From: Liolophura sinensis | Lineage: Eukaryota; Mollusca; Polyplacophora; Chitonida; Chitonidae | Direction: 5' to 3' | Assembly (NCBI RefSeq): GCF_032854445.1 | Contig: NC_088303.1 | Coordinates: 25,737,501 to 25,801,500 of the forward strand | DNA length: 64,000 nt | Shown here: positions 1 through 64,000 of the stretch, piece by piece | Numbering within the stretch: the stretch's first letter is position 1 | Layout of the letters: each line of letters opens with the position of its first letter | Notes under the pieces: generated by a model | The model's database searches: none | What the model was told of the DNA's origin: nothing | Seen by the model: the letters and a program-made list of their open reading frames with translations, nothing else | Made by a program: the position numbers and the translations under genes

Positions 1-270
1 GGGGGGCTCCGTGGCTCAGTTGGTTAGCGGGCTAGCGCAGCGTAATGACCCAGGAGCCTCTCATCAATGCGGTCGCTGTGAGTTCAAGTCCAGCTCATGC
101 TGGCTTCCTTTCCGGCCGTACGTGGGAAGGTCTGACAGCAACCTGCGGATGGTCATGGATTTCCCCCGGGCTGTGCCCGGTTTCCTCCCACCATAATGCT
201 GGCCGCCGTCGTATAAGTGAAATATTCTTGAGTACGGCGTAAAACACCAATCAAATGAAATAAATAAATC
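1..270 (+). repeat. tRNA-derived SINE, nearly full length
   Basis: Starts with the tRNA-like promoter boxes (tggctcagttgg near the 5' end, agttcaagtcc about 70 nt later) and ends with the family tail (ttgagtacggcgtaaaacacc) followed by aaataaataaat. The window edge may cut the first bases. This family is the commonest repeat in the window; the best preserved copy is at 61439-61706. Confidence 0.9.
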
Positions 271-279
271 ATTTTGCCT

Positions 280-570
280 TGGGGCGGGGGGGGGGGGGGG
301 GGAAGGGGTCTGTGGCTCACTTGGGTAGCGCGCTAGCGCAGTGTAATGACTCAGGAGCCTCTTATCAATGCGGTCTCTGTGAGTTCAAGTCCAACTCATA
401 CTGGCTTCCTTTCCGACCGTACGTGGGAAGGTCTTCAGCAACCTGCGGATGGTCGTGGATTTCCCCCGGGCGCTGCCCTGTTTCCTTCCACCAAAATGCT
501 GGCAGCCGTCGTATAAGTGAAATATTCTTGAGTACGATGTAAAACACCAATCAAATAAATAAATAAATCA
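280..570 (+). repeat. tRNA-derived SINE, second tandem copy with poly-G head
   Basis: Second copy of the same SINE family directly downstream of the first, in the same orientation. A run of 17 G (286-302) precedes its head. Similar words flank it (attttgcct at 271-279 and atttgcct at 571-578), a plausible imperfect target-site duplication showing that this copy inserted beside the tail of the first. Confidence 0.85.
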
Positions 571-619
571 ATTTGCCTGGCTTGTTTGAGAGATTGTTTA
601 CAGTGACTGGGGCTGGCTC

Positions 620-1152
620 TCACTTTACTTCCATTTTCTGACTTTGGAGTTCAGATGTTTCTGTGGCTCGGGCAATGTCAAGAATTTTATCTAATGTCAT
701 ATCAGATTCTCGCAACAGTCTGCGTTGGATCTGCACTTGTCCATCACTTGATCTGCGATGGCGTCGTCCGGGTCCGGGAATTCACAAGTTATTGCAATGG
801 ACCGGAGTCGCGTGACGAACTGTGCTATCGTTTCACCTGCCTGTTGATTTGCGTCCTTGAACCTGTACCGTTCGTAGCGCACATTTTTCTTCGATAAGAA
901 ATATTCATCAAGCTTTTCTGAAGCGGTTGCAAAGTCATCACCAGTGTATTTGAGTCCTCAGAAAACGTCTTGAACAGACTTACCTGCCAGATGTAACAAC
1001 AGCGCGCGTTTCTGTTTGTCTTTGTTGATACCAGCTGTACTTACGTACAGGTCAAATCTCTCACGCCATTTTTTTCATCGTATGGGGAGCGACGACTGAT
1101 CAGTGTCCGCTTGGAAGGGAGGAATTGCCGGTATGTTCAGCGCTTGAGCCAT
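620..1152 (-). pseudogene. Broken Ty3/Gypsy-type retrotransposon gag fragment
   Basis: On the minus strand an ATG at 1150-1152 opens a gag-like reading frame, disrupted near the T-run at 1070-1080, again near 960 and by a stop at 697. The best preserved part (697-882) has the retrotransposon gag pattern: a YERYRF start, a GETIAQFVTRLR helix, then CEF and DPDDAIADQVMDKC. Just upstream of the ATG (minus strand) is TGGCGACGAC, in the position of a primer-binding site directly after a 5' LTR. No protease, reverse transcriptase or integrase is present, so this is a 5'-end remnant. Homology is recognised by motif only; the Gypsy assignment is firm, the lineage is not. Confidence 0.75.
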
Positions 1153-1162
1153 GTCGTCGCCA

Positions 1163-1450
1163 GATATAATGTCTTAATTATTTGTGCATAGACAAATAAA
1201 AACAGTTTGCTTGGTGACACAGTTGACGGCTGTATTCTTTACATGATTGCGGAATCTCTGCTTGTTACCATGGAGACGGACTGGCTCATGTTACATAACC
1301 AGTAGGGGGTATTGATACGGCCAAACCTTAGACATAACAGAATTCATACCAAAACGATGTCATTTTGTCATTGTTATCCTGTGTAACACTGTACATTTGG
1401 TGTGTTCAGCTTAAGATATAATATTTATTTACTATTCTTTCTCCCGGTCC
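1163..1450 (-). repeat. Possible LTR remnant next to the gag fragment
   Basis: Minus-strand sequence immediately upstream of the PBS-like site; it is where the 5' LTR of the Gypsy fragment should lie. No second LTR is in the window to define its ends, so the boundary is a guess. From 1450 to 2330 I see only AT-rich sequence with short chance ORFs and no recognisable feature. Confidence 0.3.
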
Positions 1451-2338
1451 CACTTCACAATCAATCTATTCCTCGAGGGATTCTGTAGTCATACCTATAT
1501 TCCATGACGACCGGTATATGTCATTGTCGGCATTCCGAATAGCCTATGCCTATAGAGGTATATAATCGCGTGCAAGTACATGTGGCATTTTATAATTACT
1601 GTCCGCAGGTGCTTTTGTGAAAACTCAGCCGTATTCCTCTCCTATAGCTTTCGACTGTAAAATGACGAGAGCAGATACCGATGTTTTGGGTAGTTACAAA
1701 ATCATTCCGTCTTGTGCAGTAAATCCACGCCTTCCTGAGGGTCAAATCTCCAGGATTCTTTGACAACCTGTGTTAACAGCCATATGGAAAACAGCAAACC
1801 ATTTCGTGGAGAAATGCGATATCTTGTGACTCAAGTCATGCAGCTTTTAAAACATTGGACTAAATTGCGAAGCTCTGACAGCTCGTAATGGTTGGACTTG
1901 TATGGCTTCATTCGGCGGAGAGTACCGAGTGTTGGCGGGAAAAAAGAATATCAAGTGGTTTTAACCGCCATATTATTCAAATTAAGATACCTTTTTCAAT
2001 ATCAATACAGTCAATTTAACAAATAAACAGGCTAGGTAATTCTGAATAAATAATAAATGTAGACACTAATCCTTTAAATAACACTAACGACCCATTATAT
2101 GCATCAATGTGTGTTTGTGGTCATTTGGGGAAGTTTTAAGATGAAGTTGATGCACGTCGTAGAGCGCCATCAATGGGGAAACTCGTGCAGCTCTTTCCCC
2201 TCAAGACGATCCAGAGCTGTGTACTCATTTGTTCTTTCCTTTATTACGTTACAATTGTCGTGTATGTGTGCTCATAACACATATAAGAAAACGATGTGTT
2301 CTTCTATTATTTGGGCCATCTAAAACAGTGGGCGATCC

Positions 2339-2424
2339 GGTGTCCTCCACCGACAAATGTGGTCGCCGTCAGATAAGTGAAAAATTGTTTAATACGGCGC
2401 TAAACACCAAAGCATCAATCATCC
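2339..2424 (+). repeat. Diverged SINE 3' fragment
   Basis: Matches the 3' third of the SINE family (cctccaccgacaaatgtggtcgccgtc... then aatacggcgctaaacaccaa). The promoter half is missing and the copy is old. Confidence 0.65.
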
Positions 2425-2839
2425 TATGAAAAGCGGGTGAGCTTAGGCAAGAAAAACATTAAGAAAGGCAGAAAGCGCGTGAGTTTTATTTATTTATTCA
2501 CTCGTTTGAGATTTAAAACGAACGAATTTATCAATTATATGTGACGTCGAGCAGATTTTTGGATGGTGTAAAACACCTCAAAGCAAAAAAAAAAAATCCT
2601 CACTGGCAAACGCAACCTATATACATGTATTACCAGTAGGAATCAGCGTGGTATAGGCGCGCACACGACCTAACTATTCTGTAAGGCCGCTGTGGTGAGG
2701 GGAATGTTTACACTAGAAGTTTCACTTTATTTATTCACTGCTTTGATCCCGAGGCCCTCATTGCCGCAGGTAAAAAACCAACTGTATCCAAACAGCAACG
2801 GAAGCGTCTTTGTCCCTCCTGGCGCTATAAAACATACAC

Positions 2840-3029
2840 TAGTTGATCAGTAAAACATTGTAAGATTTCATAAATACCACTTATAAATGCAACATAAAAT
2901 AGATATATGTATATTCATGTATACGCTCGCACACTGTTAATTGAAACAAAGTTGAGAATAAAAAACTTCTTTTTTAAGACTTTGCATGTTAAAAAACTGT
3001 TGTAATTAGTGTATACCTAAAAGTCCAAT
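2840..3029 (-). other. Fucosyltransferase 3' flank, shared with the pseudogene
   Basis: This downstream flank (minus strand) is recognisably repeated at about 14335-14455 beside the decayed copy, for example around 'tttcataaataccac'. It shows the duplication included the 3' UTR or flank. The first 650 bp below it (2425-2840) hold no gene that I can see. Confidence 0.55.
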
Positions 3030-4367
3030 CTATATTTTGCATGTATCCTCATTGTACCAGCCTATAAAATTACGGTACGTTTGGCTAGGTAATGACATGT
3101 CGTGTAACTTACGACAATATTCACACATATACCCATTGTTTGCCTTTTCCCAACTTTGCCGCCATCTGTGATATTTTTCATACAGAGTTGGGTACTTGTC
3201 CAGAAGTAACAAATATTCCGCTAGTTCTTTGGGAGATCCAAATCCTGAGGTGTGGATATAGGATCCGGGAGGAAGGAGATCCTCATAGTTCCCGGGATCC
3301 GCTCCTCCCATAACAACGGGAACAGCTTGCCATTCAAGCAAAGGCTGTGCCACTTTCTCGGTCACGTAATCCCGGCAGTGGCTGTTCTCCATCGACAGGT
3401 AAAACTTGTGCCGGGCCAGTTTTTTCGTGCAATCCATTGACCCACGTGGACATCGTTGTTTGCCGCACCCTCCGTAGGTGTCTACGGGAATATAGTTGTT
3501 CAGTTCTCGAATGTATGAGAGTCTCTTGGTGTGCTTGGCCCAACAGTTACTGTTCATGTAAGCTATCAGGGAACCGGATTTGGAAGATAGGATCTCCTCT
3601 ACCAGTTGTTTATAAGCTATAGTAGTCATGTTTGTCTCTTTTCTCTGAACCCGGAAATAAGGCACGTTTATGTCGGAATCTCTCCGGTAAGTTGCCGTCC
3701 AGTTGAAGATCCCATTAAAATTCCGTATATTTAACCCTGTGTGATAGGGAGATTCCATCACGAAGTAGACCCAGCGTTGGTGAGGTAACCTCTTACCAGG
3801 CAAGTCTCGAAGACTGTGCATATTTCTAGCATGCATTATCACAGAGTCACTATTTAGTAGCTCCCGTCTATCTGTCGTACTCACACAAGTAATATTGTCT
3901 CCACATTGTATGTTTGCCGGAACCCAATTGTTTTTATCAAAAAAGCCGGTCCATACTAAAATCTTTTTGGCTGATCGTGAAACATTCGGCGAAAGTTTTC
4001 TCACCGGCACACCATATTGTATATATTGCTTTGAAGATCCATACTGGTGTCCGCGAATGGCCGCCAATCGTTCTCGGTAACTCTTCTGTATTTGGAGATA
4101 TCTTTGGTATACTTTCTCTGGAATGCGATCGGGCTGTTCTTTGAATGAATAGTCGGGTGTAGGAGAGACAGTTGTTGTTTTCATCGCAAATGACAAAAAC
4201 CTTACGTCAGTGGCAAACTTTCTGGGCAAAGTCCGCATCATACTGGAGATGTTGACCGATAAATCAGTGACTGTTAAGAAAACACAGGAGAGGACTATGA
4301 ATGAGCATAATGTCACAAATAACCATTGTTTCCAGTTCTTAGAGCTTCCCAGCAAGGCGCCTGGCAT
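3030..4367 (-). CDS. Alpha-(1,3)-fucosyltransferase, GT10 family, single exon
   Basis: Intact 445-codon frame. It is predicted to transfer L-fucose from GDP-fucose to GlcNAc-containing glycans in the Golgi lumen. The layout is type II: a short cytosolic N-terminus, one hydrophobic anchor at about residues 15-34, a stem to about 130, then the catalytic domain. The GT10 signatures are clear: FNWTATYRRDSDI at 221-233 (acceptor/donor motif) and KFYLSMENSHCRDYVTEK at 321-338 (the alpha-1,3-FucT signature), followed by the AVPVVMGG loop at 348-355. N-glycosylation sequons lie at about 39, 128, 158, 222 and 246. The ATG (4365-4367) directly precedes the anchor and the same start region is conserved in the decayed copy at 15.9 kb. 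Invertebrate GT10 genes are often intronless and multicopy. Which linkage or acceptor it prefers cannot be read from the sequence, so no numbered FUT symbol is given. Confidence 0.95.
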   Translation of the reverse strand: MPGALLGSSKNWKQWLFVTLCSFIVLSCVFLTVTDLSVNISSMMRTLPRKFATDVRFLSFAMKTTTVSPTPDYSFKEQPDRIPEKVYQRYLQIQKSYRERLAAIRGHQYGSSKQYIQYGVPVRKLSPNVSRSAKKILVWTGFFDKNNWVPANIQCGDNITCVSTTDRRELLNSDSVIMHARNMHSLRDLPGKRLPHQRWVYFVMESPYHTGLNIRNFNGIFNWTATYRRDSDINVPYFRVQRKETNMTTIAYKQLVEEILSSKSGSLIAYMNSNCWAKHTKRLSYIRELNNYIPVDTYGGCGKQRCPRGSMDCTKKLARHKFYLSMENSHCRDYVTEKVAQPLLEWQAVPVVMGGADPGNYEDLLPPGSYIHTSGFGSPKELAEYLLLLDKYPTLYEKYHRWRQSWEKANNGYMCEYCRKLHDMSLPSQTYRNFIGWYNEDTCKI

Positions 4368-4789
4368 TGTATAGAACTAGCTTCCGAAATGGTGCTTCAG
4401 TTAGACGAAATAGTTCAGTTTGATATATACAAACTGCTCTACCAGATTGGTCTTTGCTCCCTGGACAAGTACACGACAATGCAAAATGGAGGATCCAGTT
4501 TTAGCTGTGGATTAGCACGCATATCCTTCCTGTCCAAGCTAAGGTTGACCCTCGAAAACAGCTTCAGGCGTGTGGAACGGCAGGAAACTGGAAAATATAA
4601 CAGAAGCCCGCTGTTGTTATCACAGTATACTTACACTATACCTACAGTTGTTGCACTGATTATACATCTGAAGCCCGCAATTAACGAAAACCAGAGTGTC
4701 AGACTAATGTTGTGAGATATAAACGTATTACGTGTGCATTTGTATATCAAAAGTAACTTTGCCGTTGCTAGCATATTTTCATGGCTGTA

Positions 4790-4875
4790 TTTATTTATTT
4801 GATGGGTGTTTTACGCTGCACTCAAAAATATTTCACTTATACCACAGCGGCCAGCATTATGATGGGAGGATTCAT
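4790..4875 (-). repeat. SINE 3' fragment, inverted
   Basis: Minus-strand copy of the SINE tail: tttatttatttgatgggtgttttacgctgc then the reverse of 'ccataatgctggcc'. The promoter half is missing. Confidence 0.75.
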
Positions 4876-6256
4876 GGTTGTATACAGCTAACGCGTCAGA
4901 CATATACGATATAATAGATGTATTCACAGGATGTGCTTTTTTTTCACCGCTACAAAAACCAATTTGGGTCCATGCCGCATGTTTAATATAGTTAAATAGT
5001 GCTCCAAATTCCCCCGAGATAATTTATACTAATCGCACAACTGAGGGATTATGTTCACAGTATTTTAAGTCATCACGTACACATAGAATATGATATGATT
5101 TGTTTTACCAGCTGAAGACAGTGCTGGCCGCACAGGAACAATGGGAGATTCCTGGTATGTAGATTACGAGAGACCGATGTATAGGATGAGCCACTTTTTA
5201 CAAATTGTAATCAGAAATACACAATATTCCAACTGATCAAATACAAATTATGCTGATTGAAGTGGCATTTATCTATGCATGTATACGACATTATATCTTA
5301 AAAACTTGAATGGTTTTGTATCAGATCAAAAATATTTTTAAAAAATGTTGGCTTTGTGGATCAACTTACTCCGTGAATAGGGTGAGTTAATTGATCCATA
5401 GCGTGGGGTAAGTTCAGACGTCACATAAAAAAGCAAGTATCCTTTATCTATCAAAGTTTTATTCAGTATTGTTATATTTAGTAAACTGCAGGCATTTCTG
5501 CTTGGTTCTTTCAATGTCAGACTACACTGGAGTTTTCATTCTTGTCAAAATGACAGGTAAGCAATAACTGAAAAGAAAATACCACGAAGAGCATTACAGA
5601 AATTCAAATTTCTCAGCACAACTTTTACAAGGATTGGTTTAATAAAAACTAAGTGAAATAGGTCGGCACATGTTTTTGACAATATATATGGTGCATTTGT
5701 TTTACGTTGCACATCCTCATGCTTTTTAAAGTAGGTGGCTCATCTTACAACTTGGCCCAACTTACCCGGGTCTCCTCTATAGGGCCGCTGATTCGAAGAT
5801 TATAACTGAAAGTGTAGGTGGACAGTTTGGCGATGCAACGGCGATGTCCATGCCTGTAAAATTTACACGCCTGAAAAGATCATTAACGCCTACAAATCAT
5901 TAAATCGTTAACTCTTCAGCACTAAATTCAGACTTGATATACTGTCACGATGAGGCCCCATGGAAATTAATGAAGCCTCCATCGAAGTAATCGGCATATA
6001 TTTTTTAATTTTATTTATTCTACATCAATCACACCGGGCATAAAGTGCCAAATTGCAGGGTTATGGGGTAAAGGTGCTGAATATGAATACATAAAGGTAA
6101 AAAATGGTTTTAAGCGGTCGAGCATGTGAGTTGAGTAAAACACTAAAATGTAAAGATGAAAACATTATACGCCAGAAGCACAGTATTTATAAGGCGCACG
6201 CAAATGGTATATGTACTATATAAATGGGATATCATGCAATATAAAAGTTCTCGTGT
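4876..6256. other. Intergenic, no recognised feature
   Basis: AT-rich sequence. I find no long ORF, RNA gene or clear repeat. Short self-complementary words around gatcaacttactcc / gggtgagttaattgatc (about 5360-5398) could form a weak hairpin. Confidence 0.5.
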
Positions 6257-6401
6257 GTCAGCAACCTACGGATGGATGTAGGTTTTCCCCGTTCTCCGTG
6301 CGCTGTCCTCCCAACATAATGCTGACCGCCGTCGTTTTAGTGAAATATTCTCGACTACGGCGTAAGACACCAATTAAATAAATAAATAAATAAATAAACA
6401 A
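6257..6401 (+). repeat. SINE, 5'-truncated
   Basis: Starts at 'gtcagcaacctacggatgg' in the body of the family and runs through the tail (gactacggcgtaagacacc) into (aaat)n. Truncation at the 5' side is what incomplete target-primed reverse transcription gives. Confidence 0.85.
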
Positions 6402-8078
6402 AAGGTCTGTACATTTCGACCAAATAATTGCTGAGAGGAAAACGTATCAACTTTAGCAAAACTTTAGAAGAACAAAAATGGACACTTGAGGTTTAAAAAG
6501 TTGTTTGAATCCAAGATTTCTGGGGAGGGGAGGGGACATAAAAGTCAACAGAATTTACCATTTGGGATGAGTTAAAACTAATGGTCAACAATATTCTAGT
6601 GTACTCCTGATATGTACAGGTCTTTTTATTACATGACCACTGCATGGAGAAAGAATGTGAGAAACCTAATATTTTTGTATATTTATCTGTCTTAAATTAT
6701 TTCGCTGGTAACATGACTTTAAATTCCGGATAACAACGCCAGGTGGAATTATTGATCAATACACCATGCCAGAACGTGTAAATGTCGTATTTCCCAAGAG
6801 GGAATGAAAACACAATGGCTGCGGACACTACCCACAAAGATTATGGTTTTACGGGAAATGATTATGAAAATAATAATGTCGTAAGAATTAATAAAAAAAT
6901 CATCTTTGAGACATATTTTATATGACCTAATAATCTATTTTATGCATATTTTCCATCAGCGGTTCGTAAACACTGTTTTGTTGCATTCTCCAAGTTCCAT
7001 GGTGGTTAGCTACACCAGCAAATAAGTTTTTACAGATAACTGTAATAAGATATTACAGATATGACCGAGATGTAGGTCACAAATTTGGAGCCAAATCTTT
7101 AAATGAACAGTTATGCATGCTGATACTTGGTGGGGGGGGGGGGGGGGGGGGGGCCAAAACTCGCCGTCTTATCAGACACTAATGGACTGTGTTACGTTTC
7201 CTCAATGATTTCTAAAACTATGCTTAGTGAAATGTGTGATTGGGCTCCAACCGTTTCACATATATCGATATCAGTGCGCATCTCATTTACATACTTGTCA
7301 ACACAAACAGACGTGACCTCTCTATCAACCACCTAAATCCATTCAAAATAAACCATGGGATAAACAGGATATGCAATTCGTGACCTATTATATCAAATTT
7401 AGTAAACTCGTGATGCAATTTTCCTTTGTTCCTCGCCAAAGGCTAGGAACAAATAAAAATTACACCACTAGTTTAATAAAATTGATATAATGGATCGCTC
7501 ATTGTATATCCTCTATTTATGTATTCAAAGCCTTCTGTTCGCACAATCGTGTTAATTATGACCGGTAGTTTTCTCCCAATGTTCAGTGTTTGTATTTCCA
7601 ATGAACATGAGTGCTGTACAAACAACCCGCCCGCCATCGATCTATGGAAATTATATTATAATACAATATATGCCCTTGAGACAAGTGGCCTTCTGCAATA
7701 ATGTTCATTAATTCATTCTAAAACATTATGGGATATTCCTTTCTATTCACTCAGCTGCCACCAATTTTCAACACAAAGCCGTACCCCTCCCGTAACAGAG
7801 TGACACGGTCAGTGAGTACCGGTAATCCTCCCTGACAGGCTTGTCGCAGACAAGACTGCTAAGTTCGCAAGTACTCATACGTCTTTAGCAATAGGGAACC
7901 TTCTGACCCAAGCTGCGCAGCCCGTTGTTCATTTCTGCCTGAGGGGTGAAGATTAGTGAGCAAAACGGCAGCGTGATATTTTTGCATTACAACAGAACGA
8001 GAACAATTTCGGCTTGGACCCGAGTATTTAAACCGGTTCAGAAAATAGATACGTGTATTTAAAGGATTAAAGTCCAGA
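6402..8078. other. Intergenic, with a 22-nt G run
   Basis: No coding region supported. A homopolymer of 22 G lies at 7132-7153; the short frames around it are chance. The remainder is AT-rich unique sequence. Confidence 0.5.
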
Positions 8079-8325
8079 TTTATTTATTTATCTATTTATT
8101 TGATTGATGTTTTAGGCCTTACTCAAGAATATTTCACTGATACGACGACGGTCAGCATTATGATGAAAGGAAACCCATGACCATCCGCAGGCTGCTGGAC
8201 GACCTTCCTACGTACAGCCGAGAGGATGCCAGCATGTGCTGGACTTTAACTCACAGCGACAACATTGGTGAAAGGCTCCTAGGTCCCTGCGCCGCGATGA
8301 CGTACTACCTCGGCCAGTGAGGCCC
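8079..8325 (-). repeat. SINE, nearly full length, inverted
   Basis: Minus-strand copy running from (attt)n through the tail, body and B-box region (ggactttaactcacagcgac) to the degraded head near the 'gcgccgcgatgacgtactacc' stretch. Moderately diverged. Confidence 0.85.
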
Positions 8326-9669
8326 CAACATGTATGCTAAAGTCAGGTTTTTTATACTTGCAGGGTTCTGTTCCAAACAACATGTACTCGCCTGGTCACT
8401 GTCGTCTAGTTGTATTTTGTATCACTGTTGTATTTGCCAATAAATGTGTAAAACCCAGAAACAATTTTTAGAGAAGTACATACACAAACAACTTGCTACC
8501 CCCCCCCCCCCCCACTCCCCTTCTCCTCGTAACACAAACTGTGAACTCTGGATGAGCAATTTGACACTGCTGTTGTCAGGAATTTCCAAAAATGTGGTTA
8601 GGGTGCCCTAAAAGGATGCACAGGGCGTGTTTTGTGTCATAGTCCGTACTACTGAGTTTAAAATTCAGCTAGTTTCTGTCCATGCAATTGTCTTAAAAGA
8701 TATTGGCATGTAATCAGAAAGGATTTAGTTAGTGCATAACCTTGAAATAGTATGTATACTTTTTGTAGGCTGATGTGTATTTTGAAGAGTTGGTTGTTGT
8801 GTTGTATAAAATAGAGACAAAGATACAGTCAAATATAGATATGCATATTTTCTGACAAATGCCACATCAGGATACCCGTTATGTTGTTTACGTCATGTGG
8901 CACAGGGAATGACGTCTATTATTTCCAACAATCTGCTTTCTCACACTGAGCATCTGGGAGCGGGTCAACAACTAGACGTAGACAGCAACATCAGCTTTAT
9001 ATAACCCGGGTTGGGCTCTTGGAAGTATATAGAATGCCAAAAAAGGCTAACCAAAAGTATATCCTGCAGACATAATCTTATACACTTCATAATTTACCTG
9101 TACGTCACTGGAAGAAAAATGTGTACGTACAACCCAACTAGCAGATCGCTGTTAAGAAAACGTTAAGGTATTTATCCACCCCAAGAATATGGACAAAAAA
9201 CAGACAGCGCTTACCTGGAAAACATGCACTATAGTGGTGATCAGAAGCCAGGAAGAAAATGGCGTCGCCTCGTTCACAGTTACAGTCAGAGATCCATGCG
9301 AAACAAGCCCTTCCAAGCTCTGGGTGTGAGAGCTTTGAACGATTGGCCTATTACGCTCTGTGCTTTCTCATGCATGCCAATATAATGTGGTCATACAGGT
9401 CAGAAATCTCTTCCGCACATCACGGTCGATTGGTTGTGCCATATAAAACTGTTCTGGACCTGCCCGTTGACCGTCGGCGTTACTGTCCGGTGCTCCTTTT
9501 GTTTCTCTGCGTGCAGATTACCAGAACATGCAATCGAAATGTGGAGGAGTCACCCGCTGTGGGTACGGGACTTGGTGAAGGCTTACAATAGCCACAATGC
9601 TTGAAAGCAAGCACAATGGATTCGTAACTGGTCAGGTGGTCAGGTATGGAAGACCAGTACGGCCATCGC
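8326..9669. other. Intergenic, with a 15-nt C run
   Basis: A run of 15 C is at 8499-8513. A 110-codon frame at 9259-9591 has no motif and no repeat or splice support; I treat it as chance. Nothing else is recognisable. Confidence 0.45.
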
Positions 9670-9763
9670 GCCTTTGAGATGCACGACCAACTGTCGGCAC
9701 AACATAGTCCTCCGCCGCCTTTGAGATGCACGACCAACTGTCGGCACAACATAGTCCTCCGCC
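9670..9763. repeat. Two exact tandem copies of a 47-bp unit
   Basis: The unit beginning 'gcctttgagatgcacgacca' occurs at 9670-9716 and again at 9717-9763 with no visible difference. This implies a very recent tandem duplication, or an assembly artefact. Confidence 0.9.
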
Positions 9764-9980
9764 CCATAGTCCGTGAGTTGCACAATATGAACGCACCATT
9801 TTATAAATAAGACATCGTGGGGCCATATAATTCTTCAGGTTCTTAGATAGGCAGATAACTGCGTCAGTCTAATAATTCCACAATGTGGCAACTTGATTCA
9901 ATTTTCAAAATAGCCGATTTTAATTAATTGCAATGGATGCTTTCATTTGTTCAAATAAGTGAGATCATATACATATGATG

Positions 9981-10180
9981 TATTTTATTTATTTATTTGA
10001 TCGGTGTTTTACGCCGTACTCAAAAACAGTTCACTTACACTTCGGCCAGCATTATGGTAAGATGAAACCGGTCAGAGCCCGGGGGGGAAACCCACGACCA
10101 TCTGCAGATTGCTGGCAGACCTTCCCTCAAACGACCGGAGGGAAGTCGGCATGAGCTGGTCTTGAACCCATAGCGTTATG
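9981..10180 (-). repeat. SINE, inverted, 5' part missing
   Basis: Minus-strand copy from (attt)n (tttatttatttgatcggtgt) through the body to the reverse of the B-box region (cttgaacccatagcg). The A-box end is absent. Confidence 0.85.
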
Positions 10181-11104
10181 TATTTTTAAAATAACTGAAG
10201 AAAATGTGCTTTCGTCTCTCAGATACACACATATACAGAGGTTGGTGGCGTAGATTGTTATACATACATATAATATAACAAAAATCATATAACCCAGTCA
10301 CTCTTGTTACCTCTTGCTATAAAATTAGAAAGAAACATGGTGAACTCGAATGAATGAATGATCATGGCTTAACACCACATATGCAATTGATTTTAAGGTA
10401 AGAAGGAATAAGCAAATGATGACAATAATACACAATTACTAGGGGATTATTACCCGACGTGTGTCCAGATGAGTAGACCGAAATTGATTAGAACACTGTT
10501 CACTGATTACCCATTTATGGGTCAGGCAAACCTTGGTGCTTTGCCCCTGGCTTGTCGCAGTACAAGTACGTCTGGTGCTTTGGTTTTCTGAATTGTTTGG
10601 CATGTTGTCACCACCACCCAACCTTCGTTGAATCCATTGTTGTTGTGGGTGGTGAACGAATTAGGCCCTCCTGTGGCATTACTGCCAATTATCACTGGAG
10701 GGTAGTGTTATCCCCTCTTCCTGTCTCTTTTCCTGTCTCTTGTTGTATAGTCCGAGGGTGACACAGCATTAGAATGCAGTCAATACAGTAAAGAGTAGAT
10801 ATGGCCGGTTGAGTAAAACCTGATTACACTAAGGAATGCGTTTGCTTCGTTAGGTGTAACATTATTACACAAGGAATTGTTATTGCAACACTTCATTAAT
10901 CGTTATGCCATACACTTTTTGTGTTACATTTGAAGTTGCCACAAGCCACTCCCTTGGCCCGTTTCATGGAACTTCTGCAGCCATCTAAGGTCCGTTAGTC
11001 GGCTAAGGGTCATTTAGCCAACTACCGAAAGAAGGCTAAGAATTTAACAAAAAAAATGACTAGGTTGTTTCACAATAGTAAAAAATAGGAAGAAATCAAC
11101 TTCT
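10181..11104. other. Intergenic, no recognised gene
   Basis: A small hairpin with 9-bp arms (caccaccca / tgggtggtg) lies around 10610-10655. Otherwise there are no ORFs with recognisable content. Confidence 0.4.
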
Positions 11105-11757
11105 TTCAGAAAATGAAGGTCTTTTTAGGCCTTTTTTTTCAGGTGGAGAAAACATAGAAATGACATAAAGTTCAGATGAAAGAGCGCGAAATGTTATTCC
11201 TAAATGTGGTCTTCAATATTTTTTCCGATTTTTCCTTAAGGAGAAAAAAGACACTTGAAAATAATTTTTGTATGGTGGGTATTTGGGACCACCTTTTGGT
11301 AGTTATAGTCTTTGTTTAATAATGTCATAAATGAGGATGTAACACAGGTTTAATAAATATTTTTGCACTAGAATTTGTTCTTTTCAGCTAACAAATCTAT
11401 TAAACGTCAATTTGGATCGTATATAAATTTTTAATATGTTCATAAATATTATCATAATTTAGGTTAAATGCATATGTTTCCATATAAACAACAAATTTAC
11501 ATTCATATAAAGTTATTAGACAAGCATCACGTCCTTATTTAGAACATCATTATGCAACATCGATAAATACCAAAAGTTGGTCCCAAATACCCACCACACA
11601 AAAAGTATTTTCAAATACCCTTTGCATTTAAAAAAAAAACTAAAAAAATATTAAAGATCATATTTGCAAATAAGTTTTGAAGCTCTTTCATCTGATTTTG
11701 GCAGCATTTTTATGTTTTCTTTTCCTTTAAAGCTCACAAACCACCAAAAAGCACGTG
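11105..11757. mobile_element. Long inverted-repeat element, unclassified
   Basis: Two arms of about 190-200 nt (11105-11305 and 11570-11757) are imperfect reverse complements. The clearest blocks are 'ggtgggtatttgggacca' on the left against 'tggtcccaaatacccacc' on the right, and 'cagatgaaagagc' against 'gctctttcatctg'. A spacer of about 265 nt separates them. There is no ORF of note. It is either a foldback-type non-autonomous transposon or two copies of one repeat in opposite orientation. Confidence 0.65.
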
Positions 11758-13660
11758 TTGTTGATTTTACAATCTGCTTCAAACCTGACAAAATATACAT
11801 CGCTGAAGAGAGAAAATCATTAGTAGTCGATCGTTTTGAGTCGATATTTATTGCCGTTTACCGGTATGCCAGACCAAATCTCCGACGGACTGATCGTCGC
11901 TTAGACCGGTTTTTACGACGACCATATGCATTGCATAGGGAACCAAAACAACGTTCCAAGTGAGACTCAACCATTCCAACCCTTGGACTAGGACATTCAC
12001 AGATATGTCATCGTTTGCCAAGAAACTAGATAAAAGTTTCACAGATACAAGATACAAGATACAAGACTGAGGCTGCAAGCCCTTTCTTAGTAAAGTTCAG
12101 TCTTGAAGTCTTTAACTACGATGGTACCCTGAATCAAGAGAGAAATTATTGGAAATAATGCATGGTTTTATTCGATGGGTATCGAATTTTGTGTCCAGAC
12201 ACTTTTTTGTCAAATCTGGATTTAACTGAATGCCAGTTTATTTCATATTTCGGTGTATGAGGGACTACGATATATTCAACGCCTCGTCATTTGTCCAAAA
12301 TGGTTAAAGACTGTAAAATTCCTTTTGACACCGTCATTATTCAACTTGAGGAAAATGATCTGTGTGAATATTCCTTTTTTTCCAGAACAGCTTACAAATA
12401 ACTTGCTGTCACTGGCTTCATATTTGATTGAAAAGATGCAGTGTTAAATACATCATTATTTAGCAGTTAATGTATCGCACTAAATGTCCCATGTGGTAAA
12501 ATGCAAAAGTCACTCATGCAAATGAACTGCAGTGCCATGCGGTCAGATATAAAACGAACATCTTTTTTGGAAACACAGAGCATTTTGGCCACATATCAGC
12601 CATATCGTGGCGCTTACGTGGGACAGTGCTGTTTACCAGAACTCGGTGTTCCATCAGACCACCTTGCAGTACATATTTACTGTACCTATATGCATGTAAA
12701 TTAGATATAGCAGGCCTAATTAACAGCGCCATGTTGCTGTAACATCTTCAAATGACGTGACTGATAAATATCAGCCAACTCTAATTTTAACTCTGAGTTG
12801 TTTTGTGATATTTATGGACATCCATATGTGCATCGAACTGCATTGACTGGATCATTTGTTACAAGCGCGCTTGGCAACTGTATGACTATTTTGTCTCAGC
12901 TTCTGCTGGACTTGATTCTAAAAGACCTGTGTGGATTTATTGCTTATTTAATTAAATTGGGTTATGCAACGTCAATAGCTTATACCTTTTTTTCTGCTAA
13001 TGTTATTTCCAGAAACTTAGCTGGTGTCTGAGACCGAGCCAGGCGTTCTTTGACAAACGTTTGTTAACAGGTATGAAGATCATAAACAGTCAAGCTGACA
13101 CTCGTCTTCGGATAACATATGAGATTCTGTGTCGATTACTGAAATCATTGAAACACACAATTGGTAACGAGTTTCAATGGGCTTTGTTACGAGCTGTGTT
13201 TTTCTCTTGCGTTTAATTTTTAAGCATTACATTTTTAAGGCCGGGAGAGATGGTCGTTAACATTGCGGCTAGCGCTATTAACCACGTTCTACAAACAGTG
13301 GCGTTGTAATTGGCGACAACGGTACTTCATCTGGCCTTTCACAGCTATATAAACAGTAAAAGCCGTAAAGCCTTTCTCTCTCACGATTCCAGTTAAAACA
13401 CGGCATACATCCTGTCCCGTTCGGACCGGTATGTCTTACCTGATGTGCCTTAGATTGAGCTGGAGTACAAACCATACATCTAAATGATTTAACTCATACA
13501 TGGCTGGTATTAGTGAATATGTTTCGGAGCACTGTGGCATGTCAAAGGCGGTAGTTAAATCGCTAGCTTCTTTCAGTCGCTTATTCGAATCCAGCTTTCC
13601 TTGTTTCGGCTGCGGCTGAAATCAGAAGGAGTTTTCGGATATTGGAGTCCAGAGAGTAGA
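11758..13660. other. Intergenic, no recognised feature
   Basis: Only short, unsupported frames on both strands. No repeat family known from the rest of the window is present. Confidence 0.4.
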
Positions 13661-13671
13661 ATCGGGCATTT

Positions 13672-13732
13672 CCATCCACCAATAAACCTGACCGTCGTTA
13701 TATACAAATAAATACATCAATAAATAAATCGG
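13672..13732 (+). repeat. Possible degenerate SINE tail
   Basis: 'ccaccaataaacctgaccgtcgt' followed by aaataaatacatcaataaataaat resembles the SINE body (ccaccataatgctggccgccgtcgt) joined to its tail with the intervening part deleted. Short and diverged. Confidence 0.4.
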
Positions 13733-13977
13733 TCACTCTGTTAGAAGCAGGTTGCTTAAAGCCAGATATGACATAAGGTGAAAACCGCAAAGAGTTTTAT
13801 CTATTTATTCACTCATTTGAGGTTTATTGCTGTACTAAAGAATATGTCAATTATATGACAATTATTGTGAAATGTTTCTGCAATAAATCTTCATCTAAAT
13901 ATTTACTTTATTTATTCGTTGCATTTGATCTGACTGGTGTACAGCCCTACTATTTGCTACAGGAATTATATTTATCT

Positions 13978-14213
13978 GATTTATCTGATTGGTGTTTTAC
14001 GCCGTACTCAAGAATATTTCACTTATACGACGGCGGCCAGCATTATGGTGGGTGGAAACCGGGCAGAGCCCACGACCATCCGCAGGCTGCTGACAGAACT
14101 TCCCATACGGCCGGAGAGGAAGCCAGCATGAGCTGGACTTGAACTCACAGCGACCGCATTGGTGAGAGGTTCTTGGGTCATTACGTTGCGCTAGCGCGCT
14201 AACCAACTGGGCG
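13978..14213 (-). repeat. SINE, nearly full length, inverted
   Basis: Well preserved minus-strand copy including tail, body, B box (gacttgaactcacagcg) and part of the head (ttacgttgcgctagcgcgctaa). It lies just outside the fucosyltransferase pseudogene. Confidence 0.92.
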
Positions 14214-14329
14214 CTGCAGGAATTACCGATAGCTGTATTTAAATAGCACTAGAGGCATGTACGTCTGTCATGACTACAAACTCATGCAATAGTTGCTCAG
14301 TAAAACATTAGAACATTGATGACGCTACA

Positions 14330-15975
14330 AACTCATGCAAGAGTTGCCCAATAAAACATTTGCAGATTTCATAAATACCACGTATAAATGCAGCAAAAAA
14401 TAAAGATATATACATACTCGCCCTTCATTGTTAAATGAAACAAAGCGGAGAATACAAAGCGTTGCTTTGTAGTCTAGGCTCAGCGTTAGACTCAGCGTCT
14501 GGTAACCTCTTACCAGACAGGTCTGGAAAATTGTGCGTATTTCTAGCATGCATTATCAGAGAGTCACTATTTAGTAGCTCCCGTCTATCCGTCGTACTCA
14601 CACAAGTAATATTGTTTCCACATTGTATGTTTGCCGGAACCCAACTGGTTTTCTCAAAAAGCCGGTCCATACTAAAATCTTTTTGGCTGATCGTGAAACA
14701 TTCGGCGAAAGTTTTCTCACCGACACACTGGTATAAAGTATATTTATACATAGTCTTTTCCTTTAAATGGTGTCTGCGAATGGCCGCCAATCACTCCCGA
14801 TAACTTTCCTGTATTTGGAGATATCTTTGGTATACTTTCTCTGGAATGTTACCGGGTTGTTCTATGAATGAATAGTCGGAGTTTTTTCTCATATGCCGCA
14901 CGAAGAGCCGTGACCTGCTTTGCATTCAACTCCACAGAAACGCAACCGCTTCCCCTTACGTACGCGATTACTTCTTCGAACTCCTTTCATGCTGTCTGTC
15001 GTGGGCGCCGCCATGTTGAATAACGTTATATTCATTAGCTAATACTTGAGTGCATATAGTTCATTTTTATTTTGGATGTTTCTCATCAATTCAGATACAG
15101 GAAGGTGCTTGATTTTTATACCACTGGAAGAGATTTAGACTCAAGGAATCTGAAAATACTTAATAAATATCTGATACTCCTCTATCAACAATTATACCCA
15201 AATTTGGGGGGAAATCACTGCGCCCATATATACACGAGCTTTGTCTCTGTACCGTAGGATCACGTAGAAAGGCGCGTGTTCTCGAATGGGACGTAGACGA
15301 GACAGCTGTAGTAGTTTTATTGCAAATGACAAAAATCTAATCTCAGGGGCTAACATTGCGGAATGTCCACATTATAGTGGTGACCAATAAATCAGTGTGC
15401 GTTAAAAAACACAAAAGAGGACTATGAATGAGCACAGCGACACAAATAACCTTCGCTTCCAGTTCTAAAGAACCGTCCAGACTATCCAACATCACTCAAC
15501 TTTTGTAAACTTAATAAGTGTCAAGTTGATCCGTGTTGAGTAGTCTAGACGGCTTCTTCAACTTGGTTCTGCAACACTGAACATCATCCAACATTGTTGA
15601 ATCGGAAATGTGCATGTGTATTTGTTGTCAACAAGTTCAGTGAAAGTAACCAATCAGCGGTCGTGTGGAAATAACGTAACCGTCATAAGGTACGTGACCT
15701 GAGCAAAATGGCGGCATCACAGGCGAAAGAGAGAAACTGGTCTGGCGATTAGACAGTTTCGTTGATACAAAGACAGGGGCAAAAGAAAATCATTGTGTCT
15801 CATGCATTGGAGAGAAGATGGAATTTACCTCCAATTTACCTCAACAGCATTCATTTTGCTGTTGAGTCAACAGAAGTTGAATGATGTTGGATAGTCTGGA
15901 CAGGGCTTTAGGGTTTCCGAGCAAGGCGTCTGGCATTGTACAGATCTAGTTTCCGAAATGGCGCTTCAATCGACG
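14330..15975 (-). pseudogene. Decayed fucosyltransferase duplicate, catalytic half deleted, two insertions
   Basis: Blocks of this region match the intact gene at 2840-4395 in the same order and strand: 3' flank (about 14335-14455), middle of the protein (14490-14880, including the FEKTSWVPANIQCG and CVSTTDRRELLNSDS stretch), N-terminal region (about 15290-15475) and start-codon region (15913-15970, 'aaggcgtctggcattgta'). The segment corresponding to about 2965-3785, which encodes the last ~250 residues with both GT10 signatures, is absent, so no active enzyme can be made. The blocks are separated by an unidentified 0.4-kb insertion (about 14885-15290) and by a small inverted-repeat element (about 15472-15912). 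Confidence 0.88.
15472..15915. mobile_element. MITE-like element inside the fucosyltransferase pseudogene
   Basis: The ends are inverted repeats of at least 30 nt: 'gtccagactatccaacatca' and further bases on the left, and the reverse complement 'tgatgttggatagtctggac' on the right. The match probably extends outward through 'ctaaag'/'ctttag'. The interior of about 400 nt has no coding capacity. Because it splits sequence that is continuous in the intact gene (4330-4350), its boundaries and its status as an insertion are directly visible. Superfamily not determined. Confidence 0.8.
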
Positions 15976-17069
15976 ATCTGTCAGGAGCATTACTGTGCTA
16001 TGATACCACCTGTGCTTGGAGAGTACTTCTCGTTTTCAAAGTGAGGGAACCACTTCGGGGTTTGACACATGTGACACAACCATGACTACCCCAGGAAAAT
16101 GTAATTCAGGCGGTTTGTTCTTCTTCAGGTATGGAAGAACTTCGAAAAAGAGAGATTTTGCGTATCCTGTTAGCGAATCAACAATGTTCTCCAAACATGC
16201 GCTCCTTCAAACAGTTTGGCTTGAAGGAAATTAAATTCTACGTTTCCTGCTGGGTAATGACAGATTTATTTATTTTCATTTTAAGGATAAATGTGAGGTC
16301 ACGGGTGAATTAATCTGATAATGAGGGTACTGATAGCTGCACGCTGTCCGGCCACATCATTCATTGTCAGCGAGGAATTCCGACATAGCCTTTGCGAATA
16401 CTATCTTTTCAACTAGGATCTCATGAGAGATTTGCCAACAGCCAGAAAGAAAGCTACATCGAAAGCAATGACGGTGATGTGTATTTAACTCTACATGTCA
16501 ATCGGATCAAGAGCCTGGACTAAAGCGCTTAACTGTAGCCGTAAATTGAGACTTAATACTGTTACGGAAGTTCCCCAAGCCGACCAGAAATGATTAAGCC
16601 TCTGATGGAGTTATCCGTATACATGTAGCTGTCTCTAAGGGTGTATAAGACACTTATTTTTTATTTCTTAATATTCAGTTTAGAATATGGCCGAACACAT
16701 AGGAGTACAAAAAAGAATTATCAGGTGTTTTCTTGGTTGGCAAAAATGGCTTTCAACGAGTTTCCCAAGGTCCCAGTGGCCAGTCCCAGAAATTTAGTAG
16801 CGAAGTCGATGACAGCTATCAAAACAACTTTGTTGGTAGTTTTGGGAGCGCTAAGCTGGTCCCGAGTTTCATGTTTGTTTATCGATGACGTCATTTCCGA
16901 ACATTCCTGAGTATTGACGGAAAATGTGCATAAAATTGAGGGGTTGTTAAAAGATTAGGGTCCAGATTTTGCTACAGGTGCTAATTATAAAAATCATAAC
17001 CTGTTTATGAAGTATATTACTTCTGTATGGTAGCCGGATAATGTCGGCATCGTTCCAGCGTTCCATCTC
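15976..17069. other. Intergenic, no recognised feature
   Basis: The short frames at 16016-16313 and 16641-16910 have no motif, splice support or similarity to other parts of the window. Confidence 0.4.
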
Positions 17070-17345
17070 CTGGGAATGGTACAAACCGATGGCTCGATGA
17101 TGCGGAGCGATGGCACGATGGCACCCTCCAATAGCTGATTGCCTAAGGGCAAAACCATTTCACCAGATATCGGTGAAAGAAAAGCAATTCACTAAGAAAA
17201 CACTCAGGAGTATAACACACGATTCGATGGTACGATGGCACGAAGCGATGACACGATGCTAGCATCGTACCATCCCTTTCTTGGCATCGTGTCATCGCTC
17301 CGTGTCACCGTGTCATCGCTTCGTACCTTCGTGCCATCGCCCTTC
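17070..17345. repeat. CGATGG-type minisatellite with an inverted half
   Basis: Short units built on gatggcacgatg / gatgacacgatg on the plus strand to about 17262 (interrupted around 17125-17220) are followed, from 17264, by the same units in reverse complement (catcgtaccatc, catcgtgtcatcgc). The two halves meet at the palindrome gatgctagcatc. The array can fold back on itself. Confidence 0.75.
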
Positions 17346-18361
17346 CATCAATGCTCACGTGACCAGGGCAGTACATTTATTTTCATTTTCCACTACTGAC
17401 ACGTCCAAAATTTTTTATACATACCCATTTGATTCGAGCGTTTATCCTTAAGCGTGTACACACAGGAAGCGGAACTATAGCCTATTTCTTTTCGCCAATC
17501 GACTATGTTCAGCTGTAAAATCATACTTGCTACCAAAATTGCTTTCAGTCAGTGACACGTAACAACACAAGCTCTACACATAGACATGTTGGAAGTCCAT
17601 ATTCTTGCACAGAAAATACAGTTAGAACAATTTCCCTAATTCATAATGTTAAACTGTATGAGCTCTTTTTCGACGCCAAGAATTCATTGCCTCGGGGGAC
17701 ACCATAATTATTCAAAAAAAACTGTGGCATGCTGGATAATGGGCGGAGTTCAGTATGTTTAACGGGTTGTGACATGAGTTGCCTGAAGCCCTATCGATTT
17801 TAATCTAACCCTGTTTCTGGCACTGCATTGTTCGCATGCTTCAGTACAATATAACCTTCATAAATGAGTGTTATTTATCTCATGTAGTATATGGTCTCAC
17901 AGCAGTATGGTTTTAGAAATGGGTATCAGGAAATTTTTTATAAGAAAAAAGCAATGCAGTTTATTCGCTTGGACAGTAGTGCATTTTGTGATACTGCATG
18001 GAGTTTGTTCTAATCGCACGTTGGTTCACCTATTTTAAAACAAATTTCTCACCGCGCCCATTGTCCAGCATGCCATTTGTTCTTGCATAGTTATGACGTC
18101 AACAGAGGGTTTTTGGTGTTGAAACCAGAATTATGGAGTTAACATTATGAATTAGAAAAATTATTCTTACTGCATTTCCCGTGCAATAATATAAACGTAC
18201 GACAAATCAATGCGTAGAGCTTGTGGCGTTATGTGTCACTAGCGAAAGGCCATTTTGGCCTTGAGTATGACTGATTTTACAGATAGCTGAATATAGGCGA
18301 CTGCAGACTAAAATAAAGAATGTAGAAATAAAATGTACGCTCCACATACATCGTGTCCATC

Positions 18362-18572
18362 GCCCGGCAATGGCACGAAGCGATGGCACGATGATGCGAA
18401 GCGATGATACGATGGCACGAAGCGATGGTACGATGTCACGAAGCGATGGTATGATGTCACGAAAAGGCGACGAGATGGCACGAAGCCATGGCAAGATTTC
18501 ACGAAGAGGTGACACGTTGGCACGAAGAAGTGACACGATGCCACGAAGAGGTTACACAGTGGCCCGAAGGGA
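18362..18572 (+). repeat. Second CGATGG-type minisatellite
   Basis: About 17-18 diverged units of roughly 12 nt on the pattern (gatggcacgaag/gatgacacgatg) in one orientation. Open frames run through it on both strands only because the unit is short and free of stop codons; I do not treat them as genes. Confidence 0.8.
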
Positions 18573-20222
18573 TGGTACTTTAAAGAAACAACAGATTAAT
18601 ACTTTTCTGTGTTGTCTGCTTTGTGTTCGTGTATAAAAGACGCCAATAAGTACATGGAGGCAGTTTGCTACATCAAGCTTGGCCTTTAGACTAATGAAAA
18701 AATCCAAGTATCTTTTTAAATAGGCTGAACGACAATATTAAAAGAAAAATGACCTAGTTCGCCGTGCATGTAAAACATGTCAAGTGTTTTCGTGGAAAAT
18801 TTCTTTTAATCGGATAAATCGGCATCACCATCATAAATTGAAAAATTTTATCGAGTAGTTACGAGACGTTTTATTCGAAACGGTACAGATCTGCTCAAAA
18901 GCTTGTGTACAGTCTAGAGGGAAAACGGTGACGTTGTCTCCCAAAACCATGTAGTGTTACCCATGTTATGTATTTTTTTGTTTATAACATTTTGTTTATA
19001 CTTAGTTATATTAAGAAATTAAAACCATACATTTCTTGTAGCCTATACTTGATCGAAAGTCGGCATTAGGCTAAATGTTTTCTACAGCTCGAAAGTCCTA
19101 AAACTTTCATCTTTCTCATCCATATGTTAAGATTGGACGGATAAGCTTATCAAAATGTTACACTTGTATATCAATAGATAACTGATATGTTTTCTAATAT
19201 TACACTTTTAAATAATATACAAAGTGCTTCTTGCTATAATAAATAAGCATATAGTGATCGAAGAAATTCATTTTGACAATTTGTTTTTAATTTATTTAGG
19301 ACCGTCCTTTAAATGCTTATTACCTACCATATTAACGATTAGCTGTTACCGTGAGGACGAAGCTGCCTATTAATGCCATTATACACTACACAGTGTAGCT
19401 TATACTTGTATAATTCATTCATCATTGTATATTGCCCAACTTGTTCAGCTGAATCTAGATAACCACCGCATTTCCTGAGCTTATCTTTTGTTTTTTCCGG
19501 GAGCCTAATATGTATATAGGCCTATAGTTGTGGCGTGCCTTGCTATTAGTTCTTTCTTTTAAAGATGACTTACATGAAGTCGAAATATTGAGATCGTCAA
19601 GATGAATTTTTACAGACTTACTTTGCTTATTTAGTTCAGTAGGATAAAACCACTTTTGCTGTTGTTGTTGTTGTTTTGCGTTCAGACAGAAAATTATTTT
19701 TCTCCTTAATTATGACTGTTTATCAACATTGTCTTTTACCGATGAAAAAAAAATTATTGGCATTTCCCTAGTAAGTGTCAGAAAATAAACGTACGAATGG
19801 CTATTATGCACACTGTGCACACTGGCCAACAGACCTCGCGAGCAAGTATTTAACGCTCTTCTGTATTGAAGGACACAATGTAGCGCTATGCCAAATGGCG
19901 GGGAACAAAATTTACTGCCTTGCACAACTTTGGTTACCACCCATAACACTTGTCAGTGTAGTTGGCATTGATGTGTCAGTGAGGTGTCTTTGGAACTTTG
20001 TTAAACTGATCCATTTTTTCGCTTGTTAGATTGATAGATTTTAAGCTTCCCAGTTTGTTGCAGACGTTGTTGTTGTTGTGAAAGCGCATACGAAGTTGTA
20101 TAGACTAGGGTTGTCCATTAGTTTGTCGATGAACCCCTTTTCAGGTGTTCATTTAAAACGCTGGTAGTTCAGTGAATCTACGTAACTCTTCTACGTGATG
20201 GCAGCCTCAGCTATAAAATTCC
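18573..20222. other. Intergenic, no recognised gene
   Basis: AT-rich unique sequence with a short (ttg)n microsatellite at about 19661-19674. Short frames only. Confidence 0.4.
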
Positions 20223-21191
20223 TAGTCCGAATACCCGACACCAAGGACCACATATATTTCGTGTTGAGGTTGTCATTGCCGTCAGAACAAAAAGTGTCTG
20301 GCCGAAAAGTGTCAGTAACCTGCAACTGCTGAAGGTGTCAGTGGGTATTCCACTTCAGAGATAAAAATGAACATTTAATACCGACCAATCACGTTAAAAC
20401 AAGCCTGATCATTTACCTAAATTATTTATCTGCGCCTCAAACAGAGTCTGACACTGAGTATGTCCATCGTTACCGGCAATGGAATTTCAAATTTGACATT
20501 CACTTCTTTCCATTGCCATATCTTGCGCCAGCTGTGATCTATTAGTAGGCATTACTGACCCTTACCGCGCATCGTCAAATGTCAGAATAAACACTTGTGG
20601 CACTTCCGGCCAATTCTGTAGGTCAGGTCGAATGTTAAGGTCATGTGATCACCTTTTCATGTTGAAAACAAAATGGCCCCCCAGTGTTAAAGCATTAGGG
20701 AAAAGGCCACTTTTTACCTCTTCCCTACCGACCAGTAAGATCTACTTATGCAAAATAACATCATGAAATCTACAGTCATTGTATGTTTAGTGATTTTTTA
20801 GTGTTTACTTCATGATCTTTTGATTGTATGGACCACACTACACTACATTTCCCAACAAAGGAAAAAAACAGTAGGAATTAAATCTAGACACCAAGAGAAG
20901 GATTTAAATATTTTGCTGTAATGCCTACTTGTAGATTCATTGGCCGGTGGTGAGTGACAGACATGGTGTTAGACTGTGTATGCGTATGCTCCAAGATAAA
21001 TTATTCAGCTATTTGATGAAGGTTGTTTTAAAATGGTTGGCTGATATTAAATGTTGTGTTTATCACTTGAAGCGCACTGACACCATTAGGGTGGCAGCCA
21101 ACTGCCACTTTTTGGCCAGAGTTGGTCCTGACGCCACTGACAACTCCCATCACGAAATATATGTTGTCCTTGGTGTCAGGTATTCAGACTA
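20223..21191. mobile_element. Long-arm hairpin element of about 1 kb
   Basis: The left arm (20223-20560) and right arm (20914-21191) are imperfect inverted repeats over nearly 300 nt. They share, outside to inside, 'gacaccaaggac', 'catatatttcgtg', 'gttgtca', 'aacatttaata' and 'taggcatta'. The centre of about 350 nt has no ORF. The outer ends read 'tagtccgaataccc' and, on the opposite strand, 'tagtctgaatacct'. The layout fits a foldback or long-TIR non-autonomous DNA transposon. Superfamily unknown. Confidence 0.75.
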
Positions 21192-21401
21192 TAAAATTCC
21201 CATCTACACCCCAAAGTATTGGTTGCAGAGGAGCTTGACGAGCTTGAAGAATTAGGATACGTAGACATTTTTGTATGAAGACTGATTTCTCTGATGTAGT
21301 GTTAGCCCTAGTCTTATATAATATGGCAGTGTTTTTTGGTTCTGACGTAACACTAGTCATACCACCATGAACCCTGCAGTCCACCAGAGTTACAAGATTA
21401 A

Positions 21402-21786
21402 TAGTTCAATTTAATTAAGCGCTGAGGTCTATTTTCAACAATTTCTGCCTCAACGTTTAATCCTTGAATTCAAAAACAAGGTAGGTCCATTCCACAAGGC
21501 ACTTTACGGAACGAAGTAGGCCCGTAAATCCACTTGAAAACAGCACCACTAGCCAAGTTCTGTTGAGCGTTGAAGAAAAAATGATGCTTTCAACCACTCA
21601 TACATGTTTAAATTCATTTCAGACTAGTTATATGCTGAAAAACTGATAAAGTGTTGACTTTTCTCCCTTCAGAAGGGCCTTGAAAAATGGACCCACCACA
21701 TTTTTGAATTCAACAATTAAATGTTGAGGCAGGTAAACATCAGAAATTGTTGAAAATAGACCTCAGCATTTAATTTAATTGAACTA
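21402..21786. mobile_element. Palindromic MITE, 385 bp
   Basis: Arms of about 120 nt: 'gctgaggtctattttcaaca' near 21420 and its reverse complement near 21770, continuing inward through 'gaattcaaaaa' and the 'gtccatt...caaggc' block. The outer ends are 'tagttcaattt' and 'aattgaacta'. No coding capacity. Confidence 0.8.
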
Positions 21787-22420
21787 CGAGATCAAATGTG
21801 TTGTAGGATAATTTACATGGTCTGCCTGAAGGAGAGTTTATCTCTAACCTTGTACTTTGTCTCTCGACAGCTGCATTGCATGGGAGGCGGACAAAAAAAA
21901 GCAAAAAAAGTCTCTGCGACATGTAAATGGTAGAAAAGTGGAAATAAAGTCAAAATGCAAGCTTTTTGGTGGGATTTTTTATAACGGTAGATCATGAAAT
22001 ACAATGTACAACTAACCGTGACATTTGTTTTGCCATCATTTCACATGGTATCTCTTTTAGCACTCTGCCCATTAAATGAGAGTTACGTATTTGAAACTAT
22101 ATGTAATCCAATCCAAAATGAGGCTATTTGGCTGTATGGGTTTCTGTTGGAGAGGCACTTACCTCATCTGAAGCACAAAGTATTACTATAGCAGTATATG
22201 GAAGGTGTTAGCAGGTGTTTTTATCGAATGGTAGATCCTGTGTTCAATCCCGAATTGAGTCACACCCAAGACTTCAATAACATCAGTAATATTGGTACTG
22301 CAGTAGCTTTCACACTCTGTAGCTGTCCATCCATCATCATGTAGAACAGGAGAACTGCAATACTGTATCTAATAGTAATAAATAAATAAATAGTTACAAG
22401 CTGTATTAATATCCTTGCAG
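21787..22420 (+). promoter_or_regulatory. 5' flank of REV1
   Basis: No gene is visible. The first coding exon of REV1 is preceded by a good acceptor (atccttgcag, ending 22420), so at least one untranslated exon and the promoter lie further upstream, in this stretch or beyond; I cannot place them. Confidence 0.35.
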
Positions 22421-22442
22421 GTGACTGACGTAGGTAACTGTC

Positions 22443-25400
22443 ATGTTTCCACAAGGAAACCAGATGCCATCAGCAGCTGGCTCATGTAACAGTACATCAG
22501 TACATCAGGGCGTGCCAAAAGACAAATCTAGAGATAAGACAAAGAGGAGGGGCCATGACCTTGGTAATGGATTTGAGGAGTGGGTAAGCCAAAGAATACC
22601 AACCATTTCATTATATAACAAAAACTTTATGCAAAAGTAATATTGATTAAAATGCTATTTCCTCCTTTTCCTTTTTACACTGGTACAGTACATACAGTAA
22701 AATCGGATCCTAACCATCAATCCTACGCCCATTGTTGGTCGGATGGTCCCTGTATCGTACGCTTACTAAATTCTGGCTCTTTGCCGGAGCCCTCAGCTTA
22801 CCATCTGTGTAGGTTTGGCCCACAGACCGCCATGATCAGAGTATTCTTTTACGATATTGAGTCACTTGCAAGTTGATGTGACAACATCGGACATACACTG
22901 TAGGCCTTGTATTATCAGCGCAATCAAGTTTCAAGCCGCAAATGCAAGACTCGTATCTGTACTGTTCAAATTTTTAGAATGATTCTAAAATAATAATGCG
23001 ACTTGCTCTATAATTTTTTGGAACTTTAGTACCGATTTTGAACATAACATGTGCACAGCTGAGGTTGATGTTTCGTGAAAGGTAATTTTTCATGTTATTC
23101 TAAAGTAACAGTAAAAATTGAACTGGAATTGCTCTAAAAGATGTTTTTTTTGATTACCTATACCAGCAATCCCCGATTTTGATTTTTACTTTCTTGTACT
23201 TTTATACTTTATACATTGCCACAATTGGTGTAGTAATGATAGTGAGGATCCAGTTGTACTGTATATTGCAGTTATGTCTCTAGGTTACCACGCTAGTTGT
23301 TTTGCATGTGCAGGTTTATTTTTCAGTGGATACATAGATAGATAGATAGATAGCAACATTGACATCTTTCCTATATCTACTTAGTACTATATAAATAGGA
23401 TTATTGTTTTGCATGTGCAGGTTTATTTTTCAGTGGATACATAGATAGATAGATAGCAACATTGACATCTTTCCTATATCTACTTAGTACTATATAAATA
23501 GGATTATTTTACGTCATGGGGTGATTCTCAATTTCCATTGGTCAAGAGCCAATCAGATGATATTCTGTAAAACATGATGTACAATGATCACGCGCCCAAG
23601 GAATGCAATGCCACACTCACAAAGTAATATCCCACGTTCACAAGGCAATAGCCAGCAATCTTGCGCTATTTATCCAACGATCACATGCATTTATTGCATT
23701 TCAGCTGTCTCCCTTTATGCGCTCTCTAAACGTCTGCGTGTTTGAAAAGTAAACAACTGGACTGGTTATTATGGCTACACTATCAGTGTACAAATTCGGT
23801 GATTTAAAGTACAGCTCGAAAAAGGTACAGCATAATAATAAAACATATGGCGCATGCTGTGGTATGTGATATCAGGAATTGTTAGCTCTCGACAAGTAAT
23901 ATCACTTTTCTTGAACTGACAATTTCTGATATCCAATCACACACTATGCACTATCTGTATAATATAATTCAAGGGGCATGTGTTGAGATTTCTTGTTATT
24001 GGTTTTTCAGTTTTTTTTCTTTATTGCCTTTTTTTATTTCTCTTTGCAGGGAGGTTACATGAATGCCAAGAAACAGAAACTTGCAGATCAATTTAGCTGC
24101 AATCGGCCAAGGGACGAAACATCCTCTGATATATTCAAGGGCGTGTCAATCTACGTGAATGGATACACCAGCAAGTCATTTCCTTATTTATGTTAAAAAC
24201 TAAATAGGGATTTTAAAACTGAATACTTCTGTGCATACCTGTAATTAAATAGAATGAATGCTCACACTTTTAGATTTAGATTTAGAATGTACTGCAGCCC
24301 TGTTTTGGGATAGATTTGGAATTTGATGAGCATTCAAACTCGCCAGAGTTGAGTGACAGCTTGGTAATACTGTTACATGCTGGCATAGAAGAAACCCATG
24401 TTTTGGCAGGGGTGGGGCAGGGGGACTAACTTGTGTGAAACTTTGACATTTATTATTTATGCAAGAAAAAGGAAATTCTGACTAGTTTTGTAATTATGTT
24501 GTGCTATGGGATACACAGGCTATTGAAGCCATGCCTTGAAACCACTGGTTCAATCCCAGTCTTGGACATAGAATTTGTAGATTTCCTCTCTCATAAAGCT
24601 TAGCTGCAAAGTCTGGCAATAAGTTACTAATAAGATACGGTAAGTAATAAGTTACTTATTTGATTTATTTAGCTGATTGGTGTTTTATACCATACTTAAA
24701 AATAGTTCGCTTAAACAACAGTGACCAGTGTTATGGTGGGAGGAAACCAGGCAAAGACCAGGCGATATCATAAAATAAATGAACATTCTTGAGTATGGAA
24801 TTATGAAATAACAATCAAATAAATAAATAAAGAAAACAGTATTACTGATTTACTGTGTAAAAAACACACTAAGAAATATGAATAAAATTCCAAGGTTGTT
24901 TATTCCCAATTAGACCCATCCTCTGACAAGCTGAAGCACCTGATGAATATTCATGGCGGTAACTATGAGCACTACCTGTCAAAGACACGAGTGACACATG
25001 TCATCGCTACCCGCTTACCCAACAGTAAGGTGAAGGAGCTGAAAGGAAAAGACAAAGTTGTCAAGCCCGAGTGGATACTAGACAGGTAAGAGACGAGTTT
25101 CTCCTTTTTGTAAAACACATATGGTTATTAAAATCCCTTTTCCAAAGGTCTTTTCTTTCTTTATCAAACACATTTCTGCAAAATAAAAGTGCCCAAGGTG
25201 TAACTTTGACATCAAAATTTTCTTTTCACTTCAAGCCTTTGACAAAGTACTTGTAGGCTGCATCTATGACTATAGCTACAGAATGCTAGCCTGCATTTTT
25301 TGTGAAAAGGTGGGTCAGTTTATTTCTTCTGTAAAACCCAGTCTCTTTATAATATGATTGAAATAGTTTTTGTACAGGTAATTTACAGATAAAATATTAG

Positions 25401-28400
25401 TTACAGCCTAATATGAAGGCTAGTCACATATATTTCCGTATCCTGTGATCAAGTAACCATGAATGAATTTATCCTGCGAAAGACCAATCATTTCAGCTCA
25501 GAAGACAGATATATGGGCATAGCTCTTGTGCCTTGTATAATTTGCTTTCACAAGCTAACAAAGGGAGATAACCTTGTTAGTAGACACATATGATATTGCC
25601 TGCAGGATACATATCTGCGACCTCCATTGTTGTCCCGTGAAAAACAGAGGAGTATTTTGTGTAACATGGGATAAATATGTGTTTATTGGCCTAGTTCATT
25701 GTTTGTAAGAGTTTGGTTTGTAGCAACCCTTCAGGACCGTGGATATTTAAGCTCCTTGTACATTCCCTCCCTGTTCTGTTGAGTAGTGAAGGAATGTGCT
25801 GATATGAGGCTTACAGACAACATGCATTTCTATATCCTCTCACTGATTGACTGTGTTGCAAACTATCCTGCAAAAGACCAGCTAATCTAGCGCTCCAGCA
25901 TCATTGTTTTCTCAGCAAAGGGAGATAATCTGGTCAATAGACTGGGTTGGTATGGGATACAGGATTATACACGTCCCCAGGCGACTATTGCTGTCCAATG
26001 AAAACCACAGTATTTTGCCTTAATGCAGGATAAAGGAATACTTTTGATGTCTTTGCAGTATTCAGGCTGGGCGGCTGCTGTCGTATGAACCTTACCAGTT
26101 GTACACAGCCCAGTCTTCAGTTCAGAAAGGTATCTCAAAGTTTGCCACAGTGGTGACAAGTCCTGTTGCTGACTCATCTAGGGCCTCATCTCTGGCTACC
26201 GAGAGGCACCCATCAAGAGCTTCATCAGAAGGTATTGAGCAGTTAGACCGGGAACCAGAGCGATATGACAACCAAATTGAACTGGAAACATCTCCAACAT
26301 TATTCTCGCCCAGTTTTGAAGAGCAGATAGAAAATCACAGTGATGAAGAGCATTCATATCATTCAGAGGTAGTTGTTTCTGACTTGACTGTGTCAGAATC
26401 AGCCCATAAAAGTTTTACATCAGACATCACACAGAGTGACAACCAGACAGTGGATTCAGAGAGACACCTCACAAAGGGGGAGGCCATTAAAAAGTACGCC
26501 AAAGATGGCGTTAATTATCATGGGGCAACACGGACAATAGCCACTGCCGGTGATTCAACATTTGTTTCAGAGTTTTATCAGCATAGCAGGCTGCACCATT
26601 TGTCCACGTGGAAAGCAGAGTTTGCTGAGTATGTTAATCATTTACAAGTCTCTGGAAATGGCACCTATCCTGGCCGAAAAAAACTTGTCACTTTGCAAGC
26701 AGAGAAATCCAGCAGGATGCTCCCAAGGGAAATAACTCTCCCTTCATCAAAGGGCAAACCACAGCGAGTCATCATGCACGTTGATATGGATTGTTTCTTT
26801 GTCTCAGTGGGTTTGCGAGAACGCCCAGAGTTGAAAGGTTTGTGCCTTGTGTTTTAACCTTTGTTTACATGCAAATAAAAAGTGACGTTTCTGAGCCAGT
26901 TCAAGGACAACAGGAAACATTTTCATAATATAAGAGGGTAAATTGATCTGTGGCCTTCGTTAGGAGACTAGTTGGCTGATGCAGCAATAACAAAATCTGA
27001 AGCTGAACATTTGTGGATATTAGACACTTAGACAATTTCAATATTAGCTCATATTGTTAAGTATGTTACCTAAGACCTTGTGGTCAGGGGTTCACAGAAG
27101 TCATTTTTCCACATACCAACCACCACTTTCTGGGTGAAATTGAGTTTTTCAACTGAAATTTAGTGTTGTTGTTTTTTTTGTTTTGACTGACCATTAAATT
27201 AAGATACTAAAATTTTATTTTTTTAGATGTTACTATACTTTATTGATTTAAGTAATTATCACTGCATATATATAAACTCAAGCTGGCCTCCTAATTGATA
27301 CTGCAAACTGATAAACAGCACCACATTGCAGTTGTTGTTACATGTATTTCAGGATACCGGTACTGTGAAGTGTAAGACCTGCTCAAAAAGCTTACAGCCC
27401 AGAGCATCATTCTAGATTGACTGAAACTCACATGAGCAGTTGGTCTTCACTTTTAAAAAATATTCAATAGTTGGAATCAAGACAAAATGGTCATGCATTA
27501 ATGGCTTATGGAATTTGTCATTGTCACTTTTGTAAAAGGAATTTTCAAAAATGATCTAAAGAAAAAAAAACTCCTGAAAACAAAGGGAGGCAAACTGTGT
27601 GCATGCCTTGAAAGGAGCTGAAGATCTGTGGCTTTCGTCAGGGGAGAGGAAACCAGCCAGACTGTGCGCTAACATGCAGTCACTAATTTGGCAGAGACCA
27701 AAGATGCTAACTATGTGTCATGTTTGATTTCATACGCCTCTCCGCTTCCACAAATTGCCTTCTAAATCTAATAACGCTGAGGGTCATGATTTCCATAAAA
27801 GAGATATAACTTGTAACGCAAACAGGTTCCTTCGCAGAAGTTGGGATATGTACAGATTGAGTTTATGTAAAATGTTGAACATTTCTTCCAAAAAACTTTA
27901 AGGTGGGACACTACCCTCTGATTTTAAAATTAAGGTAGGAAAGTCTTACTGGTATGTATTACATGGGCCTAGGATAAATACCTAAAATACACAAAATTAC
28001 ATCCAGATATATAGCGGTTACCATGGAAACGGCGGCCATCTTGGATTTTCTATGAAAATCTACATACGTTGGGAGGAAATCTATTAAATAGCTGTGTTAC
28101 CTCAAATCAACCAAAATATGACAAAAATTGAAAGAGGAATACATTGCCCAGGGGGTAAGACCAAAATTAGATGAGAATTGTTGCATTTAGTAGGATTTAG
28201 GAATATTTCCGAAAAAGAATTTAATAATTGTCCAGGACAAGTGATAACTCTTAGCATCTACAGCCAAAAGTTTTTCATCTAGGTCCTTTTAAACTATCTT
28301 ACCCCCTGTAGAACAGTATCAGGAACTTTCACTCAAAATTTCAGCCAATTCGGACAAGTAGTTCAGTTTTATTAGTTTTCCTAAGACGTGAATATAACCA

Positions 28401-31400
28401 AAAAACACGTTCTTAGATTTTTGCATTTAAAGCCATTGGTTTTATATTACAGTATGTTTACAATGTAAACAAAGCGTTAAAACCAGAAACTTGCCTCTCT
28501 TAGACTTCAAAATAGTGTTAGCCCTGGTTCCTATCAGTTTATATTTTAGAAAGACCCTGCTGCATATGTTGGGCCCTCAACAGCTTCCAATTGGTCAGTC
28601 TCTTTCGCCTTATCAAGCTTACGACGTTTCCACAGTAGAGTCGTGGCTCAACACCTGCATAACTAGCTTTAGATAGTCGCTTTCGTTTTTTCCTTTGCAT
28701 TTGTTTTGCAGTGTGTTCCCCAGTCACTAGTTTTAATTTGTTCAGAACTGACTCAAATCCTTCTGGACCACTGTTAAAGTGAAGGACGGCCAATGCTACG
28801 GCTGTTTCGACCTTCATCTTCGAAGAACTGTCCACTTTAGGACATCTTTGCCAAACAGTACCATTGAAACACTCATTTGTGTTCTGAGTTTTCATTCTGG
28901 AACATCTAGCTCACAGATGTTCATCTGTCAGTCTTTTGTACACTGGTAAAATAATTTCACCCACATCAACAGAAAAAGCTGGGGTATGTTTTCGCACTGC
29001 CTGTCCTGTTGCTACTGCACGGTTATAGTGGCACCAAGACTTGGGACCTTTTGGGCAAAATTTGTGATGGGGTTTGCTGTCAGTTGATAGCATGTGGAAA
29101 TACCCTGCAAAAACATTGTTTTTCATAGTCTGCACATCTGGAGCACCACTTTTCAAGTTACTGGCATATGTGCTGCTACATTTCTTCATGGCAAACTTTG
29201 TCAATTTTCTGTTTAAACTTTCCCCTCTCGCCTTACTTCGTTGTTTCAATTTGTCAAGAGCAGTATACATGCGCTTGGCAACGTGATTTACACATTCTTC
29301 TTTCTGAATGTCGTTGTCACCATACAACTTAAGATTACGGACATGATCATATGCTTTGGAATCTCCGTCTGTAAGGACCTGGTTGTACATGAGTCCTTTG
29401 TCTGTAGATCGCTTAAAAATAATATCAGTACATTCAACTTCCATAGCATTTGCTGATCCATGGAAATTTTTCTGACAGGAGTGTGTTTGTTTCCACTTCA
29501 CTAAATCTACACCTTTCTTAGTTTTTCCAACAGTGGCACAGCCATGACAGTAATTAGAACATACGTGAGTGTCCAGCACGACACCTGAATCCACATCTAT
29601 GACACAGCCTAACCCATAATGGGAGCTATGTCCACGTTTCTGCCACGAGCCATCATAGCTGACTACACGTGGAACCAGTCCATTTACTGCCTCATCTGAA
29701 TCACGTTTTAGTGCCTCGGCAGCTGCATGCATGTTTTCCTTTGCTGCTTCAATTGAAACATCATGAACTAACCTGTCAATCTTTTGCCAGGTCTTGATGT
29801 GCATAGGCTGAGGCAAATTCATGTCAGCAAAAAATTCACAAATCTTGTTATATCCTATGCCAGTATTTTTGCACGCTGCTACAAAACGTTTGTTCACAAA
29901 ATTAGACATCTCATTGCCAGATTCCATCCCCTTTTCAGATGTGTAGCCATGAAAAATAACATCTTCACAGTCTCTGCAAAATATTTCAAACTTAAAATTC
30001 AAACCCTGACCACCGCCAAATTTGCAGTTTGTTGAGTCATTTATTTGAAATAATTTTATATTTGCGGATCCACAAACCTTGCAACACACACTGTTAACAA
30101 TCTGTGCTAAGAAGTCAGTATTTACCAGTCTGTAGCCATTCAATTTGTTTATTTCAACTTTTTTGGCAACTTCAGTCGGCGAATTTTCTCTGTCCGAGTT
30201 GGGCCCACTTTCCAAGTTCCCATGAAACATATCAAATTTTGACTGACTTGCCGTTTTGGCTAACGATATTCCATTTTCTGAGATAGAATTGTAATCGCTT
30301 TCGGTTCTATTCACCAAGTCCGAGTTTAACCCGGAAGCAACTTTGGCGATCGACAAGGCGTGTTTTTTCGGCCTTCCGCCAGCTCGCCCGCGCATTTTGC
30401 GCCCCCGCTTTCGAGATCCGAACATTTCCTTTGTTTTGACCTTTTGTCGAACCATTTTGCCGCTTGACACACTTAAAAAACGAAAATGAACACCAAATGA
30501 CTAGGCTTTTTCCCGATCAACTCAAATTTGGTCTGCCATATTGGATGTAGACACTGCGCATGTGCGGAAGTAAACGGAGATGAATGAGACGAATATAGAC
30601 CAATCGGAAGCCGGTATACCCTTCATATGTCGCTGTTCTTACCTTATATGGAAATTTTCGTTGAAATTCCAGGAATTCTACACCGGACACTGAACGAAAA
30701 GTACCGGGAATTTCCTTATATAGATTATATGGCGAGACTCAGCATTGAGCGGCCTTTTGAACGATATATAACATGTCTTATTACAACAACAACACTAGGG
30801 ACACGCGAGGCAAATTTGAAGACAAAAACCAAGTGATTGTTACCGTCAAACCGTCAAAATCTTTGACCTTATCAGAAGCCACTACATCAAAACATCTTTA
30901 TTTCTTCAAAAAACAGTCGTGTAGGGCATTAAAAATTTAAATGGCGTGTTTTTTGATAAATATGCTGTCGTTTGAAACACAAATTGGAAAATCGTTAGAT
31001 GACGTGAAAATTGACATTCAGAGGGGCCGTGTCCCACCTTAAATGTAACCAGTTATTGAGTTTTTTATTCAACCAAAGGACCGAATACTGGCTCGTCCAG
31101 GTGACTTCTATGAACCCGTGTTGTATGAGTGGAAATTTGAACCTTTCAGGGAAACCAATAGCAGTGACTCATTCAAAAGGAAAGGGGACTAAACTCCAGC
31201 CTGGAGCTAATCGCCAGCTAGAAAAGGCCTTATGGGAACAAGGTAGATCCAAGAGAGCTAGAGGAAAGGCCAACAGCAAGGTTTCACTGCCAGAGCAGAG
31301 CTGTGAGGATGAGGGAACAGCACCAGCTGACTCAGCTGCTGCAAATGCAGATGTCCGGGCCATATTGACAAGCTGTGCTGCATCCGAATCGTCTGAGGAG

Positions 31401-34400
31401 TTTTACTCCATGGCTGAGATTGCATCCTGCAGTTATGAAGCCAGACAGGTATATGTAATTGTCTTGCTAGGTGTCATTATATGTGGGATACCTCCTGATA
31501 TGGATCTTCAGACACTCGAGAACGGCCACATCTTTACACTGTGTTGTCATAGTATTAGTGTATTGAACATTGTTTTCTTTCATTATAAAGTTACCGATTT
31601 TCCTTTGTTCAAGAAAATAGAAGTACTGAGTGTTTTTTTTTTTTTCGTGATCATTTGGTTGGGCTTCTGTGGCCAAGTGGTTTGCATGGTAGGGCCTCTC
31701 GCCAATACGGTCACTGTGAGTTCTAGCCCACCTCATCCTGGCTTGCTCTCCAGTCGTACATGGTAGATCTGCCAGATACAAAATTTTCCACAAGCGTTAA
31801 TCAAAGTGTGATGTTTAAGGGCTGTGATCTCAGAAAGTGTTGAATATGTTCCTTTTCAGAGGCTATATTCTGAAAGCCTGGGTAGGAAAACCCCAGTTTG
31901 TGAATTTCCAGATATCTAGTCTTCTTCAGTAGGAAATTACTGTCATCTAAGAATGCTTCCATGACAAATAAGTGTTCCGAGACTGTTAAAAATGAACAGT
32001 ACATGGCATTTCTAAAAGGGCATATCTCAAAAACCACTTAGAATTTAGAGTTGTAACTTTACAAACCTTCCTCATATATGCTAAGGTGTGTTTAAGAATT
32101 TTTACAAAATAATCCAAGGGGGTCACTACAAAAAAAAAATTTGGGCTGATTTGACACAGAATGACCCTTCTTTTCTTAGGTTAGAGTTCAGAACAGCATG
32201 TTGGTGGGAGGAGCAGCCTGACAGCTGTGTTTGTGGTTGTTTTCTGTTCTTAGGTTGGAATTAAGAATGACATGTTGATGGGAGGAGCACACAATCTGAG
32301 AGCTGTGTTTGTTGCTGTTTTCTGCTCTCAGGTGGGAGTTAAGAATGGCATGTTGGTGAAAGGAGTACCGAGCCTGACGGCTGTGTTTGTTGCTGTTTTC
32401 TGTTCTTTGGTTAGAGTTAAGAATGGCATGTTCGAGGTAGGAGCACATCATTACAGATGTGTTTGTTACTGTTTTCTGTTATTAGGTTAGAGTTAAGAAT
32501 GGCATGTTTGTGCGAGGAGCATACAGCCTGACAGATGTGTTTGTTGCTGTTTTCTGTTCTTAGGTTAGAGTTAAGAATGGCATGTTGGTGGGAGGAGCAT
32601 ACAGCCTGACAGCTGTATTTGTTGCTGTTTTCTGTTCTTAGGTTATAGTTAAGAATAGCATGTTTGTGCGAGGAGCATACAGCCTGACAGATGTGTTTGT
32701 TGCTGTTTTCTGTTCTTAGGTTATAGTTAAGGATGGCATGTTGGTGGGAGGAGCATACAGCCTGACAGCTGTATTTGTTGCTGTTTTCTGTTCTCAGACT
32801 GACATTTAGAATGACAGTGTTAGTGGGACAGGATCACAGTCAGCTGTATTTGTTGATGTTTTTTTGTTCTCAGGCTGGCGTTAAGAACGGCATGTTCATG
32901 GGAGGAGCAAAGAAGCTTTGTCCTGATTTAGTCACCATACCTTACGATTTTGACAAATACAATGAAGTCTCCAGACAGCTGTATGACATTGTGGCAAGGT
33001 ATGGTGTGAATACTTCCCTACCAATAATTGCTGACACAGCGATAAATGTTTTATTGGCTGCCTTCAATTCTAATGATATGGTTAATTTCAAAAAGCTATT
33101 TCTGGCTCAAGTCAAAATTTAAAGTAAAGATAAAGCTGAATTAATTGATAAAGTAGTATTCCAGAAATGTTGTAAAAATATTTTTAAAATTCTACACCGC
33201 TTCTCAACAAAAGAAATAGCAAACAATCGTGAGTGTTGTAGCCACTCATTTGGTGTTGCCATGTTATAGCTAACACCCGATACCCAACCAAAGAGTATTA
33301 GCACAGTTCTGTGTTCAAAGGCCTGATGTATTGTTTAGTTTGGAGTCCTGCACGTCTTGGTCCTGCATGGCTGTAGACATTTGGCCCAGCTGACTACTGA
33401 TTTCAAGGAATTTAACGAACATAGCAGGACCTTCTGATTAATGACAGACTTTTTCATTCAGATTTTGGAAAGATATTTTCATAATAAATCTGACTTTGCT
33501 AAGGACAAATATGGTGAAGTCAGAATATTTTTCTTAAAGCGATTGTCTTGCCTGCTCGCCCTGACAAGTTACTGCAGTATCCTGTCCAACATGCACGCAC
33601 TGTGACATGAGCAGCTGTTCTCAGATCGCTGCTCATAAATGTGTGGTCCAAAATGCATCAGTTTAACACTTAAACTAACCACAAAATCCAATTTATTGCA
33701 TTGATATTGGTTTATCCACTATAAGAAACCACGCTGACAGTCAAAGGCTAATAGGTTCTCTGAGGTGACAGCCAGTTATCATGTGACGCTTTCAGTGCTA
33801 GTGACTGGCCAAGTTCAAAAGATCTTCTACAACATTGTTACTCGGAGTGAATTGTCTGTGAGTGCCACATTCCAAGAGCTGAGCTCCATCTTCTCGGCTT
33901 TCAAAACTTTAAAGAATTTTTTACATATTTTTCTGTGATAACGGTGTCCTATATCATTTTTTGTATGAATATACAGTGGCGGACTTTATGTTCAATTTGA
34001 AACCTTATGACAATGCTTAGTTTGTGATACTGGCAGTTGCAATTTTGACACATTGGTCATAAGATTCCTTTAAGACATCCATTTGGTGTCAAAATTTTAA
34101 AGATAAAAATCACCCTTCCGACTCCTATTTCAAAGTTTGACTTAAATCAGAAAATGGCTTTTTGGAATCAGTCCATGCAATATTAATTTTTTTTTTCCAC
34201 TTGCTGCAAATGCAGCAAACAATAGAAATGTATTGAATATCTTAAATTGACAGATTAACTGCTTTAATGATGTGTTATCTTTTGCCTGTACTATGTTATC
34301 CAGCTACACCCATGATATTGAAGCTGTAAGTTGTGACGAGATGCTGGTGGACTGTACGGACCTTCTTGCGGATGTTGGAGTGTCTCCATTAGACTTTGCC

Positions 34401-37400
34401 TCAGCCTTGCGACAAGAGATTCAGGAGAAGACAGGCTGTTCTGCTTCTGTTGGAATGGGTACAATTCTGTTGTCTTGTGTGGAAATAATGATAATGTAAT
34501 AATACTAATAATAATCTTTATCAAATTCCTCTCCTTTCTGGTCGTACATGGGAAAGTCTGTCAGCAACCTGCAGATGGTCGTGTGTTTCCCCAAGGCTCT
34601 GGCCGTTTTCGTTATACCATATTGCTGGCTGCCATCGTATAAGTGAAATATTTTTGAGTATGGGCATAAAACTCCAATCAAATAAATATACAACTAAATA
34701 CTAAACTGCTACCTTAAAGGATTAGTGTCATGATTAATTATATTATTCATAATTAGCCCTGTATATATTTTTCAGTTGAGTGTAAAAATAATATGAAGAA
34801 TATGGCACATAAAATCACTAAATAATGAGGCTGGTTTTATGCATTTTTTCTGCCAACACTCGGTAGTCTTCACCGAGTTACATCCAACCTTTATGAACTC
34901 TCAGAGCTGTGCCATTTAGTCCTGTGTTAAAAAAGCTATAAGGGTGACAACAAGCATATCAAATATTTCTACACAAAATGTTTTGCTGTTCTGCATACAT
35001 TTGTGAAATACACTGTTCATAACAAGTTATTATCTTCCTAATTACTGTAAATCTTTGACCTTTTTGACCTCTAAAGGACTATTTTCAGTGGAATTTATGC
35101 TTACAGTTGTTATGAAAATTATTATCAAAAATGTTTTGTTTGTGTCATGAAGGCTTCAGCTTCATAAAACGGATTATTTCTCTACACAGAATAGTTCTGT
35201 CAGAATTCTTCAAAATATTGGTCACAGTGGTGGTTGAAAAGGTTAAAAGATTAGGGTAGGATCAATAGCTAACTCTGGACACTAATCTTTTAAGGCTTAT
35301 ATTATGACCCTAGTCTTTGCAAATGTTGCAGCCAATCTGCCAGTTTTTGGCTGGTTTCACGAGTTGTGAATACTGCTACAGAAGAATTCTCTAAATGGCG
35401 TTGTAGAGTTCACTCTTCTGGCTATTCCAGAGCTTCAGGTTTAAAATACATTGTAAAAAGCAAATGTTCAGTGCTACAACAGCTATCTCTTACGGATCAG
35501 ACTGTTCACCTATCTCAAATTATTGTGTGCCATATTTTATAAGTTGCGTTGTGTCACAATTTGCATTTAGATAACACAGAGAATGCCCTTAGCTTCATTT
35601 TGCTACAAAAATCAGATTGAACCTGAGTTTTGGATGTGTCTCTTGGTTGTTAGGTCCAAACATTTTACTGGCGAAAATGGCCACGAGGAATGCCAAACCA
35701 AATGGTCAGTTTTATCTGGGACCAGATCAGGTGACTGAGTTCATCGGCCCAAAATTGGTCAAAGATCTGCCAGGTAAGTGAAGCTACATGTAATTACAGG
35801 GAATGCTCTAAAGACTGGCACTGAAACAGTTAAGAACTAGAAAGCATAATACCATTTCGGTACTTAGTCTAAGATTGCAGTGATGTTAGATTCGGTAAAA
35901 ATTTGTTCGGCCAAGGATGAGTTTTAGTTCAGCTTGTGCTGTCTTCCCCATGTACATGCATCATACATGTAAAGGTCTCTCAGCGACCTGCGGATGGTCG
36001 GGAGTTTCCTTGGCAGATCTTCCCACATATGATGAAAGGGGAGGGCAGCATGCGCTGGACTTAAACTCACAGCTATCTCATTGGTGACGTATGTTATGCC
36101 AAGATATTCCAATTCAGTGACAGTCATTTGGATTGATTTTGAAATAAAATAATTAATAGTTCAGTAAAAAAAAATCATTTTTGAACTAAATTCCCAATAG
36201 AGCAAGCTTTCTTTTGACTGTACCTGTGTTCTGATTGTAATTATTTTAAACTTAAATAATATTTCATATCACTACGGAAGGGTGCAGAGTTGCCTTTATA
36301 AGGTTGTTATAATGTCAACATTAAACCTTTTTGTATATGTGCCATTTGACATAAATCTTTGCGTAGAAACATTCATTGTTTCATTCCCTGAAGTAATACT
36401 CAAACACCTAACCAAATGTTTCAGGCATAGGTTGGGCTATTAATAAAAGGTTGACAGGTATGGGAATTGAGAGGTGTGCCGATATGCAGAAGGTTCCCTT
36501 GGCGAACCTCCAGAAAGAATTTGGGCCAAAACTCGGCCAATCTCTGTACAGGAACTGCAGAGGTCAGGATGACCGACCAATCAAAGTGGAGCGAGAGCGG
36601 AAATCTGTGTCTGCGGAAATAAACTATGGCATACGATTCAAACAAGTAAAATTTTACATGCTATTTCTGTGTTATTTGACATGTGCTCGTGATTGGTGGT
36701 GACATTGTAACATGTCTTTAACTGTACCCTCAGTTTATTGTTAAGGTGCCTCAAGAAGCCTCTCACCCATGAGGTCGCTGTTAGTTCAAGTGTAGCTCAT
36801 GCTGGCTTCCTCTTCGGCTGTACGTGAGAAGGTTTGCCAGCAACCTGCAACCATGTGTTTCGCCGGGCTGTGCCCGGTTTCCTCCCACCATAATGCTGGC
36901 CGTCGTCGTATAAGTGAAATATTCTTGAGTATGACGTAAAACACCAATCAGATAAATGAATAAATAAATAAATCAAGTGTTAATTTCCTGACTGTTCGTA
37001 TCAGGTGAGCAAAAACAGAACCTACATTGTAGATCCCTTTTATTTGAAGAATGAAAATTGTTTCCTGTGTTAACTTGAGTTTACCTTACATGGATTTGGT
37101 GTCAGTTGTCAGGGCCATATCTAGAATCACTTCAGTTCTGGAAAGTCTTTGGGCTCTCAATCTGTTGGCCGCCCAAACATGATGTATTAAACTAACAAGT
37201 AAATTAACAAAAATACAATGGTTTATCAATTAAAAGTTAAGTTTTTGTACAAATTTCTTTCATCATTTAGAATGGCATTTTTAAAATTTCTTTATGCACA
37301 GCCACAATGTCACCATTAAAATTTGGGATCGGAACCTTTAATGTTTTTCTAGATATTGTAGTACATTGCTTCCTTCAGGACTCGGATGCAGTAAAGTTCC

Positions 37401-40400
37401 TGGGTGAGCTCGCGGAGGAGGTTCACAATCGTTTGGAGAAGACTCACAGCAAAGGAAAGTCAATCACACTGAAACTGAAAGTCCGCAGGGAAGATGCCCC
37501 AGTCGAAACAGCTAAATTCTTAGGTATGAGTGTAACCACAAAATTGTTCGAAAATGTCTGAATTTCTAGAGTGTCTGAAATTCTAGCAGAATTACAATAT
37601 TGTGAGAGGGGCATCAGATACTGTTGGTGGTGGTGGCCGTTTTGTCCAGTTTGTTTAAAGTTTTTGGCCAATCATAGGGTTGCAGCGGCCACCCATAGTA
37701 CAGAGATAGCCAATGGTCGGTAGTGATTTGCATATCAAAGACCAAGGGAGATATCAAAGATAAAGGAAGATTTTTAACTCATAGCTCAACATTTCCTCAG
37801 CCATTCACAGGGTTGCAGTTGCCACCCATAGTCCATGGATTGCCAAATGTAGTTCTTCATTTGCATATCACAGAACCCTCTGGTAAATATGTGCACAAAC
37901 TCCCAAAAGTGTCCTTCACCACCGCAATGATTTACAACTCCATAACATATGGATTCACTGCTCTGCAATCCTTACGCATATGATTGTGACAGTATAATAA
38001 TTTTCTCGTTGATTTAATGGCCAGATGTTAGTACTATCAAATTAGAGAATAATATCTGTGTATAACAGTCATCATTCTACTTTTTTTGGTTTGGAGGTCA
38101 GTATTGGAATGTATCAAGACTTGAAAATTATGCTGTTTTACGAACTGCTCAAACAGGCGAGGTACCATTGGTCTCTGAATGCCTTGTTTCATTTTCCTTT
38201 AAAGCATACTTTTCGTTTTATAGTCCATTTTCATGTGTTTCGTGTTTTAAGTTGGTATAAACAAAAAGTATTTTGAAGTGAACCTCAGTATATGTTAACT
38301 TTCAGGTCATGGCATATGTAATCAGATTACCAAATCTGCGACACTTCCCTTGGCAACAGACAACACCCAAATTATCGCTAAGGAAGTCATCACAATTCTG
38401 AAGGGGCTAAAAGTCAGTGCAGCCGACATTCGAGGGGTAAGATGATTTTACTGACTGGCCTGAAATTGGGCACTTGTGGGTGCTGGGATTTTTGGAGACA
38501 GCAGTTTAATGTCCAGCAATAAATGTCACCTTTGGGTTTTACTTTCTTTATCAGTGTTTTATGCCCTGTTCTAATTCAGTGCCTTGGTATTGGTTGATCT
38601 GAATAAATAATCAGTTACTGGTCAAAGACCAGTGATGTTACACTGGGCTTGACCAGTGCCCATGTATTCTTGAGCAATAATGCCTGCTTTCTTTATGATA
38701 TGGAGACTTCCAACTTACTCCTGGGGCAGTTCTCGTGACAAAAATCTTCATTTGATGCAGCTATGACCACAAACAAGAAGGAGTTTTACCTACCAGACAA
38801 AATCAGATCATCCATTCTTTTTAATCCAGACATTACTTATGGAGCAGCGTGTGTATAATTACAATTTCAGATTGGAATCCAGATGCAGAAGTTGGAGCCT
38901 GCGTCCATCAGGCGAAGCGGCCTGAATGGACACCAGAGCATTTTGGGCTTCACTGTCCCTAAATCAGCCGTGCAAGAAACCAAGATCTCCCCCATAGCTC
39001 AGCGCAAGTCCAACACGGTTGCACATGAATCAGGCAGTAGCTCGCACAAAGCTGTACACGAATCGAACTCTGATTTGCATGATTCCCTTGATGATTCACA
39101 CACATGGCGTGATTCACACAAGTCCAGCTCTGATTCTCACAATACTGAGGACTCGAACAAATCTGTGGGTGATTCCAGTTTACCCCTGATAGATTCACCG
39201 GAGCTGGAAGCTGTGACGACGCAAGAGTCTGCAGCCAGAGTGACCAGTACCAGGTTTGTTACACCTCCACTACGTTAAAATACATGAACTTCATTTGATA
39301 AAGTTTCAATATTCGAGACGAGTTGAAAAACAGTGCCTTAAGTCAAACCTAAATTTAGGTATAAGGCCACAAGTTAAAAATTAGTTTGCACATGACTTTA
39401 AGATCCTGAGGCCTAACACAGTCTCTGGGCAGATAAACGTCTTCGAATCAACATGGCAACATTTTAAAGACAAAAAGTTCTTTAAACTTACAGGCATAGA
39501 TGTCATTTTGAGAATGGAATATGTAACAGTATTGTCATTGTTAGAATTACACTCTCTGAATATAGCACAGATTCTAGTGCTGAAAATTGGCGGAGACCAC
39601 TATGGCTGAGTGGTCTAGACAGCTGACAATTTGGTTCCTGACTCTGAGGTTGCTGGCTCTAATCCTGCAGTGGTGTCAGACAATTTTCAGCTCCAGAATC
39701 TGTGCTATATTCAGAAAGTGTAATCCCTAATAACAATAATACTGTTTCTTTCAACTGGTTCTTCATGGGTCTAAGATACAAAAACAAAGCTGGTGGGTTT
39801 TTACATTTTTGTTGTTGTGTAGGCTATTCCTCCCAGGTCAAATGGTAGAACCTCCTCTTCCAAGGTTACCAAGCCTTAACTCCCCTGAGTTTGGGAGCTC
39901 TCCTGTCATGATACTGAACACCCCTGTGAGGAGAGATGTGGATCTGAATGCTGTAGAGGATTACCTCCCTTCTCCTTCCCAGGTATGCACTGTTGAGGTA
40001 AATGTTAGGGGTGGTATCTTAAAAAGTACTGCATTTGTTGATCTCAAATATTGCACACATATAGAGCGCAGTATGATGAGGTTGCTGTTCAATCGTTGAT
40101 TCTCTGTGTGCATATTAATTACCATAAATTATGTAGTCATTTGATTGGTGTTTTATGCCATACTCATGGCGGTGACCAGCATAATGGTGGGATGAAATCA
40201 GGTGGAGCCCAGGGAAGACCCACACTCATCCTCAGTTGCTGGCAGATCTTCTCACGTACGGCCGGAGAGGAAGCCAGCATGAGCTGAACTTGAACTCACA
40301 GTGACCGCATTGGTGAGAGGTTCCTGGGTCATTGCGCGGCATTGGCGTGCTACCCAGTCGTCCATGGAGACCTCTTAGTATTGTATGTATTGAGCTGGGG

Positions 40401-43400
40401 TTTTACATACATGTAAAGCATAGGGGCTCGAGGGGGAGGTTTCATTGCTGATGCTGATGAACCGTCGATTACAATAGTCACAAAACTGGTCTTTATGTAT
40501 TGAGCTGAAGTTTTGCATTCATGATGTCTTCTACAGGTGAGCTCTTTGGTAGGCTTGCTAAGTTTTGTTATACTGAAAGGGTCAAGGGTTATAGAATTTG
40601 GTGCTAACTTGATGTTGTGTTTATAGCAGTGGTCTGCTTGTAGGTTGACCCAGAGGTAATGAAGGAGTTACCAGCTGACATCAGGGTGCAGATTGAAGCA
40701 GCCATGAAACAGAGGCGGGGCACCAAGCAGATGCCACCTGTCAAGCAAACACCACAATCAGTGGTAACAGCTGAAGACACACCCGGCTGCTCCCATTGGC
40801 CGAGTCAGGAGCCGCTCGTTGTTACAACTGTACCTGAGGAATCCATTAATGTAGATGTCAATTCGACATCAGAAACATTGACGCCAAAAGTTTACAACAA
40901 AACCATAGCCCTTCCCTCTCCATCTCAGGTAGATCTATAATCTTTCCACTATTTAGTACCAAAAGACTAAAAGTTTCTACCTCCATTTTTCAACTTTTAT
41001 TTGGAAATGCTTCATGCAACCATCTGGTAGTCCTTGGGTAACAATAAGGTTTTGATGTGAAGATTATGCTAAAATGTTTTGATTCTTACAAAAGTGGAAT
41101 AGAAGAACTAATTTATTTAAACTATATTTGTGGTCCTGTATTGCCTATTTCAGCTTGAGCCCAAGTTGAGCTATGAATTGTTCATTTCTGTGATATTTGG
41201 TTTTAGTTTTTAATATGTCTGTTGATTGGGCAAATACCCTAATTCTTCTAATTTTTTGATTATTTTTTTGATTTTTTTTCTTCTAATGTCTGGAATGCTC
41301 TTTTTAGCTAATATCCACATAACTGTAGCAGAGATATTACCTTGTGTTTTTTTTCATACGGCCAGTCCATATAACAAACAACATATTCATGTCTTTACTT
41401 TTTAAACAAAAAACATGGAGAGAAATGTAATTCTTTGCTTTCAGCACTACTGCTAACAGTCATAAAATGACCAATGATATGTGTTTCAAAATAGCACTTA
41501 AAACAAAGAGGGCTGTCTTTCTGGAATGCCTGTCTTACTTGACTCGAAGAATAAAATCTGTGTTCTTATGCAGATCGACCCAGAAGTAATGAAAGAGTTG
41601 CCAGTTGACATCAGGGAGCAGATTGAAACTGCTATTAAGCAGAGACGAGACACCAAGGGGAGAGCTTCTGTCAATCAACCTCAGCAACAAATTAGTGAAC
41701 ATCAGAGAAGTCATGGAAGCTCTGATTGGTCAGGCCAAAATCCATCCAGTGAGATAATTGTAACAAATAATTTGGTTGGATCAGATGGTGGTAACCATGG
41801 AGACAGAAACACCAGTCATCTAAGAGCAAGGGCGTGCAATAAAATAGAGCCACTGCCATCCTTTTCACAGGTAGGAATGTTGTCAACTGGTCTCAATTTT
41901 CCTGCTTAGACGTTTAAACTTGTGAGTTAAATCAAGTACTGTAATTGATGAATCTGAAAAAAATGTACTTACCTGGCGCCATCACAATTACATCAGTTGT
42001 GTGGCAGCTGGCCAGCCCTTCACAAATAAGGTGGTTTTAAATACTCAAATCCAGTTGGTTTCCCTTTAATTATTAGTCTGGGAAATTTGTTCAATAACAA
42101 TCTAACATAGCACAGTAGTTTTGTCCAGGGCTTACCTGCTACTTGTGCCCTAAATTTTACTGCCATGATATTTGAGTGAGACCTTGAGATAAAAATAATT
42201 AATTAGATGTATTTACTACTCTCAACAGCCGGCTGCTTCTGTTCACTCTACCAGGTTAAGTGACCAGTAGGGTGTAAATGAAAAAGTTATATGGCTTTAT
42301 ATATCATTCAAATAAAGTTTGAATAAAGTTTCTTGATGTTAGTTGGCATGCCCACAGATAACCTTTTGTTTACACTAAATATGGTGGTTTAACCCAAAAG
42401 TCTTCAAAAAAGCATTTAAAAAATTACACCAACAATGAAATTGGCACACCACAGAAATATGTCCAGAAATTCTCGTTAACTCTACATGTTTTCTTACCAT
42501 CTTGATTAAATTGTGGCCTAGTGGCTAATGTGCTAGTGCAGTGCAATGTCCCAGGAGCCTCTCACCAATGTGGTCACTGTGAGCTCAAACTGGTCTGCCA
42601 GCATCCCATGGATGGCATCCCATGCTAGCAACTGTTGTGAAATACTTTTGAGTATGGTGTAAGTCACCTTTCAAAAAAATAAATAAATGGCTTGAAATTT
42701 ATGATTGACACACTTATCAACCAAAAGAGAACATAAGTAATTGTTAACACCAGTAATTGTTTAAAAGGTATGGTAATAGCTCATAGCATGATGTGTTTTT
42801 GAAATTTCAGCTTGATATGGACTGCCTAAACGCCTTGCCACCAGATCTTCGTAAGGAGATTCAACAAGCCTACGCTGTACAGGAGAAACAAAACACGGCA
42901 CGAAACAGTCCATCAAAGATGTCCAGCTGGGCAAGTGTCATGTCCGCTGCAAAGTCTCCTTCAAAGAGTCCAAATAAGAAGGGAAAATCACCCAACAGAA
43001 ATAAAAGAAAAAGTCCTCAGTTCAAAGTTCCACAGGGCAAACCTGGTCGCAGAAAGAAACAGAGTTCCAAGAAATTGGATTTCACGAGAAGCGTCGAAGA
43101 GAAGATACCTCTGTATTCAGATAGTGAAGAGGTGAGTTGAAGCAGAGTGTCACAGCTTTGTTATCTGTAAGAGACAGCTCAGCAAGTTGATTTATGTTGT
43201 AAAGCTCTACTAAAAAACGCAAAGTTTTTAATCCAAATGTTTTTAAAAAAGTTCATGACCCTCATTCAACATTGTTGAAGCGAGTAGATCATTTTTGTTG
43301 GTCAAGTTTATGGAACAGAAAGTCAAAGGTCTTTGATGTACAAACTTGAGTGATCACCAACAAATGGGAATAGACGTGTAATCTTGTGTTCAGATGATAG

Positions 43401-45246
43401 GTTCTGTTGATGAGATCCTTGAACCAACTTATAGGTATTATATATCATGTTGTACCCAGAAAGTTACCTGAACCAGCCAAGGAATTGATGTCGGTTCCCA
43501 ATCATCAGAGAGGTGATACATGTTTGCCACAAAGTCTACCTCCTCAATTCGTGGGAGGTGTGTTGGTTGAATGGTTGGCCTCGGTTAACATGTTCATTGT
43601 GTTGCCAGCAATTTAAAGGTTTCTAACTGTGAGGTCACTGGTTCAAAACCCACAGTGGCCTCCACTAATTTTCAGCACAAGAGTCTTTGCTGTACAAGGA
43701 AAGTGAAAATTCCAAGTAACAAATAAGGCTGTCAGTTGTTATGTGAAGATTAATCTAAATCAGAGTTTGTAAAGATCATGATAATGATTACTGGGTAAGG
43801 TGTTATACTCTATAGTTGTGTAAGCTAATGACTCTGCCACAAGCATGCATTCAGGAGGAGTCAGCCAAGCATACAAACCTGAAAGATGGCTATTTCAGTT
43901 TTGAGTCATGTCAGAATCATCTTTGTTTCTTATTCTTATTTTGTGTAGGTTCAAATAGTAGAAGCTTTGTCCAATGCAAAACCAGAGACTTCTGAAGTAT
44001 CAGTGACTGAGACCCAAGTGACTTTGGAATCAAGGGAGGCAACTCATGTGAATCTGTGTGGTAGAGTTGCACTAGCAGATGTCAAGGACCTACTCCGTCA
44101 GTGGATTCAGTCTTGTCAGGGTAGGAGAACTTTTCATTTTCACAAACTTTACAAGGCATGCTGTAATTGTTGGAAAGCAGACATGGATTACCAGCTGTGC
44201 CTGCAGTCGGGAAAGTAACACATAACTTGTGACGTACTACAGAAACTTTCTTTTCTTTCCCAGCACCTGAAGATGAAGATGTCCGAGTGATTGTGCAGTA
44301 TTTGGGGGAACTTGTCTTGGACAAAAATCTGGAACATGTTGACCTCCTCTTAAAATTCCTAAGAAGGTAAACTTGAGTGAACTATTAGTTTTCATTAGTC
44401 TTCTATGGAATAAAATATTAGAAAATCCTTCACTGTTACTTCCACATGTTGTGCACAGAGACCGATCTGCACCCATGAATCAAGGTCTATAATGGGTTGT
44501 ATTTGTGTTGAAACACAGTCCTACAGTGTATATGCTAACATTGACTTACTCTGCACACCTCGGTTCACGGTGTAGCCTGCTGTCCTCAACATACTGTCTG
44601 CTATATGTCAGTTCAGTGATGTGCTCTCATGAAGCAATATTGGGGGTAATATGACTTTGTACAATTGTTATTCTTTGTGTTGGCTCTTAATCAATGATCA
44701 GTGAGTGTGTGTGTCAAGTGGGCATGTCTGTAAGGGGTTGGGTTGCTGATCATGTTAAGTCAATAGATAGTGTAATGCCATAAAACTCCAGCTATTTGTA
44801 CAGTAAATGAGTTTGTACACAAAGAAACAATACTGTAATTCTTCAGCCTGTTCACATATTTGTATGGTGTTAGGTATATTCTGAAGGCATTATTCTGTGT
44901 AGACTGATAAAGTTATACTCTTTGTGAAGCCCTGAAATTGGCCTGTCCAGACAATGTTGTTTTGTCTCCAAAATCAAATTAAAAATGTTCACAAATTGCA
45001 CTGAAAGTTGTTCTTTTGTATGCAAATAGGTTGAAGAATTATGGTAGACCCTAGGCTGGCCCACAGGCATCTGCAATTCAGCAGTATCCGAGCTTCTGTT
45101 TTATGTATTTCAGACTGGTGCGTCCGTTATCTGCAGGTGGTTGGAGTGAGGCATTTCTCAACATAGTCACTAACACTCAAGACATCATCTTCTCACAGCA
45201 TGGCAGCAGATTGAAAGAATTTAATCATCAAATTGAACACAGTTAA
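22443..45246 (+). CDS. REV1: DNA repair protein REV1 (19 coding exons)
   Basis: Nuclear Y-family dCMP transferase and scaffold for translesion DNA synthesis. Exons: 22443-22583, 24050-24170, 24914-25085, 26059-26837, 31150-31448, 32874-32998, 34304-34458, 35654-35773, 36425-36645, 37379-37523, 38306-38436, 38871-39253, 39823-39982, 40644-40928, 41574-41870, 42811-43131, 43949-44120, 44264-44366, 45114-45246. The total is 4263 nt with every junction phase agreeing: 1420 residues against 1251 in human. Domains: BRCT at about 74-160; catalytic core with MHVDMDCFF (D387, D389) and SCDE (D557, E558); little finger ending near ITILKGLKVSAADIRG; three ubiquitin-binding motifs with Leu-Pro cores at about 993, 1088 and 1187 (vertebrates have two); and the C-terminal domain (about 1325-1420) that in other animals binds REV7 and the inserter polymerases. 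The start ATG lies 22 nt after an acceptor at 22420, so a 5' untranslated exon is likely. Intron 2 uses a GC donor. All core motifs are intact. Confidence 0.97.
23299..23506 (+). repeat. 107-bp tandem duplication with a GATA microsatellite (REV1 intron 1)
   Basis: The unit starting 'gttttgcatgtgcaggttta' is present at 23299-23405 and 23406-23506. The two copies differ visibly only in the number of gata repeats, so the duplication is recent. Confidence 0.9.
23845..23955. repeat. Short palindromic element (REV1 intron 1)
   Basis: Arms of about 40 nt: 'gatatcaggaattgttag' on the left and 'ctgacaatttctgatatc' on the right, extending outward through 'gcgcatgctgtg' / 'cacacactatgcac'. Probably a small MITE. 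Confidence 0.55.
24655..24832. repeat. Two SINE fragments in head-to-head orientation (REV1 intron 2)
   Basis: A minus-strand tail and body fragment (24655-24765, 'gctgattggtgttttatacc' to 'gtgttatggtgggagg') is followed by a plus-strand tail (24780-24832, 'acattcttgagtatgg' then caatcaaataaataaat). Both are diverged. Confidence 0.7.
25440..26035 (+). repeat. Two direct copies of an unclassified interspersed repeat (REV1 intron 3)
   Basis: Copies at about 25440-25690 and 25830-26035 share 'atcctgc.aaagacca', 'caaagggagataa', and 'gtccygtgaaaa.cacagtattttg'-like blocks. The second begins near ctatcctgca and ends near tgcaggata, suggesting short inverted termini. Confidence 0.6.
27902..31038 (-). 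mobile_element. Kolobok-like DNA transposon, nearly intact (REV1 intron 4)
   Basis: The 3137-bp element has inverted ends: GGTGGGACAC at 27902-27911 and its reverse complement GTGTCCCACC at 31029-31038. The similarity continues inward for about 10 more bases (ccctctga / tcagaggg). TTAA flanks it on both sides (27898-27901 and 31039-31042), as expected for target-site duplications. TTAA targets and ends starting with two purines are the published hallmarks of the Kolobok superfamily; I infer membership from that and from the transposase. It carries one transposase gene on the minus strand and sits antisense to REV1 between exons 4 and 5. Confidence 0.88.
28539..30455 (-). pseudogene. Transposase with one in-frame stop (RNase H-like, Mutator-like/Kolobok type)
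   Basis: A continuous frame on the minus strand from the ATG at 30453-30455 to 28539, broken only by TGA at 28911-28913. The upstream part is about 514 residues and the downstream part about 124. From the ATG: an AT-hook-like basic GRPKK stretch at about 27-31; CxxC pairs at about 125-128 and 160-163 that look like a zinc ribbon; YDGSWQKRG with the likely first catalytic Asp at about 268; VLTDGDSKAYDHV with the second at about 363. KTQNTNECFNGTVWQRCPK, which holds the likely third acidic residue (Glu), lies after the stop. The family is widespread in invertebrates and often labelled 'Mutator-like transposase domain'. Without readthrough the product would lack the Glu, so I class it as a pseudogene, but a very young one. 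Confidence 0.85.
31660..31777 (+). repeat. SINE 5' half (REV1 intron 5)
   Basis: Contains a degraded head, 'gggcctctcgccaatacggt', the B-box region 'gagttctagcccacctcatc' and 'ggcttgctctccagtcgtac'. It stops before the tail, which is unusual for a 3'-primed retroposon and implies later deletion. Confidence 0.65.
32180..32873 (+). repeat. Nine tandem 78-bp copies of the splice acceptor and start of REV1 exon 6
   Basis: Units start at 32180, 32254, 32332, 32410, 32486, 32564, 32642, 32720 and 32798; the real exon starts at 32874. Each unit holds a copy of the exon start (gttaagaatggcatgttggt, coding VKNGM) plus a pyrimidine-rich stretch ending in ttag or tcag (tttg before unit 4). The usual spacing of 78 nt is 26 codons, so frame is kept between most units. 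Any transcript spliced to an upstream unit would meet TAG at 32807-32809 in unit 9 if it stays in the exon frame. Confidence 0.9.
34525..34690 (+). repeat. SINE, 5'-truncated (REV1 intron 7)
   Basis: Begins at 'ttcctctcctttctggtcgt' and continues through the body to 'gagtatgggcataaaactcc' and (aaat)n. It starts 66 nt downstream of the exon 7 donor. Confidence 0.85.
35965..36090. repeat. Rearranged SINE fragments (REV1 intron 8)
   Basis: A short plus-strand body piece ('cagcgacctgcggatggtcg') is joined to a minus-strand piece ('cagatcttcccacatatgat' to 'ggacttaaactcacagctat'). Confidence 0.6.
36752..36978 (+). repeat. SINE lacking only its A-box head (REV1 intron 9)
   Basis: From 'aagcctctcacccatgaggt' through B box, body (cctcccaccataatgctggc) and tail (gagtatgacgtaaaacacca) to (aaat)n. 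Confidence 0.88.
39519..39755. repeat. Palindromic element with a tRNA-like core (REV1 intron 12)
   Basis: Flanking arms of about 70 nt are inverted repeats ('ctgaatatagcacagattct' left; 'agaatctgtgctatattcag' right). Between them is a tRNA-like sequence with an A box that fits the consensus exactly (tggctgagtgg, 39603-39613) and a near-consensus B box (ggctctaatcc, 39655-39665). The edges of the core (ggagaccac / gtggtgtc) also pair. A related, less symmetrical copy is at 43545-43740. Confidence 0.75.
40132..40372 (-). repeat. SINE, nearly full length, inverted (REV1 intron 13)
   Basis: From 'gattggtgttttatgccata' through the body, B-box region (cttgaactcacagtgaccgc) and head (ggcattggcgtgctaccc) to about 40372. 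Confidence 0.88.
42512..42690 (+). repeat. SINE with internal deletions (REV1 intron 15)
   Basis: A tRNA-like head (gtggctaatgtgctagtgcagtgcaatg), 'caggagcctctcaccaatgt', then a shortened body and the tail 'cttttgagtatggtgtaagt' with aaataaat. Confidence 0.75.
43545..43740 (+). repeat. tRNA-like retroposon related to 39519-39755 (REV1 intron 16)
   Basis: Has an A-box-like tggttgaatggttgg, a B box ggttcaaaacc (43640-43650), then 'ccactaattttcagcac' and a 3' part resembling the arm of the element at 39.5 kb (gaaagtg...ccaagtaac). Confidence 0.6.
44831..45046. mobile_element. MITE copy 1 of a three-copy family (REV1 intron 18)
   Basis: Terminal inverted repeats 'taattcttcagcct' (left) and 'aggttgaagaatta' (right). 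The interior contains 'attctgaaggcattattctg' and 'gtgaagccctgaaattggcc', repeated in the two ELP5-intron copies. No coding capacity. Confidence 0.75.
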
Positions 45247-45599
45247 AATTACTGTATTTCACCCTAACGGTTAGCATTATGATTTTTCAAGTGGCCTATT
45301 TTGCTAGATTCTGACTGATTCATTTGTGAAGATCGATTCATTTCTAATTAGAAATACTTAAGTGTAAGCATCAAAAATATTACTTTAAGACATCTTTGTG
45401 CCTCTGAAAGTTCGTGATTACATGAATACAACTTTGGCATATTTGTTACAGGACAATTTGTCAAAACTGTTTCTGGGTCAGATCAAATGATTTAATATGA
45501 AGCGTAACATTCCCTGAGATAGAAATCTGCACAGACGTGATACGTACATGTATGTTCAGGAAGCCAGGGTAACTTTCCATTGTTTTACTCCAGCACTTG
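45247..45599 (+). other. 3' untranslated or flanking region of REV1
   Basis: Follows the TAA at 45244-45246. I see no canonical AATAAA before the satellites begin at about 45.6 kb, so the transcript end cannot be placed. Confidence 0.35.
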
Positions 45600-46140
45600 T
45601 TATGCCTCTAGTGGGAATTTTCCTCTGAGGAACTTTACTCTGCCGTAGGCTTTCCACTACATTGGATGTAAAGGTAGTAGGAATTTACATCACATGTGCT
45701 GGGAAATTCCATGTTAGGAACTTTACTTTGTAGTAGGCTTTACACTACATTGGATGTAAAGGTAGCAGGAATTTATGTCACATGTAGTGGGAAATTCCCT
45801 TAGGAACTTTACTGTGTAGTAGGCTTCACAGGAGCACTGGGTGTAAAGGTAGCAGGAATTTATATCACATGTAGTGGGAAATTCCCTTAGGAACTTTACT
45901 TTGTAGTAGGCTTTACGCTGCATTTAATGTAAAGGTAGCAGGAATTTATATCACATGTGGTGGGAATTTCCCTTAGGAACTTTACTGTGTAGTAGGCTTT
46001 ACAGTACCACTGGGTGTAAAGGTAGCAGGAATTTATATCACATGTAGTGGGAAATTCCCTGTTAGGAACTTTACTTTATAGTAGGCTTTACAGTACCACT
46101 GGGTGTAAAGGTAGCAGGAATTTATATCGTATGTACTGTA
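45600..46140 (+). repeat. Satellite A, about 90-bp units
   Basis: About six units carrying 'aggaactttact', 'gtagtaggctttaca' and 'ggtgtaaaggtagcaggaat'. One more unit lies beyond a retroposon insertion, at about 46455-46560. Confidence 0.88.
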
Positions 46141-46455
46141 TGTTTTGAGTGTGTGCTCGGGGTTTAACATCGTACTTAACAATTTTTCAGTCATATTACG
46201 ATGAAGGAATCCTTAGAGTGCATGTGATGTGCCTCCTTGTTGCAGGACAGATTTCCACCGCTCTTTTATTAGTGCTGCTTTACTGAGACGCCTTACCGAA
46301 GGCAAGTAAGGCGCCCCGCCCGAACCATTATACTGATATGGGTCAACCACTAAAGCACAAACCACAATTCCCTTCGTGCTGAACACTTGTTAACTTGTTG
46401 AACACCAAGCGAGGAAGTTACAATGTCCTCTTTAAAGGCCTTAGGTGTGTCCTGC
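46138..46455 (+). mobile_element. Interspersed repeat inserted into satellite A
   Basis: Splits the array: the satellite breaks off at 'gtatgta' (about 46131) and resumes with 'gcatgta' (about 46456), a plausible 7-nt duplication. The interior ('gtttaacatcgtacttaaca', 'ttttcagtcatattacgatg') does not match the main SINE. It looks like a retroposon family I recall from molluscs but cannot name. Confidence 0.65.
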
Positions 46456-46639
46456 ATGTAGTGGGAAATTCCCTGTTAGGAACTTTACTTTGTAGTAGGC
46501 TTTACACTACTACTGGGTGTAAAGGTAACAGGAATTTATATTACATGTAGTGGAGATTTCCTTTTAAATGGGATCATATGGCACTTTACATTAGACCATC
46601 AGCTGTACATAGCGGGAATTTTCAGATCAGATCAAATCA

Positions 46640-47665
46640 AACTTACACAGAATAGTACTTCATTACAGCGTCAGCTGTGCATGTAGTGGGGATTCCGTTT
46701 TACAAGGAATAGTGCTTTATTTCAGCGTTAGCTCTGCATGAAGTAGGCCAGGGATTTCCTTTTACATGGGATAGTGCTTTACTTTTACATGGGATAGTGC
46801 TTTACTCCAGCTGTAGCTCTGCATGTAGTGGGCCAGTGATTTCCTTTTACATTAGATGGTGGTTTACTCCAACTGTAGCTCTGCATGTAGTGAGCCAGGG
46901 ATTTCCTTTTACATTGGATAGTGCTTTACGCCAGCTGTAGCTCTGCATGTAGTGCGCCAGGGATTTCCTTTTACATTGGATAGTGCTTTACGCCAGCTGT
47001 AGCTCTGCATGTAGTGCGCCAGGGATTTCCTTTTACATTGGATAGTGCTTTACGCCAGCTGTAGCTCTGCATGTAGTGGGCCAGGGATTTCCTTTTACAT
47101 TGGATAGTGCTTTACGCCAGCTGTAGCTCTGCATGTAGTGCGCCAGGGATTTCCTTTTACATAGGATAGTGCTTTACGCCAACTGTAGCTCTGCATGTAG
47201 TGCGCCAGGGATTTCCTTTTACATGGGATAGTGCTTTACGCCAGCTGTAGCTCTGCATGTAGTGCGCCAGGGATTTCCTTTTACATTGGATAGTGCTTTA
47301 CGCCAGCTGTAGCTCTGCATGTAGTGTGCCAGGGATTTCCTTTTACATAGGATAGTGCTTTACGCCAACTGTAGCTCTGCATGTAGTGGGCCAGTGATTT
47401 CCTTTTACATGGGATAGTGCTTTACGCCAGCTGTAGCTCTGCATGTAGTGCGCCAGGGATTTCCTTTTACATTGGATAGTGCTTTACGCCAACTGTAGCT
47501 CTGCATGTAGTAATTCAGGGATTTCCTTTTACATAGGATAGTGCTTTACGCCAACTGTAGCTCTGCATGTAGTGAGCCAGGGATTTTCTTTTACATGGCA
47601 TAGTGCTTTACTCCAGCTGTAGCTCTGCATGTAGTGGGCCAGGGATTTCCTTTTACATGGCATCA
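46640..47665 (+). repeat. Satellite B, 62-bp units, about 15 copies
   Basis: Unit: ggatagtgctttacgccagc, then 'tgtagctctgcatgtagtg', then 'ccagggatttccttttacat'. The middle units (46.9-47.5 kb) differ at only a few positions; the flanking ones decay outward, the usual pattern of unequal exchange. Confidence 0.92.
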
Positions 47666-48600
47666 TGTACATGTACCAATTCTTTACACTAGAACTATCT
47701 GCTGATGAAGGGAGGATTTCCTTTTGTGTGGAATCACATTGTAGGTTACATGTACACTGGTACTTAAATGTAGCTTCAAGTTATTGGAACTTCCTTGCTG
47801 ACAGATCATATAGAACTTTACACTAGCACTAGTTGCTGAGTTTTTTTTTTTTTTGTTTTTTTTTTTCAATATGACTGACTTTAAAATCTTTCCAATTTTG
47901 TGAAGCAAACTAATAAAAGTATGCATTCAATGTGTTATGCAGAATGACAACAGCATTAAAAATTTGCAAAAGGACAAAAACCTGGCTTGTGGTTTGGTAA
48001 ACAATAGCTAATGCTTCTGACACAGACATAGAGTTTTGTACAGGAGAAAAACTCATTTATATACTGGCAGAATACACAGCTAATGCTTGTATATATACAC
48101 TTTGGCTTTTGTAGATCAAATCCCTATCATATTCTTGCCCACTTTCTAGCTAATGCTTGTAACACAGGTAGGCTTTTTTGGAAGAGCAAATCCATATAGT
48201 ATGCTTGAAGTATTGCATGTGGTCATAGACATTTGGAGAAGAGGAAATCCCTGTCATCAGCTATTAAATGCTCGCAACACTTTTGGGATTTAGCAGAGCA
48301 GGAATCCCTGTTATGTTCACATAATCATCAGCTAATTGGTGCAGCTCAGATGTAGACTTTTGCAGAAAAGAGAAATCCTCTGTTATGCTTGGAGAATTGG
48401 AATTTGTGACTCAGACTGAAGCTTTTGTCAGAAGTGGCTCAGAGGAAATGCATTTTCTGCCATTTTTGATGGTTATAAATGTTTCTAGATAATCGGATTG
48501 ATGTATATAGCAAAGTTTTGTGGAAATACACATTGGCAAAATGACATGTACATGTGTATCTGTCTTTCAAAAAACAAATAAATAAATAAATTTAAGGTTC
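47666..48600. repeat. Degenerate continuation of satellite, low-copy motifs
   Basis: Recurrent 'agctaatgcttgtaacac' and 'gagcaaatcc...atagtatgcttg' words at irregular spacing (about 48005-48400), plus a T-rich run at 47840-47866. No gene supported. Confidence 0.4.
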
Positions 48601-48639
48601 AGCAATGTTTTTGATGGTATGTATTTTTTGAAGTCTTTG

Positions 48640-48955
48640 ACTGGCTTAAAGTCTTCGCCCTTGCTCAATGAGATCACATGCTCAATGAGACGCACAAGGT
48701 GTGGGTTCAATAACGGCTGTGGAGAGGGAATTTTGTGATTCTCCTGCTCACACTGATTTAAGGGCCTTGGTGACAATAAACTGTGATTGGTGATTGTTTG
48801 TCCTACTTATAGGGCATGGGAAAGTGAGTAACTTGCCAAATGTGGGTGGCTTACCCCAGGCTCTCGAGTCTCGCCCACCTATAAAACTGACAACCAGCAT
48901 CAGTGAAAAATTTTGGAGTGTGGCTATGAACATCAGTCAATCAATCAATCAATGT
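48640..48955 (+). repeat. Second SINE family, sharing the tail of the main one
   Basis: Has a tRNA-like region with B box ggttcaataac (48704-48714), a body unlike the main SINE ('ctgtgattggtgattgtttg', 'ctataaaactgacaaccagc'), and a 3' end 'gtgaaaaattttggagtgtggc' followed by (atca)n. That end parallels the main family's 'gtgaaatattcttgagtacggc'. Confidence 0.65.
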
Positions 48956-49925
48956 TATTCAGTAAACCATATAAAACCAAACATAATGTGATACTCGGAC
49001 TATTTCAAACTATTCTTACTTGAAGCTGTAATTTATTCTCTTGAATGACAGGTAAGAACTTGAAGTTTTAATGTTGCAATATTATTTTGGTCATAATTAT
49101 AAAACAAAGAGGTGTCTCATTGTGTGCCTGTCACAAATGCTGACCTATTGATAGTGCTGCCTCACTGGAACACCTGGCCAAAGACACCAAACATAATGCT
49201 CCATTCAGTCACAGTATACTGACACCTTACAGACCAGTGTTCGGTTTTTCCCCAGTATTAGTGAGTGTTAAGACTGTCAAGTATCAAGAATGGCATTTTT
49301 CCAGGGATAATGGCTATCTTATTCAGGCCGAGTCAGTGTAAACCAGAATGATTAGGTGACGAGGGCAGAACCCCGAGTTGACAAGATTGCAACCAGTATA
49401 TCATTATGACCCACAGCATAGAAACATTTTGTGAAAAAGATTTGTTTGTGGCTCCACCTGGCTCAAACCAGACTTCTGAGAAGTTGGATATTCTTCAGGA
49501 CCGCATAATGCACAAAAATATATGTGATGTAATGTAAGACAAACATCATGAAAACAAGCATGAAAGTAGACAGGTTTACTTAGAAATAATGTTATGGATT
49601 TCCATGTGTACATGTACTTGCTGCAAGCAGATAAAGCCATCTATGAAAGCCTCACTAGCTATTTAAAGCATCAGTGATACAGTCAGTGTAGGTATACTGA
49701 TGTTTGAATGTTACTGAGTCTATATTTACAAATACATATTTATTTACAAATATATACTGTGTGGCTAGTATCTACAATTTTCTCATTTTTCTCATAATTA
49801 AAATCAACACTCAGTGGAAAATCAAACACGTTGACAAATATTAAATGCCCTCTAAGATTTGCTCAACATTCAGGAAACCATCCATATCATGAGTTATTCT
49901 AACACATACATGTAAGTGCAGCCAA
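48956..49925. other. Intergenic, no recognised feature
   Basis: No supported gene or repeat; short frames only. Confidence 0.4.
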
Positions 49926-49929
49926 GTAT

Positions 49930-50800
49930 CACATAGTGGACATCTGCATCACAACATCACTGTGGACATCTGAATCATATGCTGCTTTGGACATCTGTAT
50001 CACACCAATGTGGACATTTATTTCACATGATGTGTATCACGCATGGTAGTGGACATCTTCATCACATGCTGTTGTGGACATCCCTATCACATGATGTAGT
50101 GGATATCTAAACACCATTGTGGACATTGGTTTCACAAGCTGTTGTGGACACCTGTATCACATGTGGTTGTGAATATCTGTATCACATCATGCTGTTGTGG
50201 ACATCTGTATCACACACTGCACCACATGCTTTTATAGACATTTGTGTCAAATACTACTGTGGAAATCTGTATCACATACGACTGTGGACATCTGTATTGC
50301 ACACCAATGTGGACATTCGTTTCACATGTTGTTGTGAACATTTGTATCATATGCTGTTGTGAACATCTGTATCACATCATGCTGTTGTGGACATCTGTAT
50401 CACATTGTTGCAGGCCTCTGGCACAGTTGTGGATATCTGCATCACATGGTTGTGGACATCTGCATCACATATGGTTGTGGACATCTGCATCACATATGGT
50501 TGTGGATATCTCATCACATATGGTTGTGGACATCTGTATCACACCTGTGCACGTTTTACCGCATGCTGTTGTGGATATCTATATCACATGCTGTTGCAGA
50601 TGTCTGTATCACACACAACTGGTCATCTGCATCTGTTATTGTGGACATCTGTATCACACACAGTTGTGGACATCTGTATCACACACAGTTGTGGACATCT
50701 GTATCGCACACAATTGTGGACATGTATCACACAATCGTGGACATTTTACCACATTCTGTTGCAGCCATCTGTATCACATGTGGTTGTGGACACCTGAGTT
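49930..50800 (+). repeat. Minisatellite C, about 25-30-bp units
   Basis: Some 30 diverged units on 'gttgtggacatctgtatcac'. Long overlapping frames (up to 191 codons) run through it in all three plus frames because the unit has few stops; their composition (His, Cys, Trp, Ser repeats) simply reflects the unit, so I do not call genes. Confidence 0.88.
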
Positions 50801-51150
50801 TCTTGTAACTGTAATATAATCATCTGGGACCACTTCTTCAAAATTAAGTTGTACGTAAAATGGCACTGTATTGGCCAAGGATTATCGTGCACAACAAAAG
50901 TTAACGGCATAACAACTGACACACCTGTGGCAAGGACCAAGTACCACACTACCACTACACACCTGAATATGTGCAGGGGAAAATTGCCAGCTGTGTCAAA
51001 AAACAGAAATATTACCTCTTGTAGTTTCCTCTTCCAGTTTATATTGTTACATCTCCCAGTCATCAGCCAGTGTTCATCTGCACATACTTCTAAATGCAGA
51101 TGCCTCTGACCTCATTTGTACCAGCAGTACACCACTACCACAAGATAGGA

Positions 51151-54100
51151 CTAGTCATCTTTGTCTATATACAGTAATGTACGATCCTCCAGCTGACAGT
51201 CCACTAAAGTCTGCGACAAGTCATTGAATATTCGCTTTGGGGAATTCTGAATCAAACTGAATCCATTAAAGTTTAGTCCACTCTCAGTTTCTACAAACTG
51301 TAGCACTGACTGCAGGGAAGATGCGACTGGAAAACACTGCTGGAACCTCCGTCCATCTGGAAGCTTTAGAGCAATCGTTAGTTTTTCCGGTCTGTCATCT
51401 GACCTCCCTGGTGACAGTATATCCAGCGTAAGATTCTCAGCAGTGACATTCCCATTCTCCTCTTTTTCTGTCCTGTTGGGAGACATAACCCGGTTTACAT
51501 GCGAAGACTTTTCACCAAGAGTTGTCTTCTGTCTTGTCTGAATGGTTGAGGTTGTCTCCCTTCTTCCCTGAGTCACTAAGGTCTGCCTAGTAAAATCTGT
51601 TGATTTATTGTAGCCTGCTGAATAACATGCCTCAGATGAGTCCTCGCCTGAAGGCACACAAATGTCCACACTGAGTTTGCGGAATGAGTTACTAAGATCT
51701 GTTGTGTCCCCAATGTCCGTTTCAAACTGATGAACAGTCCGGTAGCCAATAGGGGGCAAAGGGTTGTATTTTGACAAGGAAGATGATGGTCGTGATACAG
51801 ACACTGAAGATGCTCTGGAATATACATCTCTGGAAGGGTTGTCAGTAGAACTTCCTTGGGATAAACCTAAAGAATAAACACATTGATATAATCACTTAAT
51901 TCATTCGGTCTTGTCTGGGAAGTTACCGTAATGACCCAGGAGTCTCTCACCAATGCGGTCGCTGTGAGTTCAAGTCCAGCTCATGCTGGCTTCCTCTCCG
52001 GCCATAAGTGGGAAGGTCTGCCAGCAACCTGTAGATGGTTGTGGGTTTCCACCCACCATAATGCTGGCTGCCGTCGTATAAGTGAAATATTCTGGAGTAC
52101 AGCATAAAACACCAATCAAATAAATAAATCATGGGGAAGCTTTTTAGATGAACTGTGAAAAGCCGTGGGCACATTTTGAAAGCACTTACGAGATTCATAC
52201 AAGTTGTAGCTAGTTTTCTCTCGGCTTGGAGGTCGAAACTGGGAAGCTCTGCGACTGGTTGATCGTGCTGAAGGAGGACGATGGGGAGGAGCTGGCTGGT
52301 AACCATGGTGATGACCTGGTTGTACCATCTTTAACAACTCGTTCGTTTTTGTAGACTGTGGCTGAGAACAGGGCACAGTACGTTGAAATTTTCTGAAAAA
52401 AGAAAGAAACTTATGATGATTCTGTATGAATAACAAGCACTCTTTACCCTAACAATTTTAGCCATGTAGGTATTTTTAATGTTAATGTTAATCAACAGAT
52501 GCAGACAGTTAACTGCCACGATATTAATGAATCTGAATGCTGCCTATCTACAAAACATTTCTATTACTGCTACGCTTACGATGTCTTTGACAGTAACAAA
52601 CTTGTGTGGCCATTTAACTGTGCAGCCTAGCATTGGTTGAGTACCACTTCTTCCACCAATCTGATGTGTATATATGTGTGTCACATATGGGAAAGTTTGT
52701 CAGTAACGATAACTTATTTTACACACTGGCTTTATTGCATCCCGTGGGTCATTCATCCAACGTATCCATCGGTTTGCTTGCAGATCACAATAGGTGTTAA
52801 AGTGATGCATACTGGGTGTTCAAGTGATGCGTACCAAGTGTTAAAGTGACGTACTAATTTTGCAGATTCCATGTAAAAATTGGCTGTCTCACTCATCAGG
52901 ATTTGAAATCGAATCTTTATGTCCGTAGTCTGGCTCTCTACCATCTCAGCTTTTGGGTATTCCTCGACTCCTATCGCTAGTATAAGCACTAGAAAACTGG
53001 TCCTGTTACACCGTTCTATGGAAGCCGGGTAAGGCCATCATCATACCATGATACTGTATTTTCTGGGTGCTGAGACTTTTCAACAACAACAACAACAACA
53101 CCTCAAGTGGCATAACGCCCTCTGTCCCAACTATTTAAAACAAATAAAGATAAACATGTTTGCATATCTGCATAGCGGATTAAATTTTATGAGCTACTAT
53201 ATTTGTTCTTTCGAGCAAATGTGTTACTTGCAGTAAGCAAAATATATCTGTTAAAGCTTCAAAATGAGTTGTTGCGTGCATCTCCACAAAGTTATTTATT
53301 TAAAGCTGTACACAGCATTGCTGAGGATTGGTTTTTGGTCTGTGGTATTTGATCAGAGAAAGCCAGTGATCAGAAATATCATTTTCCTTGAGTCTCGATA
53401 GATCAAGCTCTGCTGATAAAAAGTGTTTGAGGGCTATATAAACATAGAAATTTGCAGCATTCTTTCAGGCTAACGAAAGGAAACTTAGTGGGTACCTTTA
53501 AACTCTGTTTACCTTTGTTTGAAAAACTTAGTAAATTGGTTAATGCGAACAACTAACTTTGGGCTATGATAATATGAAGTAAATGTATGTGGTAAACCTA
53601 TGTAGTTTGCCACCACGCCATATGTAATTCATAACATATTAAGAGCTTCATGTAAGACCACATCAATATCGCTACTATATCAGCAAAATACATAGTCTCA
53701 TAAGCCTATATATGTGCGTCACATACATGTTAATTATCATGAATTTTAATATTTAGAAAAATTTGTCCCACTTTAGTTGCTAAAACATCGATTTCATGAA
53801 ATAAATGACTCTTGCCAAACAATGAAACAACTGTGTAAGTCAGTTACTGTGTTTGGTTGAGGTGACAAAGCTAGACGATCAACCAGTTTTGGCTGTCTTT
53901 TGTCACCTTGGTCGCTTTGCGACCTCTGTGACAAAAGACGGCCTTGACTAGGTGATCATCCAGCTTGAATGCCTCAATCTCAGGCAGTAACTGTAATGTA
54001 CATGTAAGACCACATAGGAGAGCAGCTTTAACTACTTCTTGCAACAAAGACCCCATGCACAGCATAGTCAGCTGAACTAAACCACCAGGAGTAAAATACT

Positions 54101-54803
54101 TAGTATTAGCCATTTTGGTCCACAACAGATAATCTGAAAATCATTATTTCCCTTCGAAGCAACTGAAATCAGCTAATCAGCTGAAAATTCTCATCCCTGA
54201 ATACAGGAATCTTGAAAATGCCTTGTCCGAGAATGAAACTGAGCCAAACATCTTTAATGGCCTACAAGTATGAATTAAATGGTAAATATACCACTCACTG
54301 ACTAAAACAAAGTAGACGAGTCCTTTATCACCACTTTGTCATATGCTGCGAGAATGGTACATGAACATGCCCGTTCTAAACCAACCTTATCTGTGCTGCA
54401 TCGGGGATCTCTGGCTGGGTGGGGTGGCCTCTGCTTCTCCGTCTTTGAAAGGACATGGGAATTCTGAACACTTGATCTCATTAATTTGTTTGCTGCATCT
54501 TCAGTTATAAAATACCTGTAAAACAAATTAAGATAATTTCATTCACAAATAAATGTATAACAGGATGACTGAAAGGTAAATGTTCAGTGTACAGGGGAGA
54601 GACATTGCTCTCATCCAAAAACTGGTATTGACAACTTAATGACTATTATAATAAGAAAACATGTTTAATACAATGACTGACTGATTTAATAGAATTGTGG
54701 TTTAAATGTTCTCTCTGAGATAAACAGTAACATGGAAGTAAATAAACCACTCAAGACCGTTAACACTTGATCACTTGTTTCATGTCACCTACCTGCGAGT
54801 CAT
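51151..54803 (-). CDS. UBXN10: UBX domain-containing protein 10-like (4 coding exons)
   Basis: Adaptor for the AAA ATPase p97/VCP; in vertebrates UBXN10 links p97 to intraflagellar transport and cilia. Minus-strand exons in order: 54803-54793 (ATG and 11 nt), 54515-54386, 52421-52190, 51866-51151. Together 1089 nt, 362 residues; human is about 280. The N-terminal half is Pro/Ser-rich and apparently disordered (PPHPARDP, APPHRPPSARS). A conserved block SSSLSKYNPLPPI parallels the vertebrate SSSLNKY. The UBX domain fills residues 285-362, from KLTIALKLPDGRRF to the C-terminus. The loop normally FPR in UBX proteins reads SPKR here; UBXN10 is also atypical at this site in vertebrates. Exons 3 and 4 and the UBX domain are certain. 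Exons 1 and 2 rest on splice sites and phase: the only phase-consistent acceptor for exon 3 is the weak ATACAG before 52421, not the strong TTTTTTCAG before 52392. Confidence 0.85.
51920..52130 (+). repeat. SINE lacking its A-box head (UBXN10 intron 3)
   Basis: From 'gtaatgacccaggagtctct' through B box, body and tail (gagtacagcataaaacacca) to aaataaataaat. Opposite in orientation to the gene; ends about 60 nt from exon 3. Confidence 0.9.
53750..54120. mobile_element. Palindromic MITE with a tight hairpin centre (UBXN10 intron 2)
   Basis: The centre GGTCGCTTTGCGACC (53910-53924) has 6-bp arms around 3 nt. The symmetry continues outward ('gtcttttgtcac' / 'gtgacaaaagac', 'gatcaacc' / 'gatcatcc' side, 'cagttactg' on both arms) for about 120 nt or more per arm. 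The 84-codon minus-strand frame at 53871-54125 lies within it and is not supported as a gene. Confidence 0.7.
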
Positions 54804-56027
54804 TTTACACCCTTTCCTTACCCTTGCATTGAGACACATGGTGACATCACAAAATCTTTAAAACTGAACAGTGACACCCGTGATCGGTCAAACCATGTCC
54901 CACAATTATAATATTGTATTGGTGTAAACTCATTGGTTGTGTTAGATACAGTCAGGATATTAGCCTCAGGTGGCTATTTCAGCTCATCTCTTTGATTTGT
55001 ACTGGGCTGGCAGAGTACCGGTATCTCAGGCACAGGAGCAGTCAATGGTAAAACATACACCGTTTCAAATCGACTTGATAATAAGCGAAAACTAGTGTGA
55101 CAGTCATTGCTGAAGCTGGACTGGTGTGTGACCTAGTGGAATATACCTAGAATGTTGAGAGTGCAGGCGACCTGCGAGGTAAGAGCCAAAGTTGACACCT
55201 GCTTTGGGCTATACACATCGTGTAGAATGGACTTCTTGGGCATGGTGTGAAACAGTGTGATGCTTGCCATACACTGCCGCTGCGGCTATGATACTCCGCC
55301 AGCCCCAGAAATGGAGAAGAGTTGAAATAGCCATTTGGGACTATGAGGGCATACGACCTTGTAGTGAATTTTATTTAAATATGTATATATATTTTTTTTA
55401 AATCTACCTGACCCGACTTGATCTCCGTATTCTTATGCATTTAGTGCGTAATTTGGTAAGAATAAAAACGTCCTCGCTTCATCAGCGGAGGTGCGAGCCG
55501 AAGGTTAAAATATAAACGAATCGATCCTTTCTCAGTTCTGTTTACATTGGCAACAAGTCCTCATCCTGTAATGTAATGTATGTCACGCTATGCAAAGCAT
55601 TTAACAATTCACGCTTTACACTTACGAAGTACACAATTACCTGCAACTTTATGTATCTTGGTGTTACAACAATAAAACAAGGGGAAAGGTAAAAATTGCT
55701 TTTGACAGACGCATCATTGGTTTCCACGCGGCCATGTTGACAAATACAAGTCTGCTTTTCATTGGAGAAAAACAAGTTGACCCTGGTTTGTTTTTTAATT
55801 CCTTTTTCAGTTTTATCGTTTGATATCTACTAAATCATCAGTGTTCTGTCGAAATATTACTCTGGACATTAGTTATTGTTTTCTTCAGTGCGGAATGCAC
55901 AAAGATGTCGGCGCCCATAGACAACAATGTGGTTTCGTTTCAAGTTGATCTTGTGATCGTAGAGAAATAGCATGATTTATTTGAGATACCTCATTTGACA
56001 TGTTACATTCATCTATTTATATTTGCC
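54804..56027. promoter_or_regulatory. Shared 5' region between UBXN10 (-) and ELP5 (+)
   Basis: The two start codons lie 1.2 kb apart on opposite strands. The interval must hold both 5' UTRs and probably both promoters. No TATA element or other site can be assigned with confidence. A short ATG-started frame on the minus strand near 55243 has no phase-compatible exon downstream. Confidence 0.45.
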
Positions 56028-59000
56028 ATGTTAGGTGATCTTGTCAGTGGACGAGAGAGATCCTCTGTTGTTTGCATCGAAGGTAAAAACACGCGATAAA
56101 CGCATGGTGTTGTTGTTGCTCGTTCCCCCCTGTTAAATAAATTTTAACCAGAGGAAAGTATCTGATTGTCTCCCTTCCAGAGACCAATTACACGTTCTTG
56201 AATATATCGTTAAACATCATTTAAATAAATAAATGAATAAATAAATCATTTTAGGGATCCGGACTTGTAGAGTTTAGCCTTAGTCTCACCGAAGTTTAAA
56301 CACTTCCTGGAATTATGCAAGTGTGATTTTTTCGTTATCTTCAAAAATAGTCTCATGCTATCTCTGATCGTGGTGACATGTCGAGAATAAGTGGTCAACG
56401 ACACTCGTGTGACCCTTTGCGCATTGTAACGCTCATTGAATATGGTGTGTATATCTGTGTGTGACATGAGAAGTTTATTGTCAGTACCGGTAACGTGTCA
56501 AAGTTTGGTGTTTATCAGGCTCCTAGCTAGCGTTACTTGGAGTGGCGCAGTGCTACACCCCAATTCCCAGTGCCACACTGCCCCCAAACAATTCTCCTGA
56601 TTACCATGCCCCTTTTTATTACTGCAGGAACTCCAGTTCCCTCCCCCCTGTATAAATTTACCACCACCGTAAAAGTGAAAAAAAAAAATCATGAATATAG
56701 CCGTTAACCAACCATGAAATAAATTAAAGCTGTTAATTAAAAAGATTTTCAGCGTTCCAATATGAACTTTTCTTCCAGTAGTGCTAATCTCATTTTTGGT
56801 TGAATCATTTTTGTCTCGATGCCTAGGGATATCGAATGGTATTACACCAATGTCTTACTGGAGTATTTGATTAGGAGATATGGTGACTTCTAGTTTTGAT
56901 AAAAATCATTTAAAAACATGCTGAAAAAGTTACTAATGTCACTGCATCCGTGCGATTTGAACTCTTTCTGAAAGGTCATGGAGAAAACACCCGCACTTTT
57001 GATCTCGACACACATGCGGGTGACAGCATAACGGAGGAATGCAAGGGGAAACAGCACGACACTTGAACACAAAGATGATGATTCAGTATTTGTTTCACAT
57101 CTGAAAAGTATCCCCCCTTTCCCCTTAATCCACAGATTGATTTATCACACACACTAACACAGCATAAAACACCAGCCAAATAAATCATTCAATATTAAAC
57201 ATATTGGAAGAAACGCTGAATGCCAGTATGCATTGACATCCCACAATACTCCCACGAAACATATCAACTTGTCATTAAAATTCAGGTAATAAATTTACAT
57301 GTTAACAGAACTGAAATGGTTTGAATGGAAAGAAAGTTATCCTAAATTATAAAGCATATTTTATAACCTTTAATATCCCCTGTATTTTATGCATAGTGTC
57401 AATGATCAGAAATTTCCAGCTTACTGGAAACCCGGTTGCAACTTACTGCTTAGTGCCTCCTAATTCGAGCTAAACATCCCCACTCAACCTACCCCCCCCC
57501 CCCCCCCCCCCCACCCTCCTTCTCCACAATCCCTTATTAAGTGAAATTTTTGTCAAAGCTATCACCACTGACGTCACCACTACAGGCTACTTAATACCCA
57601 GACTGACTGATGGGGCCTTAAAAAACTGTTTGAAGCCATTTTTTCAGAACCAGAATAAAGCTAAGAAGCTATCTTTTTTAAGTACTTTTATATGTTTAGA
57701 CACACCCTAAACTGCATATTAAGAAATAAAAAGAAATGTGTCCTTTAACTTTGTACTGCTCAGATTTATTGATGTTTAAATGTATCAAATTTGTGTTTTC
57801 ATTCAGCATTTATCTCTTTCAGATACTGTTGAACTGTCTGGTTTACAGTTATTGTGCTCTTTTGTTAAAAGTTTATTAAAGAGGTAATTACTGTCATAAA
57901 CTAATTAATGACATAAAGTAATATTTGCTTAATAACCCCATGTATAGTGATCATAAATGTCGTGTGTTATTGGCATTCATAGAGGGCTTTATCAGGGGAA
58001 ATAACTATAATATGATCCCTCTTTAATTCCTAGAGACCGAATTTCTATTTATTTGATCAGGGTCTAAGATTTCTTGTTATATTTTTTTAAATAAAAACTT
58101 TTTTTAATTATGTAAATATATTTTCAATGACAACATACTTTATTTACAGTGATTTCATGATTTGTAAATAATCCCTAGGAAAGCTTAATTTGAAGATTGA
58201 CCTTTTGTATTTTATGTTTTACCTTGATTGAATTCTCTTTCAGACTAGACAAGGTTCATATTTTGTGTTTTGAGCCTCCTTCACAACTCCTCAACCCATG
58301 TGAAAGGTCAGCAAATGTCTTTTTTTTGTGATTTGATATGAAATTTGTGTGTTAGGTACGTTATAGATCTAATTGCAGCTTTAAGTTAGCATGTTTTTTC
58401 AGATATCTCTCTATAAACAGTGGGTTATTCTGGGCATACCAGTTTCCTCCACCACTCACAAACCTGTTATAAAGATATCACACAAAAACTCCCCGCATCC
58501 TTATTCATAGATTAATCTGTATAAGTGTGGCATTAAGCAGTGATCATGATCAACTCTTGCAGATTCATTTCCCAAATATGTTCAATGAATTTACTTCATC
58601 TAAGCATATTTTACACCAGAGAAATGTGGCTGTATAAATGGTTTACCCAGAAACATTCAGATTGTTGTAGACACACACAAGGAAACATTGTTGCATACAC
58701 AAGAAGATGCCTGCAAGTGAACTTGGTTGTATACACATGGAAATGCTGTTGTATAAGCAAGGAAATCTTTTGTAGGAAATATGTTCAAGGAAAACTTTGG
58801 AATGGATCTGCTAAGAAACATTGCTATGTATGCAAAGAATGGATGTGCTAAGAAACATTGCTGTGTGTGCAAGGAATGGATGTGCTACAAAACATTGCTG
58901 TGTATGCAAGGAAATGGATGTGCTACGAAACATTGTTGTGTATTCAAGGAATGGATGTGGTACAAAACATTGCTGTGTATGCAAGGAATGGATGTGCTAC

Positions 59001-62000
59001 GAAACATTGCTGTGTATGCATGGAATGGATGTGCTACGAAACATTGCTGTGTATGCAAGGAGTGGATGTGCTAGAAAACATTGCTGTGTATGCAAGGAGT
59101 GGATGTGCTAGAAAACATTGCTGTGTATGCAAGGAATGGATGTGCTACAAAACATTGCTGTGTATGCAAGGAGTGGATGTGCTACAAAACATTGCTGTGT
59201 ATGCAAGGAGTGGATGCGCTACGAAACATTGCTGTGTATGCAAGGAATGGATGTGCTACAAAACATTGCTGTGTATGCAAGGAGTGGATGTGCTACAAAA
59301 CATTACTGTGTATGCAAGGAATGGATGTGCTACAAAACATTACTGTATATGCAATGGAATGGATGTGCTACGAAACATTGCTGTGTATGCAAAGAATGGA
59401 TGTGCTAGAAAACATTGCTGTGTATGCAAGGAATGGATGTGCTACAAAACATTGCTGTGTATGCAAGGAATGGATGTGCTATGAAACATTGCTGTGTATG
59501 CAAAGAATGGATGTGCTACGAAACATTGCTGTGTATGCAAGGAGTGGATGTGCTAGAAAACATTGCTGTGTATGCAAGGAATGGATGTGCTACAAAACAT
59601 TACTGTGTATGCAAGGGAATGGATGTGCTACAAAACATTGCTGTGTATGCAAGAAATGGATGTGCTATGAAACATTGCTGTGTATGCAAGGAATGTATGT
59701 GCTACAAAACATTACTGTGTATGCAAGGAGTGGATGTGCTACAAAACATTGCTGTGTATGCAAGGAATGGATGTGCTAGAAAACATTGCTATGTATGCAA
59801 TGGAATGGATGTGCTAGAAAACATTGCTGTGTATGCAATGAAATGGATGTGCTACGAAACATTGCTGTGTATGCAAAGAATGGATGTGCTACGAAATGTC
59901 GTTGTGTGTGTAAGGAAACCTTGTATATGCAAAAAAACATTTTAAATGCAGAAAATGTATGTGTGAGGACACATTTTTGTATGTGGAAGGAACATATCCA
60001 CAAGGAAACGTGTATGTGAGGAAACATTGCTTTTCTCACATACACAATGCTTTCCTCTGGGCTAAGGTTTTTCTTGTCATAAAACAGCAATCATGAAAAC
60101 TTATGAAGAAATTCATATGAATTTTGCAAAGAGAAATGTGTGTGAAAACTGTCAATCAGATGGTTTACTACTCTGTGATAACTCTCAATGAATTGTCCTA
60201 CAAGTGTACCTGCAAACCCTGTGTTTTTCAAACGCTGAATGTTTGTTTGATGTTATCTCAATTATTCCAGGCTGCTCATACACGATGGATTTTCAGATAC
60301 ATTTGGATGGCTGGGAACGCCATCATGTCTGAATGTGAACTCTGACATCGAGAAATATTTGTCAGACCAAAGTCAAAGGTCTGGTCAAGCCTCAGCCAAT
60401 CAGAGATCAGCTGTTGTCATAGATACACTCACCCCACTGATCACCCAACATGGTGCTGTGAAAAGCTGTCAGATTGTACAAAACCTTTGTAAAGCTAAAC
60501 TTAAGGGTAAGTGCTGAGTGGGATTTTGTGATTTATGAGACTTGTTTAAAGCATTAGAGCAGCATATTGACCAAAATTAACATTCTGTTATCCTGCAACT
60601 TTTTCACATTTTTGCAAAGTGATTATTGAAACATATTCTGAAGGCATTCTTCTTTGCAGTCTGTCAGAATTATACTTTTCGTAAAGCCCTGAAACTTCCC
60701 AATCCAACCAAGGGTAGTTTTGTCTCCAAAATTAAATTACGGATGTGCATAAATTGCATGGAAAGTTGCTCTTTCGCAAAAACATTGAGAAATTAGGCTA
60801 TGTGTCTTAAAGCCTGCTGTTTCATAACCAGACATTTAATAAGCACATGTAAGACAGGAAGCATAGTGATTTGTGGCCAGTGTAGGATTTCAATTGACTT
60901 GTATGTGTGGAAAAATTAATTTCATTTCATAGCCAGCTTTGTTTTTTCAAGGTGGAAATCATTTTTCTTACTCCTGATTTGTAATTGAGTTGAACATTTT
61001 GGAATATGTGTTACAGATGTACTGAAATCTGCAAATCTTCTCAAATGATGTTGTCATAATGACTAATGACGACGGATGTTGTTGTTTTTGAAGGAGGAAA
61101 TATTGCCCAGGTTGTGTTCCTTCTGCATGGCGATCTCCATAGTGACCACAGCCTCACTTTGATTCATCATGTGACCTCCTCAGTTTTGAAGATCTGCCCA
61201 TCCAAGTCACCAAACCATGCAGCAATATGTAATATACTTCACAAGAAACCATCTGGAAAAGTCATTAAACTTGTAAGTGTAAAGGTCAGAAGAAATTAAA
61301 AAATGAAAATTCAGGTGCAGTTGTAATTATAAGTGTACTGATGTTCAGAAGAAATTGACTGGAAAAGTTAAATTACAAATTACAAAAAATGCCACCATAC
61401 CATTGTGATCACAAGAGGTTATCTTCAAAAAGGTTTTAGGGGGCCTCCGTGGCTCAGTCGGTTAAAGCGCTAGCGCAGCGTAATGACCCAGGAGTCTCTC
61501 ACCAATGCGGTCGCTGTGAGTTCAAGTCCAGCTCATGCTGGCTTCCTCTCCGGCCGTACGTGAGAAGGTCTGCCAGCAACCTGCGGATGGTCGTGGGTTT
61601 CCCCCGGGCTCTGCCCGGTTTCCACCCACCATAATGCTGGCCGCCGTCGTATAAGTGAAATATTCTTGAGTACGGCGTAAAACACCAATCAAAAAAAAAA
61701 AAAAAATCAAAAAGGTTTTATGAACTTGAAGTTGCAACATGTTGTCTTCACGCAAGAAAGCCTGTGCGTATGGAACGGATGTGCATAATGGTATCATTGT
61801 TTAGACAGCAAACCAGTGAATTTCTGCAAAACAGTAATAGTCTTTTTTGTACATGTATACTGGAGTGCTAAATATCATTACATTGTTTTTTGTTTGTGCC
61901 AGATTATTAGTTTTCAGTTTTTGAGACCGATGCAATGTCGGTAAATAATTAATTTTCAGGGAAAAAGTACAATTGTAAAAACGTACATGTTTGTATTTGA

Positions 62001-63540
62001 GAAGAGAATGCTTCATTTTTGGCATCGGGAAAATAGTCTACACAGATTGGAATGTTGTCAGAGCAGCTAACCACATAGATTTTTTTGCTTATCATTGTGA
62101 AATTTGATACATTTATATTAATATACATGTGTTTATAAAGATTTTATCTATTTCCTGGATAGTCTGAACACTTTGATGTAAATTCCTCCTTGGATGTACA
62201 GAATGTGGAGGAGTGGAAGCCTTCCAATGCCATGGCAACGGATGTTTCTGAAAGTGTAAGGACCAATCAGAATAAATGTTGTCTGTATATGCTGGACTAT
62301 GTCTGCCCATATCTTATATGTCCCTGTCACACATCTTTTATTGGTTTTCTCCCCCATTGCACAACTACATGTGTGATAAATAACTGATGGATTAACAGAA
62401 ATTCTGATGAATTTCCATAAAAGTGCTTTCCTTTTGGATGTTTTTTTTTTACTGAATGCAAACAATAAGTTTGAGATTTCCAATTACTTCCTAGATTTCC
62501 TACTAATAAATGTTTTAGTTTTGAGTGACTTTAAATCTCTCATGGATTTAAAGGATACATGATTTCTTTATTTCGATGCACAAAATTTGCTCACAATGCA
62601 GACAGTAAATTTGAGATTTCCAATTGTTTCCTAAATTTCACTCAAATAAATTTGTTAGGTTTGAGCGCCTGTAAATGTCTCATGGGTTAAAATCATTCAG
62701 GATAACGTTGTTTTGATGCACATAGTTTGTGCTTAATAATTTTAAACAAAATTAAAACAATTTGTGTATGTCTTCACCCATAGCAACTGGATCCCACAGC
62801 CAACCTGACCTTCAACCTTTCTCTGACAGATGAGGAAAAACAGGCCCGCAGCAAATTGGTGCTACCTTACACAAAGGCTATGGACAGGTGATGCTTGCCC
62901 ATAAGTACACAATAATAAATCCACATAAATTTGAATGAAATGAAATGAAATAACGATTTGGATTGAACAGCACCATGAAAAGCACGTTGCTTTTGCAGTA
63001 GCATTCATGTCCACCGGTACACAAATTATAAAACTAGTTTCTCTTGTAACCCAACTGAATTTTTGTAAAAGTTCTATTTTTTGCAGTTTGAACCTCTTTG
63101 AAAATTAAATACTGTAATTGTTCAACCTTTTGACATGCTGGCAAGGTGTTTATTCAAGCATATTCTGAGGGCATTATTCTGTGTTGACTTATAAAATTAT
63201 ACAAATTCAACAAATGTTGTTGTGTCTCAAAAAACAAATTAAAAGTGTGCATAAATTTGCTTGTTGTTGCTTGAGGAATTAGGGTTTGTAATCTTACCAA
63301 GGTTTGAAAACAAACATTTTCACCTTATGCACACACGTTTTCAGATGTTCAGGTCAACACACCTTCAAAGATAATTACATGTGGACAAATGAAAGTGTTA
63401 TGCTTGTCTTATTTTGTCTTAGGCCTGTTATTGGGACAGACAACACTTCTGGAGGAGGGGAAGGAGGAAAGATCTTTTATCAGCCTGATGAGGCAGATGA
63501 TTTTGATGAGGAAGATCCAGATGATGACCTTGACATTTGA
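56028..63540 (+). CDS. ELP5: Elongator complex protein 5 (8 coding exons)
   Basis: Subunit of the Elongator ELP4-5-6 subcomplex, which supports modification of wobble uridine (U34) in tRNAs. Exons: 56028-56082, 57823-57883, 58244-58306, 60271-60506, 61094-61272, 62163-62255, 62784-62887, 63423-63540. Together 909 nt, 302 residues, all phases consistent; human is about 300. Landmarks shared with human ELP5: the N-terminal VCIEDTVELSG (human LRDSVEWEG), KVHILCFE (human VHILGCE), the LIHDGF strand, LDPTANLTFNLSLTDEEKQAR (here read across the start of exon 7), and the acidic C-terminus IFYQPDEADDFDEEDPDDDL. It has the expected RecA-like length and no Walker A motif, as in the family. The start is chosen because MLGDLVSG aligns with the family N-terminus. 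Introns 3, 5, 6 and 7 contain repeats described separately. Confidence 0.96.
56083..57822 (+). other. ELP5 intron 1: SINE scrap and 21-nt C run
   Basis: A 3' scrap of the main SINE (acacagcataaaacaccagc then aaataaat) is at about 57155-57187 and a run of 21 C at 57492-57512. Nothing else recognised. Confidence 0.55.
58806..59905 (+). repeat. 37-bp minisatellite, about 30 copies (ELP5 intron 3)
   Basis: Unit: gaatggatgtgctacaaaac then 'attgctgtgtatgcaag'. A few positions vary (ctac/ctag, gaat/gagt). Because 37 is not divisible by 3, a reading frame cycles through all three frames of the unit and gives a 37-residue repeat; frames of up to 232 codons result. Diverged forms extend upstream to about 58650. 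Confidence 0.95.
60584..60800. mobile_element. MITE copy 2 of the three-copy family (ELP5 intron 4)
   Basis: Contains 'atattctgaaggcattcttc', 'gtaaagccctgaaact' and 'gttttgtctccaaaattaaa', matching the copy at 44831-45046. The terminal repeats are degraded. Confidence 0.7.
61439..61706 (+). repeat. Full-length SINE with perfect 14-bp target duplication (ELP5 intron 5)
   Basis: A box tggctcagtcgg (61450-61461) and B box agttcaagtcc (61519-61529) both fit the RNA polymerase III consensus closely; the tail ends in a run of A. TCAAAAAGGTTTTA flanks it exactly at 61425-61438 and 61707-61720. This is the best reference copy of the family in the window and a recent insertion. Confidence 0.97.
62455..62740 (+). 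repeat. Imperfect tandem duplication, about 140-bp period (ELP5 intron 6)
   Basis: 'tttgagatttccaatt' recurs at about 62470 and 62610, followed in both by 'cctaraattt...aataaat', 'ttgag', 'tctcatgg' and 'gatgcaca' blocks. Confidence 0.65.
63111..63287. mobile_element. MITE copy 3 of the three-copy family (ELP5 intron 7)
   Basis: Starts 'tactgtaattgttcaacct' like copy 1, contains 'catattctgagggcattatt' and 'ttgtgtctcaaaaaacaaat', and ends with the inverted 'cttgaggaatta'. Confidence 0.7.
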
Positions 63541-64000
63541 CCTGTGTGAATTTTGACCTGATGTCTTGACGCTGACCTAGAAGAATAAATGATGTGTTTT
63601 TTTTTCATTCAAAGTCAAGACTTCAGCATTGGTCATGTGTCTTAAGATGAAGAGTTTGATGAGTGCAACTTCTGAAGCAGGAAATCCCAGTCTAGCTGTA
63701 AACAATTAAGCCTCAAAAGCCCTTGTACCCAGAGAAATTTGTTTCGCCCATAACTGAGGAGTCCCTGATAAGATGGAGTTCACTGAATCAAAGGAACATT
63801 TCACAAACAATTCAACCTACTAGTATACATCAACATAACAATGTACATCAACTAAATGTAACATTCTTCCAGAAAAGTTGAGGACCTTGTCATTTTATCA
63901 GGTAAGATTTTACCTGTTCATACATTTTGCATGAGACTAATCAATAAAAGTGCTTATTTAAACAATTTGCTTTACAAATGTTCATCTTTGTTTAGTGTTT
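63541..64000 (+). other. ELP5 3' UTR and flank
   Basis: No other gene is visible up to the window end. Confidence 0.5.
63584..63589 (+). terminator. Polyadenylation signal of ELP5
   Basis: AATAAA 44 nt after the stop codon, followed by a T-rich stretch. A second AATAAA at 63943-63948 could serve a longer transcript. Confidence 0.6.

Follow-up and report, generated by a model that had tools for sequence, protein, structure and literature searches.

The 3' end of an intron in the REV1 gene of Liolophura sinensis carries a nine-unit tandem array, mostly of 78-bp units, at 32154-32909 of the window (the whole 64,000-nt stretch analysed, to which positions refer unless a locus is named). The array ends in the start of the real exon at 32874. 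It is interpreted as an ordinary minisatellite that captured the exon edge and would be largely ignored by the spliceosome in favour of the exon-proximal site (probability about 0.85). The array most probably arose as a harmless side effect of a genome rich in repeats, not as a brake on REV1. The features of the region are as follows.

31150-31448, plus: upstream REV1 exon, ending in ...SYEARQ; donor CAG/GTATAT after 31448, phase 0.
32154-32215, plus: unit 1; intron part short by ~18 nt, acceptor TTAG, exon-like from 32180, stop at 32219.
32216-32289, plus: unit 2; decoy acceptor, exon-like from 32254.
32290-32367, plus: unit 3; decoy acceptor TCAG/GTGGGA, exon-like from 32332; acceptor score 11.9, donor score 9.4.
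32368-32445, plus: unit 4; dead acceptor TTTG at 32406-32409, donor-like GAG/GTAGGA after 32436.
32446-32521, plus: unit 5; decoy acceptor 32486, branch-point consensus absent in the preceding 60 nt.
32522-32599, plus: unit 6; decoy acceptor 32564.
32600-32677, plus: unit 7; decoy acceptor 32642.
32678-32755, plus: unit 8; decoy acceptor 32720, 97% identity with unit 6.
32756-32833, plus: unit 9; decoy acceptor TCAG, degraded exon-like part from 32798, in-frame TAG at 32807-32809.
32834-32873, plus: real intron 3' end, without CTGAC; TTGAT 18 nt before the junction, T7 tract, TCAG.
32874-32998, plus: real REV1 exon, AGVKNGMFMGGAKK...DIVA; donor AAG/GTATGG; its first 36 nt are the source of the copies.
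32332-32436, plus: hypothetical in-frame cassette exon of 105 nt, stop-free, from the unit 3 acceptor to the donor-like site of unit 4.

TRF reports the array at 32168-32909 (period 78, 9.6 copies, 82% match, score 888), well outside what chance would produce. Together with the unit alignment, this confirms the nine tandem copies of acceptor and first codons that the initial annotation had placed before the exon. In the unit alignment, a full unit consists of 42 nt of terminal intron sequence followed by the opening 36 nt of the exon. The intron part is composed of CCTGAC, a pyrimidine tract and TTAG or TCAG, while the exon-like part matches codons 1-12 of the exon at 32874. Beyond GGAGCA, where the real exon proceeds with AAGAAG, unit and exon are no longer homologous. 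The bases directly 3' of the copied acceptors lie at 32180, 32254, 32332, 32410, 32486, 32564, 32642, 32720 and 32798; the exon start at 32874 closes the series, and the real exon is indeed its tenth member, as had been proposed. The suggested unit of mostly 78 nt, or 26 codons, also stands, with spacings of exactly 78 bp in six of nine cases and of 74, 76 and 76 bp in the others. A TTAG or TCAG had been assigned to every unit; the AG is kept in eight of nine, and unit 4 (32410) has TTTG. The peptide VKNGM, likewise claimed for each unit, is exact in four of the eight units scored (units 3 to 6). Units 1, 2, 7 and 8 deviate, and unit 9, outside that scoring, reads TDI-stop.

Inner units are the most similar, with identities in the alignment of 97% for units 6 and 8 and 92% for both units 6 and 7 and units 7 and 8. 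At the edge, unit 9 and the tenth member are 68-78% and 70-78% identical to units 2 to 8, respectively. Unit 1 is 41-55% identical to all units, a figure depressed both by its missing bases and by flanking sequence drawn into the alignment. By eye it is ~18 nt short and otherwise looks full (ACACAGAATGAC versus TACAGCCTGAC), and the left edge of the array is therefore placed at ~32154. A faint 156-bp step was detected: 32488-32643 shares 95.5% identity with the 156 bp that follow, and the gain is modest, since a 78-bp shift gives 93.6%. The far end of the exon (32971-32984) shares 13 of 14 bases with the intron part of the unit. This match, spotted post hoc and scored against the 42-nt intron part, was equalled in 6 of 2000 shuffles; it may be due to chance or be a trace of an older event. 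In the 609-Mb genome (a single assembly) the array matches one place, and a second copy was not found in the whole-genome search, which carries a caveat for repeats.

The unit make-up bears out an earlier proposal, a tandem duplication that captured the 5' end of the exon and created decoy acceptors. Initially, ~78 bp of REV1 would have been duplicated in tandem, comprising 42 nt of intron end (a branch-point-like CTGAC, the pyrimidine tract and AG) and 36 nt of exon start. The segment would then have expanded in the fashion of a minisatellite. The last copy, the real exon, would be anchored by the need to encode protein, and the remaining intronic copies would drift. In splicing, the upstream exon is most likely joined to the exon-proximal acceptor, presumably favoured because the exon attached to it is complete, having a donor and internal signals of its own. 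If a decoy were used now and then, the result would be a premature stop and probably decay of the transcript, so that rare use would cost little.

The host gene had been annotated as REV1, and structural and domain matches uphold a REV1-like identity. The best PDB match of the exon pair is 3gqc, DNA repair protein REV1 (E 1.7e-19), with other polymerases well behind. In the scanned part of the gene, Pfam identifies a UBM alongside Y-family domains (IMS, thumb and IMS_C); a candidate C-terminal peptide is without any match. Nine IMS matches occur in the genome, two of them within the REV1 gene. Joining of 13 exons, using protein anchors and splice signals, yielded 1146 codons without a stop. 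The model leaves the gene ends undefined: the start of the first exon is given by the stop-to-stop frame only, and the end of exon i and the donor of exon m are uncertain. The intron holding the array (1425 nt) is in phase 0, and in the joined exons the reading frame needs the last copy alone.

UBM-like exons form a similar tandem pair at 40644-40928 and 41574-41870, with a third from 42811. The Pfam UBM match applies to the joined stretch; it is weak for the second exon (41574-41870) alone and absent for the others alone. Human REV1 carries two UBMs. Among 23 tested REV1 boundaries, two were flagged as duplicated, the array acceptor and the exon at 41574. The latter resembles the adjacent exon at 40644, and it looks like an exon duplication. 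A Mutator-like transposase ORF (PF20700, 6.8e-54) lies antisense within a REV1 intron (28911-30500, minus).

Acceptor strength was scored with a generic matrix and with a second matrix trained on the other acceptors of REV1. Under the generic matrix, seven decoys reach 9.7-12.2 (unit 3, 11.9), unit 5 reaches 6.9 and the dead unit 4 scores -0.3. The real acceptor scores 12.6, at the top of the 12 real acceptors of REV1 (median ~6.5, the others 1.4-11.1) and above all eight decoys. The other REV1 introns (12.3 kb) hold one acceptor of at least 9.7, or 0.08 per kb. The generic-matrix lead of the real site appears as if selected to beat competitors, and it counts against the neutral reading. Under the gene-trained matrix, the real acceptor scores 10.1 (rank 2 of 12) and unit 3 is higher at 11.2; that the real site is always strongest holds for REV1 under the generic matrix only. 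CTGAC occurs at -33 in six units, the dead unit 4 included, and the real site has TTGAT at -18 instead. Structural hiding of the decoys was rejected, as the unpaired value of the pyrimidine tract is 0.27 at the real site versus 0.16-0.54 in the units; in the predicted local fold of the RNA, the real site is not exposed.

All eight AG-bearing decoys run into a stop in the gene frame, confirming the prediction that decoy use would end prematurely. The position given for it, the TAG at 32807-32809, applies to units 8 and 9 only. The others stop earlier: unit 1 at 32219, units 2 and 3 at 32488, unit 5 at 32561, unit 6 at 32639 and unit 7 at 32717. With a phase 0 intron and a unit of 26 codons, a retained TTAG acceptor is itself an in-frame TAG. 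Exon length does not rule out the decoy at 32798, because the resulting exon would be just 201 nt long. The exon-like parts of units 1 to 8 (unit 9 left out) differ from the consensus by 2 silent and 21 replacing changes, against 27 silent and 81 replacing among all possible single changes. This split indicates an absence of coding constraint, and the exon-like parts were rejected as coding sequence.

The stops would suit a brake, in which some transcripts, in constant or regulated proportion, are spliced to a decoy, stopped and degraded, lowering REV1. Such a device would draw on eight of eight AG-bearing decoys that produce a stop, and on seven with acceptor scores of at least 9.7 in a gene whose median acceptor scores ~6.5 and whose other introns seldom hold such sites. 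It is nevertheless judged improbable. The counterparts at chaperonin and chitinase exons described below suggest a generic by-product. Six decoys in one chaperonin array are in frame and open, and the making of stops is thus no rule. Lancelet mirages, duplications of the same kind, are reported as harmless to splicing, although the same source allows for cryptic-site action.

A decoy junction beginning with GT could also rebuild a donor and serve as a recursive splice site or mini-intron, with a second step to the real exon. The rebuilt donors score 6.9 in units 1, 5 and 6 and 9.4 in unit 3, within the range of real REV1 donors (generic matrix), and the real exon begins with GC, so that re-splicing is impossible there. 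The GT start is ordinary, however, being present in 4 of 12 real REV1 exons; the rebuilt donors of units 7 and 8 are weak (2.2) and unit 9 has none. The intron is also only 1425 nt long. Recursion is very unlikely.

Unit 4 differs from the consensus by three clustered changes that create a donor-like site, and its own AG is lost. Paired with the acceptor of unit 3 (11.9), this site (7.8) would delimit a nascent cassette exon, 32332-32436, which is open in the correct frame and would add 35 residues between SYEARQ and AGVKNGM. Equally strong donors occur at 0.73 per kb in the other REV1 introns, however, or about one per two such arrays by chance, and the insertion would fall in the polymerase core. 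A cassette of this kind is very unlikely.

Arrays of this kind are not peculiar to REV1. TRF on 264 kb (20 blindly placed 10-kb pieces and the window) returned 46 array rows, three of them nested in others, counted at a period of at least 20 and at least 3 copies. Further minisatellites in the window are located at 45609-46135 (unit 87 bp), 46778-47658 (62 bp), 50049-50796 (25 bp) and 58799-59917 (37 bp). The window also holds a fucosyltransferase ORF (PF00852, 3030-4376, minus strand), part of which is repeated, by eye, in an ORF at 14431-14790 on the minus strand. Elsewhere in the genome, COX1 occurs on contig C99 seven times, ~15.5 kb apart, and a further time on C632, representing a tandem mitochondrial assembly or an insert. 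Eight haemocyanin beta-sandwich units are arranged consecutively on one contig, a hallmark of molluscs.

Boundary arrays were surveyed in 28 loci fetched around chaperonin (PF00118) and chitinase (PF00704) matches, of which 27 were used in addition to L002; L045 was left out, being contained in L002. The Pfam matches numbered 117, with 80 listed (50 of 50 chaperonin, 30 of 67 chitinase) and 50 within the loci used. A boundary was flagged when its ±30 nt recurred within the neighbouring 1 kb beyond what dinucleotide shuffles gave. The test could be applied to 85 of the 100 candidate boundaries and not to the other 15. Eight of the 85 hold spanning arrays, three on the acceptor side and five on the donor side.

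L041, 832-1149: acceptor-side array before a chitinase exon, unit ~86 bp.
L048, 1350-1529: acceptor-side array before a chitinase exon, unit ~53 bp.
L002, 6100-6968: acceptor-side array before a chitinase exon, unit 42-43 bp.
L028 and L036, minus strand: donor-side arrays.
L042 from 2132, L047 from 2526 and L048 from ~2086: donor-side arrays.

Nine spanning flags were inspected and eight upheld, the two in L048 being re-set to the exon-proximal boundary. The flag at the L002 donor 3263 was rejected, as the array sits beyond the real donor near 3200. A tenth flag, in L040, marked an array without a boundary span and was not counted. In L002, two adjacent arrays with seven acceptor-like sites apiece precede the start of the chitinase exon. 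L028 and L036 represent separate exons of a single chaperonin gene, presumably that of the gamma subunit. L020 contains an array with five acceptor-like sites, and no exon was noticed next to it. As a control, 34 of 168 off-match positions in the same loci, possibly including unlisted exons, lie within local duplications, about twice the frequency found at boundaries (8/85). Boundaries are therefore not a preferred target of arrays, and a minisatellite-rich genome suffices to account for them.

Decoys equal or exceed the real site in 6 of 11 cases in L002 (array C), 10 of 10 in L028 (array E) and 8 of 18 in L042 (array G). That the real site is the strongest fails, through at least one equal or better decoy, in arrays B, C, E, F, G, H and I. 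Site strength is thus not a general discriminator. The ten GT-keeping decoy donors of L028 score identically to the real donor; a correct pick there, if made, would rest on position or wider context. Proximity to the exon body and exon-internal signals presumably decide the choice.

Across the nine arrays, 68 of 80 copies have an intact AG or GT, where the square of the identity would predict 57.9. Retention of the boundary dinucleotide is higher than the average for the remaining dinucleotide positions in eight of nine arrays, but its rank is in the middle, with mean percentiles of 0.56 (wide) and 0.57 (central) and Wilcoxon p values of 0.43 and 0.31, respectively. The retention count leans to maintenance, which the rank test does not confirm, and selection on decoy dinucleotides was rejected as not significant. 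Decoy dinucleotides are neither clearly purged nor maintained. Use of the AG- or GT-bearing decoys would lead to a premature stop in 59 of 68 cases; seven are in frame and open, six of them in L028, and two cause a frameshift without a stop. The regulatory brake on REV1 considered in the initial annotation finds no direct support here: comparable arrays occur at donors and acceptors, dinucleotides show no significant conservation or removal, and splicing is reportedly normal in the lancelet precedents.

By itself, the REV1 array is a curiosity. Together with the eight further arrays it suggests that boundary mirages are common in a minisatellite-rich mollusc genome too. The arrays are natural experiments in splice-site choice and a visible intermediate for intron gain via tandem duplication. 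Boundary minisatellites might even be a standing supply of splice-ready sequence, with the REV1 array already yielding alternative transcripts, through the cassette 32332-32436 or through decoy-driven decay that tunes REV1; this extension is unlikely. If it were true, the 105-nt cassette would interrupt the polymerase core and produce a scaffold-only REV1, or a decay-tuned REV1 level would track a unit number that differs between individuals.

Comparable duplications have been described in other organisms. In human genes, internal tandem repeats alter gene structure and some activate cryptic splice sites (PMC2812944). These share with REV1 minisatellite-sized units inside genes; the human repeats are paralogs in segmental duplications, whereas REV1 carries an array of copied acceptors (PMC2812944). 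A boundary-crossing tandem duplication in a potato RdRp gene made a new spliced intron (PMC4974935). As in REV1, the duplication transmits branch site, pyrimidine tract and 3' splice site (PMC4974935); the REV1 copies, by contrast with the potato copy, are probably left largely unused. For molluscs, a simple-term search of the open-licence literature listed no report of boundary arrays, and passages of a paper on Conus introns mention intron microsatellites and not boundary arrays (PMC3862624).

The closest counterparts are the 'mirages' of lancelets, minisatellite-like duplications of intron/exon boundaries in Adh3, globin, TnC and PGBD5 genes (PMC3087553, PMC3902484). Splicing there appears to be regular, judging from Adh3 data and globin RT-PCR (PMC3087553). 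For the PGBD5 boundary repeats, described with mention of Adh and TnC, accurate splicing is said to be unimpaired; these concern other genes and another phylum than the REV1 array (PMC3902484). As in lancelet BflGb6, the intron 3' end and the 5' part of the exon are repeated in tandem. Splice signals are present in many but not all units (here AG in 8/9), inner units are similar and edge units diverged, and 5' and 3' boundaries are both hit in one genome, all as in the lancelet mirages (PMC3087553). The REV1 unit measures 78 bp, in contrast to 150-160 bp in BflGb6, and the host is a mollusc instead of a cephalochordate. Haplotypes of 6 and 3 units, as well as RT-PCR results, are reported for the lancelet (PMC3087553); the REV1 array comes from a single assembly. 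Structurally, REV1 thus carries a lancelet-type mirage in a new host and a new gene.
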